Shown: one piece after another, positions 1-64,000 of the stretch
Layout of the letters: the number at the start of each line of letters is the position of its first letter
Numbering within the stretch: the first letter of the stretch is position 1
Origin: Tetragonia tetragonoides
Taxonomy: Eukaryota; Streptophyta; Magnoliopsida; Caryophyllales; Aizoaceae
Assembly (NCBI GenBank): GCA_038025085.1
Contig: CM076146.1
Span: 10,354,001 to 10,418,000, forward strand
DNA length: 64,000 nucleotides
Direction of reading: 5' to 3'
Program-made: the position numbers and the translations under genes
The notes under the pieces: generated by a model
What the model saw: only the letters and a program-made list of their open reading frames with translations
Database searches by the model: none
What the model was told of the DNA's origin: nothing

Positions 1-45
1 GAACTACATTGGCCTGATTCCCCATGGATATGTAGGTAACCCATA
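1..45 (+). other. Conserved block downstream of pol (element A)
   Basis: This segment reads GAACTACATTGGCCTGATTC and then a GGATATGTAGGTAACC core. The same block follows the pol stop of element C (27,688) and is present, reversed, in B (18,541) and D (37,868). It lies between the convergent 3' ends of pol and ORFa. It is non-coding in all copies and its role is unknown. Confidence 0.75.
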
Positions 46-329
46 TAACTTGGGCCACTTTAATAAAATAAATTTCTAAGGGAGTTTCAATCCATTCGAT
101 TAATGCAAAAATAAGCAAGTCTTTCATTAATATGGCTAAAGTTCATTACATGCTCTAATAAAAAAAACAGAGGTGCAAAAATAATAATAAAAAAATAAAA
201 GGGAATTTCTAAACTACATCTACTTGGGCATGCAAACCCATTATTTGAATTATACTACTAAGCAAAAATAAGACTTGCTAGACAATCAGAGGTGAACTAC
301 TCCTCTTTGTATTTGTTAAGTTCGGGCTC

Positions 330-1861
330 TTAGGCGGGCTCGTTAGGCTCATCAAGTTCCATTCGTTCTTTTGGAGCCCATCTTTCCCTACCATTACTCG
401 AAGAGGCCTCGTGATCATTGGGCCTAACTTGAAGGATTTGTTTGGTCGAGTGGGCCAGATTCTTCCTCTTTTTGGTTTGGGCCTTAGTCTTACCTTTTCC
501 CTTACCCTTAATTTGGGGGTTGGACGGCTTAGCGGGCCTATCAATTGGAGTTATCCTTACACCACTAGGCTCATCATATTTGCGGGCCTTGAATAACACT
601 TTTTCTTCCTCTAGGAGCATCTTGTTGACTTGATGGTCACCGCTCCAAACACACTCATTGTAAAAGGCCGATAGCCCGTGAGATTGCAGAAATACCGATT
701 TGATCCATACTTGACGACGGCTCCAATGCCGCTCCCAATTGGACACTAAGGAAGGGGTCAGAGGTCGTTGACAAGGGCACGCGCAACTTGCATTCAGAAT
801 TCTTTGTCGTAAATCGTATTGTCGTAGGAGGCGGTTTGGCAAAAAGAAATTCAAGGTACACAAACCAATGATCCAGGTGAAAGGCATGTTCTCACTACAT
901 CCCACGATCTTAGTGGTATGCCACCACGGAATAAACCAACCCATCTAGGTCTTGGCATACAAGAATTCCAACCATTCCTCACGAGAAGATAGAGAAAAGT
1001 GTCGACTCCTCGCCAGAAATTTTTTTGCGAGACCTTTGAGTATCTAGGGAAGGAGTTTCAAGGATATTGAGTCTCTCTTGAAACCATATCTACACCAAAA
1101 CCACAATAAGAAAAAAATGTTCGACTCAATACAAGATGAGAATTTCACTACATAAAGTTAAATCTATAAAGATTAAGGCTTTATCACAAAAACTTACTTG
1201 AAGGAGTAAAGGGCTCCCGGTGAAGGACACTTGAGGATTGCTCTTGACCCTATCTAAAGCAAGGATCGTCTCTCCCACGACCAAGTGCATAGGAGTGCTA
1301 TCCCATTGAATTTGCCAGGTCACCCTAAGAAGGCAAGCTTTGCCATTGTTCATGGTAGACTTCTTCTCGGATGGAATAAGAGCGTCTTCATTGCCACCAA
1401 CAAATAGATAACGGTGGAGGAGGCAAAATATTAAAGGTGCGTTTCTTGTACCTCATATCCATTGCATTCCGGGCTCTATATGTGAAGAAAGTCACAAGCC
1501 TAACAAGATCAACATCCTCATCATGAAGCACTTGAGCCACTTTACGAGGAGACAACCCGAGATATCATTAAAAATCACCTGAAAAGGCGTTCCCCAAGTA
1601 AGGAACGGCGGGAGGGCTCTCGGTCGGAAAGTCAATGATATCGGAGAACTCCTCCACCAACGGGCACATCTCATGAGCACCAAAGCGAAAAACATGGAAC
1701 TTCGATTCCCAAAATTCAATTAAAGCATGGAGAAAGTCCCACAATATTTTGACTTGTTTGAGGTGAAAGAATGCATTAAGCTTGAAAGGAGTGAGTTCTA
1801 ACCTCTCCTCTACGGTCATGGAGGCCAACCAAGCATCAAAGACATCATCAAAGTTCACCAT
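330..1861 (-). pseudogene. ORFa of element A: antisense PMD-like gene, degenerate
   Basis: The start at 1861 gives MVNFDDVFDAWLASM, followed by W-rich and FHVFRFGAHEMCPLVEEF motifs that align with ORFa of C (29,280) and B (17,152). The reading then shifts frame near 1570 and is recovered in pieces. One has the conserved HLVVGETILALDR and GSPLLLQ motifs (1353-1126). Another has W-PWW and LLRQYDLRQ (944 onward), like the R-QFG-Q-IP end of plant mobile domain proteins. The last ~90 residues are a Lys/Gly/Ser-rich disordered tail ending at 330. It runs opposite to pol. A protein of ~450 residues is expected; frame breaks make this copy probably non-functional unless some gaps are introns. Function is unknown. 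Confidence 0.6.
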
Positions 1862-2021
1862 TGTTAAAATTAAGGATTTTCTCTCAAGGAATTTTCTCTC
1901 TCTAGGGGCTCAAAGTAAGTGGTGAGAAGAGAAGAAGAAGAAACCCAATTATATAGAGGTCACGGTTAGATTGTCGTCGAAAAATTAAGGAAACGCGGAT
2001 AACAGACAGAAAAAGGACAGG

Positions 2022-2130
2022 CGGCCATTCCCCCAGTTTGGACGGCTGAGCCGCTGGGACGAGCGGGTTGACCGCTAGAACAAGCGGTGGCCGCTTGAAC
2101 TCTAGCATAGCTGCTAGGAGCTCTAGCGGT
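2022..2130 (-). promoter_or_regulatory. Phased CGG-N5-CCG dyad array upstream of ORFa (element A)
   Basis: Dyads start at 2022 (CGG-N5-CCC), 2043 (CGG-CTGAG-CCG), 2064 (CGG-GTTGA-CCG) and 2085 (CGG-TGG-CCG, spacer 3). Each start is exactly 21 bp from the last, and degenerate copies follow to about 2130. A TATA-like TATATAATT (minus strand) lies near 1950-1960, between the array and the ORFa start at 1861. The same arrangement stands before ORFb and in the LTR of this element. That it is a protein-binding array is inferred. Confidence 0.6.
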
Positions 2131-2564
2131 CACCATGTATAGGCACCTAATGTGCAGTTTCGCGAGGCCGACCTCGGTCCATTCGACCTCTCCTTAACCG
2201 AGCTCTACCTTCCTATTTCCCACTTGGATAGATTTTGAAAGCCTTCCTTTATATTTTTGCTCTTGTCACTTTTCTCTTTTTTCCTTTTTTATTTCTTTCC
2301 TTCTTTTTATTAGGATTATCAAGTTCCACATTTTTTCCTTTTATTTTCTGATTCCTTATTTTTTTTAATTATTTTTTCCCTTTTAATTATCTTTTTCTAT
2401 TTTCTTTTATATGCATTTTAGGGGAAGGGGTACCCCAAATGTGCTAAGTTCTCGAGAATCCTAAATTCTCAGAGTTCGTGTTTTGTGATTTTCCATTCGG
2501 AAATTAGATGATTAAATTCACATATGTGCATTTGCGTGATATATTTGTGCGTGAATAAAAGTAT
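2131..2564. other. Gene-free spacer, T-rich
   Basis: The spacer lies upstream of the ORFa promoter and outside the long inverted repeat. It is rich in short poly-T tracts with TTTTCCTTTT-like runs. I see no coding or RNA feature. Confidence 0.5.
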
Positions 2565-3621
2565 GATTTCCTCAAATATACACGATTAGCAAACTAATTT
2601 CCCATATAGCTTCGGTTGAGAACTATTTCCCAACATATACATCTATTAGGTTCGGATAGAGGCAAGGAAGTGAGATTTCCTCAAATATACATGTTTAACA
2701 AAATAATTCCCAAGATATACGTTATGTAGGATTTCGATTTTTTTTTCCTTCCAATTTTTTTTATCCGATTTTTTTCTTCCGCTTTATTTTGTTACGGTTT
2801 TTTTCTTCTAGAAGTGGGTGTATGCCACAACGGTTTTCTTTGTAAAATTTTTACCCCCAGATCTTCGCTTAACCACAGTAATGGGAAATATATTTAACCT
2901 GTCTAGCAAGCTCTTTTCATTTCAGTAATAACGCGTGATCCAAACGGTAAATCAACATTTGTACTCCGTTCAACCAACCTATATTCAAACAATTAACCGA
3001 CCATTGATCCAAATTTATACAAGTCCAAAAGATTTTCATAAATCTCAAATAAAATTTCAATACTTGACAATAGTTGAGTTAACATAACTCAAATCACCAA
3101 AAAAAAAAATACGACAGACAATAATTCTGCTAAAACCATTACTACTGCAGAAGCACTTTAGGACCTCCGTCTCGATCGATGCCCTCCACGATCCTCGAAG
3201 AAAGTGCAGACTCTATAATAGTTGGCAATGGTTTCACTCTATAAGTCGGCTTATCTACTATGATGTAGAACGCGACTATCTATTTGTCCCGAGTAGCCTG
3301 CAGTTTAAAGGTTTTGAAACCTGTAACAATGATCAATTCAACTCAGAAAGTGCAGAATGCAGCCACTTCTAGAAGAAAAAACCATAACAAAATAAAGCAG
3401 AAGAAAAAAACTCGGATAAAAAAAAATAAAATTGGAAGGAAAAATAAATCAAAATCCTATATGATGTATATCTTCGGAATTATTTTGTTAAACATGTATA
3501 TTTGAAGAAATTACACTTCATTGCCTCTATCCGAACCTAATAGATGTATATGTTGGGAAATAGTTCTCAACCGAAGCTATATAGGGAATTAGTTTACTAA
3601 TCATGTATATTTGAGGAAATC
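2565..3621. repeat. Long inverted repeat, arms of about 255 bp
   Basis: The left arm (2565-2817) begins GATTTCCTCAAATATAC. It is closely matched in reverse complement by the right arm (3363-3621). The central parts, including the GGTTCGGATAGAGGCAA region, pair with very few mismatches; the T-rich inner parts differ by small indels. The loop is about 545 bp. Each arm also contains a direct sub-repeat of its first ~25 bp. It lies between the two antisense genes of element A. It could be a foldback-type insertion, and a transcript through it would form a long hairpin. No target duplication was identified. Confidence 0.75.
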
Positions 3622-3694
3622 ACACTGAATAAAATGCAATATTTATAGCAGGTTTAATAGAAGCCCGAATGTTCAAAATGCATTACAACAAATA

Positions 3695-6600
3695 TCACTG
3701 GCCATCTTCGCCAGTACTTCGACCCGCCTGAGACGACTCTCCGGGCCCACTCGATGATGGAGCACCTGAAGGACCGGGCTGGGACATCCCCCAAGCTCTA
3801 GGGTCAAAAGCAAATAATGAGCCCGCCAAATGAGCAGGGTCCAGTGAATGACGCGATGGCCTCGACATGCTTGGGTAGCCGCCATACCCCGTACTCTCCT
3901 GGCTCCAAGAGCTCCTCGGAGGGATTGGATGATGCATATGCATGGGATAACCCGAGTACCCCATAGGAGGAGGCGGTGCATGCCACTGCGGAAGATAAGG
4001 TACCTGGGACGGGTTCCCCGTATCCACTCGAGCTTGAGGCGTCCCATGACGCACCTCCGTACTCTCTTTCCTCGGAGGAGGACGCTGCGGCGTAGGCGCC
4101 GACTCTGGAGCACGAATAACTGGAGGCCTAGGAGGCCTCGCCACGAGAACAGGCTGCAAAATAAACTTAAGGTCAGAAAATTATAAAATTCATATCAAGC
4201 ACTATTACTTGAAATGAACATACCTCCCGAACGTCGGATCGACGACTCGTGCACACACTCCGAGACGCGAATTTGGAAATCACATGTTTAAGGGCATGCA
4301 TGCCCCTATAGATCTTCCGCGTCTCAGCAGCATCCAACTGTACACATAAAAGGCGAGTCAGTATAAACATAAATGAAACATTGCAAATTAAAATGAATTT
4401 TTACTTACCCCCCTACAATCAATTGGTCGAGGCAATCCGTCGACCTCCTCATCGGGACCACGAAACTCAGGAATTAAAAGGACTTGAGAGGACTCGTCCG
4501 CTCCTGTATAACCCACCGACATGGTAGGAGGAGTAGGGCGCCGAGAAGAAGCAGTCACATGAGACAACGAAGAACTCGCAGCACTCTGCAGAACTTGAAG
4601 ATATTAGACATTTCTAAATTTCCAAACGAAATTAAAAAACAAAATAAATTACTCACCGGATCAGTGGAGAAGTTAGGGCACAATCGAGCCATAGCATACT
4701 CGGTATACGCCACCATAAGATCCACCCCCAGGTCAGCCGGGAGCAAATACTCAAGGGCATGCACCCCAACGGTGGCTGTCCTTACCTGCTCCACGGTAAG
4801 GTGACGAACATAAAGCATAGAATCCGGAGGATCCAAAGCAATCCTCAGAGTCGGAAGGTCGGAGAAAGTCTGCCTAATCAGTCTCTCTCCCAAGAACCAC
4901 TCAAAACCAAAAGGACCCTCAATGAGGACTCTCTTCTGGTCGTACTCTCGAGCACCTAAGAATTGGTCCGAGAGGTCCGGGAGGTAATCCGTCCAAGGGA
5001 ACCAAACAACCCGCAAAAGCAAAGAATGAGCACATAAAAGGATGAAGAGGACAATAAAAATGCCGAAGGTGAATGGGCGATCAAGGGATATATCGCCTCC
5101 CTAAGGGCGTGCAGTGTGGTGAATGGGCAAGAAGCCCGTCTTCTCCAGGCCTGCATCGCTGAAAAGGACAAATCCCCTGTCTCGAGAAGAGGGGCAAGGT
5201 CGGGGAAATGCTCATAAAACCAAGTCTAAGACATGCAAAGAACATGGATTAGACACAAGTCATGAGTAAAAAGACACAAAAAATAAGAAGGGTAAAAAGA
5301 AATTACCTCCATGACCTTCCAATAACCAACCAAGGAGATGCGAGGAGCGCCCTTCTCCCTATTGAGGCGGCTGGACTGCCTCAAACACCGCTGAAGAAAA
5401 GAGTATGCGGGAGGACCCCAGTTGTACTCCGCAACTCTGTCCAAATCCCGCAAGCACGGGAAATAGCAAACATGATACCTACTAGCTTTATCCGAAAAGA
5501 TGGAACAAGGTAGAATATAAGCCAAGAAAAGGCGAGCATGCTGCCCCACCATGATTTTCTTCAGCTTTCTCGGGTTGGTCAAGAACTGGACCTTTACGTC
5601 AGTCTGCCCATACTTCATACCATCTCAATTGGCCCCGAAAAGGCTAAATATCTCCACCATATCATCTATACTCACCTCTCCATAAGTGAGAGGGATACCG
5701 GTGCAAGGGAGCCCGAAAATGAGACCGAACTCAAAAGAGGTGATCATAATCTCACCCATAGGAAAAGGAAAAGTACTGGTAGTATCCCAGTACCGCACTA
5801 CAAGACCTCTAACAAGTAAGCGGTCGGAGCGCTCAGCAGAAGTGATAGACGCTAACAGATGACAGAAGCCACAACGCTCCACTATGGCGTTGACTTCAGA
5901 AGTCACGTACCTACAGGCTTTCTCAATCCTGGAAAGGCTACCGTAACCCCGCATGGTAGTGTCTACATCATATACAACACAATAATTGTAAAACAATTAG
6001 CTAGGTGATCCTAGTAACAACTACCAGTCTCCGGTTTAGTCCTAAATTTTTACAACTCCTAAAATTTAGCATTGTAGCTAAACCAATATAACAAGAGTAA
6101 GTTTTAACGAGAATAAATTTCATACAAGTTTATTTTCCATAAATTTCCTCAAAAATCATCTACCATTAAAAGAAAAATTAACTTCACTCAAGTTTATTTT
6201 CACCAAAGAGTGATAACTACAACGAGAATTAATTTCACACAAATTTATTTTCCACCACTTAAAGATGAATTTCACACAAATTCATTATTCACATGCAAAA
6301 ATAATTCTACGAGAATTTGCAAACTAGCAAAAAAAACCAATTTCACGCAAATTGGTTTTCCACATTAGCTACACTACAATTCTCAACCTAAAAATTCTAT
6401 GTTTGCCTACACATGATTTTCTAACTGTAAAAGCGCAAAGGAAAAAAAATGACATACCCGACATTTGGTACTTACGATAACCAAATGATCCTGCTTCCTG
6501 AAAACGAGATCGTGGGGCTCCCAACGATCGGTGGGATGAAAATCACTACGAGTGAACTCATCTTGGACTAAGCGGTGCTCACCGACCCAGTGATGGGGTA

Positions 6601-6697
6601 TACCGGAAATGAAGAATCGAGTAAAAATATTCGGGGTCTCCCTAACAACAATATCTTGTTCCTTCCTTTTCCTACCTCCTCTAAGTTTGGGAGCCAT
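3695..6697 (-). CDS. ORFb of element A: antisense plant mobile domain (PMD) gene, about 7 exons
   Basis: The start at 6697 (MAPKLRGGRKRKEQD) aligns with the MAPKDKGKR/MSPKDKGKR starts in B and C. Approximate exons are 6697-6458, ~5962-5307, ~5229-5057, ~5000-4657, ~4585-4411, 4337-4224 and 4153-3695, with GT/AG signals on the minus strand (GTATGT, GTAATT, GTGAGT, GTAAGT). PMD hallmarks appear in order: LVVRYWDTTSTFPFPMGE, EYNWGPPAYSFLQRCLR, WFYEHFPDLAP and IEGPFGFEWFLGERL. The last exon is Pro/Gly/Ser-rich and disordered. One in-frame TGA (5625-5627) interrupts exon 2, and the exon 1/2 junction phase is not resolved, so this copy may be dead. PMD proteins such as Arabidopsis MAIN/MAIL1 act in gene and transposon silencing; the role of this protein is unknown. 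Confidence 0.75.
6000..6400 (-). other. First intron of ORFb (element A), A/T-rich short repeats
   Basis: This stretch lies between exons 1 and 2 of ORFb. It is A/T-rich and repeats a unit like ATTTCACACAAATTTATTTT several times. No coding potential is seen. Confidence 0.5.
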
Positions 6698-6989
6698 GGA
6701 TGAAGAACAAAATTGGAGTTTTTGAAAATTGAGTGAAATTCACAAAACTCACAAATTCACACAATTTTGAGTTTTGACACTCAAAAACTCAAGAACAACT
6801 AACAAAATCAAGTTCTTTTAAGAACTTGAGCAAGAAAACCTCAAGATTTGGAGCTAGGGGCTTTGATGGAGGTTGAGAGCTTGAAGAAAATGAAGGATAG
6901 AGAGAAGAGAAGGCTTAAAATGGAAGAAGATCCATTTCGGCCTCCCCCCCCCACTCTTCCTTTTATTCCACGTGCTAAACCCTACCGAA

Positions 6990-7187
6990 CGGTGGAACCG
7001 CCCAGGTGGACGGTCAAACCGCCAGGCTGGCGGTTAAACCGCAAGCCACGTAGCTTGCCCGCTTGCCCAAACGGCTCAACCGTTTGGCAGAGCGGATTAA
7101 CCGCTCCAACCAGCGGCATGGCCGCTCCAGCAAGCGGCTTGACCGCTCCACCAAGCGGTTTAGCCGTTTGTACCGGCGGTTTGGCCG
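6990..7187 (-). promoter_or_regulatory. Nine phased CGG-N5-CCG dyads upstream of ORFb (element A)
   Basis: Nine dyads have the form CGG, any five bases, CCG. They start at 6990, 7011, 7031, 7072, 7093, 7114, 7135, 7156 and 7177. Steps are 21, 20, 41 (one degenerate site skipped), 21, 21, 21, 21 and 21 bp. The five-base spacers differ almost every time, so the half-sites and the period are kept while the spacer is free. The array ends about 25 bp upstream of an AATAAAAGG TATA-like box (minus strand, ~6961-6970). It looks like a two-helical-turn array for a dimeric DNA-binding protein; that reading is inferred. Confidence 0.7.
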
Positions 7188-7419
7188 CCTAACACTCCTC
7201 CTCTTATTGTATTCTATTCAGGGCCATTAGTTCAAAATCAGTGGGCCCCACGTGAGGCTAATAGCAGTTATTTACACTCCAAAATCCGTTTATGAAAGCG
7301 GGACTACTTTAAACCAACGGATTTGTACATCTATACTCGGCCTATGGCAAGGGCTGGCGTCTGACGAAAGGTCTGAGCAACATTTTATTACCCTTTACAA
7401 TTACATTTATTATTTATCT

Positions 7420-8150
7420 TGTTTCCAACGAAATATTTTATTGAGTAACCTACAGCACTGGGTCTCCCTTCGACTGAAAATCGAAGGACATTTATTGTGT
7501 GACCTACAGCTTAGGGTCTCTTTTAGACTAAAAATTGAAGGATTTTTATTATCTATTATTTTATTTCGAACGAAATATTTTATTGTGTAACCTACAGCAC
7601 AGGGTTTTCCTTCGACTGAAAATCGAAGGACATTTATTGTGTGACCTACAGCACAAGGTCTCTCTTCGACTAAAAATCGAAGGATTTTTATCATTTATTG
7701 TTTTATTTCTAACGAAATATTTTATTGTGTAACCTACAACACAGGATTTTCCTTCGACTGAAAATCGAAGGACGTTTATTGTGTGGCCTACAACACACGG
7801 TCTCCCTTTGAATAAAAAACGAAGGATTTTTATCATATATTCTATTTATAACGAAATATTTTATTGTGTAACTTACAGCACATGGTTTCCCTTCGACTGA
7901 ATATCGAAGGACATTTATTGTGTGACCTACAGCACAGAGTCTCATTTCGACTAAAAATCGAATGAGTTTTATCATTACTACCTATCTTTTTTCTAATGAA
8001 TATTTTATTGTGTAACCTACAGCACAAGGACCCTTCGACTGATAATCGAAGGATTTTTATTGTGTGACCTATAGTATAGGGTCTCACCATTCGACTGATA
8101 ATCGAAGGATTTTTATTGTGTGACCTAAAACATAGGGTCAAACTCCCGGT
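7420..8150. repeat. Tandem repeat array in the 3' region of element A
   Basis: About five copies of a ~140-145 bp unit begin ACGAAATATTTTATTGTGTAACC (e.g. 7425, 7570, 7711, 7851, 7996). Each unit is made of two ~70-bp half-units with TGTGACCTACAGCACA and a stem-loop CCTTCGA...TCGAAGG. Translation frames across it are artefacts. It lies between the ORFb promoter and the LTR, where Tat-lineage elements are known to carry hypervariable tandem repeats. Confidence 0.9.
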
Positions 8151-8289
8151 CAAATAAACCGGGGGAATTATTAGTTTATCCTAAAATGATTGTTTATCTC
8201 TAACTATTTGTCACCTGACTCAGCTTGCCTATTTGTTGAATCATGCCTGTATTGGCATAGGAATACTTTGACCTTCGCTCTATTCGAGC

Positions 8290-8309
8290 TCGGCCAAAGT
8301 AGGGGCTTC
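8290..8309 (+). other. Polypurine tract of element A
   Basis: CCAAAGTAGGGGCTTC lies immediately before the LTR start. It matches the AAAGTGGAGGCTTC of element C and, reversed, the GAAGCCCCCACTTTT of B. This is the plus-strand primer site for reverse transcription. Confidence 0.75.
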
Positions 8310-9590
8310 TGTAGACACCAAAAAGTGTGTCTATGATATGTCCCCCTAAAAACCCGAAGATGAAAGGATTGGATTTTGCTCGAACTTGGGTTGCGAGAAT
8401 AATTCCTCTGATGATTAGCCCAGTTCATTTGAATTAACCAGTGGAAGCCTTTTGTACAGGTGATCAAAACCAGTTGGACTCAATTCATTTGGAGTCCAAA
8501 ACTGAGAGATAGGCCTCTTTGAGCCCAAGGGCCCGAAAGGGAACCCAAACCCTTGAGTCAACCCTTGGTCAAACAAGGGACCTCAGTTAATCCCGTGTGG
8601 ACCGCCTCGGAATAGCCTCCCCCACTTAGAAAGCATGTCAGGCGCCTATGCAGGCAGGGCGCTCCAGGTCCAAGCGGCCACGCTTGAGTTCAAGCGGCTT
8701 GATCGCTTGCCTAGCTGCATGGCCGCCTGGACCCTTTCTCGCAGAAGGAAAATTCGACGCCCATTCGATTTTCGTTCCAAACCCTGGCAGCTCCCCCTCT
8801 TCTACATAAACAAACCTTAGGATTTAGTTGAAGGGGTTGGTCTTTTGCTTCGGAATTTGAGAGGTTGGACATTTCTCTCACATTATAAACCTTAAATTCC
8901 GATTCTACTTCTTCTTTAGGCTAGCCCTAGCACCACAAAAATAAACCTTCATACTTCATCAAGAGCAAGAGTTCAAGCATTAAACCCAATAGTCCATTAT
9001 GAGCATCAAGGTAATCTAACCTGAGTGTTTTCATTAAATGTTATATTTTCTTGTTATCTAGTAACGATTTTAGTTTATGTGATATGTACATGCATGGCAC
9101 GTTTTGAGCAAAAGGAGTTGTATTAAACCCGAAGAATGAATGAATGGATGAATGAATGCATGTATTTTATTGCTCTTTATTATAAATTATGCTTTGTTTG
9201 TGAATTGGTGGATGAATTGTTTTATTTGTCTTCTAATTTGCAGGTTTTAGCACATTTATCGTTGTTAGCATTAAAAGCATGTAAATTTGATAAGTTGTTA
9301 AAAGTGGTCACATTAGTAATGTTTGTTCAACCCATTAGTTAAGACAAGGATTTTGGACAAATTGAACCTTGTTTGGAACCGTAGCATTAACAATCGCATT
9401 GAATTGATTAGTAAAGGCCGTTGTTGTTAACGGGCGAGTTGGGTGCCTAACACCTTCCTAACTCATACTCACGCCCCCGAACTCATTTATGAAGTCAATT
9501 TCCCCAATAGGGATTGTGGTGCACAGGAATCGAATTGACGTCTTTTTAGAATATTGACTTGATTCCAAGGGTTCCAAATTTCCTTAAATT
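8310..9590 (+). repeat. 3' LTR of element A
   Basis: It starts TGTAGACACC right after the polypurine tract. It carries a dyad array at 8670-8725 (CAAGCGGCCACGCTTG, then CAAGCGGCTTGATCGCTTG, then CTG-CATGG-CCG, about 20-bp steps). A TATA-like CATAAACAAACC follows near 8800. The block GAGTTGGGTGCCTAACACC (9430-9450) is shared with the LTRs of B, C and D. The 3' edge is uncertain: the sequence runs into TTTGGTGGCGAATTTT near 9590, which resembles a primer site, so the end given is approximate. Confidence 0.65.
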
Positions 9591-10110
9591 TGGTGGCGAA
9601 TTTTGACAATCTTAATCATCTCTCTAGTACAAAAGGATAAATCTTCATGTGCATTCACACTCGAAAGATTCACAAACAATGACGTTTTCCTAGGCTACCC
9701 CATCGGCCCGATAAAAACCCGGTAGTCTATAGTCACTACAGCAAATCTCAACCAAAGCAAGCACCTTTATCAACAACAGTCCAAAATTTACACTCAAAAC
9801 AGAGTGCCAACTTCAAATACTAAACTGCTCTATTTCACAAGGATTTAACCAAAACCACCAACAAGCATTCAAAGATAAGGGTCTAAGGAACTCAGAACAT
9901 TATCAAAGTTTCAACCTTTACCTCTTGAAGCGTGTCAAAGAACCAAAGAAACCAGCCTGTTCCAGGCGCAAGTCCAGCAGGAGTGACTGAGGGAAAATGT
10001 CTCAACGAGCACTCAAATCTTCTCATTTTGTCCTCAAACCAAAACCAGGTGAAAGAGGAATCTCTAATAAAGAAAACCCTTTAAAGGAACGAGCTAAAAA
10101 AAACCAAAAC
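9591..10110 (-). other. Unassigned, probably internal part of a small minus-strand LTR element
   Basis: No open frame of note. It ends at a TGGTATCGGA-type primer site (minus strand, 10,120-10,111), so it is probably the leader of a degraded minus-strand LTR element whose LTR begins at 10,124. Confidence 0.3.
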
Positions 10111-10123
10111 TCCGATACCAATT

Positions 10124-10870
10124 TGATGCATAACTCAATGGCTAAGCTCGTTCTTGGATAATCAGTTTTGGATCTCTCTTAAACTCTTTAAGTAACAAAC
10201 CCTCACCACAATATAAACTCTAATACAAGTTTATTATTTAAAGAGGGACTCAAAGCACAAGGATATATACTCCTAAGACAATGAGATTTGGGGATAAAAA
10301 GAGACAACACTATTTGTGTTTAATTTAATTCAAAAACGGCTACCGAGTACATGGTCGTCTCAACCTATATATAGGGGAGAGAAGGGTCCTTAAATGATCT
10401 AGGAATCATCTAAAAAGGATCATTGTTGTCCAAGGCTCAGCAAAGATCCGTTGGTGGGACCACAAGGCGCGTCCTAGGCTCACAATATGCTTGAGAGCGA
10501 CTTGAAAACGACAACTGGCTCTACTTTGTACTATTTAGACCACTACATTAAATGCCCTGATTTAATGGTCCTATAGGCCTTTTTCTTTCAACATGAGACT
10601 CCTTATCCTTTAGATATGTTTCCTAAGCTATTACAAAGCTGAGAACAAATTACAAATGTAAACTAAGCTTACTTAACGCTAATAATGGGCGTACGGACTA
10701 ATAAGGACATGTACGGACCAAATGACATTATGCATGTTAAAAGAAAGTTACAGCACTAAGCTTTATTCATGCAATCTAGGAAGGACCTTAGGAAGCCCTT
10801 TTGACCAAGGTTCATCCTTTAGACAATTTAGGATCACCATTGAACTCTTCGGGATATCTTAAATGCTCCC
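10124..10870 (-). repeat. Candidate minus-strand LTR (iMet-primed type) interrupted by element B
   Basis: On the minus strand an LTR end ...GCATCA is followed, after 3 bases, by TGGTATCGGA, close to the initiator-Met primer site TGGTATCAGAGC. CCTATATATAGG at ~10,366 could be its TATA box. Element B is inserted at its right side. The outer end is not identified. A comparable arrangement occurs at 49,477. Confidence 0.35.
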
Positions 10871-10875
10871 GCACT

Positions 10876-12154
10876 TGTAAGGACTCTGGATTATCTTGCC
10901 ACAGAGTGTGTCCTTATAGAAATTTTGTAAGCTGGGGGTTTAGATAAGTTCAAGGAACCGACGACTTAGAATAGCATTTGAAAAGACTTGAATTGAATAA
11001 AAACCATGAAAGAGGTCACAAATCTGTTACCGGCGTTTTTCCGAAGGGACAACCCAGTAGCGCAAAGAGTGAACTAATCGTGATTTTAGAAAGACTCCCG
11101 CTCATTTAGAACATATGAGTACCCAAAAATAAAGGGTTTGGGGGCGAAGGTACGAGGTGGGAAAGTGTTAGGCACCCAACTCATCTGTTTTATGACGACC
11201 TCTACTAACTCAAGTTTGCATAATAATATAAAGACATGATTCCCACACAAACCGGATTAACAACCTAGATTTAGACTATTAATTGGTTCATCACAAGCAT
11301 CACAACATTTATTTTTAACCCTTGTTTAGACATGCATTCGATTGGCAGGTTGAGCATTACAACGACTAGACATGCTTATTTACAGAATTGAAAGACAATA
11401 TTTAGGAAGCAATAAACGACATGATTAGCATGATATCTACAATTTGACTACTAGAACATATACAGTTAAACAATTAATTTAATTTGAGCCCTCAGGAGTT
11501 AGTACTTGAACTATAGGCTATTTAGCAAATGAATAGTAAAAATAGATCCCAAGCAAAGAATAAATTTGGAAGAAAGAGGGGGAAGCTCGGGAGTACTCAA
11601 TCGAGAATAGAGGTTGTCAACTGTAGACTGTGTGTTTTGAACTGCGGGAGGAGGGCTATATTTATTGGCGAAGGAGTAGGGTTGGACGGGTGAAGGGAGG
11701 CCAAAATTTGAAGAGATAGGGACGAAAAAGGGCTGCCGCCAGCAGCCTCGTGAGGGCCGCTGGCGGCCCTCGCCACATCCGCTAGCGGCACTGGCTGGAA
11801 TACCAGGGTCGTTGGCAGCCGTGGGCCTGCTAGGTGGATGTCGTCATGGATTTTGCAGAGGAATATTTAATGTTTCGAAAATGAGAAAAGATTGTTTTAC
11901 CCCTCTGTGGGAAAAGACGGTTTTACCCTCGGTTAGCAACTTTGCAACCGAGGGTCAGAAAAAGACACGAGAGGTGTCGTTGGAAAGCTCTTGAACGAGA
12001 CTTTTGAATGTGATCGAACTAAAGGAGTGATAGAGGAAAACCCTGATACCTTATTTTACCTATCAAAGCAAAAATAGCATTCAAGTTTATAAATTACTCC
12101 TTTCATCATCGGGCTCTGGCGGAGAAATCTCACGACGCTTTTTTGGCATCTACA
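10876..12154 (-). repeat. 3' LTR of element B
   Basis: It runs from TGTAAGGACTC at 10,876 to ...GGCATCTACA at 12,154 and aligns along its length with the B 5' LTR once the two small insertions there are removed. Dyads CCGCCAGCAG, CCGCTGGCGG and CCGCTAGCGG (core starts 11,739, 11,760, 11,782) are spaced 21-22 bp. ATATTTATTGG near 11,659 is the minus-strand TATA region. Confidence 0.9.
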
Positions 12155-12175
12155 GAAGCCCCCACTTTTATCAAA
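12155..12175 (-). other. Polypurine tract of element B
   Basis: On the minus strand this is AAAAGTGGGGGCTTC ending directly at the LTR. It matches the tracts of A and C. Confidence 0.8.
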
Positions 12176-12539
12176 CATGAGTAAAAGCGAAGATCAAAGT
12201 ATACCGAAGGTGACATGCAGGATGCTGATGTGCACGTGGTGTGTGAGAGTGTACAGTATGCATGCATATTAAGGCAAACCTGGACTGAGACACGCTCAGT
12301 ATGCGATAAGATTTCATCTCTGTGAACACAAGAAAAACAAAGGTAATGGTTAGCAGGGGCAAACAACGCTCGTGGAAGGAAATTGATGCCTGCAAGGGAC
12401 CTGTATGCAGAGGAAATGAAAAAGTTAGCAAGAGTAACACATAGAGAAGGATCAGTATAGAATGATTTATCCTCGGCAAACGGTGACTAAACACCACTGG
12501 GCGGATGCCAAGATTCCGTCCCTGCACGAGAAACGAAAA

Positions 12540-13110
12540 AGTCGATGAGACAGTGCAATCAAAATGACGGCTGTAAATGGTTAGAAAACATATGAACAGT
12601 TTAAATGCACTAGCAATCATTGACGAAAACATATAAAAACAAATGACAGTATAACCGCAATAGTTTAAGCAATCATTAACTTTCAGAAAATGAGTAGCTT
12701 CAAATAAAAATGACAGTTTAACCGCACTAGCGATCATTCACTGACAAAAATGAATAGCTTCCAAAAAAAAAGATAGTTTAATCACACCAGCGATCCTTGA
12801 CTGACACTAAAATGAGTAGCTTTGAATAAAAAAGACAGTTTAACCGCACTGACGATCATTGGCAGTCACAAAATGAATAGCTTCGAATAAAAAATGTTTA
12901 ACCGCACAGGAGATCATTGACTAAGACTAAAATGAGAAGCTTCAAATAAAAAAGGCAGTTTAACTGCACTGGCGACCATTGGCTGTCACAAATGAATAGC
13001 TTCGAATAAAAAGACAGCTTAACCGCACTGGCGATCATTGGCTGTCAAAAAATGAAATGAATAGCTTCGAATAAAATAAATGAATAGCTTCGAATAAAAT
13101 GAATGAATAG
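12540..13110. repeat. Tandem repeats in the 3' region of element B
   Basis: About nine diverged copies of a ~60-65 bp monomer contain GACAGTTTAACCGCACT, GCGATCATTG and AGCTTCGAATAAA. In reverse complement it is the same monomer family as the array of element C (33,270) and of D (36,340). The last copies collapse into a ~25-bp sub-repeat (ATGAATAGCTTCGAATAAA). Confidence 0.85.
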
Positions 13111-13380
13111 CTTCGAATAAAATGAATGACTAGTGCCAGAGAAAACATGGGCTTGTGTATTTGGGGAATATGCAAAACAAACGAGTTAGTTTTACCTGAC
13201 AGTAGACGGTACCGTATAATGGGCCAACTATTGAATTTTGAATTTGTGAGCCAAGGGGCATGTTCCCGCACGCTTGGTACTGATCTTTGCTGCGAACAAA
13301 CTGTGCCAAATAACGTTTTTTGGGCTGAAACATGACGTGGGGTCTGTAGGGGGCCCGCGTGTGCAGACCAACCAAGGCCG

Positions 13381-13440
13381 CTAGCAGCCCTAGCTGTCAG
13401 CGTGTGGGCCGCTGGTGGCCCTCGCTTGGGCTGTTTATAC
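13381..13440 (+). promoter_or_regulatory. Dyad pair and TATA-like box upstream of ORFb (element B)
   Basis: GCCGCTAGCAGC (core 13,381) and GCCGCTGGTGGC (core 13,412) are 31 bp apart, followed by GTTTATACC at ~13,431. ORFb starts at 13,712. The pair corresponds to the two perfect GCCGCTAGCGGC copies at the same place in element C. Confidence 0.55.
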
Positions 13441-13711
13441 CGGGTTTTCGCTAGGCTTTTCTCATGTTTTGCTTTATTTTTTCTTTGCTTCGTCTTCTTG
13501 GTCGAGCTTCCCATAGCCATTGTTGAGAGCTTCCAATTTCTTGAAGGTAAGTTAATTCTTGACCAAATTCCTTACTTTTTGTCTTTAGCTTGTTTAATTT
13601 TTCGCCTAGTAGCTGAATTTCGGGTTGCATTGTTGTATGGGTGCTTGTATTTTGCGAATCTAACACTTGAAATTTCCATTTGTGGAGAGAGAAAGCTTGA
13701 AATATTTGTCC

Positions 13712-16507
13712 ATGGCTCCCAAAGACAAGGGGAAACGTCCCATGATCGAGGAAGAGGAAAACCTTGACCTATTTCGTACCGGGTTTCCATTATCTCGAAT
13801 ACCTCCTCCGCATCATTCAGACCGAGCGACTCTGTATTAGGACTCGTTTATGTGTTTAGACTGGCGTTCGGCGGAGGCTTGGAATCGTAGTATCCTGCTG
13901 CTCAACAGATAGATCATCTGACCAACTTACATCCGGTATGTTTCTGACTTCTTCGGTTTTATTCAGTTTGTTTATTTTGTACTGAAGATTTGTATTGTTA
14001 GTGCTCCTGCACACCAACAAATTGGGATTGTACTGGATTTGTGGTCCGTTGTATATAATACTTGTGTGGAATTATTTGGGCTGAATTTGTAGTATATGGG
14101 GTGTTGAGAAAATTTTGTTTTTTGGCTATGGGAGTTGGTGCATATTTGCAGGCTCATCGGTCCACTTCGAACTAGGCCATGTTGTTGGATACTTTTTCCG
14201 AGAGGACAAGGGGGATAATCCGGGCTTCGGGTTTTGAGTACTTTCTACCTTTTGTCCCGTTTTGTCATTCTGGGGATACTCAGATGGTTTCACGCGGGTT
14301 ATTGGAGAGGTTTTGGGACACTACAAACACCTTTCATACACATGTGGGAGAGATGTTCCCTACTCCTTATCAGTTTGTTGTATTGACGGGCTTGTCCTTT
14401 AGAGGGTGTCCTCTACGGTACAACGCGAGCTACCATCTGCAAGCGGGTAGGTTGCTTGAGTAATATGGGTCTGTCGCCGCTTTTTTTGAGAAGGACCGAG
14501 TCTCCTTGCCGAAGTTATGGGGGCCTTGACTGAGCAGGGGTTTACCGAGGATCAGCAGGCCCATATCTTTTTGGCCTATCTGTTGGGGCAACCATTTTTG
14601 CCTAGAAGAAGGGTGTATGCCAGGTCGGTTTTCTAATATGTATGGATGATTAGACCAAAGTACATGAGTACAAATTTGGTGCTCCTTCTTATGCTTCTTT
14701 GGTGAGATGGTGTCGTCAGGCTTGCAGTCCTAAGGCGACAAGCCTGAGGGCATCTATTACTAGTCCTTGGAGGATACTGAAGGTAGGCATATTTTTTTAT
14801 TCCTTGTGCATATGCATACTTTGTAGTAGACTTGTATCTGATTGTTCATGTTTGTATGGCAGTTATGGTTTTTTGAGTATTTTCCAGCTTTCGGTCCTCA
14901 TCGTCCTGGTTTGAGAATGTTCCCACTAGGTGCACAGTTGGTTGGTAGAGACAACCATCCGTTTTCCTCTTTGGAGGATTATCGGGTTACTTTTGAGAGT
15001 CGGGCTGCGTGAGAGATATGTCGCCCTTGACTTGTCTTTATATATTTATTTATTTTTTGTTATGTTGGTGTGAATGAAGTTTGATCTTGTATTCTGCAGG
15101 TGATGTGGACCGCTTTTGACGACATTCCTGGGGTCCCGTCCTATATCACCACTGAGTCCTTCAGGGTGTCTACAAAATGGGCAGTGTTTGAGGGGTCATT
15201 CAGCTTTTAGTGGTACTTGGGGGACCGTCTGACTTGGCTGATATATCCACGCTTGGGTGGCCATTTGGTTCCGAAGGACTCTCCTATGACCATGTTTTCC
15301 TGCGCAGTCTGAGCGTGACTGACTTGGCTGTCATTATTAGGGGTGTTGCGGTAATGCAGTTCGTTCAGTCAGGGGTTGATGGTTTAGACCGTACATCGGT
15401 GTACCTGGCCTACTTCTTGGATTGCTTGATGTCGGACCTTACTTTTGAGGTAAAATCTTGATTCATGTCTTTCAGTTGTATAATGTAGCATACTGACTTT
15501 TGTGTCTTTGTAGGCGGATCGTGCGGCTCCTTAGGGACACAGAAGGTCCTGTTCTAGAGTCCCTCGTGGCCAGCCCCCAAGCATAACCTTACCGAGTACT
15601 GAGGTGAAGTACACTGGTGAGAGTGGGGGTCATATAACAGAGGAGTTTCCCCTTCATAGTGCTGACGGAGAGGCGGTAGAGGGCTTACCATTGCCCGATG
15701 ATTGTGTGGACGTAAGCTTTTATCCTCTCTTGTTTTCTGACGTGTGTTGTTTTCAAATACTGACTTTGTCTCTTGTCTTTTTTCTTTTTTTTTTTTTTTT
15801 TTTGTAGCTGAACCGGGAACAGAACTCTCAAGTTTTAAGCTCATCCACTTGTTGAAGAAGAGCTATAGCCGGGTGATGGGCCGAGGAAAGAGTTCTCGAT
15901 CCGGTACTGCCAGTGGAAGTGCACTTTGTCCTTGTTGTTTAACGGAGTGGGGTGCTTAGTTTAACATTCTTGTCTCGATTTTGTGCAGATATCGCAGTCT
16001 TCGTCTTCTGTGGGACCCCGACACTCATTGGCGAGAGCTTCTTCTGCGAGTAGACCATCTCTTGCTCGTCCTCCTACTGTGGTGGTGACCAGGCCTCTTG
16101 TTGATGAGGAGCCCAGACCCTCTAGGTTGCACCTTCCTGTGTCTGAGATGTTTTCCACAGCGGGCTTTCAGCCGTCTTTGAGTAGTAGGCCTACCATGAC
16201 TCCCGTGACTGGAGGTTGGGCAGATGCTCCTGAATAGGGTGTACCCCTAGCTGGGTCTTCACATTAGAATGTGGCTATGGGTTTTGCTAGCCAAGCTACG
16301 GAGAGATTCTTCGGGCCGGGGCTTTCGGCGGGTACCCCCATGCATGCGCCTATGTTTGATGGACGGGACATGAGACCCAGTCATAGCAGGCCGATTTATA
16401 GCTCGTTTAGCACTCAGGGCCCTTTCTACTACTCGGCCGGGAACTTCGGTCATGGGCCTGCCATTGAAGATGAAGCTGATAGCAATGGCGATGATGACCC
16501 CAACTGA
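13712..16507 (+). pseudogene. ORFb of element B: antisense PMD gene, seven exons, decayed
   Basis: It starts MAPKDKGKRPM. Exons by alignment to A and C are 13,712-13,936, ~14,151-14,782, 14,863-15,015, 15,100-15,449, 15,514-15,711, 15,808-~15,921 and 15,989-16,507. Exon 2 holds the PMD core LLERFWDTTNTFHTHVGE; exon 3 has LWFFEYFPAFGPHRPG; exon 7 is Ser/Pro-rich and ends DEADSNGDDDPN. Stops interrupt exons 1, 2 and 4 and two TAGs lie in exon 7. The donors after exons 3 and 6 read AT and GG where GT is expected. The gene lies opposite to gag-pol. Presumed family: plant mobile domain proteins. Confidence 0.75.
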
Positions 16508-16659
16508 GTAGTATAGGCTTAATTTGTAGATTCTGGCCTTTGAAACTTAAACTCCTGTTCTTATGCGTTTTATACGATATGCATGCTATTATGACTCGAT
16601 TATGCCCGTTTGATCTCTAAGTATGCAATATGTTATGCCGTAAAGAGTAGGACACAATT

Positions 16660-16815
16660 TAGGGAATAAAATAAAGAATAAGGTAAAAATTGCAAAAGAA
16701 AAAGCAAAAAGCAAAAATTACACATATTATACACCCCTAAAAAAAGAAATAAATAATAAAAAGAAAAAAAGAAAAAAAGAAAAAAAGAAAAAAAGAAAAA
16801 AAGAAAATAAAGCAA
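16660..16815. repeat. Low-complexity A-rich tract
   Basis: A simple AAAAAGAAA repeat. The equivalent A/T-rich tract is in element C at 29,580-29,700, between the ORFb end and the ORFa promoter. The Phe-rich or Lys-rich reading frames here are not genes. Confidence 0.85.
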
Positions 16816-16930
16816 AGAGAGTCTCGGGCCTGTGACCGCGTTGTGCTTTTCGAATTGGGGTCGGACCCGTGCAGAATGGACAAATCGGGCGAACGAGAAC
16901 AGGAGAAAAAATGGACTGAGCCGAGGTCAA

Positions 16931-17085
16931 GGCCGCTGGCGGCTCTGGGCCGTTTCTGAGGGCCGCTAGCGACGCTGGTCACGGCCGTGGGCGGCCCCTG
17001 GCCAGAGCCGCTGATGGCTCTGATTTTGGGCTGTTTGCGAGTTTCTGATCTTTTATGGCCCGACTTTTTGCCTATAAGTAGGATT
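16931..17085 (+). promoter_or_regulatory. ORFa promoter of element B: four dyads and TATA box
   Basis: Cores CTGG (16,936), CTAG (16,966), TGGG (16,988) and CTGA (17,011), each flanked by CCG and CGG-like half-sites, are spaced 30, 22 and 23 bp. CCTATAAGTAGG follows at 17,071, and ORFa starts at 17,152. Both the dyads and the CCTATAA context resemble the LTR promoter. Confidence 0.6.
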
Positions 17086-17151
17086 TACGGGATGTCCAAT
17101 GTCGTATCTCTTTTCAGACTTTAGCTCCCCAAATTTCTCAAAGCTTTTATC

Positions 17152-18339
17152 ATGGCGAAATGCTTTGAAAATCTGTTCGATGCCTGGTGCAAAAATCTAA
17201 CTGTGGAAGATAAACTGGAAATGGCTCCATACCATATCTCAACCCTGTTGGCTCTAAAACCGACTAAAGTCTCGTGGCCTCTTCTTTGATCTGCATTGAA
17301 TTATTGGGATCCAGACTTGCACGTTTCGTTTTGGTAGCTCTGAATTATGCCCTTTAACAGAAGAATTTGCTGAAATTACTAACATGTTGATGTTCTTCTC
17401 CCAACTGTGCCTTATTTGAGGGACAGTTTTAGTAATCAATACAGGAAATCTCTAGGCTTGTCGTCTGCGGAAGCCAAAAGCATGATTCTTGGTGTCGATG
17501 TGGACTTAGTTCAAATCTGTGAAATGTTTGCTTCCTCCTCTGAGCAGGATGTAATATTTAGGCATTGTCGTCGATAGGCCTTTGTTTGTCAATGCAGAAT
17601 CATCTAATCTAGATAGAGCCTCAGATCAAATGGCTGAAGGGCACTCTCCTTTGCATCTGGTTGTAGGAGAAACAATTCTAGGGCTTGACAGGTTAAAAGT
17701 TTTGCCCAGGGAAGCATTTTCTGGCAGCCCCCTGCTGCTCCAAATCTGGGTATGCCAGCATCTAATGTTGATAGATTCACCAGAAAAGATGATTGCTCGT
17801 ACCCCCTCAAGCCTGGAAGAGGAGAACTTATACCGCTGCTAGCTTTCTGGTTAGGAAAAGGTTGTATAATGAGAAGACCCTTGCTGAATGGGATGACTTT
17901 TTCCATGCTGGACCTGTTATCCGTTGGTATGTACCCTGGTGGGGTTTGACTTCCTAGGTTGCCTTCTGCAAATTTATTCCCTACACTAGGATAGTAAGTT
18001 TATACAGGAGTACATTTTTCTTCCCTTCTAGGGTCATGAGGCAATATGGGTTGAAGCAGGTTATCCCTCGTTAGGAGACTATGAGACAACCCACCCGGGC
18101 TCTAACAACTGACTTTGCTCAAAGTTAAAGTGCATAATGGCGCGGCAGGGATCGTTGGATAGTACCCCGGATAATTGCCCCAACTTAAGTTTCTGAGACC
18201 TACTCAACTTGGCTTTCCTGCAGTGATGGAGAGACAAGGCGAGCCCCCAACTCAAGGAAACGATCATAGGTCGTCCTCAAGCCAAGGTCCTTCAAAGAAT
18301 AACTCTTCAGCGAAGCCTTCTGAAGGGAAGAAGGATTAA
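17152..18339 (+). pseudogene. ORFa of element B: antisense PMD-like gene, decayed
   Basis: It begins MAKCFENLFDAWCKNL, followed by LHV-RFG and LCPL motifs, then QMAEGHSPLHLVVGETILGL, GSPLLLQIW and RVMRQYGLKQVIP. The last one resembles the end of plant mobile domains. The tail is Ser/Lys-rich and ends GKKD. The frame is broken several times (e.g. near 17,290, 17,330 and 17,575). It converges on the pol end at 18,647, with the conserved post-pol block in between. Confidence 0.7.
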
Positions 18340-18540
18340 AGTAGTTTTCTTTGGAAAGCAAGTCTAGTTTTTAAAAAAAGTAGTAAGGATTTTTTTAGCT
18401 TAAACCCTCATTAGTTGCACTTTTTTTTTGTAACCTTAGGAAGTTCAATTTATGCAATGTAAGCTTATTCGTTCAGTTTGAATAAAGATTGTCCTTTTTT
18501 GAATGATTGAATGGAATTTTTGATTAATTTTGGTCGGGCC

Positions 18541-18600
18541 CCTTAAAAGGGTTACCTACGCATCCAGTGTGGAATCAGGCTAACGTAGTTCGTTCAAGTT
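18541..18600 (-). other. Conserved block downstream of pol (element B)
   Basis: On the minus strand it reads GAACTACGTTAGCCTGATTCC and then a GGATGCGTAGGTAACCC core, as in A (1) and C (27,688). It lies about 50 bp beyond the pol stop at 18,647. Confidence 0.75.
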
Positions 18601-18646
18601 GTGTATGCCTCTTTTTCGGTCTTTTATTTAATTTTTTTTTTTGATT

Positions 18647-20665
18647 TTAGACGTAGCACTTCTTCAGTTTATCCATGTTGGTGAACTGACTGTACTCGAT
18701 GCCATGAATATCCATAAGTCGGACTGCTCCTCCTGATAGAATATCTTTGATGACGAACGGATTGGACCAATTTGGTTGGAATTTGCCTCTGGGGTCGGTA
18801 ACTGGTGCACGCAATTCCTTCCAAACTAAATCATCGTTTTTCAGATTTCGAGGTCGAACTTATTTGTTGAACACTCTTGCCATGCGTTGTTGGTACACGT
18901 TTGAGTGGTCTAGAGCCCGTAGGCGCCTTTCGTCCATGAACATGAGTTCATCATAGCGGGCTTGCATCCATTGTGTTTCTGAAAGTTCACCCTCTAAGGC
19001 TATGCGCATGGAGGGTAGTTGGATTTCTATAGGTATTACGGCTTCCATCCCATAGACTAGGGAATAAGGTGTAGCTCTGGAGGATGACCTTATGGATGTT
19101 CTATTCCCCCAAAGTGCAAATGGAAGTTTCACGGGCCAATCTTTGTAGTTCTCTACCATTTTCTCGATGATGGCTTTGAGGTTCTTGTTGGCAGCTTCTA
19201 CTACGCCATTGGTTTGGGGTCGGTAAGGGGATGTTTTATGGTGTTGGATTTTTTAGTTTTTCAGTAGGGTGGTTGTTTCGACTTTGAAGTGGTCCATTGT
19301 CACTAATGATTTCATACAGAACACCATATCGGCAGATGATATTGTTCCTTATGAACTTGGACACTTGTTTGGATTTGAGGATGGCATAGGATTGTGCTTC
19401 AACCCACTTGGTAAAATAGTCTATGGCTACTAGGATGTATTCATGTCCTCCAGAGCCCTTGGGGGCGATCTTACCAATGATGTTGATTCCCCATGCGGAA
19501 AATGGCCAAGGGGATGTGAAGTTATGGAGCATTGAAGGTGGCATATGTTGTAGGTTGGCATATAATTGGTATATTCTAGAGACCATTCGACCATTCATAT
19601 GCGGTCCGCACACACCATTGTGCACCTCATCTATGATTTCTGCGGCTTCTTCGGCGTTCACACATATGAGGTTGACTCCATTATGGGACTTTTTGTACAG
19701 AACCCCCTTGTATTCTATGTATTGTACCGCTAAGAGATGGATGGCCCGTTGAGCTCTTACTGGTGCATCCGAAGGGTACGTGCCTTTGGTGATGTAGTTA
19801 AAAAGATCTTGGTACCAAGGATCTTCTTCAATTGGAGCTAGGATTAGGCATGTGTCGAGCTTGTTGCAGAAAGCCGGCTCATTTCTTCTTTGTATACAAA
19901 CAGGCATCATGCTAATAAGATCAGGAATGGTAATCAAGGATGCTAGCTTGGACATGGAGTTCGCAAATTGGTTGTCCTCTCGGGGTAGGTAAGTGAATGC
20001 TTGTTCTTCAAAGTTGTCGAGTGCTTTATCCAAAAATTCTTGGTAGAGGGCCAGACTTTCACTGTGAACCTTCCATTTTCTGGAAACTTGGTTGATGATC
20101 ATCAGAGAATCTCCATAAACTTTGAGTATCCTGATGCTTACGCCCACAGCAGCTTGTAAGCCAATGATGCAAGCTTCGTACTCAGTTGCATTGTTAGTAA
20201 CAGGAAAATCCAATTTTACAGAGATGGGAGTATGAGATTCGTCTGGAGATACCAAGAGTACTCCAGCACCATAGCCCTTTTGGTTGGATGCTCCATCAAA
20301 GTACATTTTCCACCAGTTTTCCTAATTTAGAGTCACATCTTCATTTGGAAAGTCATATTGCTCGTGGTCCTTGGCGGCGTGAGTGGGGTGCTCGGCCAAG
20401 TATTCTGAAACTGTATGACCCTTGATTGTTTTTGTAGGGTCAAACTTTAGATCGAATTTAGATAGCAATACTCACCTCGCAATTTTTCCATTTAAGACTG
20501 GTTTCTCAAAGATATATTTGAGGGGATTCATTCATGACCTTACAAATACTGGGTAATTAAGCATGTAATGTCTGACCTTCTTTGTTGCCCAAACCAAAGC
20601 TAAAAAAGTCTTCTCAAGTCTTGAGTATCTGGTTTCATAGTCAATGAATTTCTTGCTTAAGTAAT
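18647..20665 (-). pseudogene. pol of element B, 3' part: RNase H and integrase
   Basis: From the D insertion point the minus strand continues the reverse transcriptase/RNase H junction (KFIDYETRYSRLEKTFLAL). RNase H follows (YFDGASNQKGYGAGVLL; NNATEYEACIIGL) and then integrase (WGINIIGKI, SDNGP, later LPFALWGNRTS and PYSLVYGMEAVIP). The integrase zinc-binding region has lost its second half: the segment with CKKC in element C is missing here (~19,545-19,575). The catalytic core is frameshifted at ~19,240-19,300. A stop lies near 18,860. The pol end KKCYV-stop is at 18,647. Confidence 0.85.
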
Positions 20666-22110
20666 TTTAAGGACCCGGGATTTCTATGCCACGGAGTGTG
20701 TCCTTATAGAAAATTTGTAAGCTGGGGACTTTAGATAAGTTTAAGGAACTGTCGAGTTAGAAAAGCTTTTGAAAAGACTTGAATTGAATAAAAATCATGA
20801 AAGAGGTCACAAATATGCTATCGGCGTTTTATCGAAGGGACAAACCGAAGGGACAACCCAATAGCGCGATAAGTGAACTAATCATGTTTTTAGAAAGACT
20901 CCCGCTCATATAGAACATATGAGTACCCAAGAATAAAGGGTTCAGGGGCGAAGGTACGAGTTGGGAAGGTGTTAGGCACCCAACTCGCTCGTTTTATGAC
21001 GTCCTCTCCTAACTCAAGTTTGCATAATATTTTAAACACATGATTCCCACACAAAACCGGATTAACAACCTAGATTTAGACTATTAATTGGTTCATCACA
21101 AGCATCACGATATTTATTATTGACCCTTATTTAGACATGCATTCGATTGGCAAGTTGAGCATTACAACAACTAGACATGCTTAGAATTGAAAGACAATAT
21201 TCCAGTAAACAATAAAGAGCATGATTAGCATGATATCTACATTTTGACTACTATAAAATAAACAGTTAAGCAATTAATTTGATTTGAGCCCTCAGGAGTT
21301 CGGTACCTGAACTGTAGGCTATTTAGCAATTGAATAGTAAAAACAAGATCTCGAGTAAAGAAAGAGGGGGAAGCTCGGGAGTACTCAACCGAGAATAGAA
21401 ATATTTATGGAAGAAAGAGGAAGAACCTCAGGAATACTCCACTGAGAATAGAAGTGTCAACTGTAGACTGTGTTTTGAACTCAGGGTCGTATTTATAGAG
21501 AAAGGACTAAGGTCAGAGGGTGAAGAATGGCCGAATTTTGGAGATCGGGCTTGAAAAAATATGGGCCTCAGCAGACCCAGCGAGCGCCTTTACCGGCCCT
21601 CGCCAGGGCCGCTGGCGGCTGTGGATCGAGCTGCCTGCTGGAACTTTGTCGGATCATATCTCACTCGTTTGGGCTCCAAATTGGATGATTCAAGATGCGT
21701 TGGAAATATTATTGAGTCTAATTTCAAGTGGTATTTTTTTGAGGACCAAATAATTTTTGAATCTTGAGGTACACCAAGAAGAGTAAGGAGAGCTCAGTTT
21801 TAGAGCACACACCAATGTTGGGCTCGTTATTCCTTGGTTGGAAATGTGGTATAGGCTCATGATATGTCATTGGAAAGCTATTTGAATATGGAATCCAAAA
21901 ATATAATTCTTTTAAATTAAATCAACCTAATTAACTCCCAAATTGGGTTGGAATCACGGTCTACAGTATTCGGCTACATCTGTTTTGACCCTTTACTTTG
22001 TTTGACCATAACTCTTAGATGCGGAATCGTATTTTGACACAGAAGGAAGCAATGGAAATTTCTTGAAAGGGTATTTTAAATGAAGTTGAAATGGAAAATA
22101 CTTTCATAAG
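20666..22110 (-). repeat. 3' LTR of element D, left segment
   Basis: It starts TTTAAGGACCCGGG (TGTAAGGAC in the other LTRs) and aligns with 41,154-42,630. It is cut by element C at 22,110; the remaining ~110 bp are at 35,765-35,874. A dyad CCGCTGGCGG is at ~21,607. Confidence 0.9.
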
Positions 22111-23493
22111 TGTAGACGCCAAAAAAGCGCCTTCAGATTTCTCCGCAAAAGCCCGATGATGAAAGGAGTAATTTATAAACTTGAATGCTATTTTTGCTTT
22201 AATAGGTAAAATAAGGTCTCTGGTTTTCACTCGATTACTCATTCATTTCAGTCCTATTCAAAAGCCCCATTCAAGAGTTTTTCAACGACACCTCTCATGA
22301 CTTTTTTCGACTCCCGGTCGCCAAGTTGCGAATCGGGGGTAGAACCGTCTTTCACCGCAGAAGGGTAAAACGGTCTTTTCATATTTTTCAGAACACTAAA
22401 TTCCTCCGGAAAATTAAAATAGACTGGATGCCGTCATTTTGACGGCATCCAGTTGGCAGCTGACGGTAGTCAGCGGCCCTGGATTAAAATCCAGGCCGCT
22501 AGCAGCGCTCACCAGAGTCGCTAGCGGCCCTGGATTAAAATCCACAACCGCTAGCGGGACTCACCTGAGCCGCTCGCGGCCCTTGCTGAGTTTTTAAGCC
22601 CGACTATTTTTAAGCCCGACTATTTTTCAGCCCAAAATCCAAATTTTGGCTCCTTTCACCCGTCCAACCCTACTTTCTACGCCTATAAATACAACCTTCC
22701 ACCCTCAGTTTAAAACACACAGTCTACAATTGACAACCTCTATTCTCAGGAGTATTAACACTGAGCTTTCCCCTCTTTCTTCCAAACTTGAGATCTTGTC
22801 TTTACTATTCTTGTCAAATATAGCCTACAGTTCAGGTACTAACTCTTGAGGGCTCAAAATAAACTAATTTCCTAATTGTTTATTTTCTAGTAGTCATAAT
22901 GTAGATATCATGCTAGTAAACGCCTTTTATTGCTTACTAAATATTGTCCTTCCAAGCATGTCTAGTCGTTGTAATGCTCAACCTGCCAATCGAATGCATG
23001 TCTAAACAAGGGTTAAAAATAAATGTTGTGATGCTTGTGATAAACAAATTAATAGTCTAAGTCTAGGTTGTTAATCCGGTTTTGTGTGGGAATCATGTCT
23101 TTAAATTATTAAGCAAACTTGAGTTAGTAGAGGCCGTCATGATACGGGTGAGTTGGGTGCCTAACACCTTCCCACCTCGTACCTTCGCCCCCGAACCTAT
23201 TATTCTTGTGTACTCATATGTTCTATATGAGCGGGAGTCTTTCTAAAAACCTGATCAGTTCACTTATCGCGCTATTGGGTTGTCCCTTCGATTTTGTCCC
23301 TTCGGTTTGTCCCTTCGATAAAACGCCGATAGCAGATTTGTGACCTCTTTCATGGTTTTTATTCAATTCAAGTCTTTACAAAAGCTTTTCTAACTCGATG
23401 GTCCCTTAAACTTATCTAAACCCCCAACTTACAAATATTATATAAGGACGTACTCCGTGGAAACAGATGGATGGAAAATCCCGGGTCCTTAGA
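22111..23493 (+). repeat. 5' LTR of element C
   Basis: It begins TGTAGACGCC and ends GGGTCCTTAGA (CA end mutated; the 3' copy ends TTACA). It has a 14-bp inverted repeat with a 3-base loop at 22,423-22,453. CCG-N4-CGG dyads have cores at 22,499, 22,521, 22,551 and 22,573 (steps 22, 30, 22), and the TATA box CCTATAAATACAAC is at 22,682. An 18-bp dyad CCTGGATTAAAATCCAGG lies between the sites. Confidence 0.9.
22499..22690 (+). promoter_or_regulatory. LTR promoter of element C: dyad array and TATA box
   Basis: Four CCG-N4-CGG-like sites end about 105 bp upstream of TATAAAT (22,684-22,690). The 3' LTR carries the same set (34,790-34,870; TATA at 34,962). The array design is shared with the two antisense promoters of this element. 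Confidence 0.6.
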
Positions 23494-23494
23494 G

Positions 23495-23512
23495 TGGCGA
23501 CTTCACTGGAGA
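23495..23512 (+). other. Primer-binding site of element C
   Basis: TGGCGACTTCACTGGAGA lies one base after the LTR. B (46,638-46,621, minus) and D (41,152-41,135, minus) have TGGCGACATCACTGAGAT and TGGTGACTTCATTGGGGA. The TGGCGAC start resembles the tRNA-Arg-type site known for Tat/Ogre elements; I have not matched it to a specific tRNA. Confidence 0.75.
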
Positions 23513-24658
23513 TTTATTTAAGATGGTGAGACTCGAAAGTCAAGTTTGCTTAATTGTTTAATAACATGTTCCATATATTGTATCATTTGCATCATTTGCA
23601 TGTGCTTTGTCTCAACCTTTTGACCCTTATCGACCCTCGAGGAATTTTTTGTCGTAACTCGTAGACAACCCGTATATCTAAAGGAACATACAGTTGTTGT
23701 ATCGTGCAAACCGATGCTTCCTCACCCATGACTCATCGACTCTTGTTGGTGAAAAAGAATTACAATTGATGTGTCGACCATCCGCCGAACGGAAATTGTA
23801 ATTTGTCGTGGTGACCTCAGAGAAGCCAAAAGCCTCTAACCCACATTCTTGCATTAGCTTGCTTGTTGTGCATGTGCCGTTGTAATGCCCGTCTGATCAC
23901 ATGTTTGCCTGTAAACTATATCGTTATAATGCTAGCCTGAATGCATGAATACCGTGACTATGTGCCAACATGTACTTACGTGCTAGGAGTCTTTTCTTTT
24001 ATTTTTAGCTTGTTCCTAATGCCCAGAAATGGTGTGAGAATTCAATTCAATGAACACTCGTCATCTTCATATATTCTATCGAAGTCATGAACAATTTCTT
24101 AGGATCTTTTAGCAAAAAAAATGAATCAGTCACTCCAATTTCCCCTCTCCCATTTTTCTATTTCTTTATTTTTTTTGATGTAATCCAGATTCGATCAAAA
24201 AAAAAAAAAAAAAAAAGCAAAAAAAACAAAACAAAAAATGGCGTAAAACAAAAAAAAGGACGAAAAAAAATTTAGGGAAAAAATAAAAAAAAAATGATGA
24301 CCGAAATTCCTTTATTTTATTTTATCCCATTTTTCATTTTCTTTGAGTCTAGAAAAATAAAAATAGGATAGTCCGTCTTTTCCTATTTTTCTTATTTTCG
24401 TTCATTGACTCTATTTTCCTTCGATATTAGGGAAATATTTGGGCATCTAGGCTTGCGGATCTTTTTTTTAGGACAATGTTTTTTTTTTTTTTTTTTTATG
24501 TGTGGGTCATCATTTTTCTTAGGTGAGAGTCTAATGGTCTTTTCTTGTTACTAAGTGCTCCGTGCTTCCTATTCAGGATAGGGGTCCAAAGAAAGACTTG
24601 ACAGAGGATTCAATTTGACTTTCTACAATACATCGATCCAGTTCACCTCAACTGCACC
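23513..24658 (+). other. 5' leader of element C
   Basis: Untranslated region between primer site and gag. It has a conserved hairpin at 23,758-23,803 and long poly-A and poly-T tracts at 24,195-24,290 and 24,480-24,500. The Lys-rich frame over the poly-A tract is an artefact. Confidence 0.7.
23758..23803 (+). other. Leader hairpin with palindromic loop
   Basis: A perfect 10-bp stem AATTACAATT/AATTGTAATT encloses 26 bases containing the palindrome GTCGAC. It is repeated in the leaders of D (40,847-40,892) and B (46,342-46,387), both on the minus strand. The form suggests a genomic RNA dimerisation or packaging signal; this is inferred. Confidence 0.6.
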
Positions 24659-25264
24659 ATGATTAGAAGAGTTCAAGAGTCCCTTTTCGAAATGACAGAC
24701 CGAGTTGATAGGTTGGAAGCTGACATTACCAACATCAAGTCAAGACAGTTATGGAATACGCCAATGTTTATCCCCTCATCCGAAAATCGGAAATCCATAA
24801 CTCTGCCAAAGCCTAATCCGATTTTTCAAGAGCCAGAAAAGAAACGCAAGAGTGGCGAGTCTTCCTCCAATGTTTCGCCAAAAGAGTTTCTCACACCCCG
24901 GAACAAGCCCAGGAGGGAATTCGCCTCATTGGGAATAACTCTCAGTAAGGCTTTTGAGAGGCTGATAGACAAAGACATGCTGCAACCTTTTGGTCCTACC
25001 CCAGAACCACGCATCAAGGGTCGTAACTTGAAGGAAAACGAGTACTACAAATATCACCAATGCAAAAGGCATGACACAAACAATTGTTGGGCTCTTAAGC
25101 ATGCCATCCAAGACAAAATAGACAATGACACTCTACCATTGCCTAAAACTGAAGAAGCTGAAAGCACTGATAACCTCCTGGGTGCCGTCAACCATATCAC
25201 AACTGAAGATCCCAAGTATTACTCTCACCTCATTTACGATGAGGAGATTGCTTTGATCTCGTAA
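24659..25264 (+). pseudogene. gag remnant of element C (linker and first zinc knuckle)
   Basis: A 201-codon open frame starts MIRRVQESLFEMTDRV (coiled-coil-like). It then has a Tat-gag motif, REFASLGITLSKAFERLI, and a knuckle-like segment YYKYHQCKRHDTNNC followed by WALKHAIQDKID. The capsid domain seen in the gag of D is absent, so only the C-terminal part of gag is present. After the stop at 25,262 an acidic coiled-coil-like frame continues to about 25,550 (IRESLGRIIKGIQEIKEKV). Confidence 0.7.
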
Positions 25265-25716
25265 AGATCCTATGAAGAGGAGTCTGATCTGGGAAAAGAC
25301 AAGACGAAGGATGATGGGGATCAGATACGGGAAAGTCTAGGTCGCATAATCAAGGGAATTCAAGAAATAAAGGAAAAGGTTGACATACTAGAAGAACACG
25401 CACCTCCAAGCGCAGCAACACATTCATCTTGGCTAAGGAAGAAACTTGGTGGCGTCAAGACCTCCTCTACCACAAAATGTCCAAATATGGATACGTCCGT
25501 CCAAGGACTCCCACGTAAAGGCTCCTCCCGAAAGATGGAAATCCATTTCTAAGCTGCACCTACTACGCAGTTGAAGGACACCACATCAATCAGTGCAGGC
25601 ACTTTAAAGGACTAGTCTTAAGCTTCATCGACCAAGGAACAATGTAGCCGCCATATACTTGGATTGTTAGTTGGTGTAGTCATAGTCAGGAATGGTACAC
25701 CCCTCTCTTTGCACCA

Positions 25717-25953
25717 ATGGCAACTGTCATGAACGCCTTGGTATGGAGAGGTGACATTCAACCTTGCATTCCTCTGGAGGATGCCAAAGGTTCACAAGAA
25801 GAAAATCGTCCCTATTGCAAATATCACCGAATATTCGGACATCATACAGACGACTGTCTTTGCCTAAAGGACGACATCCAGGAGGTCATTGATAGAGGAG
25901 AAGTTCCAAAACCTCTGAGGGATGGTGATGTCGACGATGGAGCCTGGAACTAG
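25717..25953 (+). pseudogene. Second zinc knuckle fragment of element C gag
   Basis: The segment YCKYHRIFGHHTDDC and LKDDIQEVIDRGEVPKP is the C-H-H-C motif typical of Tat gag C-termini. B has the equivalent (YCSYHRCFGHLTDQC) at 44,853-44,542. The frame stops at 25,951, and everything from here to the end of RNase H is deleted. Confidence 0.7.
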
Positions 25954-26322
25954 TTGGCTACTTGCAAGAGCTAGAGGAATCAAGTCTGAGTCCCCAAGTT
26001 TTGTCGAGTTAGGATCTTAGCTAAATCTTTAGGTTGAGTCATGAACGGAGGGTGTCCCCTTTTTACCTTTTTTCTAAGTCTAGTTTCTTTTTGACGGGAA
26101 TTAGAGACCCTCTTCTCTAAAGTCACGTGTGCTTATCTTTTTGCAAATCAATAAAAATTCCTCATGTTCATATCTTCCTTTGTTTAGCTATTGATAAATC
26201 CAATGAACTTAACGTTGCACCAATAATTAACTAATCAATTTAAGCAATGTAAGTAAACTTCGCAAAGCAAGAATGCAAATTATTTCTTATGCAAGAATTT
26301 AAGCGGCTGAACTCCCTCAACA
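25954..26322 (+). other. Deletion junction region, no gene
   Basis: It lies between the gag knuckle and the end of RNase H. B has protease, RT and RNase H in this interval; C has only unrecognised A/T-rich sequence. Confidence 0.5.
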
Positions 26323-27657
26323 ATGCCACTCCACATACAAAGAAGAAGTGAGCCAACCTTCTCCAACAACCTCGACACAAGTCTAACCCTGGCTCCGATT
26401 GAAGAAGATCCATGGTATCAAGATGTATTCAACTACATCACCAAAGGCACCTATCCTCAGGACGCGCCAATAAGAGCTCAACGGGCCATCCGTCTCTTAG
26501 CAGTGCAAGACATAGAATACAAAGGGGTTCTATACAAGAAGACCCACAATGGAATCAACCTCAGATGTGTGAACGCCGAATAAGCCGCAGAAATCATGGA
26601 CGAGGTACACAACGGGGTATGCGGACCACACATGAATGGTCGAATGCTCTCTAAAAAGGTACTACGACTGGGGTAATATTGGACCACCATGGAAAGAGAC
26701 TGTCACGACTATGTCAAGAAATGCAAGAAGTGTCAGATACATGCCAACCTACAGCATATGCCACCCTCAATGCTCCATAACTTCACATCCCCTTGGCCAT
26801 TTTCTGCATGGGGAATAGATATCATTGGTATGATCACCACGAAGGGCTCAGGAGGACATGAATACATCCTAGTAGCCATAGAATATTTTACCAAATGGGT
26901 TGAAGCACAGTCCTATGCCATCCTCACATCCAAACAAGTGTCCAAATTCATAAGGAACAACATCATCTGCCGATACGACATTCCGGATGAAATTCTTAGT
27001 GACCATGGATCCCATTTCAAAGCCGAAACATCCATCATAGTAAAAAGCTACAAAATCCAGCACCACAAATCATCCCCTTACCGTCCCCAGACCAATGGCG
27101 CAGTAGAAACCGCCAACAAAAACCTCAAAACTATCATTGAAAAGATGATAGAAAACTACAAAGATTGGCCCATAAAACTCCCATTTGCCCTTTGGGAATA
27201 TAGGACGTCCATGAGATCATCCACAGGAGCGACACCTTATTCCCTAGTCTACGGAATGGAAGCAGTGTTACCCATAAAAGTCCAACTACCCTCCATGCGC
27301 ATAGCCTTAGAGGGTGAAATTCCCAAAACCCAATGGTTGCAAACCCGCTACGAGGAACTCATGTTCACAGATGAAAGACACCTACGGGCCCTAGACCATT
27401 CCCACATGTACCAGCAACGCATGGTAAGAGCATTCAACAAAAAGGTTCGACCTCGACATCTGAAAGAAGGGGACTTAGTTTGGAAAGAATTACGTGCCCC
27501 AGTTACTGACCCCAGAGGCACATTTCGACCGAACTGGTCCGGTCCGTTCATCATCAGAGACATCTTATCAGGAGGCGCAGTCCGACTCATGGACATTGAT
27601 GGCATCGAGTTCAGTCAGCTCACCAACATGGATCAACTGAAGAAGTGCTACGTCTAA
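26323..27657 (+). pseudogene. Integrase region of element C pol
   Basis: It begins in the RNase H/integrase linker (EEDPWYQDVFNYITKGTYP). Stops occur at 26,581 (TAA) and 26,673 (TAA). An open frame of 322 codons starts at ATG 26,689. It holds the CKKCQ half of the zinc site, catalytic-core motifs WGIDIIG, LSDHGSHF and GAVETANKNL (the D, D and E residues), PYSLVYGMEAVLP and the C-terminal GPFIIRDIL motif, ending KKCYV at 27,657. The core residues are all present, but the first half of the zinc-binding domain is broken. Confidence 0.85.
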
Positions 27658-27687
27658 AAAAAAAAAGAGAGACATACGCAAATTAAA

Positions 27688-27740
27688 CGAACTACGCTGG
27701 CCTGATTCCACAATGGATACGTAGGTAACCCTTTTAAGGG
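27688..27740 (+). other. Conserved block downstream of pol (element C)
   Basis: GAACTACGCTGGCCTGATTCC and GGATACGTAGGTAACCC begin 30 bp after the pol stop. Same block as in A, B and D. Confidence 0.8.
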
Positions 27741-27952
27741 GCCTGGACAAAATCAATCCAAAATTCCATTCAACTCATTCAAAAAGGATAATCTTTATTC
27801 AAACTAAACGAATAAGCTTACATTTCAAAAATCAAAATTCCTAAGGTTACAAAAAAAAAAAAAAAGTGCAACTACGAGGGTTTAAGCTAAACAAATTCTT
27901 ACTTTTTTTTTTTTGTTTTTTAAACTAGACTTGCTTTCTATTTAAAACTACT

Positions 27953-29280
27953 TTAATCCTTCTTCCCTTTAGAAGGCTTCATTGAAGAATTTTTCTTTGA
28001 AGGACCTTGGCTTGAGGACGACTTTTGATCGCTTCCTTGAGCTGGGGGCTTGCCTCTTTTCATTACATGATAGCCATCCTCATAAGGCCCTTCCTTCCTT
28101 GCTTCCTGTTCCTGAATCATACTTAGGTTTTAGTTGGTCCCACTCCTCATGACGAAAGGCTCGTCTCGCTTCGCTGCAGGAAAGCCAAATTCAAATAAGT
28201 CTCAGAAACTTGAGTTGGGGCAATCACCCGAGGTACGATCCCTGCTACGCCAATATGTTCCCCAGTCTTGAGCAAATTTGGTGGTCAGAGCCAAGGTAGG
28301 TTGTCTCGTAGTCTTCTGACGAGGGATAACCTGCTTCAACCCATATTATCGCATGACCCTAGAAGGAAAGAAGAAAGTACTCCTGTACAAACCCACTATG
28401 GTAGTGTGAGGGATAAATTTGCAGCAAGCCACCAAAGAGGTCAAGCTCCACCAGGTCACATGCCAACGGATAGCAGGTCCTGCATGGAAAAAGGCATCCC
28501 ATTCAACAAGGGTCTTCTCATCATATAGCCTTTTTCTAACCAAGAAGCTAGCGGTGGTATAACTCTTCTTTTTCCAGGCTTGAGGGGTACAAGCCATCAT
28601 CTTCTCTGGCGATTCTATCAACCTTAGATGCTCGCATAACCAAATTTGAAGCAGCAGGGGGCTGCCAGAAAAGGCTTAGTGAGGCAAAATTTTTAACCTG
28701 TCAAGCCCTATAATAGTTTCCCCTACAACCAGATGCAAAGGAGAATGCCCTTCGGCCATTTGATTCACTACTCGCAACAACGAGGCTCTACCCAGGTTGG
28801 AGGACTCCGCATTAGCAAACAATAGTTGATTCAACAGGCAAAGTACAAAAGCCTGTCGACGGCAACGCCTAAAAACCGCATCCTGTTCAGAAGAAATAAC
28901 AAACTTTTCAAAAATTTGAACTAAGTCCACATCGACACCGAGAATCATGCTTTTGGCTTCTACAGATGTCAAGCCTAGAGATTTTCTGTAATGATTACTA
29001 AAACCATCCCTCAAATAAGGCACAGCTGGGGGAAGAACATCAGACATATTAGTAATTGCAGCAAATTCTCAACTAGAGGGCATAATTCAGTATTACCAAA
29101 ATGGAAGACGTGCAAGTCAGGGTCCCAATAATTCAGAGCAGATGGAAGAAGGGGCCACAATATTTTGGTTGGTCTTAAAGCCAATAAGATTGAGATATGG
29201 TACGGAGCCAGTTCAAGTTTATCTTCTATGGTCAGATTTTTACACCAGGCATCGAACAGATTTTCAAAGGATTTCACCAT
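27953..29280 (-). pseudogene. ORFa of element C: antisense PMD-like gene
   Basis: The start at 29,280 reads MVKSFENLFDAWCKNL; next come ALNYWDPDLHVFHFGNTELC, LPPAVPYLRDGF, VDVDLVQIFEKF, LHLVVGETIIGLDR, GSPLLLQIWLCEHL and RVMRQYGLKQVIP, and a Lys/Ser-rich tail ending GKKD at 27,953. Breaks: a frameshift near 29,070, a stop at ~28,676 and further stops in the 3' third. The motif order equals that of B ORFa. The R-QYGL-Q-IP end is like plant mobile domain proteins; the N-terminal half is a retroelement-associated plant family I cannot name with certainty. Confidence 0.7.
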
Positions 29281-29350
29281 GGTAAAGGCTTGGGAAATTT
29301 GAGAGAGTTAAAATCTGAAAGGGGGATACGACATTAGACATCCCGAAAAT

Positions 29351-29460
29351 CCTATTTATAGGCGAAGAATCGGGTCAGAAGAAGTCAGAAATCCACAAAA
29401 AAAGGCCCAAAGCCAGAGCCGCTAGCAGCCCTCACCTTCAGCCCAACGCCTCTAGCGGCC
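29351..29460 (-). promoter_or_regulatory. ORFa promoter of element C
   Basis: On the minus strand, two CCG-N4-CGG-like dyads (cores 29,452 and 29,422, 30 bp apart) precede CGCCTATAAATAGG (29,364-29,351). The TATA context is the same as in the LTR (CGCCTATAAATACAAC). ORFa starts 70 bp further on. Confidence 0.6.
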
Positions 29461-29843
29461 CCGACCTTGGCCCAGTTGACATTTTCCTTTTGTTCTTGCC
29501 CGCCCGCTTGGTCCGTTCCGCTCGATTTAAGCCCAGTTTTCAAATGCACCACGGGATTACAAGGCTCGAGACTCTCTTAGTCTTATTCTTTTTCCATTTC
29601 TTTTTTTTATTTTATTCTTTTTTTTAGGGGTATAATATGTGTAATTTTTGCTTTTTCTTGCAATTTTTACCTTTTCTTCACTTTATTCCCTAAATTATGT
29701 CCTACACTTTACTGCATAACACATTGCATACTTAGAGATCAGACGAGCATAATGGAGTCACAATAGCATTCATATCAAACGTATGCATAAAAACAGGAGC
29801 TCAAAGTTTCGAGACCAATGTTTACAAAACAATCCTACATTGT

Positions 29844-32628
29844 TCAACTGGAGTCATCATTGCCATTGCTATCGGCCTCATCCTCAACAGACCGTCCTTG
29901 ACCATAGTTCCCAGCCGAATAGTGGAAAAAGTCCTGAGTACTGAACGAGCTATAAATAGGCCTGCTGTTGTTAGGCCTCATATCCCGCCCATCATACACT
30001 GGTGCATGCATAGGGGTACCTGTCGAAAACCTCGCCCTAAAGAAGCTCTCCGTAGCTTGACTAGCAAAGTCCATGGCCACATCCTGATATGAAGGCCTAG
30101 CTTGAGGCACATCCCACCTAAGGGGCGTTCGCCCAACCTCCAGCCATAGGGGTCACAATAGGCCTACTATCGAAAGAAGGCTAAAAACCCGCTGGAGAAA
30201 ACATCTCTAGCACGGGAATGTGCGGCATAGAAGGTCCGGGCGCCTCATCAACAGGAGGCCTTGTCGCGGCAAGAGGAAGTGAACGAGCAACAGACGGCCT
30301 GCTCGCCGAAGAAGCCCTCGCAGCAGAAGAATGTCGAGGTCCCACCGAAGAGGAAAACTGCGACATCTGCAAACAATCAAGACCGAAATGTTAAGCTAAG
30401 CACCACACTTAAATAAACAAAAAGGCAAAAGTCTACTTACATCAGCAGCTCTGGATCGAGAACTCTTCCCTTTACCCATCACTCGGCCATAGCCTTTCTT
30501 CAACAGGTGGATGAGCTTGAAGACTTGAGAAATCTGCTCCCGGTTCATCTACAAGAAGAGACAGAAGATATAGTCAGCATTTAAAAGCAAACACAAAACA
30601 CAAGAAGGGATAAAAAAAACATACCCCCCTACAACCATCAAGCAAGGGCAAGCCCTCCACGGTCTCTCCATCAGCAGTATATAGAGGGAACTCCTCTACT
30701 ATACGTCCCCCACTCTCACCAAGGTACCTCACCTCATTGCTCGGCAAGATCACGCTTGGGGGCTGGCCACGAGGAACTCTCGAATGAGACCTCCTAGGAC
30801 CCTGAGGAACTAAACGATCCGCCTACAAAGCACAAAAGTCAGTATATCACACATGTAGCTGAAAAGGCACAAATAAAGAGCTTACCTTATAAGTAAGGTC
30901 CAGCATCAGACGACCCAAGCAGTAGGCCAGATACACAACTGTACGGTCCAAACCAGCAATCTCCGGCTCAACAGACTCCGTGGCGCTATTCCACGAGTTA
31001 CGACCCTCAAATCTTCTACGCTCAGGTTGCGCAGGTAGAACATGGTCATAGAAGGGTCCTCCGGAACCAAATGACCACTCAAGGCAGGATAGACCAACCG
31101 AGTCAAACGATCCCCCAAGTACCACACAAAGCCAAATGGCCCCTCAAAGACCACTCGCAGGGTGGATACCCTAAAGGACACGGTCGTAATATGGGGCGGA
31201 ACCCCGAGAATACCGTCAAAGGCAGTCCACGACACCTGCAGATTACCAGATCAAAGTTCATTCACATCAAATGGACCAAAAAAAAAAAACATAAGCAAGT
31301 CAAAGGTAACATACCTCAGACGCAGCATGACTCTCAAAGGTAGCCCGAAAATGCTCAAAACAGGAAAACTGGTGGTTATCCCTACCAACACACAGTGAAA
31401 CTAGTGGGAACATCCTCAAACCAGGACGGTGAGGACCAAAAGCGGGAAAATACTCAAAGAACCACATCTGCCATACAAGCAAAAAATGATAAGTTACAGC
31501 TCCCTTACAAAGCATGCATATGCAAAGGAAAAGGAACACATATGCCTACCTTTAGTATCCTCCACGGGCCCGAGATAGACACCCTCTGACTCGTCGGCCT
31601 AGGCCTGCAAGCCTGTCGACACCACCTCACTAAAGAAGCATATGCGGGAGCACCAAAGTTGTACTCATAGACTTTGGACAAGTCGTCCAAACATGTCAAG
31701 AAACTAACCTGATACACGCTCTTCTTCTGGGTAAAAATGGTCGCCCCCAACAGGTAAGCTAACAAAATACGAGCCCTCTGCTCCTCAGTAAGTCCCTGCT
31801 CCGCCAAGGCTGCCCATAACCTTGGCAAGGAAACTCAGTCCTCTCTAAATTGGGCAGACACAGGCCCATATAGCTCGAGCAGCTTATCACTCTGCCGATA
31901 ATAACTCGCGTCGTACTAAATGCGACGCCCTCTAAAGGACAAGCCCATCAGTACAGCAAACTGATAGGGGGTAGGAAACATCTCCCCCACAGGTGTATGG
32001 AAAGTGTTCGTGGTATCCTAGAACCTCTCTAGTAACCCCCGAGCAATTATCCTAGTATCCCCAGAGTGACAAGCCAGGATAGCCGACAAAAAGTGCTCAA
32101 AACCCGAACCCTGCACTATCTCCCTAGCTCTCACAGAAAATGTGTCCAGCAGTATGGCCAAATGAGAAGTGGACCCATGAGCCTGCAGCCGAACACCAAT
32201 ACCCTAGCCAACAAACAAAATTTTCTCAACATCCCATATGCTACAAATACAGCCAAAACAATTCTACACAAATTATATAGAGCTGACCACCAATCCAGTA
32301 CAAATCCCAATTTGTTCGTGTGCCAAAGCACTAACAGTTCAAATTTTCAGTTCAAAAAAATATACTGAACAGAACCAAAAAACGAGAGAGTCGGAAACAT
32401 ACCAACTGAAGGTTAGACAGATGACTCTGCCTGTCCAATAGCAAAACACTACGGTCCCAAAACCCCAGTCGGGTGACAGCCCATGTGCATAAACGAATCC
32501 TGGTCCAAATTTGCTCCATCTGCATGTCGAGCAAGGGGTGTACTAGAAGAAGGAAGCCCAGTACGAAAGAGATCCCGGCTCTCCTCCTCCTCACTCATGG
32601 GACGTTTCCCTTTATCCTTGGGAGACAT
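29844..32628 (-). pseudogene. ORFb of element C: antisense PMD gene, multi-exon
   Basis: It starts MSPKDKGKRPM at 32,628. It contains LLERFWDTTNTFHTPVGE, VYEYNWG-like VYEYNFGAPAYASLVRW, MWFFEYFPAFGPHRPG, FEGPFGFVWYLGDRL, LLKKGYGRVMGKGK and a Ser/Ala/Pro-rich tail ending DEADSNGNDDSS at 29,844. Segments are separated by ~75-100 bp introns with GT/AG on the minus strand. Exon 1 has a frame break near 32,450 and exon 2 a stop near 31,917; exon 3 with the following PMD segment (31,828-31,560) is open for 107 codons. PMD assignment rests on the W-x-TNTF-x-GE and Y-N-[WF]-G motifs. Confidence 0.75.
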
Positions 32629-32899
32629 AGAAGAAGGATGAAGTTTTCTCTCTCTACAAGTGAAAATTTCAAGTTTTAGATTCGCAAGAAACAAGTACCC
32701 ATTCAACAATGCAACCCAAAATTCAGCAACTAGGCAGAAAAATAAACAAGTTCAAGACAAAAATCAAAGAATTTGGTCAAAAATTGACTTACCTTAAAGA
32801 AGTGCACTCAACAATGGCGAAGTAGCTCTCGACGAAGAAGAAGCACAATGAAGCAAAACGCGAAAAAATTCGTGAAAAACTATTTTGACCTGCTCAAGT

Positions 32900-32955
32900 C
32901 GAGAGCCGCTAGCGGCTCTCGTTAAGAGCCCAACGCCGCTAGCGGCCTTGTTTGG
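32900..32955 (-). promoter_or_regulatory. Two perfect GCCGCTAGCGGC dyads upstream of ORFb (element C)
   Basis: Cores CTAG at 32,909 and 32,939 are 30 bp apart. The first sits in a 20-bp palindrome, GAGAGCCGCTAGCGGCTCTC. ORFb starts about 270 bp downstream (minus). Confidence 0.65.
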
Positions 32956-33269
32956 CCTACACACGCGGGCCCCTCCTGCTGTCCCACGACTTTATTCCAA
33001 CCCAGAAACCGTTATTTCAGTTCGTTCGCGGCAAAGATCAGTACCAAGCGCGCGGGAGCAAGTTTCTTTGGCCCACCAATTCAAAATTCAACAGTTGGTC
33101 CATCTTACGGTACCAAATATTATCAGGTAAACTAACCCAATTATTTTGCAGGTCCCAAGTACACGAGCCCCGGTATATCCCGACGATATTTATCATCGGG
33201 AGTGTCAAATTATTTTAACCCCAGTAAATCCGCAGGCCTCATCCAAGTTTCACAGGACAACCAGTTTCT

Positions 33270-33830
33270 AAAATTACGGGTCAATCAATGACCGCTTAAG
33301 CTATTGCGGTTAAACTGTCCTTTTCTACGAAGTTCGAAAGTCGGGTCATTCAATAACCGCTTAAGCTATTACGGTTAAACTGCCCTTTTCTACGAAGTCC
33401 CAAAGTCGGGTCAGTCAATGACCGCTTAAGCTATTGTGGTTAAACTGTCCTTTTTCTACGAAGTCACAAAGTCGGGTTGGTCAATGACCGCTTAAGCTAT
33501 TGTGGTTAAACTGTCCTTTTCTACGAAGTCTCAAAGTCGGGTTAGTCAATGACCGCTTAAGCTATTGCGGTTAAACTGTCCTTTTTTACGAAGTCCCAAA
33601 GTCAGGTCAGTCAATGACCGCTTAAGTTATTGCGGTTAAACTGTCCTTTTTCTACGAGGTCACTTATTCGGGTCAGTCAATGATCGCTTAAGCCATTGCG
33701 GTTAAACTGTCCTTTCTACGAGGTCACTTATTTTTTGTCAGTCAATGATTGCTTAAACTATTGCGGTTATACTGTCCTTTGTTTTTATATGTTTCAGTCA
33801 ATGATTGCTTAAGCTATTGCATTTAAACTG
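33270..33830. repeat. Tandem repeats in the 3' region of element C
   Basis: About nine copies of a ~61-bp monomer, GTCAATGACCGCTTAAGC..., then TTGCGGTTAAACTGTCC and CTACGAAGTC. Each monomer can fold with ACCGC pairing to GCGGT. Homologous to the arrays of B and D. Confidence 0.9.
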
Positions 33831-33849
33831 TTAATATGTTCTAAACATT

Positions 33850-34110
33850 TTATAGCCATCATTTTGATCGCGTTGTCTCGTCGACTTTTCGTTTCTCATG
33901 CGAAGACGGAATCTCGGCATCCGCCGAGTGGTGCTTAGTCACTGTTTGCTCAGAATAAAGCATTTATACTATTCACTCTCATCAGCGTTACTTCCCATTT
34001 ACAGCCGTTATTTTTAATCGGGTTGTCTCTTCGAGTTTTTCATTTCTCCTACAGGGACGGAATCTCGGCACTCATCGAGCGGTGTTTAGTCACTGTTTGT
34101 CGAAGCACTC
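33850..34110. repeat. Direct duplication of about 95 bp
   Basis: A segment with GGAATCTCGGCA, CCGAGTGGTG and TTAGTCACTGTTTG occurs at ~33,857-33,955 and again at ~34,005-34,105. B (~12,470) and D (~36,240) have only one copy, so this is a duplication specific to C. Confidence 0.65.
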
Positions 34111-34387
34111 TACGTTGATCATTCTCAAAGTATTACTAACATTTTCATTCACTCTGAATACAGGTCCCCAGCAGACGTTTAGACCATCTACGAGTGGAGT
34201 TCTATCCTGCTAACCATAACCTTTATTTTTCTTGTGTTCACAGAGATAAATAGCACGCTACGAGCATGTCCCAACTCAGGTTTGTCTTCATATGCATACA
34301 TACTGTACACTCTCACACACCATGTGCACATCAGCATCCTGCATGTCGCCTTCGGAATACTTTGATCTTTGCTTTTACTCAAGCTCG

Positions 34388-34404
34388 ATCAAAGTGGAGG
34401 CTTC
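34388..34404 (+). other. Polypurine tract of element C
   Basis: ATCAAAGTGGAGGCTTC ends at the LTR start TGTAGACGCC. Confidence 0.8.
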
Positions 34405-35759
34405 TGTAGACGCCAAAAAAGCGCCTTCAGATTTCTCCGTATAAGCCCAATGATGAAAGGAGTAATTTATAAACCTGAATGCTATTTTTGCTTTAATAGG
34501 TAAAATAAGATCTCAGGTTTTTCCTCGATTACTCCTTTGTTCCAATCCCATTCAAAAGCCCCATTCAAGAGCTTTCCAACGACATGTCTCATGACTTTTT
34601 CCGACTCCCGATCGCCAAGTTGCAAATCGGGGGTAGAACCGTCTTTTACCTCAAAAGGATAAAACGGTCTTTTCATATTATTCGGAACACTAAATTCCTC
34701 CGAAAAATTAAAATAGACTGGATGTCGTCATTATGACGGCATCTAGCTGGCAGCTGACAGCCGTCAGCGGCCCTGGATTAAAATCCAGGCAGCTAGCGGA
34801 GCTCACCAGAGCCGCTAGCGGCCCTGGATTAAAATCCACAGCCGCTAGCGGCGCTCACCTGAGCCTCTAGCGCCCCTCGCTGAGTCTTCAAGCCCCACTA
34901 TTTTTCACCCCAAAATCCAAATTTCGGCTCCTTTCACCCGTCCAACCCTACTTTCTACGCCTATAAATACAACCCTCCACCCTCAGTTCAAAACACACAG
35001 TCTACAGTTGACAACCTCTATTATCAGGAGTATTAACACTGAGCTTCCCCCTCTTTCTTCCAAACTTGAGATCTTGTCTTTACTATTCTTGTCAAATATA
35101 GCCTACAGTTCAGGTACTAACTCTTGAGGGCTCAAATTAAATTATTTGCCTAATTGTTTATTTTCTAGTAGTCATAATGTAGATATCATGCTAGTAAACA
35201 CCTTTTATTGCTTACTAAATATTGTCCTTCCAAGCATGTCTAGTCGCTGTAATGCTCAACCTGCCAATCGAATGCATGTCTAAACAAGGGTTAAAAATAA
35301 ATGTTGTGATGCTTGTGATAAACCAATTAATAGTCTAAGTCTAGGTTGTTAATCCGGTTTTGTGTGGGAATCATGTCTTTAAATTATTAAGCAAACTTGA
35401 GTTAGTAGAGGCCGTCATGATACGGGCGAGTTGGGTGCCTAACACCTTCCCACCTCGTACTTTCTCCCCCGAACCTATTATTCTTGTGTACTCATATGTT
35501 CTATATGAGTGGGAGTCTTTCTAAAAACATGATCGGTTCACTAATCGCGCTATTGGGTTGTCCCTTCGATTTTGTCCCTTCGATAAAACGCCGATAGCAG
35601 ATTTGTGACCTCTTTCATGGTTTTTATTCAATTCATGTGTTTACAAAATATTTTCTAACTCGATGGTCCCTTAAACTTATCTAAACCCCCCAACTTACAA
35701 ATATTCTATAAGGACGTACTCCGTGAAAACAGATGGATGGAAAATTCCGGGTCCTTACA
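34405..35759 (+). repeat. 3' LTR of element C
   Basis: TGTAGACGCC to GGGTCCTTACA, 1,355 bp, homologous throughout to the 5' LTR with scattered substitutions, so the insertion is not very recent. The dyads are better preserved than in the 5' copy (GCCGCTAGCGGC at ~34,811 and ~34,841). Confidence 0.95.
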
Positions 35760-35764
35760 ATAAG

Positions 35765-35874
35765 ACTTGAGATCTCATTTACTTAACAGAGCATAATAGC
35801 ACACAAGTACATAAATTACTCATTTCATCATCGGGCATTTGGGGACATCTGACGACACTTTTTGGGCATCTGCA
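35765..35874 (-). repeat. 3' LTR of element D, right segment
   Basis: It continues the D LTR after element C (ACTTGAGATCTCATTTACTT) and ends GGGCATCTGCA, followed by the polypurine tract complement GAAGCCCTACTTTGATC. Confidence 0.9.
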
Positions 35875-36339
35875 GAAGCCCTACTTTGATCGAGTTTGAG
35901 TAAAGCGAAGATCAAAGTATTCCGAAGGTGACATGCAGGATGCTGATGTGCACTTGGTGTGTGAGAGTGTACAGTATGCATGCATATTAAGGCAAACGTT
36001 GACTGAGACACGCTCGGTGGATGCTAAGATCTCATATCTGTGAACACATGAAAAATAAAGGTAATGGTTAGCAGGGGCAAACAATGCTCGTGGTAGGGAT
36101 TGACACCTGCAATGGACCTGTATTCAGAGAAAATGAGAAGGCTAGCGAGACAACGCGATCACTGCTTTGTGCGTGATTGGATGTAGATGGAAAGTAACAC
36201 TTTGAGAGTGAACAATATAGAATGCATTATTCTTAGCAAACAGTGACTAAACACCACTCGACGGATGCCGAGATTCTGTCCCTGCACGAGAAACAAAAAA
36301 GTCGACGAGACAGCGCAATCAACATGAAGACTGTAAATG

Positions 36340-36715
36340 GTTAGAAAACATATGAACAGTTTAAATGCAATAGCTTAAGCAATCATTGACTGAAACATAT
36401 AAAAAACAAACAAAGGACATTATAACCGCAATAGCTTAAGCAATCATTGGCTGACACAAAAGGGGACTGTTTAATCACACTAGCTTAAGCGATCATTGAT
36501 TGACACAAAAGCAGTAGCCTTGAATAAAAAGGACAGTTTAAGCGCACTAGCTTAAGCGATAATTGATTGACACAAATGAGTAACCTTGAATGAAAAGGAC
36601 AGTTTAACTGCACTAACTTAAGAGATCATTGACTAACACAAATGAGTAGCCTCAAATAAAAAGGACAAACCGCACTAGCTAAAGCGATCATTGACTGACA
36701 CAAATGAGTGAATAG
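36340..36715. repeat. Tandem repeats in the 3' region of element D
   Basis: About six diverged ~60-bp copies contain GGACAGTTTAA, CACTAGCTTAAGCGATCATTG and ACACAAATGAGTA. Same monomer family as in B and C. Confidence 0.8.
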
Positions 36716-36864
36716 TGCTAGAAAATACCTGGGCTTGTGCATTTGGGGGCCTGCAAAAAAAACGAGTTAGTCTTACTCGATAGTAGACGGTACTGTAACA
36801 TGGAGAGTCTGTCGAATTTTGAATCCGCGGGCCAGAAGTCTGTTCCCGCGCGCTTGATACTGTT

Positions 36865-36990
36865 GTTGGAAGGTTATTTCCATTCTTGGTTGTAGTCGGA
36901 AGGTCGCTTCCACTCTTGATTACTATTGGATGTTTGCTTTCGTTCTTGATTATTGTCGGGAGGTTGCTTCTGAGCTTGATTGTGTGTTGA
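36865..36990. repeat. Minisatellite of ~33 bp, about four copies
   Basis: Units such as TCGGAAGGTCGCTTCCACTC and CTTGATTAC repeat with period 33. Because 33 is a multiple of 3, the minus strand shows an 11-residue repeat, but no gene context supports coding. Confidence 0.6.
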
Positions 36991-37867
36991 ATACTAAGTT
37001 CCAGGCTTGCTGGTTTCAATGGAGAGCGGGTAGACTCAAACCTGCAGCGGAAATATGCACATAGGGAAAAGATACAATAGACATGCCCGACTGACCATGA
37101 CAAGATGTACAAGAATACGACATAGTAATATGCACGGGACAAAGGGGAATTGACATGTAAACACGCAGAGATTCAAGACATTGAGAAATCATGTACACAT
37201 GCATGCCTTTGAAGGCGACTCTAGTACATATGCAAATATTATGAATGCAGACTCTATTGACTCACGGCTCCATGCGGCTTAGCCTAGTATGCACAACTCT
37301 CCTATAGGGTCTGAAGAGGGTCTTCATATTGGAAAAGTTTTGTGATCAAGGATTTCATTCCTTTGGTGATTTTAACAGAGTATGAGACAAGTGGACAAGA
37401 CTGGGTGTAGTCAAGGGAGAATCAGCCCCCAATTTGATGTGTGATTCTTGATGATCATGGCCTACTCAAGGACCTATGGATGTTGATGCAGCGGTACAAA
37501 ATATCCTAACTTAAGGTATGGGGACGAAATGGACAACTTTGAACGTAGCAGACAAGGAGCCGATTCGTTCTGAAAAATCCCTTAGTTGGGAAGTCTGTGT
37601 GGAAGCCTATGAGAAAGGTAATGAGTATGACTCTAGACGACTGACCAAAGAGAATGCTTACATGCGAAACCATGTTCTAAATCCTCGAAATATAAGTTGC
37701 CTCAAGATGTTGAATTTTTTTCTTTTCTTTTTGTTCCCCTAACTTTTGCCTAGGCCGCCATTCCGGGTTTTTCACCTACCGGGCTCATTTTTTTTAGCCT
37801 TAGATGAGAAAGGTGGAATAGGAGAACTCCTTATGATCATGTGACAAAGTGGTTGTCGTGGTCGGGC
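36991..37867. other. Interior of element D, unassigned
   Basis: It occupies the place where B and C carry PMD genes. A 74-codon frame at 37,518-37,742 and a minus-strand frame at 37,204-36,675 have no family motif and I do not accept them as genes. Confidence 0.4.
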
Positions 37868-37925
37868 CTCTTTGAGGTTCTCTACGTATCCAGTGTGTGG
37901 AATCAGGCCAACATAGTTCAGGACT
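37868..37925 (-). other. Conserved post-pol block (element D)
   Basis: On the minus strand it reads TGAACTATGTTGGCCTGATTCC and then GGATACGTAGAGAACC. It is retained although pol itself has been deleted from D. Confidence 0.7.
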
Positions 37926-38820
37926 ACACGGCAGAATGGTCGTGCCTCTTGGAGGGCTTTCGGATTGTAATGTCAGTCTGGGTAAAGGTGTCAAAGAAAT
38001 GATAAAGCCTCAAATAAACCCAATATAAATCCCCTCCCCAAAGTACGCTAGATGGAAAAGAAGTTTGTGTCTTGGCAAGGTGGCTTAAGGACTAATGTTT
38101 AGGTAAGGCCACCGTTTGGTTGTGCTTGAAGTGTTTGTACTCTTTTGGATCTTTGATCTCTCTCGAATTTTTTTCTCTTTTGTTTTTTTTTTTTGCTCTT
38201 GAACTTTCGAGGTCTCTTTTTTTTTGTATTTCTCTCGGTGGCTCTTTGTAGGTCGGTCCACCTTGCCTAGAAGGTTGCTTCTATTCCCATGTCGCACACA
38301 CCCATTCCCCGGGTAAGGATAATGTGGTTAAGAAATGAAAGGCTATGTGTTTAAGGCTCAAGGGATTGCAATAAGTAATGATGTATAAGGTAGTAAAGGA
38401 TATTGATGTGAGGTGCCAAATGAATGCCTCCTGTCCTTGGCACGGACGGTTCAACCGTGTGTCCTCTATGGGGATGATCATTAGGGAGTTCCTGTTTGAT
38501 GTTTTCCACAATGAAGGCTTATCATTTTTTTTCCTTTTTTTTGATTATTTTTTTTTTTTTGTTATTCTGTCATAGGCAACTTATGTTCGTCATAATATTG
38601 AGCAAAGAACAATGATGGGAATCAAAATGCAACCTTTATTGAATCGAAGAAAAGTAAGCTAGACTCTATGGACGAATTGAAAAGACAGACTAGACATCAT
38701 TAAACTTGACCGGACTCGACTAAACTTGCACACTAGGAGACTTTGACTCTCTTCAACTTCTCGAGCACGGGTTGTTTGACAGGGACATGGAGGATAGCCC
38801 CCTGTAGATGCTCGCATTGT
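37926..38820. other. Interior of element D, unassigned and low-complexity
   Basis: Poly-T tracts at 38,165-38,225 and 38,520-38,565. No pol motif is recognisable between the gag stop (38,821) and the post-pol block. Confidence 0.5.
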
Positions 38821-39801
38821 TTAAAACTTAAGTGGAATTCTTAAGAAGTTCATTTCAATTAGGATACCCACATCATAGAGCCGGTTGTAGGAGTCAATTG
38901 CTTGATACTTGAGGTGTTCCTTGTAAGCAGGTTGCAGATTCTTGATGAATTGGAGGATTTGATCAGTTTGCGAAGGTCGCTCAACCAGTTCGGCTATCTT
39001 TAGCCTCCAACGCTGAAGGAAGATAGTCAATCCCTCATCTTCTTCTTGTTTGGTGATCTCTAACTCTCGAAGGGTCATAAGTAGAGCAACATTTTCCTTG
39101 TAGCGTGCAAGGAAGACTGTAGTGAAATCTGACCAAGTGTGGTAGTTCTCCAAATTCAAGGTGTAGAACCAACGACGAGTCGGGGCATAAGGAGTCTGTG
39201 AGAACAAGTGAATGTAGATACTTTTGTCAACTCCTCTTAAACCCATGGCAGTAGTGAAGGCCTTGAGGTGATCTTGTGGATTATCAGTTCCAGTGAATGT
39301 CAGGACCTCGGGCATGGAGAACTTGGCTGGAAGCTTGCCCTTGACTTTGGGATTGACTTTACCAACATTAGCATGGTAGTTGGCAAACAGGCCGTTGTTT
39401 TTTAGCATAGAGTCAATCTTTTTGAGCTTAGTGACTTGCTCATCCTCCTCAGTGTCGGAGTCAGAAAGTACCATTGTTTCCTCCTCATTCTTCTTGTCAA
39501 GAGCATCTATCCTGACTTGCATCTTACATAGCTCACCCATGATCTCCTCGAGCTTTTCGTAGTGGTCTTGACCATGGTGAAGTTTGGGGGTGTGATTGGT
39601 GAGGTGAGGGATGTATTGAGTGGTGGTGAGCTTTTGTGGTGGTAAGTTTTGTGGTGGTGATGGATTATGGGGTGATGGCATTTTGGAATGTGGTGGTGTC
39701 TTGGATGTAGCTTGTATACGAACCAATCTGCCGGACGATCGAGCCCAACCTTTGTCTCCGTAAATCTTCCTCGAGCCCCCAATCCTGAACACAAGTCTCA
39801 A
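38821..39801 (-). CDS. gag of element D (capsid domain)
   Basis: An open frame of 326 codons. It has an N-terminal Pro/His-rich segment (residues ~30-75) and a coiled-coil-like part, EKLEEIMGELCKMQVRI, with an acidic stretch DSDTEEDEQ. The retrotransposon gag capsid domain follows (~160-320): LTFTGTDNPQDHLKAF, W-SDFTTVFLARY, E-ITKQEEDEGLTIFLQRW and FIKNLQPAYKEHL. The C-terminal nucleocapsid knuckle is missing; the frame ends shortly after GILIEMNF. Gag would form the cytoplasmic virus-like particle. The start at 39,801 is the first candidate and may be too far upstream; internal Met residues near 39,720 are alternatives. Confidence 0.85.
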   Translation of the reverse strand: MRLVFRIGGSRKIYGDKGWARSSGRLVRIQATSKTPPHSKMPSPHNPSPPQNLPPQKLTTTQYIPHLTNHTPKLHHGQDHYEKLEEIMGELCKMQVRIDALDKKNEEETMVLSDSDTEEDEQVTKLKKIDSMLKNNGLFANYHANVGKVNPKVKGKLPAKFSMPEVLTFTGTDNPQDHLKAFTTAMGLRGVDKSIYIHLFSQTPYAPTRRWFYTLNLENYHTWSDFTTVFLARYKENVALLMTLRELEITKQEEDEGLTIFLQRWRLKIAELVERPSQTDQILQFIKNLQPAYKEHLKYQAIDSYNRLYDVGILIEMNFLRIPLKF

Positions 39802-41134
39802 CTTATAAGGGCGCCAAAGAAAGGACTTGAAAACAAAGACTCATGATTTTTAAAAAAAAAAACCCTCGATAGCCCCTAACGTCAATGTGCCTCTGGACGT
39901 CTATACGAACTCGAATGCATGATGATGACAATGTGACGATAGAGTTACAATGACATTATGCAAGATGCATGATGGACTGACCTTGACATGTATGACAATT
40001 AATGGATGCTTCCTAGAATGACCCTAGAGCACTTAATAAATGAATTGTCTAGACTTCTAATGCATGAGACGTAGTGAGCAAATGGAGACATTGACGAATG
40101 CAAGATTTGGACTTTTGTACAAAAGCAGATGCAAAATGACGACAATGCAAGCATGACGACTAATTATGAATCCTAACATGGAGCGTCTAACATGTACAAT
40201 GCAATGCAAAGAAATGAAAAAGAAGAAAATCAAAACCTAAGCCTAAATGCTCGATTATTTCCCCTCATATCAAGTGAAAAAGAAATAAATGAAATCGATG
40301 GACAAGGAATAAAAAAAATAAAAAGGACTGACATGATTGCCTATTTTTTTTTAAAATTTTTGGGCTCTCTTTTTTTTAACTCAAAAGAAAGAAAAAAAAA
40401 TAATAAAATAAAAGTCGGCCTTTCTTTTCGCTCGATTTTTTTTCTCACCTTTTCATTTTTTTTTTTTGGTCGAAATTAGAAAAGAAAAAGAAAAGGGAAA
40501 GGGGACGGGGAGTAAAAAAAAGAAAAAGACTGACTCATTTTTTTTTGTCCATGACTTCGACGATGTATGAAATTAAATCATCGGGGAAACGAGTGCTCCT
40601 TGAATATAATTCTCGCACTATTTTTGGGCATTAGGAACTACCTAAAAATAAAAGAAAACGACTCCTAGCACGTAAGTACATGTTGGCACATAGTCACGAC
40701 ATTCATGCATTCAGACAAGCATTACAACGACGCAGTTACAGGAAAACATGTGATCAGATGGGCATTACAACGACACATGCACAACAAGCAAGAAAACGCA
40801 CGAATGTGGGCTAGAGGCTTTTGGCTCCTGTGAGGTTACCACTACAAATTACAATTTCCGTGCGGCGGATGGTCGACACATCAATTGTAATTCTTTTTCG
40901 CCAACAAGAGTCGATGAGTCGTGGGTGACGAAGCGCCGATTTGCACGATAGGAAAATTGTATATTCCTTTAGATATATGGGTTGTCTACGAGTTACGGCC
41001 CAAACTTCCGTAAAGGTTGATAAGGGTCAAAAGGTGTGCCAAGGCACATGCAAATGATGCAAATGATGCAATATGGAATATGTTATTACACAATTAAGCA
41101 AACTTGGCTTTCGAGTCTCACCCTCTTAAATAAA
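39802..41134 (-). other. 5' leader of element D
   Basis: Untranslated, with poly-A/T tracts (40,310-40,560) and the conserved hairpin at 40,847-40,892. Homologous to the leaders of B and C. Confidence 0.7.
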
Positions 41135-41152
41135 TCCCCAATGAAGTCACCA
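41135..41152 (-). other. Primer-binding site of element D
   Basis: TGGTGACTTCATTGGGGA on the minus strand, one base from the LTR. Compare TGGCGACTTCACTGGAGA in C. Confidence 0.75.
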
Positions 41153-41153
41153 T

Positions 41154-42743
41154 TGTAAGGACACGGGATTTCTATGCCACGGAGTGTGTCCTTATAGAAA
41201 ATTTGTAAGCGGGGGGCTTTAGATAAGTTCAAGGAACTGTCGAGTTAGAAAAGCTTTTTAAAAGACTTGAATTGAATAAAAACCATGAAAGAAGTCACAA
41301 ATCTACTATCGGCGTTTTATTGAAGGGACAAACCAAAGGGACAACCCAATAAGGCGATAAGTGAACAAATCATGTTTTTAGAAAGACTCTCGCTCATATA
41401 GAACATATGAATACCCAAGAATAAAGGGTTCGGGGGCGAAGGTACGAGGTGGGAAGGTGTTAGGCACCCAACTCGCCCGTTTTATGACGGCCTCTACTAA
41501 CTCAAGTTTGCATAATATTTTAAAGACATGATTCCCACACAAAACTGGATTAACAACCTAGATTTAGACTATTAATTGGTTCATTACAAGCATCACGACA
41601 TTTACTATTGACCCTTATTTAGACGTGCATTCGATTGGCAAGTTGAGCATTACAACAATTAGACATGCTTAGAATTGAAAGACAATATTTAGTAAGCAAT
41701 AAAGAGCATGATTAGCATGATATCTACATTTTGACTACTAGAAAATAAACATTTAAGCAATTAATTTGATTTGAGCCTTCGGGAGTTTAGTACCTGAACT
41801 GTAGGCTATTTAGCAATTGAATAATAAAACAAGATCTCAAGTAAAGAAAGAGGGGGAAGCTCGGGAGTACTCAACCCAGAATAGAAATATTTATAGAAGA
41901 AAGAGGGAGAAGCTCAGGAATACTCAATTGAGAATAGAGGGTGTCAACTGTAGACTATGTGTTTTGAACTGAGGGACGAGGGTCATATTTATAGGGAAAG
42001 GAGTAGGGTTGGACGGGTGAAGAATGGCCGAATTATGGAGATCGGGCTTGAAAAAATATGGGCCTCATCAGACCCAGCGAGCGCCGCTAGCGGCGCTGGC
42101 GAACGCCGTTAGCGGCCCTGGGAAATCTCACAGCGCCGCTGGCGGCTGTGGAGCTGCCAGTTGGAACTTTGTCAGGCCATATCTCACTCGTTTGGGCTCA
42201 AAATTAGAAGATTCAAGATGCGATGGAAAGCTTATTGAGTCTAATTTCAAATGGATTTTGTATGAGGCCCAAATGTTTTGTGAATATCTATATATTCCCA
42301 AAAGAGTAAGGAGAGGTTAGTTTTAGAGCACGCACCAATGTTGGGCTCGTAACTCCTCGGTTGGGAATGTGGTGTGGGCTCATGATATGTTATTGGAAAG
42401 CTATTTGAATAAGAAATCCATAACTATAAGGCGCACAAATTAAATCAACCTAATGAACTCCCAAATTGGGCTGGAATCATGGTATACAGTATTCGGCTAC
42501 ATCTGTTTTGACCCTTAACTTTGTTTGATCATAACTCTTTGGTGCGGAATCGTATTTTGACACGGAAGGAAGCAATGGAAATTTCTTAAAAGGGGATTTT
42601 AAATGAAGTAGAAATGGAAGAAACTTTCATAATACTTGAGATCTCATTTACTTAACAAAGCATAATAGCACACAGGTACATAAATTATTCATTTCATCAT
42701 CGGACATTTGGGGATATCTGACGACACTTTTTTGGCGTCTACA
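41154..42743 (-). repeat. 5' LTR of element D
   Basis: TGTAAGGACACGGG to TTGGCGTCTACA, 1,590 bp. Dyad cores are at 42,087 (GCCGCTAGCGGC), 42,109 and 42,139 (steps 22 and 30), with TATTTATAGG (minus TATA) at ~41,986-41,996. Confidence 0.95.
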
Positions 42744-42748
42744 GTAAT

Positions 42749-43573
42749 ATATGGCTCGTTCTTTATCTTATATGGTTTGGGCTAGCATAGCCCCCATGGT
42801 CTTATCAGTCATTGTCAAGTAAAGGATTAGTGGCATGCCTTACTTGGGAGGAGCAAGGATAGGTGGGTTGGCCAGGTAGTCTTTGATCCTGTCGAATGCT
42901 TCCTAACATTGGGAGGAACGCCTGAATGTGTCCATCTCGACATTTTAACTTTACAATCATATCATCCACATAGACTTCGGCCTCTTTATACATCATGCCA
43001 TGCAGTAAGGTTGTGGCAATCCTTTGATAAGTTGCACCTGCGTTCTTTAACCCAAAGGGCATGCTCTTGTAGCAATAGGTCCCCAAGGTGTTATGAACGT
43101 TGTTTTGCTCATGTCTTCTTTGGCCATTTGAACCTGGTTATATCCTACGTAACCATCAATAAATGACAGAGAGCGTATTCAGCAGTGTTTTCTACCAAGA
43201 GGTCAATGTGTGGTAAGGTGAAATCATCTTTTGGGCTAGCTTTGTTGAGGTCCCTGTAGTCGACGCACATTCTGACTCGGCCATCTTTCTTTGGTACCGG
43301 AACCACATTTGCGATCCATTCTGGATAATCTCACACCACAATAAACTCGGCTGCGAGTTGTTTCTGTACCTCATCTTTTATTTTCAGTGCCCATTCTGGT
43401 ATAAGGCGTCTCAATTTCTGCTTGACTGGCTTAGCATCAGGGTACAAAGGGATCTTATACTCAGCTATGCTTTTTTTGATACCTGGAACGTCTTTGTAGG
43501 ACCAAGCAAAAACATCTGTGTATTGTTTCAAGAGTTCAATAAATTGCTCACGTTCCTGATCAGTTAAGGACAA
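42749..43573 (-). pseudogene. pol of element B, reverse transcriptase part
   Basis: The minus strand reads QYTDVFAWSYKDVPGI, KPVKQKLRRLIPEWALKIKD, then after a stop at ~43,331 WIANVVPVPKKDGRVRMC and VDYRDLNKASPKDDF. Further on come CYKSMPFGLKNAGATYQR and the catalytic YVDDMIVK (~42,955). Frameshifts lie near 43,200 and 42,900. It is interrupted by element D at 42,748 and resumes at 20,665. Confidence 0.9.
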
Positions 43574-43618
43574 TCCAATTCTTACTTCACGAGGTTCGTT
43601 GTCATTGCTTAAATTGAT

Positions 43619-44516
43619 TTATTCTGTTTCCTCCACAATAAAGGTCTTTTGTTCATGATTAGTTATTGCTTTTAACAAATTTTTAGGCAACTCATTTTCA
43701 TCATTGGGTTTATCAATAGCTAAACAAGGCGGAAAATAAGCAGAAAGATTTTTCATTTTATTGATATTGGAATCAAAAACGGCAAGAAAGGGGTCGGAAG
43801 ATCCCTTCACATGGACACTAGACTTAGAAAGAAAAGATGGGGCATTCCCCGTTCCTGACTCGACCTTAGCACCTACACTAGACACTAACTCAGACTGAGA
43901 CTCAGGATCAGATTCTTCCACCATTGGTCCTTCCTCAGTTGTTATTGTGACCTTGCACCCATCCGAGCCAGTCTAGCTCACTTCTTTGCGCCATCCCATG
44001 CATTGTGACATCTTCAGCCGTATATATCAAATTAGCGGGATTGAAATTGCGGTCATAAAGAGCCATTACTTCCTCATTCATGGTGGGAGCTTCAGTCGTT
44101 CTAGTCTCTTGGCCAAATAGAAGACCCAATATTTGATAGCCTGGTGCCTTGGTCCAATCTTGATCTGCTGGATTAGAGGGGTGGTGTGCCTCCTCGTATA
44201 GTTGGTTGTAGTCTTGGAAAATCTCAAAGCTTGGGTGCATGACTTGGGCTTTCTTGTCGTAGTACGGTTTGGGAAAGCCATAGTACGGGCAATAATCTTC
44301 TTCCATGATGAATTGGCCATTCAGGGTATGGCTGTAAGGTGATATCATTTCTTTGGAAGTGGCTTGTCTACCCTTAACCCGTTTCCTTTGCTCCAGTGTA
44401 TGGTCGTGAATCTCTTTATCAGTAGGTTCATAACCGAGCCCAAAGAGGTTGTTCTTGACATCAAACATGAAAGTAGTGGGCCCTTGCCCATTTTTTCCTA
44501 GACCCATACCAGGCAT
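43619..44516 (-). pseudogene. Protease region of element B with G-patch motif
   Basis: The frame 44,516-43,935 begins MPGMGLGKNGQGPTTF, a G-patch-like glycine motif found near the protease of Tat elements. It continues with an uncharacterised acidic linker rich in Tyr and Pro. A second frame (43,924-43,619) is the spacer to RT. No D-T/S-G protease motif is evident, so the protease core is probably lost. Confidence 0.6.
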
Positions 44517-44541
44517 GTACCCTTGTTTCTTGAGAAAACTA

Positions 44542-45553
44542 TTAACATGAGGGTTCGAGTGTGGTATGAATGGTGCTTGGTCTATCTAGCACGTTTACCT
44601 CAAGTTGCGGCTCAAATACACATACTGTGAACTTGAATATGTGGGACTTTGGAGGAGAGACGGTTTCCGGGTCAATGACAACCTGGATATCACACTTTAG
44701 GCGAGGGCATTGATCAGTAAGGTGACCAAAGCATCTATGATAGCTGCAATAAAGGTAAGGATCCCCTCCTTCTGGCAAAACTTCTTCGTAGGGTCCTAGG
44801 AATTGCAAATCTTTGCGACGAAGAAAAGCTGTCATAACATCATGACTTGGCACTGCAAGTGGCGTAAACTCACGAGTGTGAAGATGTGATCTTTCTTTGG
44901 ACAGCCAGTTGTGTGCAGGTCACATGGTTTCTTCATCAATGATGGCCTGATCTTTCTTTGCACTCATTGGTGTGATATCCGCAGGCTCGGCAATATTCAC
45001 AATAGATGCTTGGATTCCCATTTTCTGGAATGAGTTCATAAGTGGGTTGCAACGGATGCATGTAACCATATGCCCTCATTTGTGCAAAAATGCGGTTTTG
45101 AGGCCAACGAGGTTGCCCTTGATCGAGAAAGACTTTGTCGCCTCTTAAGTCTTAATCCTTTATTCCAATTGGGCGACCGTTTTCTGTAACCTTTTGATTT
45201 CTGTATGATAAACAATTGCATATTGAGATAAGTGTTCAATATCATCCTGAGCTTTAAGGAGGTCTGGGTTCTGCTTGCTTGCACCTTTGTACTCGACGAG
45301 ACTAGGGGTCTCATCTAGGTTAAGGCCTACTTGGATCTTGGCCTCTCGGAAGGACCGGTCTAATTGTTCTTCCAAATCAAGGGATTCGTCCTGAGTATCT
45401 AGAATTGAGTCTTTTGAAGCTTCACAGACCGGATACGTAGTTGTCACAAAATGAGTCTTGATCTTCTTGGCGGTTTGGACCACTTCTGTCCCTAGCACGA
45501 GACGAGACCTATCCTGTGTATCTTCAATCGGAGAGCACTTGTTTGTAGCTGAC
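44542..45553 (-). pseudogene. gag remnants of element B
   Basis: The frame from ~45,553 (MSATNKCSPIEDTQD) has a coiled-coil-like C-terminus (AQDDIEHLSQYAIVYH). The frame 44,853-44,542 holds the knuckle YCSYHRCFGHLTDQC with LKCDIQVVID. The capsid domain present in D is missing, so gag is internally deleted. Confidence 0.6.
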
Positions 45554-46620
45554 ATAATCTGAATGAGAAGACGATCATTTAGAACCAAGGAGACCACGAG
45601 ACTCTCATCTAAGAAAAAAATGACGACCCACAAAAAAAAACACACATTGTCCTAAAAAAATGATCCTAAGTCTAAATGCCCAAATATTCTCCCTAATATT
45701 GAAGGAAAAATAAAGTCGATGAACGAAAATAAGAAAAATAGAAAAACACAGACCATCCTGTTTTTTGATTATTTGTCTAGACTCAAGGGAAAAAAAAAAA
45801 AGAAAAATGGGATAAAATAAAAAAAAATAAAAAAAAAAAAGAAAAATTGGCATTTTTTTTATGATTTTTAGATTTTTTTTTCGGCGTCCCTTTTTTTACG
45901 CCATTTTTTGTTTTTTTTTTTTTTTAATTTTTTTTTTTGCCGAATCTGAATTACATTAAAATAAAGAAAATAAAATAAAAATGAGAGAGGGAAAAATGGA
46001 GAGACTGACTCTTTTTTTTTTCCTAAAAGGTCCTAGAAAATTGTTCATGACTTCGATGCAATATAAAAATATATCATCGGCGAAACTAGCGCTCATTGAA
46101 TAGAATTCTCGCACTATTTTTGGGCATTAGGAACTACCTAAAAATAAAAGAAAAAGACTCCTAGCACGTAAGTACATGTTGACACATAGTCACGACATTC
46201 ATGCATTTAGCAACAATTACAACGACATAGTTACAGGCAAACATGTAACCAGACGGGCATTACAACGACACATGCACAACAAGCAAGTGAATGCACGAAT
46301 GTGGGCTAGATGCTTTTGGCTCCTGTGAGGTTACCACAACAAATTACAATTTCCGTCTGGCGAATGGTCGACACATCAATTGTAATTCTTTTCACCAACA
46401 AGAGTCGATAAGTCGTGGTTGAGGAAGCGTCGGTTTGCACGATAGGACAACTGTATATTCCTTTAGATATACGGGTTGTCTACGAGTTACGGCCCAAACT
46501 TCCTCGAGGGTTGATAAGGGTCAAAAGTTGTGGCAGGGCTCATGCAAATGATGCATTATATGGAACATGTTATTAAACAATTAAGCAAACTTGACTTTCG
46601 AGTCTCACCCTCTTAAATAA
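45554..46620 (-). other. 5' leader of element B
   Basis: Untranslated, with poly-A and poly-T tracts at 45,790-45,950 and the conserved hairpin at 46,342-46,387. It ends at the primer site (46,638-46,621, minus). Confidence 0.7.
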
Positions 46621-47296
46621 ATCTCAGTGATGTCGCCACTGTAAGGACCGAGGTTATCTCGCCACGGAGTTTAGAGAAAATTTGTAAACTGGGGGTTTAG
46701 ATAAGTTCAAGGAACCGTCGAGTTAGAAAAGTATTTGAAAAGACTTGAATTGAATAAAAACCATGAAAGAGGTCACAAATCTGCTACCGGCATTTTCCGG
46801 AAGGGACAAATCGAAAGGACAACCCAGTAGCGCGAAGAGTGAACTAATCATGCTTTTAGAAAGACTCCCGCTCATATAGAACATATGAGTACTCAAGAAT
46901 AAAGGGTTCGGGGGCGAAGGTACGAGGTGTGAAGGTGTTAGGCACCCAACTCGCCCGTTTTATTACGGCCTCTACTAACTCAAGTTTGCATAATAATTTA
47001 AAGACATGATTCCCACACAAACCGTTTTTAGAAAGACATGATTAACAACCTAGATTTAGACTATTAATTGGTTTATCACAAACATCACAACGTTTATTAT
47101 TGGCCCTTATTAAGACATGCATTCAATTGGCAAGTTGAACATTACAACAACTAGATATGCTTATTTACAGAATTGAAAGACAATATTTAGGAAGCAATAA
47201 ACGACATGATTCGCATGATATCTACATTTTGACTACTAGAACATAAACAGTTAAGCAAGTAATTTAATTTGAGCCTTCAGGAGTTAGTACCTGAAC

Positions 47297-47745
47297 TAGG
47301 GGTGTTCATATGCGGGTATCCAAATTTTCGGGTATCCGAAAATCGGATATCCAAAATTTCGGATACCAATTTTTTATATCCGAACACGAATCCGAAATTT
47401 TGGGTAGTCGGATATCCGCTATCTGAAATATATTTATATTTTTTTATTTTTTATCTTATTTTGTGCCTAATATTTTGAAAATGTGAGCCAAATATTTCGT
47501 ATAGTTTCGGATATTCGAATAGTTTCGGATAATTTTGAGTTTTTCGGATATCCAAAAATTTTGAAAAATGGTATCCGAACCCGTATCCGAAATTTTGGAT
47601 ATCCGTTTTTCGGGTATCTGAAATTTCGGATATCCGTTTTTTGGGTATCCGAAATTTCGAATATCCGCCTTTTTGGATAATTTCACTTTGGATATTCGGG
47701 TTTTCGGATCGGATGCTCGGGTTCGAATATTTTTGAACAGTCCTA
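47297..47745. mobile_element. hAT-like MITE, rich in GGATATCCGAA palindromes
   Basis: Termini TAGGGGTGTTCA and TGAACAGTCCTA are imperfect inverted repeats, flanked by 8-bp duplications ACCTGAAC (47,289-47,296) and ACTTGAAC (47,746-47,753). The 449-bp interior is mostly alternating CGGATATCCG- and CCGAAATTTCGG-like palindromes. No transposase. Termini and 8-bp duplication indicate the hAT superfamily. Confidence 0.8.
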
Positions 47746-48082
47746 ACTTGAACTGTAGGCTATTTAGGAAATGAATAGTAAAAATAGATCTCAAACAAAG
47801 AATAAATTTGGAAGAAAGAGGGGAAAGCTCGGGAGTACTCAACTGAGAAGAGAAGTTGTCAACTGTAGACTGTGTGTTTTCAAATGAGGGAGGAAGACTA
47901 TATTTATAGGCGAAGGAGTAGGGTTGGACGGGTGAAGGAAGACCGAAATTTGAAGAGATCGGGCCGAAAAAAGGCTGGCGCCAGCTGGCTCGTGAGGGCC
48001 GCTGGCGGCCCTGGGATTTCGTCCAGTCGCCACAGCCGCTAGCGGCCGTAGCTGGAATACCAGGGTCGTTGGCGTCCGTGGG

Positions 48083-48675
48083 TAGGGATGGCAAAGGGGC
48101 GGGGCGGTAGTGGATATAGGTAGATCCATCCCCATACCCACCTGGATATTTTGATTCCGCCACCCGCCCCATCCCCGCCACGGGTTGGAGATCCCAAATT
48201 CACCTCCGCCCCACTTACCCGACGGGTATCCACCTCCGTTCCATTTATCTGGAGGGTATCCATATCTGCTTTATACCCGTCCGAAAAAAAAAACGAAACC
48301 CACATCTGGATCTATCTCAAATTCACCCTAAGATAATTTGCAAGGAAAATTTTGAGCTTTTTGAAAACAAATAGCAATAGACAATTTTATATATTTCGTA
48401 TAATAAGATTTTATATATTTATATTTTACATTATCTATTTTTATGTGGGTATGAGGCAGGGCATATGGGTATGAGGCGGAGCGAATAAGCGGGTACAAGG
48501 TGGGGCGGGGCTCCGACGGGTATCCACTGGGGGAAGAAGGCAAACCACCTCCGCCCAATCCCCGCGGCGGTTTTGCTTTACCAAAACCATCCCCACCTAG
48601 CGCTCACCCATCCCCGCCCCAACTGGGGCGGATGTGGGGCGGTATCCATCTGTACCCGCCCCACTGCCATCCCAA
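48083..48675. mobile_element. hAT-like MITE, GGGGCGG-rich
   Basis: Termini TAGGGATGGCA and TGCCATCCCAA with near-duplications TCCGTGGG (48,075-48,082) and GCCGTGGG (48,676-48,683). The 593-bp interior has GC-rich arms (GGGGCGGGGCGG; CCCCGCCCC) around an A/T-rich centre with GGGTATCCA motifs. No transposase. The uninterrupted site is visible in the B 3' LTR near 11,818. Confidence 0.75.
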
Positions 48676-49012
48676 GCCGTGGGCCTGCCAGCATTGACGG
48701 CATCCAGTCAATTTGGATTTTTTGGAGGAATATTTAATGTTCCGAAAATGCAAAAAGACTGTTTTACCCCTATGCGATAAAAGACGGTTTTACCCTCGAT
48801 TAGCAACTTTTGGTCGGAAAAAGACACAAGAGGTGTCGTTGGAAAGCTCTTGAACGAGGCTTTTGAATGTGATCGAAATAAAGGAGTGATCGAGGAAAAC
48901 CTGAGACCTTATTTTACCAATCAAAGTAAAAATAGCATTCAAGTTTATAAATTACTCCTTTCATCATCGGGCTTTGGCGGTGAAATATGACGATGCTTTT
49001 TTGGCGTCTACA

Positions 49013-49476
49013 GCACCAGAATTAAAGTGACTGAATGGGCAGGGTTAGTGTGATATGGAAATAGTAGCAGTGTCGGAAAAGAAATTAAAAATAATAATAA
49101 TAATAAGTAAAGTTGTCAAAACGACGTAGTATCGATGACACGACGTGTCTCAGAGGTGTCGAGGCATGTTGGATTTATTCCAATTAATTAAAAAAGAAGG
49201 AAATAATAGACACTCATAGACACTTCAAAGACACGTGTCCCGAGCGTATCGACCGCGTGTTGACGTGTGTCGGTGTTCAACACGTATCCGACACCCGCAC
49301 GGCTACTTGGGGGAAGTGTCGGTGCTTCCTAGGTGTGAGGTTGAGCATTTTAGCTCTTAATGAGTTCATAACCTTGTAAGGTGGTGTGAGACAATACACA
49401 CTTGATGAATGATACCTCCATAAATTTACAGAATACCAAAATAGAACGAACTAAAACCAGAGTTATGATACCACTT
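49013..49476. other. Repeat-like region, unassigned
   Basis: It contains many CGACACGTGTC-, GTGTCGGTG- and GACACCCG-like words (49,130-49,330), as in dispersed plant repeats. No gene is seen. Confidence 0.35.
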
Positions 49477-50250
49477 TGATGCGTAAACTAGCTTGTTAAA
49501 ATCTCTTACTTGTGTTTGAATCACTCAAGAACAAAACTTGCGAAAATAAAAGGATAAAGTAGACCTCACCAAAAATGATTCCTAAAAGCTAACACCACCA
49601 GAATCAAATGATAAAGGGGCCACTCGAAACTCGCTACTCTAGTCTAAAGGCAAAGTCACCAACAACAAAGAAAGGGTTTTAAGATTACAGAAATAGAGGC
49701 AACACTCTATCAGTTTTTCTCGTTCACATAATCGGAGTATTACATTGGATTTCATTACATATTTATAGGTTCAAACATGCAACGAACCCTAAGAATACCC
49801 TAAAAAGAACTAAATTGATTTGCAAATGCAATTCTAGCGCCTAAATGGTCCCCAATAGTATAAATTGGAGTGTGTCCTTTGGAATGCAGGCCATTAAATG
49901 CGCATGTCTTTAAGGCACATAACGAATCCAAAAAGAGCAACTTACTAGGATCAATAACATGGAACTTAATTCCTACCGGTTAGTTAGTTACACTAATGTT
50001 GATTAACATCTACTTGTATTGAACTAAAAGACTAATTACATTAATCTAAATTATTGAAAGAATTTAAATGATAACCTTGATGCTTTAGGTGTCCCTAATG
50101 AGTAGAGTACACCCTCCAATGTGTGCCTTGGTGCCAAACAAGCTTGCAATCTGAGATAGAGAAGGGATGTTCCCCCATAGCGTGATCAAGCTTGTTCTTG
50201 GAGCAGCAGCTTGCTCAATTGATTTTGTATCAGCCCCCAAAACCCTATTT
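49477..50250 (-). repeat. Candidate minus-strand LTR with iMet-type primer site
   Basis: Minus strand: ...ACGCATCA, 3 bases, then TGGTATCATAACTC (49,473 downward). ATATTTATAGG (~49,760) may be its TATA box. Same layout as 10,124. The outer end is not located. Confidence 0.35.
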
Positions 50251-50279
50251 TTCAACCGAGATCAATCTGAAACCGTTCC

Positions 50280-51105
50280 CTAAACGTATAGTCTGTCGCC
50301 CCCTTATTCAAATCACATAGTCTGTAGCAGACAACCAGTTCCCAAGAACCGACATCTTATTCCGCATTTTCTGTTGCTCTTTCTTTACTTGAGACTTTCA
50401 ATTGCTTTTCTTTGCTAAATAGCCTATAGTTCAGCAATTGCACTTCCGAGGCTCAAATCACTTAATCTATTTGCTTGTCCATTTTCTAGTCGTTGCAATG
50501 ACATTCACGAAAAGTATATATGCTTTTGTAAATAACCCACCGAATTTAATGCTTTCTTAGATTTAGTTTTCTTTCTGTAAATAGCATGTCTTGTCATTGT
50601 GCTGCTCAACTTACAAGTATGTTCAAATATGGGTAACAAAAATGTTATTATGCTTGTGAGAACCAAATTAATAGTCTAGTCTAGGTTGTTAATCAGATTT
50701 ATGTGGTAATTATGTCATCTCGATCTATTTTGCAAACTTGAGTTAGTAGAGACCTTCATTTAAACATGCAAATTGAGTGCCTAGCACCTTCCCGATTCTT
50801 ACCTTAGCCACTGAACCCACATTCTTGGGTTTACATATGTTTTATATGAGCGAGAGTCATTCTAAAGCGTGGATAGCCGGATCCTCCAGCGCAGGAAAAT
50901 CCTTTAGATATGTCCCTTTTGGTAAACACACTTGTAGCAGGGGATTGGGTCCTTTCATGGTTTTCTTCAATTCAATAACTTCTCGATAGTTCCTTAAGTA
51001 CTTAGTCCCTTGATTCAGTTCCAATTAAAACTACAATTCTATAAGGACCTCCTAGATTCTTCCTTTGTGAGGTGGAGTCGAGGCAACCTGGGTCCTTGCA
51101 AGTAG
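50280..51105 (+). repeat. Relic LTR related to the LTRs of B, C and D
   Basis: Diverged but collinear with the downstream half of the C LTR: AATAGCCTATAGTTCAG, CATTTTCTAGTCGTTGCAATG, GAGTGCCTAGCACCTTCCC, TATGAGCGAGAGTC and GGGTCCTTGCA. The promoter half is missing. It shows that this family has been active for a long time at this site. Confidence 0.65.
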
Positions 51106-51461
51106 GCTTACGACCATCACTTTCCATCTATGCAGGCATGGTCAGCTCGAGAACTCTTACTGGTGTCAGTGCCAAATAAGCCTAGAGATATCATCTTAAT
51201 ATAATGACGTTTCTCATCATCTTTGGAGTCGTCATCACCACCTGAGCTGGTTGACTTATGACTCCGACTTTTGAAAGATTTCGTTGAACTTATCTTGATC
51301 CGCTAACTCTTCAAGATTCCAGGCTATTGTTTGACGATCAATGATATGATGTCGATTTAATTAGTTCATTTAAAATTAGTTCAGTTTCAACCAGTTCAAT
51401 TCATTTTAACTCACCCCAATTAAGCTTAGTTTAGTTTACTTTTTTTTTTTGAAAGTTAATA
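51106..51461. other. Unassigned spacer
   Basis: No reading frame or repeat is recognised apart from A/T-rich short duplications (TTCAGTTTCAACCAGTTCAATTC). Confidence 0.4.
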
Positions 51462-51772
51462 CTCCCTTCGGTCCATGAAAATCTTTACGCTTGAAAAATG
51501 ATACAAAGACCAAGAAAAACATATATGGGCACAATAGTTCCAACCCTACCTTAAGAGAACACATGGTTGTCAAGAGACATAAAATGAGAGAGAGAGACTG
51601 AGTGGGAAACGAGGAGAAAGAGTGAGTTTAAGGAAATATGGGCACATGGGGGTGAGAAATAAGGAGGGGTAAAATAGAAAATAATTCACAAACACAATAA
51701 CATATGAGAAAACGTAAAGATTTATCTGAGCCAAACATAAAAGGAAAGCGTAAAGATTTTATGGTAGGATCT
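51462..51772. mobile_element. Stowaway-like MITE upstream of RPN2
   Basis: The left end CTCCCTTCGGTCCATGAAAA follows TA, like the CTCCCTCCGTCC termini of Stowaway (Tc1/mariner) MITEs. AAAATCTTTACGCTT near the left is matched in reverse by AAGCGTAAAGATTTT near the right end. The right terminus is degraded. It lies ~350 bp upstream of the RPN2 start. Confidence 0.45.
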
Positions 51773-51959
51773 AACCACTACCAATAACATAACAAGGGTA
51801 GGAGAGAAATCCTGGAACCACTACCACCCCTTTTCATTTCTACCACTTCTGCCCACATTTCTTTTAGAAAAGTCCTATCACACTCTTTGTTCCAGTCCCC
51901 TTCCCTTCTTCGAACCGGACTCCCTTTCGTTTTTCCCCTGCCTCACGCTACCTTCTCCT

Positions 51960-51990
51960 TTCCCCATATATACCATATATATCCTTGCCC
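51960..51990 (+). promoter_or_regulatory. RPN2: TATA-like region of RPN2
   Basis: CCATATATACCATATATATCC lies ~130-155 bp upstream of the start codon, between a CT-rich stretch (51,890-51,960) and a leader with GAATTTACTGAATTTTC. It is the only TATA-like element near the start; transcription start not shown. Confidence 0.4.
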
Positions 51991-52117
51991 CTTGCGACTC
52001 CCTCGAACCATCACCAAATCTCCGACTAACATCGCCGCTGAATTTGGAGAATTTACTGAATTTTCTCACTTTGTTGTTTCTGACATTGGTGAAATTAGGG
52101 TTTCAAGGATTATAGCC

Positions 52118-55100
52118 ATGGCTACAATGGTGAGCTCTGCTGATGCCTTGCTGGCTATGCTTAGTGAGAATCATCCCGCTTTAAAGCTGCACGCTCTCAC
52201 GAACCTCAACACTTTCGCTCAGTTTTTTTGGCCTGAGATCTCTACGAGCATTCCTCTCATGTACTACTTTCTAACTATTTAATTTAATATTTATCTTTCT
52301 GGGGTTAATTTGCCGTACTTTATTAAATATTTAGTGGTTCTATTTTTAGTCTCTTTTTGTGCTCAATTGTTCAAATTGCAGTGTAATCACTATATGAGAA
52401 GTGAATTTTACAAACTTGTGATACAATTCGTGATCGCAACATGATAATACGATTGACTATTTAGCTTCATCTGATGCTTATGAGCAATTTTGAACTTTTT
52501 AATGATGTCCTGCGTTTAAATATATCTTTTTGTGCTCAAGTGTTCCAATTGGTGTAATCAGTAATCATCATATGAGAGTGAAATTTACAAGATTGTGACA
52601 CAAACCTAGCTCGCCACATGAAATTATGATTACCTGTTTTGGCTGCATCTGATGCTTATGAGCAATTTTGAAGCTTTTACTGATGTTCTGTGTTTAAATA
52701 GCTGGAAGCCTGGAAAGCTGTTTTTTTTTTTGAAACACCGATATGAATAAATGTTGGTGGCTACTTTTCCTTCGCTTTGCTTTGTATATTAGTTGCCTAA
52801 CATTAGTGTATTTTCCTTTCATTTCTTCATGATGTCTGTAGTAAGATTGACTACTGTTGGTTGAATATTTGTGTTCCCTACTGTGCTGCTTTTAAGTTTA
52901 TTGTTGTGCATCTAATGGAAAGAAGTCCCAGATGTTTGAACGCAAGACTTTGTTTTTTCAACTATAAACGTTTTCCTTTTTGAGGTTGTTGTACTGTTGG
53001 ACCCTAGTATTCCATTAACAACACTTTGTTTTTTTTTTGTTTTTTTGATGTCACACTTGACACTTGTTGTGGATGAATCCTGTAGCTTAAGGGCTTGAAG
53101 TTTTAGATGCTTGCCTTGTGTTGGTACTTATCACTGGACTTATCAGTAAGAGGTGTTCAGCAAATTTGCGTAACCCATTTGAAAGTTGGGGGAATTGAGG
53201 AGAAGCGAGGGGAATGAGGGCAAAAATTTAGATTACCTTGTTTGTTTGTTTTAATGGGAGGTGAATGAAGGAGACTTGAGGATACAAGTTCTCTCTAATG
53301 TTTACAAGTCTTTTCATTTATCCTCTCCTTAAAAATGGGGGAGAATGGATGGTAAAAGAATTGGCATGATGCTTTTATGCTAGAAGATACACTTGTTTCT
53401 TTGTCATCTCTTCCAAATCGTATGTAAAGTATTTCCTCAATTGTCTTCCCTTCCCCTCTCCTCTCCCCAATTTCTTTCCCTTCCTTGCCGTCCTAAACTT
53501 CTTAACAGGCTTTGAAATCCCCTTTATGCTATGGTATGAGTGTAATCCGGAGTCTTGGAGTGGTTGAAACTAAAAGAGATTGTGGGGGATGACCTGACTT
53601 GAAGAACAAGGGGTAGAATCTGGGATTTCCCCCCTTACACAAAATAGTTAAGTCCTAGGGAATGGGTAAAGGAATTTTTAAAATGTTGGCCAGTGACCAC
53701 ATGTGTACATATTTGTTCATGGTCTGAGCTGTTGTTAGGTTGGACACTTGGATCTGTAAGGTCCTGTATCCATATTTCATTTCTGGATGTGCAAATCCAA
53801 CAGCTGCAATATGTAAGATTCATCAGTTCCATGTCTTTTTAACTTTATCTCTTTGGTTGTGTGTTGATTTTATTTGTGGGGTGAAGAAACATAGGAATTC
53901 TGGGTCTTGTTGTCATTGTATTGGATCTTATTTGTGAAAATGAACTGGTGCTCTTTTTGGTTTTGTGCAGAGAAAGCTTGTATGAAGATGAAGAATTCTC
54001 TCAGAGAGCACTGGCTGCACTAGTTGTTTCTAAGGTAATTTTAATTTGAATCCCCTTTTTTATTTTTTTTATGATTCTATGAGTGGTACGTTAGAGCTCA
54101 TTTGTAGACATGTGGTTGTGCATGTGTGCATATAGCATAGTACCTGGATGAACGTGGCGGTGCTCCTTTCCAACCTTGAAAAAATAGGAAATTACCTTGA
54201 CCTGGGTGGTAATGTACTGACTTTGAAGAGAATAGAGTTAGGATGAGAACATGAGTCCTGCAACATGGAAGCTCGTTTAGCTCAAGTCTCAAAGTGACTC
54301 TTTATTAGTTCGTGATAGTTGATACCAATTGTTTGCAAAGAAGGGCATAATGTGATGACTTGATCATGTGCTAATTTGCACTGTTTGCAGGTTTTCTATT
54401 TCTTGGGTGAACTGATTGACTCCTTAGCTTATGCACTAGGAGCTGGTCCTCTGTTTGATGTTTCAGAGGATTCTGATTATGTTCGTACTCTTCTTGGTAA
54501 ATATTCTTGCTTTTCCTGTCAATGGATCTCTGGGTCCTTATTACTAACTGTTGTTGAAACTTGGTTCTCTGTTCTTTCATTAATATACTTGGTATATCTT
54601 TATGTTCTCAGACAAAGCCATTGATGAATATGCTAGTCTTAGAAATAAAGCAGCAGAGTCAAATGAAGAAGCTGCTAAAATCGATCCTAGGCTGGAGGCA
54701 ATTGTGGAGAGAATGCTGGAGAAGTAGGTTTCGTTTCCTTCTGTATCTATTTCATATGTTTTGTATACTTTCCTCCTTTATTTACTGTTGGTGGTTTCAG
54801 ATGCATTTTGGATGGAAAATACCAGCAAGCTATGGGTATAGCAGTCGAGTGCCGAAGACTCGATAAACTTGAGGATGCAATTATGAGGAGTGATAATGCT
54901 CCTGGAAGTTTGGCATACTGTATAAATGTGTCGCACACATATGTTAGTCGCAGAGAATATCGGCAGGAGGTTAGACTCTAAATTTAGTGTTTAAGATAGT
55001 TCCATATATTGAACCTAAGATAGTCTTAATCGCTTTTCCATTCTGGAATTTGAACATAATTTTTCAGTATTTGTGTTTAAGATAGTTCCTAATTGAACCT

Positions 55101-58100
55101 AAGATAGTCTTAATCACTTTTCCTTTCTGTAATTTGAACATTTCAGTATTTGTGGCTTGTGCATTGTGGCAGCCTGGCAGGGTCTGGCTGTTTCATCTTA
55201 AGTCTATAACTTATTCTCTCTTTTGCCTTGCTGGAGAACTTGGGGACTAAGGAGAAAGAGAGAACACGTAAAATCAACAAACACTTGTCCAAAAAACAAA
55301 AACATACTAAATAAAATAATCATGAAATTATCTGAGCAGTGGTATTGGCTCCTTGCTTATTGTTTGTGATTGTAATATCAGGACGAAGTTTATTGAGTTT
55401 GGCATGCAGTTGACGTTGGCTCGCAGTTCAAGTAATTTACATTAATATGCTATGTCCTAGATACCAGGTTCGAGTCCCCTCGGGGCCACTGGAGGTTTTT
55501 ATAGTCGTTAACTTCAGGGCCCATGGGATTAGTCAAGCAAAGCTTGGACACCCATGTTATCCAAAAAAAAAAGAAGAAGCTATGTCCTAGATTTTACCAG
55601 CTGGTCGTTGCTATTGTAGCTGGCCTAGTTTAAGCTTTAGCTGGATCTAGGACTTCATATCCTATCCATTTGCGTTGCAATATGCTCAGAATTTTACGTG
55701 AATTTAATCCGAAAATTGTGTCCTGTTCTTGTATCAATGATAAAAAATCTCAAATGTCTATGGCTGACGTGTTCGTTGGGATTAGTTTAGAATTAAGTAG
55801 TTATCCACTGTTTTTGTGCCTTCCTAAAAAAACTTTCTCTACATCTAAACATAATAAAAACAAAGTCCACTGTTCTTGTGCTTGTGATACTGATGTAGAC
55901 CTGTACCTGTCGTTAAATGACGCGATCTGGCAATCTGACACGTTTTTGGGTTTGGGCCATGTTTTTTTCTTGTGAACCTAAATTAACCCGAACCCTATGG
56001 ACATGTAAATTCGTGGTCAAACCTGACCTGTTCGGGTCCTTCAGGAGGGTCAAGGTTACTTAAAACATCATGTGATATAATGAATAGAATGTTGGACACC
56101 AACTTGTGTTTTGCTTGTGATCATGATGCATTGAAGAATAGTATGTAGTTATGAGCCTAGTTCTAAATTTCTGTCTTTAGTTTGTATGGTGATGTTGTGG
56201 TGTAACACCTTCCTGGTAGTTGTGTGGGTGTTATGGCCTGAGATGAATGTGCGGCTTTTTTTCTTTCTTTCCGTGTCTATACTTTCATCTGAGCTGCTTT
56301 GGAATATAGTTACCTATCTAGCATCTTTATTGTCCAGGACCGCTTGGGCATTTAGGATTTACTTTGTGTCTGAGTTCCAAAGGAATTGGACTAATTTGAT
56401 TTAGTTTTCATGGAAGGATTTATTGTCCTCCTCTATTGCTTCTGCATTGCTGATACATAAACTTAAAATACTTTTTTCTTCTGAAAGAAAAGAAAAGATT
56501 TCTGTTGGTTGTGTTTTTGTGTATTTTCTTTTAATTTTGATATCTAGACATTATGTACGTTTGATGTTAGCTAGCGATAGCCCCTCCCCCCACCTCTTTC
56601 CTCATGGGCATGCTGGGAGGGAAGAAAAATGAAAGAAAAAGGAAGGTGTTCTTCTTTATGTTAACATGTCTTCACTTTTTCAGGTGCTTCGGCTTCTTGT
56701 CAGAGTCTATCAGAATTTGCCATCTCCCGATTATTTGAGCATTTGTCAGTGTCTTATGTTTTTGGATGAACCTGAAGGTGTTGCAAGCATACTTGAAAAG
56801 CTCCTTCGTTCAGAGAAGAAGGATGATGCTTTGCTTGCACTCCAAATAGCTTTTGATCTTGTAGAGAATGAGCACCAAGCATTTTTATTGAATGTAAGGG
56901 ATCGTCTTCCCAAGTCTCATTCTCCAGAGCAGACAACATCCATGGCTTCTGAGTCTACTGAGACCGAAAATGCAACTGCCTCCGAGGATGTGCAAATGAC
57001 TGATGGGGCTAATGCCTCTGGTGGACAAGTGGTTATATTGGATCCTGTTGAAGCTAGATATGCTGAGAGATTGACAAAACTTAAAGGAATATTGTCTGGG
57101 GAAACTTCGATACAGTTGACTTTGCAGTTTTTGTTTAGTCACAACAAGTGAGACTTTGCATATCGTCTTCCATATATTGAATTTCCTGTTATCTGGAAGA
57201 GATACACTTTAACTCTACCATGTAATTCTTGGATGTAGGTCTGACCTCCTTATTCTGAAGACCATAAAGCAATCTGTTGAAATGAGAAATAGCGTTTGTC
57301 ACAGCGCAACAATTTATGCCAATGCAATTATGCATGCTGGGACCACAGTGGATACCTTTCTGAGGGACAATCTGGTGATGCTTCCGTCTTTACCTTAAAG
57401 TTCTCTTTGAGGAGATAAGTTATGGGAAACTGTTGCATAACACTATTCTTTACTTTTATTTCCAGGATTGGCTGAGTAGGGCTACTAACTGGGCCAAATT
57501 TAGTGCAACAGCTGGGTTGGGTGTAATCCATAGAGGCCATTTACAGCAGGGTCGCTCACTGATGGCACCTTATCTGCCACAAGGTGGGGCTGGAGGAGGT
57601 GGCAGTCCATACTCTGAAGGTGGAGCTCTGTATGCTCTTGGTTTGATCCACGCTAACCATGGCGAGGGTATCAAGCAATTCCTTTGTGATAGCCTACGCA
57701 GTACTAATGTGGAGGTGCGCTGTTTAGTTCAGAAACTGATTGGCTTGTCTTCTATCTTAGTTTAATATGTGGTATAAGATATAAATCCTTGGTTGCTGCA
57801 GGTTATCCAACATGGGGCATGCTTGGGTCTAGGATTAGCAGCCCTAGGAACTGCTGATGAAGACATTTTTGAGGATTTAAAAAATGTGCTCTACACAGAT
57901 AGTGCTGTTGCCGGTGAAGCTGCTGGCATTAGTATGGGTTTGCTAATGGTGGGTACTGCAAGTGAGAAGGCCAGTGAGATGCTTGCTTATGCACATGAGA
58001 CTCAGCATGAGAAGATCATGAGGTTAGCTGGGTTTTTATCTGTAATGTCAGTTCATTGACTATCTTTTGCTCAAGTCGGAGCTTCCATGCGCAGGGGATT

Positions 58101-59825
58101 GGCGTTGGGTATAGCACTTACGGTGTATGGACGAGAGGAGGAAGCAGACACTCTAATTGAGCAGATGACTAGGGACCAAGATCCCATACTACGATATGGT
58201 GGTATGTATGCATTAGCTTTGGCATACAGAGGAACATCAAACAACAAGGCCATCCGCCAGCTGCTGCATTTTGCTGTGTCAGATGTGAGTGATGATGTTA
58301 GACGAACTGCAGTTTTGGCGCTTGGTTTTGTCTTGTATTCTGAACCAGAGCAGGTTAGTTGTTTTGCTTGTCTTAGTCCCATTATCATCAAAGGCCGAAA
58401 ATGCTGTCATAGTGTAGTTCTCTTGTACTCTCTCTACCGGATTATAAAGAACATAGAACAGTCCTTAAACTTCTTTCTTTGTTGCAAAGAACTTTGACCA
58501 TACTAGGACTCATGTTCTCATGGGCAATTTCAGACTCAAGTACTTTTCTGTCTTGCAGACGCCTCGAATAGTGTCTCTGCTCTCTGAATCCTATAATCCT
58601 CATGTCCGATATGGTGCAGCTCTAGCAGTTGGTATTTCATGTGCTGGCACTGGTCTTAGTGAGGCGATATCCTTATTAGAGCCCTTGACATCAGATGTGG
58701 TTGATTTTGTCCGTCAAGGTGCTCTGATTGCCATGGCGATGGTCATGGTCCAGACTACCGAAGCTATGGATTCTCGTGTTGGAACATTCAGGTAAGATTG
58801 TTCCTATCAGCTTTCTCTTTATCTTTGTGGTTTTGGGGTCTTTTCTGAGAACTTGTAAATCTTTTCTATAGGCGACAATTGGAAAAAATAATTCTTGACA
58901 AACATGAAGATACTATGAGCAAGATGGGAGCCATTCTAGCCTCTGGAATTCTTGATGCTGGAGGGAGGAATGTGACAATAAGGCTGCTTTCGAAGTCAAA
59001 ACATGATAAAGTCACAGCTTTGGTTGGCCTAGCTGTTTTTAGCCAGTTCTGGTATTGGTATCCTCTGATATATTTTGTGAGCTTGTCTTTCTCACCCACT
59101 GCTCTTATTGGGCTGAACTATGACCTTAATGTTCCAAAGTTTGAGTTCTTATCACATGTAAAACCTTCCTTGTTCGAGTATCCAAAACCTACTACTGTGC
59201 CTACTACCGCATCAGCTGCGAAACTCCCTACGGCAGTATTATCAACATCAGCAAAAGCCAAAGCTAGGGCCAAGAAGGAGGCTGAGCAGAAGGAGAAGGC
59301 AACTGGGTCTGAGTCCTCTGCCTCAGCTTCCACTTCTGCCATTGGAAAAGGCAAAGCTGCTGCGGAGAAGGACGGTGACTCTATGCTGGTACTTTTGGCA
59401 TATTTCTTCTTATCTTGTAGTTTCTTTTAGACTATATTTCAGGTTACTTGATCTGGTAGCTTATGCAGTTTTGTTGCTTGCATATTTGGCAGGTTGACAA
59501 CCCACCTGAGAAAAAGGTGGAGCCAGAACCTTCTTTTGAAACATTGACTAACCCAGCTAGGGTAGTTCCTGCGCAAGAAAAATTCATCAAGATTTTGGAA
59601 GGGAGTAGATATATGCCTGTGAAGTTGGCCCCATCAGGTTTTGTTCTTCTGAAAGACTTGCGCCCTGAGGAACCTGAGGTATTGTCTCTTACAGATGCAC
59701 CTGCTTCTGCTGCAACTGCTTCTCCTGCTGGTGGATCCACAGCGCCAACACAGCATGGGTCTGCTGCTACCATGGCTGTTGATGAGGAGCCCCAACCACC
59801 TCAGGCCTTTGAATACTCCTCATGA
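52118..59825 (+). CDS. RPN2: 26S proteasome regulatory particle non-ATPase subunit RPN2 (PSMD1 type)
   Basis: Thirteen coding exons: 52118-52260, 53971-54034, 54391-54496, 54612-54723, 54801-54969, 56684-57147, 57239-57374, 57466-57714, 57802-58022, 58095-58353, 58559-58791, 58872-59388 and 59493-59825. All introns are GT-AG, and the 3,006 nt code for 1,001 residues without a stop. RPN2 is a scaffold of the proteasome base that binds ubiquitin receptors and the lid. The N-terminal helical part (1-~350) has the family motif [20 protein letters not shown]. The toroid of proteasome/cyclosome repeats (~400-790) includes [21 protein letters not shown] Lys/Ala-rich linker follows, and the last residues [10 protein letters not shown] match the RPN13-binding tail. 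The start at 52,118 (MATMVSSAD) fits the family; the frame is open upstream to 51,887 but lacks family resemblance. A housekeeping gene among transposons. Confidence 0.97.
52355..52700 (+). repeat. Tandem duplication in RPN2 intron 1
   Basis: A segment of ~170-180 bp with GTGTAATCA, GCATCTGATGCTTATGAGCAATTTTGA (first copy CTTCATCTG) and GTTTAAATA occurs at ~52,358-52,530 and ~52,535-52,700, moderately diverged. Intron 1 is 1,710 bp. Confidence 0.65.
53180..53500. repeat. MITE-like sequence with purine/pyrimidine inverted ends in intron 1
   Basis: GGGGGAATTGAGGAGAAGCG near 53,188 and the mirror pyrimidine stretch CTCTCCCCAATTTC near 53,460 are imperfect inverted repeats. No clear target duplication. 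Confidence 0.3.
54984..55155 (+). repeat. Tandem duplication in RPN2 intron 5
   Basis: GTGTTTAAGATAGTTCC, TGAACCTAAGATAGTCTTAA and TTTGAACAT with TTTCAGTATTTGTG are repeated (~54,988 and ~55,073), period about 85 bp, with very few differences. Confidence 0.75.
55463..55578 (+). mobile_element. 5'-truncated tRNA-derived SINE in RPN2 intron 5
   Basis: A 116-bp insert is flanked by a perfect 14-bp duplication GCTATGTCCTAGAT (55,449-55,462 and 55,579-55,592). It starts just before a pol III B box GGTTCGAGTCC (55,467-55,477) and ends in an A-rich tail. The A box is absent, so it is truncated at the 5' end, as expected for target-primed insertion. Confidence 0.85.
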
Positions 59826-60240
59826 TAGGGATCTTGATTCAAGTAGGAGAGTGGTAAATACATGTGGCGTTGGGCCTTGTGAACTGGGTTGCTACTGTGA
59901 TGGTTAAGAACATTCATCTGTTCCCAGATATTCTGCGACTGTGGGTTGGATTTTGTGAGCACGTTAAGTGATGGGTATTGGTAGCGTTTTCCCTTGGCCT
60001 ATACTGCCAGTGGGTTTACTGTATATGCGCCTGTTACCTCAGGGCACTGTTGTCCCTAGTAGGGGGTGTAAACTCACGCCGAGAATGAGTCAGGTCTGCT
60101 TGGTAAGCTTTTACCTGGTTTGAGCTTGGCGAGCCAAGAATTGTGGGTTCAGGCTCGACGTGGTTAAGACTTGTGGCTCAGTCTGGTTCGGGCTCACTAG
60201 TACCTTTGGACATGCATTATTCCCTTTTGAACTCAATTTC
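59826..60240 (+). other. Probable 3' untranslated region of RPN2 and spacer
   Basis: Sequence after the RPN2 stop. I see no clear AATAAA signal close to the stop, and the end of the transcript is not determined. Confidence 0.4.
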
Positions 60241-60845
60241 TATCCCAGTTCTCTAGGTCAGCAAAGAAGGGAGATTTGCTTTTTTCGCGCAGGGCATCTT
60301 GCTAAAAAATTGTTGTTTTCTTGTGCAAGTTAGTTTATTATATCTATAAATAGGGTTTGTGTAATCACTTTTACAATGTTTGGTGATTAATGAAAATTGA
60401 GAAAAATCTCAAGAGTTTTGTTTGTGAGTTCTTCAAATTCTAGTGTTTATGTTATGTTGGTAATTTGCTCCGTTCTTATTTCTTGTATTCTTGGTCTTTA
60501 GTTAGAACATACGTAGTATGTTCACATTCTCCCCTTTATTAATGTGTCGACGAGTAATCGACATGCCAATTTCAGTTTTAAATAACTTTTTTGATAAGCT
60601 GATGTATATTTGTGATATAGACGAACAAAGATAGTATAAAGAACAATAAAGATAGAATCTTGAATCAAATAACCAACTACATCACCTAGGCTTGAAGCTA
60701 ATAATCTGAATCCAAGTTTGAACCACCAAGGCTCGGGTTGTTCCACCAAGGCACGAAAGCAATTGAACTCACAAAGAGTTCAAAGCAAACAAAGTGTTTA
60801 TTCATAAAAGTCAGATGTGTAGATTATATAACACGCACACGCTAG
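60241..60845. other. Spacer with LTR-like promoter features
   Basis: TATATCTATAAATAGGG (60,340) followed by TGTAATCACTTTTACAATG resembles the promoter/polyadenylation part of a plant LTR, but no ends or primer site are visible. A short inverted repeat GTTAGAACATACGTAGTATG occurs at ~60,502. Confidence 0.3.
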
Positions 60846-61054
60846 ACCTGTCAATTGGGTCGGGCGGGTCGGGTTCGGGTCGGGTCATGTCGGGTTAGGG
60901 TCACTAGCGGGTCTGGTCGTTTCGGGTTCGGGTTGAGAAATCCTTGACCCTGACCCAGTGTTGTCGGGTTTGGGTCGACCCACCGGGTCGGGTGACCCAA
61001 AATTTTTTGTTTTATTCGTCAATTCTATAGTCAATTTATGTTTTCAAACGGTAT
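60844..61054. repeat. GGGTCGGG-rich terminal segment of a hAT-like element
   Basis: TAGACCTGTCAATTGGGTCGG is followed by many GGGTCGGGTT-like words and the inverse CGACCCACC. The start resembles hAT-type termini; the other end is not found before the CACTA terminus at 61,055. Confidence 0.4.
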
Positions 61055-61270
61055 CACTACAACAAAACTGATCGAAGAAGGCGACTTGGGGCGGATCAAG
61101 GAAGGCAAGCCTAAGGTCGCCTTCTTAGACGAATATCAAAGAGGGCAATGACATTCCCGTCTTTGTTCACGATCTAAGGGGGCGATCCACTCTATCTCGC
61201 CTTCTTGGCCTAACTTTACTATCAAAGGAGGCAAACGTTGTTGTTGTCGCCCCCTTTGATCCACTTAAAA
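61055..61270 (+). mobile_element. Terminal segment of a CACTA-like transposon
   Basis: CACTACAACAAAAC begins at 61,055, like the CACTACAAGAAA termini of CACTA (En/Spm) elements. Several short subterminal repeats follow in both orientations: GAAGGCGAC (61,075), AAGGTCGCCTTCTT (~61,110), CTCGCCTTCTTGG (~61,195) and GTCGCCCCCTTTGAT (~61,247). The opposite terminus was not found, so the extent is a minimum. Confidence 0.5.
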
Positions 61271-61889
61271 AAAAGGACAATTTGGCCAAAACCCCCAAGA
61301 AGTTTACACATTTTGATAAGAACACCCAGAAAACATGAAATTTGTCAAGAACCCCCAAATTAAATTAGAAAGCCGTGGTTTTCCCCTCAACCTTTACTTT
61401 CCGGGCACTTGAAAAATTTTAACCCCCTTTTACCCTCATGTGCAGAGCACGTGTGACTTAATGAAAATTGACTCTTTATTTTTTCTTTTTTTTACTCCCA
61501 ACCACCCATTTCATTCCTCTTCCTCAGAGAAAGACGATCAAACAATTCCCAATCATGGTCCTTGCGGATCGGATAAGTCATTCGACTCATTCACATCCAG
61601 ATCATGAATGGGCCTAGTATACTGCGATGTGTGATTTGATTGAAATTCTGATTTTACAGATTCGGAATAATTTTTGTTCTTCTTTTTCATCTCCGATTAC
61701 TCTATAATTTCCTCATTCTTCAACAGGCACGCGGTCAGAGCCACCCCAATCCGCCCCTCTCACGGTAGAAGAACAGATAATGACTATTTATACCGGAACG
61801 AATGGTTATCTTCTCAAATCTCTGAAATAAAATTCTTCATCAATCAAAGCTTGTTCAAGCAAAAACTGAGAATCAACCATTAAATCAGG
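61271..61889. other. Unassigned spacer
   Basis: It may be the interior of the CACTA-like element. No frame with a recognisable domain. Confidence 0.4.
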
Positions 61890-62743
61890 TGATGCGGGAG
61901 CAAGTGTGCAAAGTAAACAGAACAACCAAGGAACTAGCAAGATAACATCTATTCTTGTTTACATCGAGTTTCTTTGGTGGTTATGCATTAAATTGACTCC
62001 TACAAAGATAATTACATGGAGTTTACACACAAGATCGGGATTAAAGCTCTTATTATATGATCTCATTCGTTATAAGGATTCCCGTAATTTTGACAGCTTC
62101 TACACTGGTTCGTATTTTGATCATAACTCACTCATACTACATGGGATCGTGGTGATTCAAAGCTCTGTAGAAATCTGGAAAAGATATCTAAAACTCCTAT
62201 CTTTTGAGTTTTCCCATATTCGAAACGTAACAGGGTTTAAAAGGCGATTTAATTTACAGTGGAAAGCTGTTCCCACGGGTTTGTGCCTTGGGCGCTAGGT
62301 AATCAGTTGTTTAGTTCGATTTCGTTTAGTATTCCCTTAATTAGTTAGAATATGTTTAGGAGAGTAATAATCTGATTGTTATTAGTATTAGAAGTCCATT
62401 AGGTATTAGGAAAGTTGTTAGTTAGTTCATTTTACAATTGTAATCAGTTTCATAGTTAGTTTCCTACTTGGATTAGGATTCCTAGTAGCTTTAGATTTCT
62501 TTGTCTATATATAGGGGAGAGCACGAAATTGTAACATAGACTTTGATGATTAATGATTAATACGTGAGTATTTACTCCTCAAATTGAGTGATTCAGTTTG
62601 AAACCCTTGTGTGTGATGCGCAAGTCTTGTTCTTGAGTGATTCTTGAACGAAAAACCCCAACCCCTTGAGTGATTCGAGAGGTATATCCCTTTTATTGTT
62701 TTGTTTATCAAAAATACAGAAAATCCCTAAATAAATCACATCA
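61890..62743 (+). repeat. 5' LTR of element E
   Basis: It begins TGATGCGGGAG and ends AATCACATCA (TGATG...CATCA inverted ends), 854 bp. TATA box CTATATATAGG is at ~62,508, with a 3-base gap to the primer site. The left end rests only on the TGATG match; the target duplication partner is outside the window. Confidence 0.65.
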
Positions 62744-62746
62744 ACT

Positions 62747-62758
62747 TGGTATCAGAGC
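62747..62758 (+). other. Primer-binding site of element E
   Basis: TGGTATCAGAGC is the standard initiator methionine tRNA complement of plant LTR elements. Confidence 0.9.
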
Positions 62759-62906
62759 TAAAGGTTTGAGCTTTCTTAAGTTTAAACAACACGGTCCTGA
62801 GCATAAACACGACACCATAGCAAACTTTCGAGAAAGATTTTTGCAAGATCCGCCCTTTGTTCACGAAGACAGCCAAGAAACCCCCAAGAAACCAACAACC
62901 GAAGCT

Positions 62907-63767
62907 ATGGGTGAGCCCAGCGAACTAGCAAAGTTGTTAACAGCCATGGAGGATCTTAGGACGTCTTTCAAATCTCAAGAAGAGCGGATGGCTGCTATGG
63001 AAAGAAGAAACCAAGAAGATAGGGAGAACATGGAGACAAGGATGCGCAGAATTCATTGGAGAAACCACAACCGTGACCCCGACTTCGATGAGGAGTTTGA
63101 AGACACAAGTGGGACTAGAACCAATGACGCTCCTAAACCACGACATCCCTATGATGATGACATGAACTTGAAGGTCGAACTCCCTGAATATGACGGTTCC
63201 TACGATCCAGAGGCCTTTCTTGATTGGCTTAGAACTATGGAGAGAGTCTTTGAATACAAGGAGTATGATGAGCGGCGAAGATGCAAGTTAGCCACGCTTA
63301 AACTCACCAAGCATGCTTCTTTTTGGTATGAAAAACTAAAGGCTCGACGCAAGAAGGACGGGAAAGCAAAGATTGAGACTTGGGACAAACTCAAGAAACA
63401 TTTAAAGAACCGATTTTTGCCTAAAGAATTTGAGCAAGAACAATTTTTGAAACTTACGTCCTTAAGCCAAGAAACCTCAAGTGTACAAGACTACCTCCAA
63501 AAGTTTGAAAACGCGCACATGATGTGTGATCTCGTGGAGAAGGAGGAGTTAAAGATTGCAAGATTCATCAAAGGACTAAACTCAACTCTAAGGCACAAGG
63601 TGGAGCTTGTTCCTTTCATATCCTTTGAGTATGTATGCAAGATAGCTCTCAAGATTGAGAGGCAAGAGAAGGAGCAACAACTAGTGCACCTACGAGCACA
63701 ACAAGCATACCAACAAGCGCTTCAACGTCGAAATCATAAGTTGGAGTACATGAATGGGTGCATATAA
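62907..63767 (+). CDS. gag of element E (chromovirus type), truncated
   Basis: The start at 62,907 (MGEPSELAKLL) is the first ATG after the primer site in this frame; the frame is open further upstream. A coiled-coil-like N-terminus (SFKSQEERMAAMERRNQEDR) and an acidic hinge lead to the capsid domain: LPEYDGSYDPEAFLDWLRTM, LATLKLTKHASFWYEKLK, WDKLKKHLKNRFLP, SVQDYLQKFENAHMMCD and IARFIKGLN. It stops at 63,767 after a Gln-rich segment, before any CCHC zinc knuckle, so gag is shortened or frameshifted. Confidence 0.85.
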   Translation: MGEPSELAKLLTAMEDLRTSFKSQEERMAAMERRNQEDRENMETRMRRIHWRNHNRDPDFDEEFEDTSGTRTNDAPKPRHPYDDDMNLKVELPEYDGSYDPEAFLDWLRTMERVFEYKEYDERRRCKLATLKLTKHASFWYEKLKARRKKDGKAKIETWDKLKKHLKNRFLPKEFEQEQFLKLTSLSQETSSVQDYLQKFENAHMMCDLVEKEELKIARFIKGLNSTLRHKVELVPFISFEYVCKIALKIERQEKEQQLVHLRAQQAYQQALQRRNHKLEYMNGCI

Positions 63768-63771
63768 AAGA

Positions 63772-64000
63772 TCAACCCATCAATGAAGATAGGCTCTTTG
63801 TTATGGATACATTCAAAGGAAAACCAGATCTTGATGATTACATTAAAGATATTGTTCCTATGGAAGATTCACAAGAAAAGACCAATAACATTGACCCCCT
63901 TATTGTTGTTCAAGTTAATAATTCAAGCCTACCAACTGTGGTTGATGAGTTTATCGAAGAAATATTCATTGAACCAGAAAATATTGGTGATTTTCTTGAT
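63772..64000 (+). other. Open acidic frame after gag of element E
   Basis: In another frame the sequence reads DQPINEDRLFVMDTFKGKPD and on to the window edge (about 76 codons) without a stop, rich in Asp, Glu and Ile. I do not recognise the family. It is in the position of the gag-protease linker. Confidence 0.35.

Follow-up and report, generated by a model that had tools for sequence, protein, structure and literature searches.

Tandem CGG-N5-CCG dyads in 21-bp steps upstream of the antisense genes of a Ty3/gypsy retrotransposon: a candidate promoter-proximal module

Positions 1-8310 of the window (the whole 64,000-nt stretch of Tetragonia tetragonoides DNA analysed here) are the 3' portion of a retrotransposon, whose 3' LTR comes next (Table 1). 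A purine-rich tract at about 8296-8309 precedes the LTR start, TGTAGACACC. Two genes lie antisense in this segment. Gene A carries a plant mobile domain (PMD), matched by the Pfam profile in one piece above the curated cut-off and one below it; its start codon is kept in at least 26 of 30 copies. Gene B matches the DUF7745 profile. A genomic copy of the element, L009, has both genes, both behind pol, with the pol domains in the order reverse transcriptase, RNase H (RT_RNaseH), second RNase H-like domain (RVT_3) and integrase. An additional RNase H-like domain in this position is a hallmark of the Tat group, and by the pol order and this domain in L009 the element is classified as Tat-type Ty3/gypsy. 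In the available part of a published survey, PMD is given as present in 57% of Ogre elements (PMC6317226); the window element, with its PMD gene, may or may not be of this lineage. The antisense-protein pieces scanned (a subset of the frames) gave no Pfam match to Transposase_28 (PF04195), which is of the Retand type, nor to any DNA-binding domain. By eye, a basic NLS-like run, MAPKLRGGRKRKEQD, is seen at the N-terminus of the gene A frame (window 6650-6696, minus strand) and another, KGKGKGKTKAQTKKRK, near the C-terminus of the gene B frame (window 330-550, minus strand).

The element has itself received a nested insertion of about 1065 bp (2561-3625), missing from L009 and L010, where window position 2560 adjoins 3626. 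The inverted ends of the insertion, about 265 bp long (2560-2823 versus 3357-3626), are 90% identical, and the 9-bp repeat TGAATAAAA brackets it at 2552-2560 and 3626-3634. It looks like a non-autonomous Mutator-like element.

Table 1. Features of the retrotransposon segment (window coordinates).
Feature	Position	Strand	Remarks
Antisense gene B, DUF7745 (PF24924)	330..1861	-	profile match; span, not an exon model
TATATA box of gene B	1950..1955	-	from sequence and family copies
Array B, upstream of antisense gene B	2022..2130	.	dyads at 2022 (one mismatch), 2043 and 2064
Antisense gene A, PMD (PF10536)	3695..6696	-	profile matches; span, not an exon model
TATA-like stretch of gene A	6961..6967	-	reads AATAAAA (minus strand); lies between gene A and array A
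Array A, the nine perfect dyads (CGG-N5-CCG)	6990..7187	.	steps of 20-21 bp, ahead of antisense gene A
Degenerate tenth slot of array A	7051..7062	.	fills the 41-bp gap
142-bp tandem repeats	7414..8116	.	between array A and the 3' LTR
3' LTR	8310..8880	+	start TGTAGACACC; from sequence and LTR copies; 8880 is nominal, not a mapped end
Array C, in the LTR	8670..8735	.	decayed here; one-mismatch dyads at 8695 and 8715
LTR TATA-like stretch	8803..8810	+	TACATAAA in the window, TATATAAA in L012

The original prediction placed nine CGG-N5-CCG dyads, starting at 6990, 7011, 7031, 7072, 7093, 7114, 7135, 7156 and 7177, before an antisense retrotransposon gene. All nine starts are exact, and the gene downstream is the PMD gene A, whose TATA-like stretch lies 22 bp from the array and is weakly conserved in the 30-copy alignment. 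Successive dyads are 21, 20, 41, 21, 21, 21, 21 and 21 bp apart. Of the 29 other copies, 16 have a perfect dyad at the degenerate slot within the 41-bp step (counted by eye on aligned strings), and the column majority of 30 aligned copies reads as ten dyads with steps of 21, 20 and 20 bp and then six of 21 bp. As predicted, the 5-base spacers vary, all nine being different in the window copy. When the array is laid out as a 21-bp unit, the half-sites make up its six invariant columns and the 15 others all vary, the columns having been picked by that property. The frequency of the motif was compared with that in shuffled sequences. The window contains 15 CGG-N5-CCG matches versus 3.23 expected (maximum of 9 in 100 shuffles), with nine of these matches sitting within 198 bp. 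For the region 6980-7195, nine dyads compare with a mean of 0.23 in Markov-1 shuffles (maximum of 4 in 20,000), and seven pairs of dyads 20-22 bp apart compare with 0.00055.

Binding sites of known plant factors were searched for in array A. The GCC-box recognized by ERF proteins is AGCCGCC. The array has one GCCGCC and no AGCCGCC, no DRE and no TCP site; the LBD element GCGGCG is absent from both strands. Hence, the ERF reading that had been put forward as an alternative fits poorly, and GCC-box, DRE, TCP site and LBD element were all set aside as the identity of the array.

The repeated unit, about 21 bp long, approximates AGCGG-YTNAR-CCGCT. Among 142 unique units, the bases outside the half-sites pair with each other more often than in shuffled sets, the effect being strongest at -2/+12 (66% versus 49%, z 5.2) and -1/+11 (73% versus 64%, z 3.4) and smaller at -3/+13 (37% versus 31%, z 1.7) and -4/+14 (46% versus 41%, z 1.4); all these figures are inflated by the kinship of the copies. 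Within the spacer, and under the same inflation, the first and fifth bases pair in 56% of the units versus 47% (z 2.4), and no co-variation is detected between the second and fourth (47% versus 51%, z -1.3). Isolated dyads (55 unique) show outer pairing likewise. Palindromic co-variation of the arms fits the dimeric-protein site originally proposed, but also a hairpin: when treated as RNA, both strands of array A fold beyond shuffles (z -7.5 and -8.9), with none of 200 shuffles as good. The further suggestion that the sites occupy one face of the helix is compatible with the 20-21-bp steps; however, tandem duplication also yields a fixed step, and can account for common half-sites as well.

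The genome (752.8 Mb) holds 40 or more copies of the array A region, the window's own among them, with 83-89% identity. The alignment used here comprises 29 loci and the window, out of thirty loci; L017, the window's own locus, was left out. Perfect dyads number 5.6 per copy on average, with a range of 3 to 9. The steps between them, 137 in the 30 copies, fall largely into multiples of the unit: 77 measure 20-22 bp, 42 measure 40-42 bp and 10 measure 61-63 bp, the remainder being 82-84 bp (four cases), 124-125 bp (two cases), 31 bp (one case) and 36 bp (one case). The variability of the spacers holds between units of the same copy; in contrast, units at the same place in different copies largely keep their spacer (mean majority frequency 0.887).

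The half-sites do not stand out when conservation is scored column by column among these copies, as the original prediction proposed to do. Their mean majority frequency (0.908) is not separable from that of the two flanks (0.912 and 0.918), with the bases between dyads at 0.885. CpG dinucleotides are retained at 0.825 in half-sites (18 sites), 0.762 in flanks (11 sites) and 0.69 elsewhere in the array (4 sites), no difference being detected between the half-sites and all other CpG in the 30 copies (p = 0.15); CpG transitions amount to 0.070 in half-sites versus 0.075 in flanks. With CpG transitions set aside, shared variants per column number 0.10 in half-sites, 0.34 in spacers and 0.21 in flanks. 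The ratio of shared to singleton variants in half-sites does not differ from that of the flanks (p = 0.25) or of the rest of the array (p = 1.0), and the third bases of half-sites outside CpG resemble flank G and C (0.30 versus 0.32). Thus, the selection on half-sites suggested at the outset is undetected among copies. Most of these copies are probably dead, and the test therefore has little power; despite this, it gives the protein-binding reading no help.

Array A is real, but it is not the only array in the element. A second one, array B, precedes gene B, and a third, array C, lies in the LTR. In array B a fourth dyad, at about 2085, has a shorter gap. Nine family copies of the gene B promoter were read: all have a TATA-like hexamer, and all but one, which has no perfect dyad, carry two or more. 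In seven of these eight, 87-88 or 108-109 bp separate the box from the first perfect dyad; in the eighth the distance is 150 bp. Counted from CGG to CGG over the nine copies, 35 of 43 steps measure 20-21, 41-42 or 63 bp. Array C is found upstream of the LTR TATA in L009, L011, L012, L069 and family copies, with up to five perfect dyads in other copies versus none in the window's LTR. In 16 copies having both flanks (from 29 loci, of which 21 were viewed), the LTR array spans 97 to 218 bp between flanks, as measured between alignment ends, and contains zero to five perfect dyads whose spacers recur. Altogether, arrays with 20-21-bp steps occur at all three promoters of the family, those of gene A, gene B and the LTR.

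Two dyads 0-30 bp apart occur 6229 times in the genome, versus 1777 times for the reversed pattern. Among the first 50 of the 6229 places, all on contig C1, the step is 21 bp in 21, 20 bp in six, 22 bp in three, 40-41 bp in eight and some other value in 12; steps of 20-21 bp account for 27 of these 50 places, among 31 possible steps. Related arrays were recognized in two diverged families. The first, represented by L015, has relatives of gene A (pieces 36-46% identical) and of gene B (32-51%). At the end of its gene B promoter stand four AGCGG/GGCGG sites, in steps of 22, 21 and 21 bp and with inner gaps of 5, 4 and 4, only one of the four being a perfect N5 dyad; earlier steps measure 45, 30 and 28 bp. 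In its gene A region the sites are irregular; the sister copy L076 carries two dyads with a 21-bp step in that region. No clear array was seen by eye in the L015 LTR. The second family consists of LTRs (L013, L014 and L068, the last in reverse) grouped by eye on their TATA region, which align to the window's LTR in short pieces only. In these LTRs dyads precede a TATATATA box: three with 21-bp steps in L068, two 34 bp apart in L013 and one in L014.

Ten stretches upstream of the best DUF7745 matches elsewhere in the genome contain no perfect dyad; an eleventh one fetched, L057, is an LTR piece and was left out. This negative is weak since six listed genes, five of them beside those stretches, read as one close family. 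L070-L075, a DUF7745 family other than that of the window element, have frames of 383-433 codons within the pieces fetched, and no upstream dyad array at the loci read. Other repeats of related composition were noted in passing. Repeats of about 22 bp occupy 1246-1367 of L067 (C1:4007300-4010300) and contain CGGTCTGACCG, which is the core of the Osr10 motif published for Sireviruses. GC-rich palindromes such as CCGCTAGCGG are present in other LTR-like repeats of the window (22472-22583, 34759-34877, 42077-42121 and 11730-11800); these are partly organized in 52-bp tandem units, and their motif layout is unlike that of arrays A to C. Tandem repeats of 60-66 bp with ACCGC or GCGGT pieces occur in other elements (window 12672-13056, 33277-33780 and 36412-36709).

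We lean, without great assurance, towards a model in which the array would be a promoter-proximal cis-regulatory module of the Tat-type Ty3/gypsy element, where a dimeric protein would bind and tie sense transcription to antisense transcription. Every unit, some 21 bp long, would be a palindromic site, with a symmetric dimer contacting the two CGG half-sites. Because the same module is found upstream of either antisense gene as well as within the LTR promoter, one factor could act jointly on the LTR (sense gag-pol), gene A and gene B transcripts; the similar rows at both antisense genes and at the main promoter of related copies suggest a single DNA-binding protein for all three. Units would be gained and lost through slippage or unequal recombination. 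From the arrays we infer protein binding, a dimer, activation and co-regulation, and the likeliest candidate reader would be a host factor with a CGG half-site. In favour of the model count the arrays at all three promoters, the distances between array B and its TATA-like hexamer, the prevalence of unit-sized steps in the copies and of 20-21-bp steps among the genomic pairs, the excess over the reversed pattern and the co-variation of the arms, together with published parallels: a like architecture in Sireviruses (PMC2829016) and, in maize Grande, a separate antisense promoter with a nuclear product (PMC7264820). Against it, half-sites are kept no better than flanks, tandem duplication could yield both the fixed step and the common half-sites, the arm co-variation is inflated by kinship and recurs in isolated dyads, the L015 LTR is without a clear array, and the ten DUF7745 stretches are dyad-free.

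An alternative that we regard as unlikely, yet worth weighing, is that the arrays are a neutral minisatellite: a 21-bp GC-rich unit that arose once and was carried by recombination to three sites in the element, with no protein reading it. The step would then be kept because slippage works in whole units. The changing length of the LTR arrays between copies and their recurrent spacers agree with such an origin, as do half-sites decaying like flanks among copies and the presence of 142-bp tandem repeats in the same element. It accounts less well for arrays standing upstream of TATA at all three family promoters, for half-sites that are common to units while spacers differ and arms co-vary, and for a related array in LTRs of another family, whose alignment hardly extends beyond the array; that Sireviruses have like arrays, as stated in the accessible text of PMC2829016, also argues against it. 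The folding of both strands raises another, rather improbable possibility, namely that the palindromes act as RNA structure in read-through transcripts feeding host silencing, as hairpins or small-RNA targets. In maize, Sirevirus small RNAs are in excess over the clusters of palindromic motifs, according to an excerpt of PMC10760457 citing Bousios 2016. However, an array upstream of TATA should stay outside the main transcripts, no co-variation links the second spacer base to the fourth, and the element would be expected to lose any structure that harmed it without also serving it.

The reader could also be encoded by the element. In this reading, for which we see little likelihood, the PMD or DUF7745 protein would bind the arrays and autoregulate or counter silencing, by analogy with VANC. 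The location of arrays in the antisense genes' own promoters and in the family LTR speaks in its favour, as do the NLS-like runs of both products and, from the portion of PMC5735166 at hand, the fact that VANC targets are tandem, copy-number-variable motifs in the element's non-coding parts. Against it stand the lack of a Pfam DNA-binding domain in the pieces scanned, the ten loci of other DUF7745 genes without arrays, and the Sireviruses, which have such arrays and for which no PMD or DUF7745 gene was found reported in the text available. Similarly doubtful is the more specific proposal that one of these two proteins would serve as dimeric reader at all three promoters, balancing sense and antisense transcription or fending off silencing. 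If true, a self-encoded retrotransposon regulator would have arisen independently of VANC, as a parallel to the Sirevirus arrays.

Several known systems resemble the arrays in part. Fungal Zn2Cys6 sites consist of inverted CGG half-sites at fixed spacing, a likeness to the dyads and no more. VANDAL transposons are not LTR retrotransposons; the targets of their VANC proteins, as far as described, share with the arrays a short motif in tandem, a location in non-coding parts and a number that varies between copies, here too. VANC proteins bind tandem motifs of their own VANDAL, VANC21 binding YAGTATTAY (PMC5735166, in part). Antisense genes are known from Grande of maize, whose gene23 is driven by a promoter of its own and encodes a nuclear product (PMC7264820, in part), and from Retand, whose antisense proteins were proposed to bind DNA (PMC11963269, in part). 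Their products are of the Transposase_28 or gene23 type in the text available, unlike the PMD and DUF7745 proteins found here, and the same portions of the two papers make no mention of a CGG-CCG array.

The original prediction had argued from the absence of any plant factor with a CGG-N5-CCG array. This argument is weak because Sirevirus LTRs carry such arrays (PMC2829016) and because plants possess LOB/LBD proteins, zinc-finger and coiled-coil homodimers said, in the passages available, to discriminate palindromic DNA (PMC10118128, PMC7582388). The GCGG core of the LOB/LBD site, as given there, recalls the unit. Since array A lacks the GCGGCG element, an LBD/LOB zinc-finger dimer is no more than a lead to the candidate reader.

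The closest relative of the arrays is the repeated motif (RM) of Sireviruses, here taken from the accessible part of Bousios et al. 2010 (PMC2829016). Thirteen Sireviruses carry this palindromic motif, with a CGG-CCG core in 12. The Osr10 CGGTCTGACCG and Osr8 CGGTCAGACCG motifs are of the CGG-N5-CCG form, and that of Inga, AGCGGTASTACCGCT, is of the form AGCGG...CCGCT (PMC2829016). The RM sits in the LTR, ahead of TATA, and the nine elements that possess an ENV gene have it near ENV too, mostly upstream of it; the paper terms it Sirevirus-specific as against classic retrotransposons. The family described here shares the palindrome with its CGG-CCG core, the number of units (nine perfect dyads in array A alone, compared with an RM minimum of eight per element) and an LTR cluster upstream of TATA in family copies, decayed in the window's own LTR. 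It differs in being Ty3/gypsy, whereas Sireviruses are Ty1/copia, and in having internal clusters before two antisense genes instead of a sense ENV. Sirevirus RM units are mostly more than 85% identical in the text available; the spacers of array A all differ, and those of the LTR array recur. There, too, the RM cluster defines a CpG island; the CpG observed/expected ratio is 1.03 in array A and 1.00 in its right flank (0.64 in the left flank and 0.68 in the window).

Among the open-licence papers listed, we found no report of a CGG-CCG array in Ty3/gypsy tied to antisense genes, nor of a binder of Sirevirus motifs, LBD binding to retrotransposons or palindromic arrays in gypsy elements. The arrays, short enough for direct use as bait, offer a handle on how antisense accessory genes are expressed, and whether they are so in step with the sense genes. 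In conclusion, CGG-CCG arrays are known from Sireviruses, and what seems new is a like array in a Ty3/gypsy element, tied to antisense genes; a like core in a like place suggests that unrelated retrotransposons make use, in parallel, of one plant regulator.
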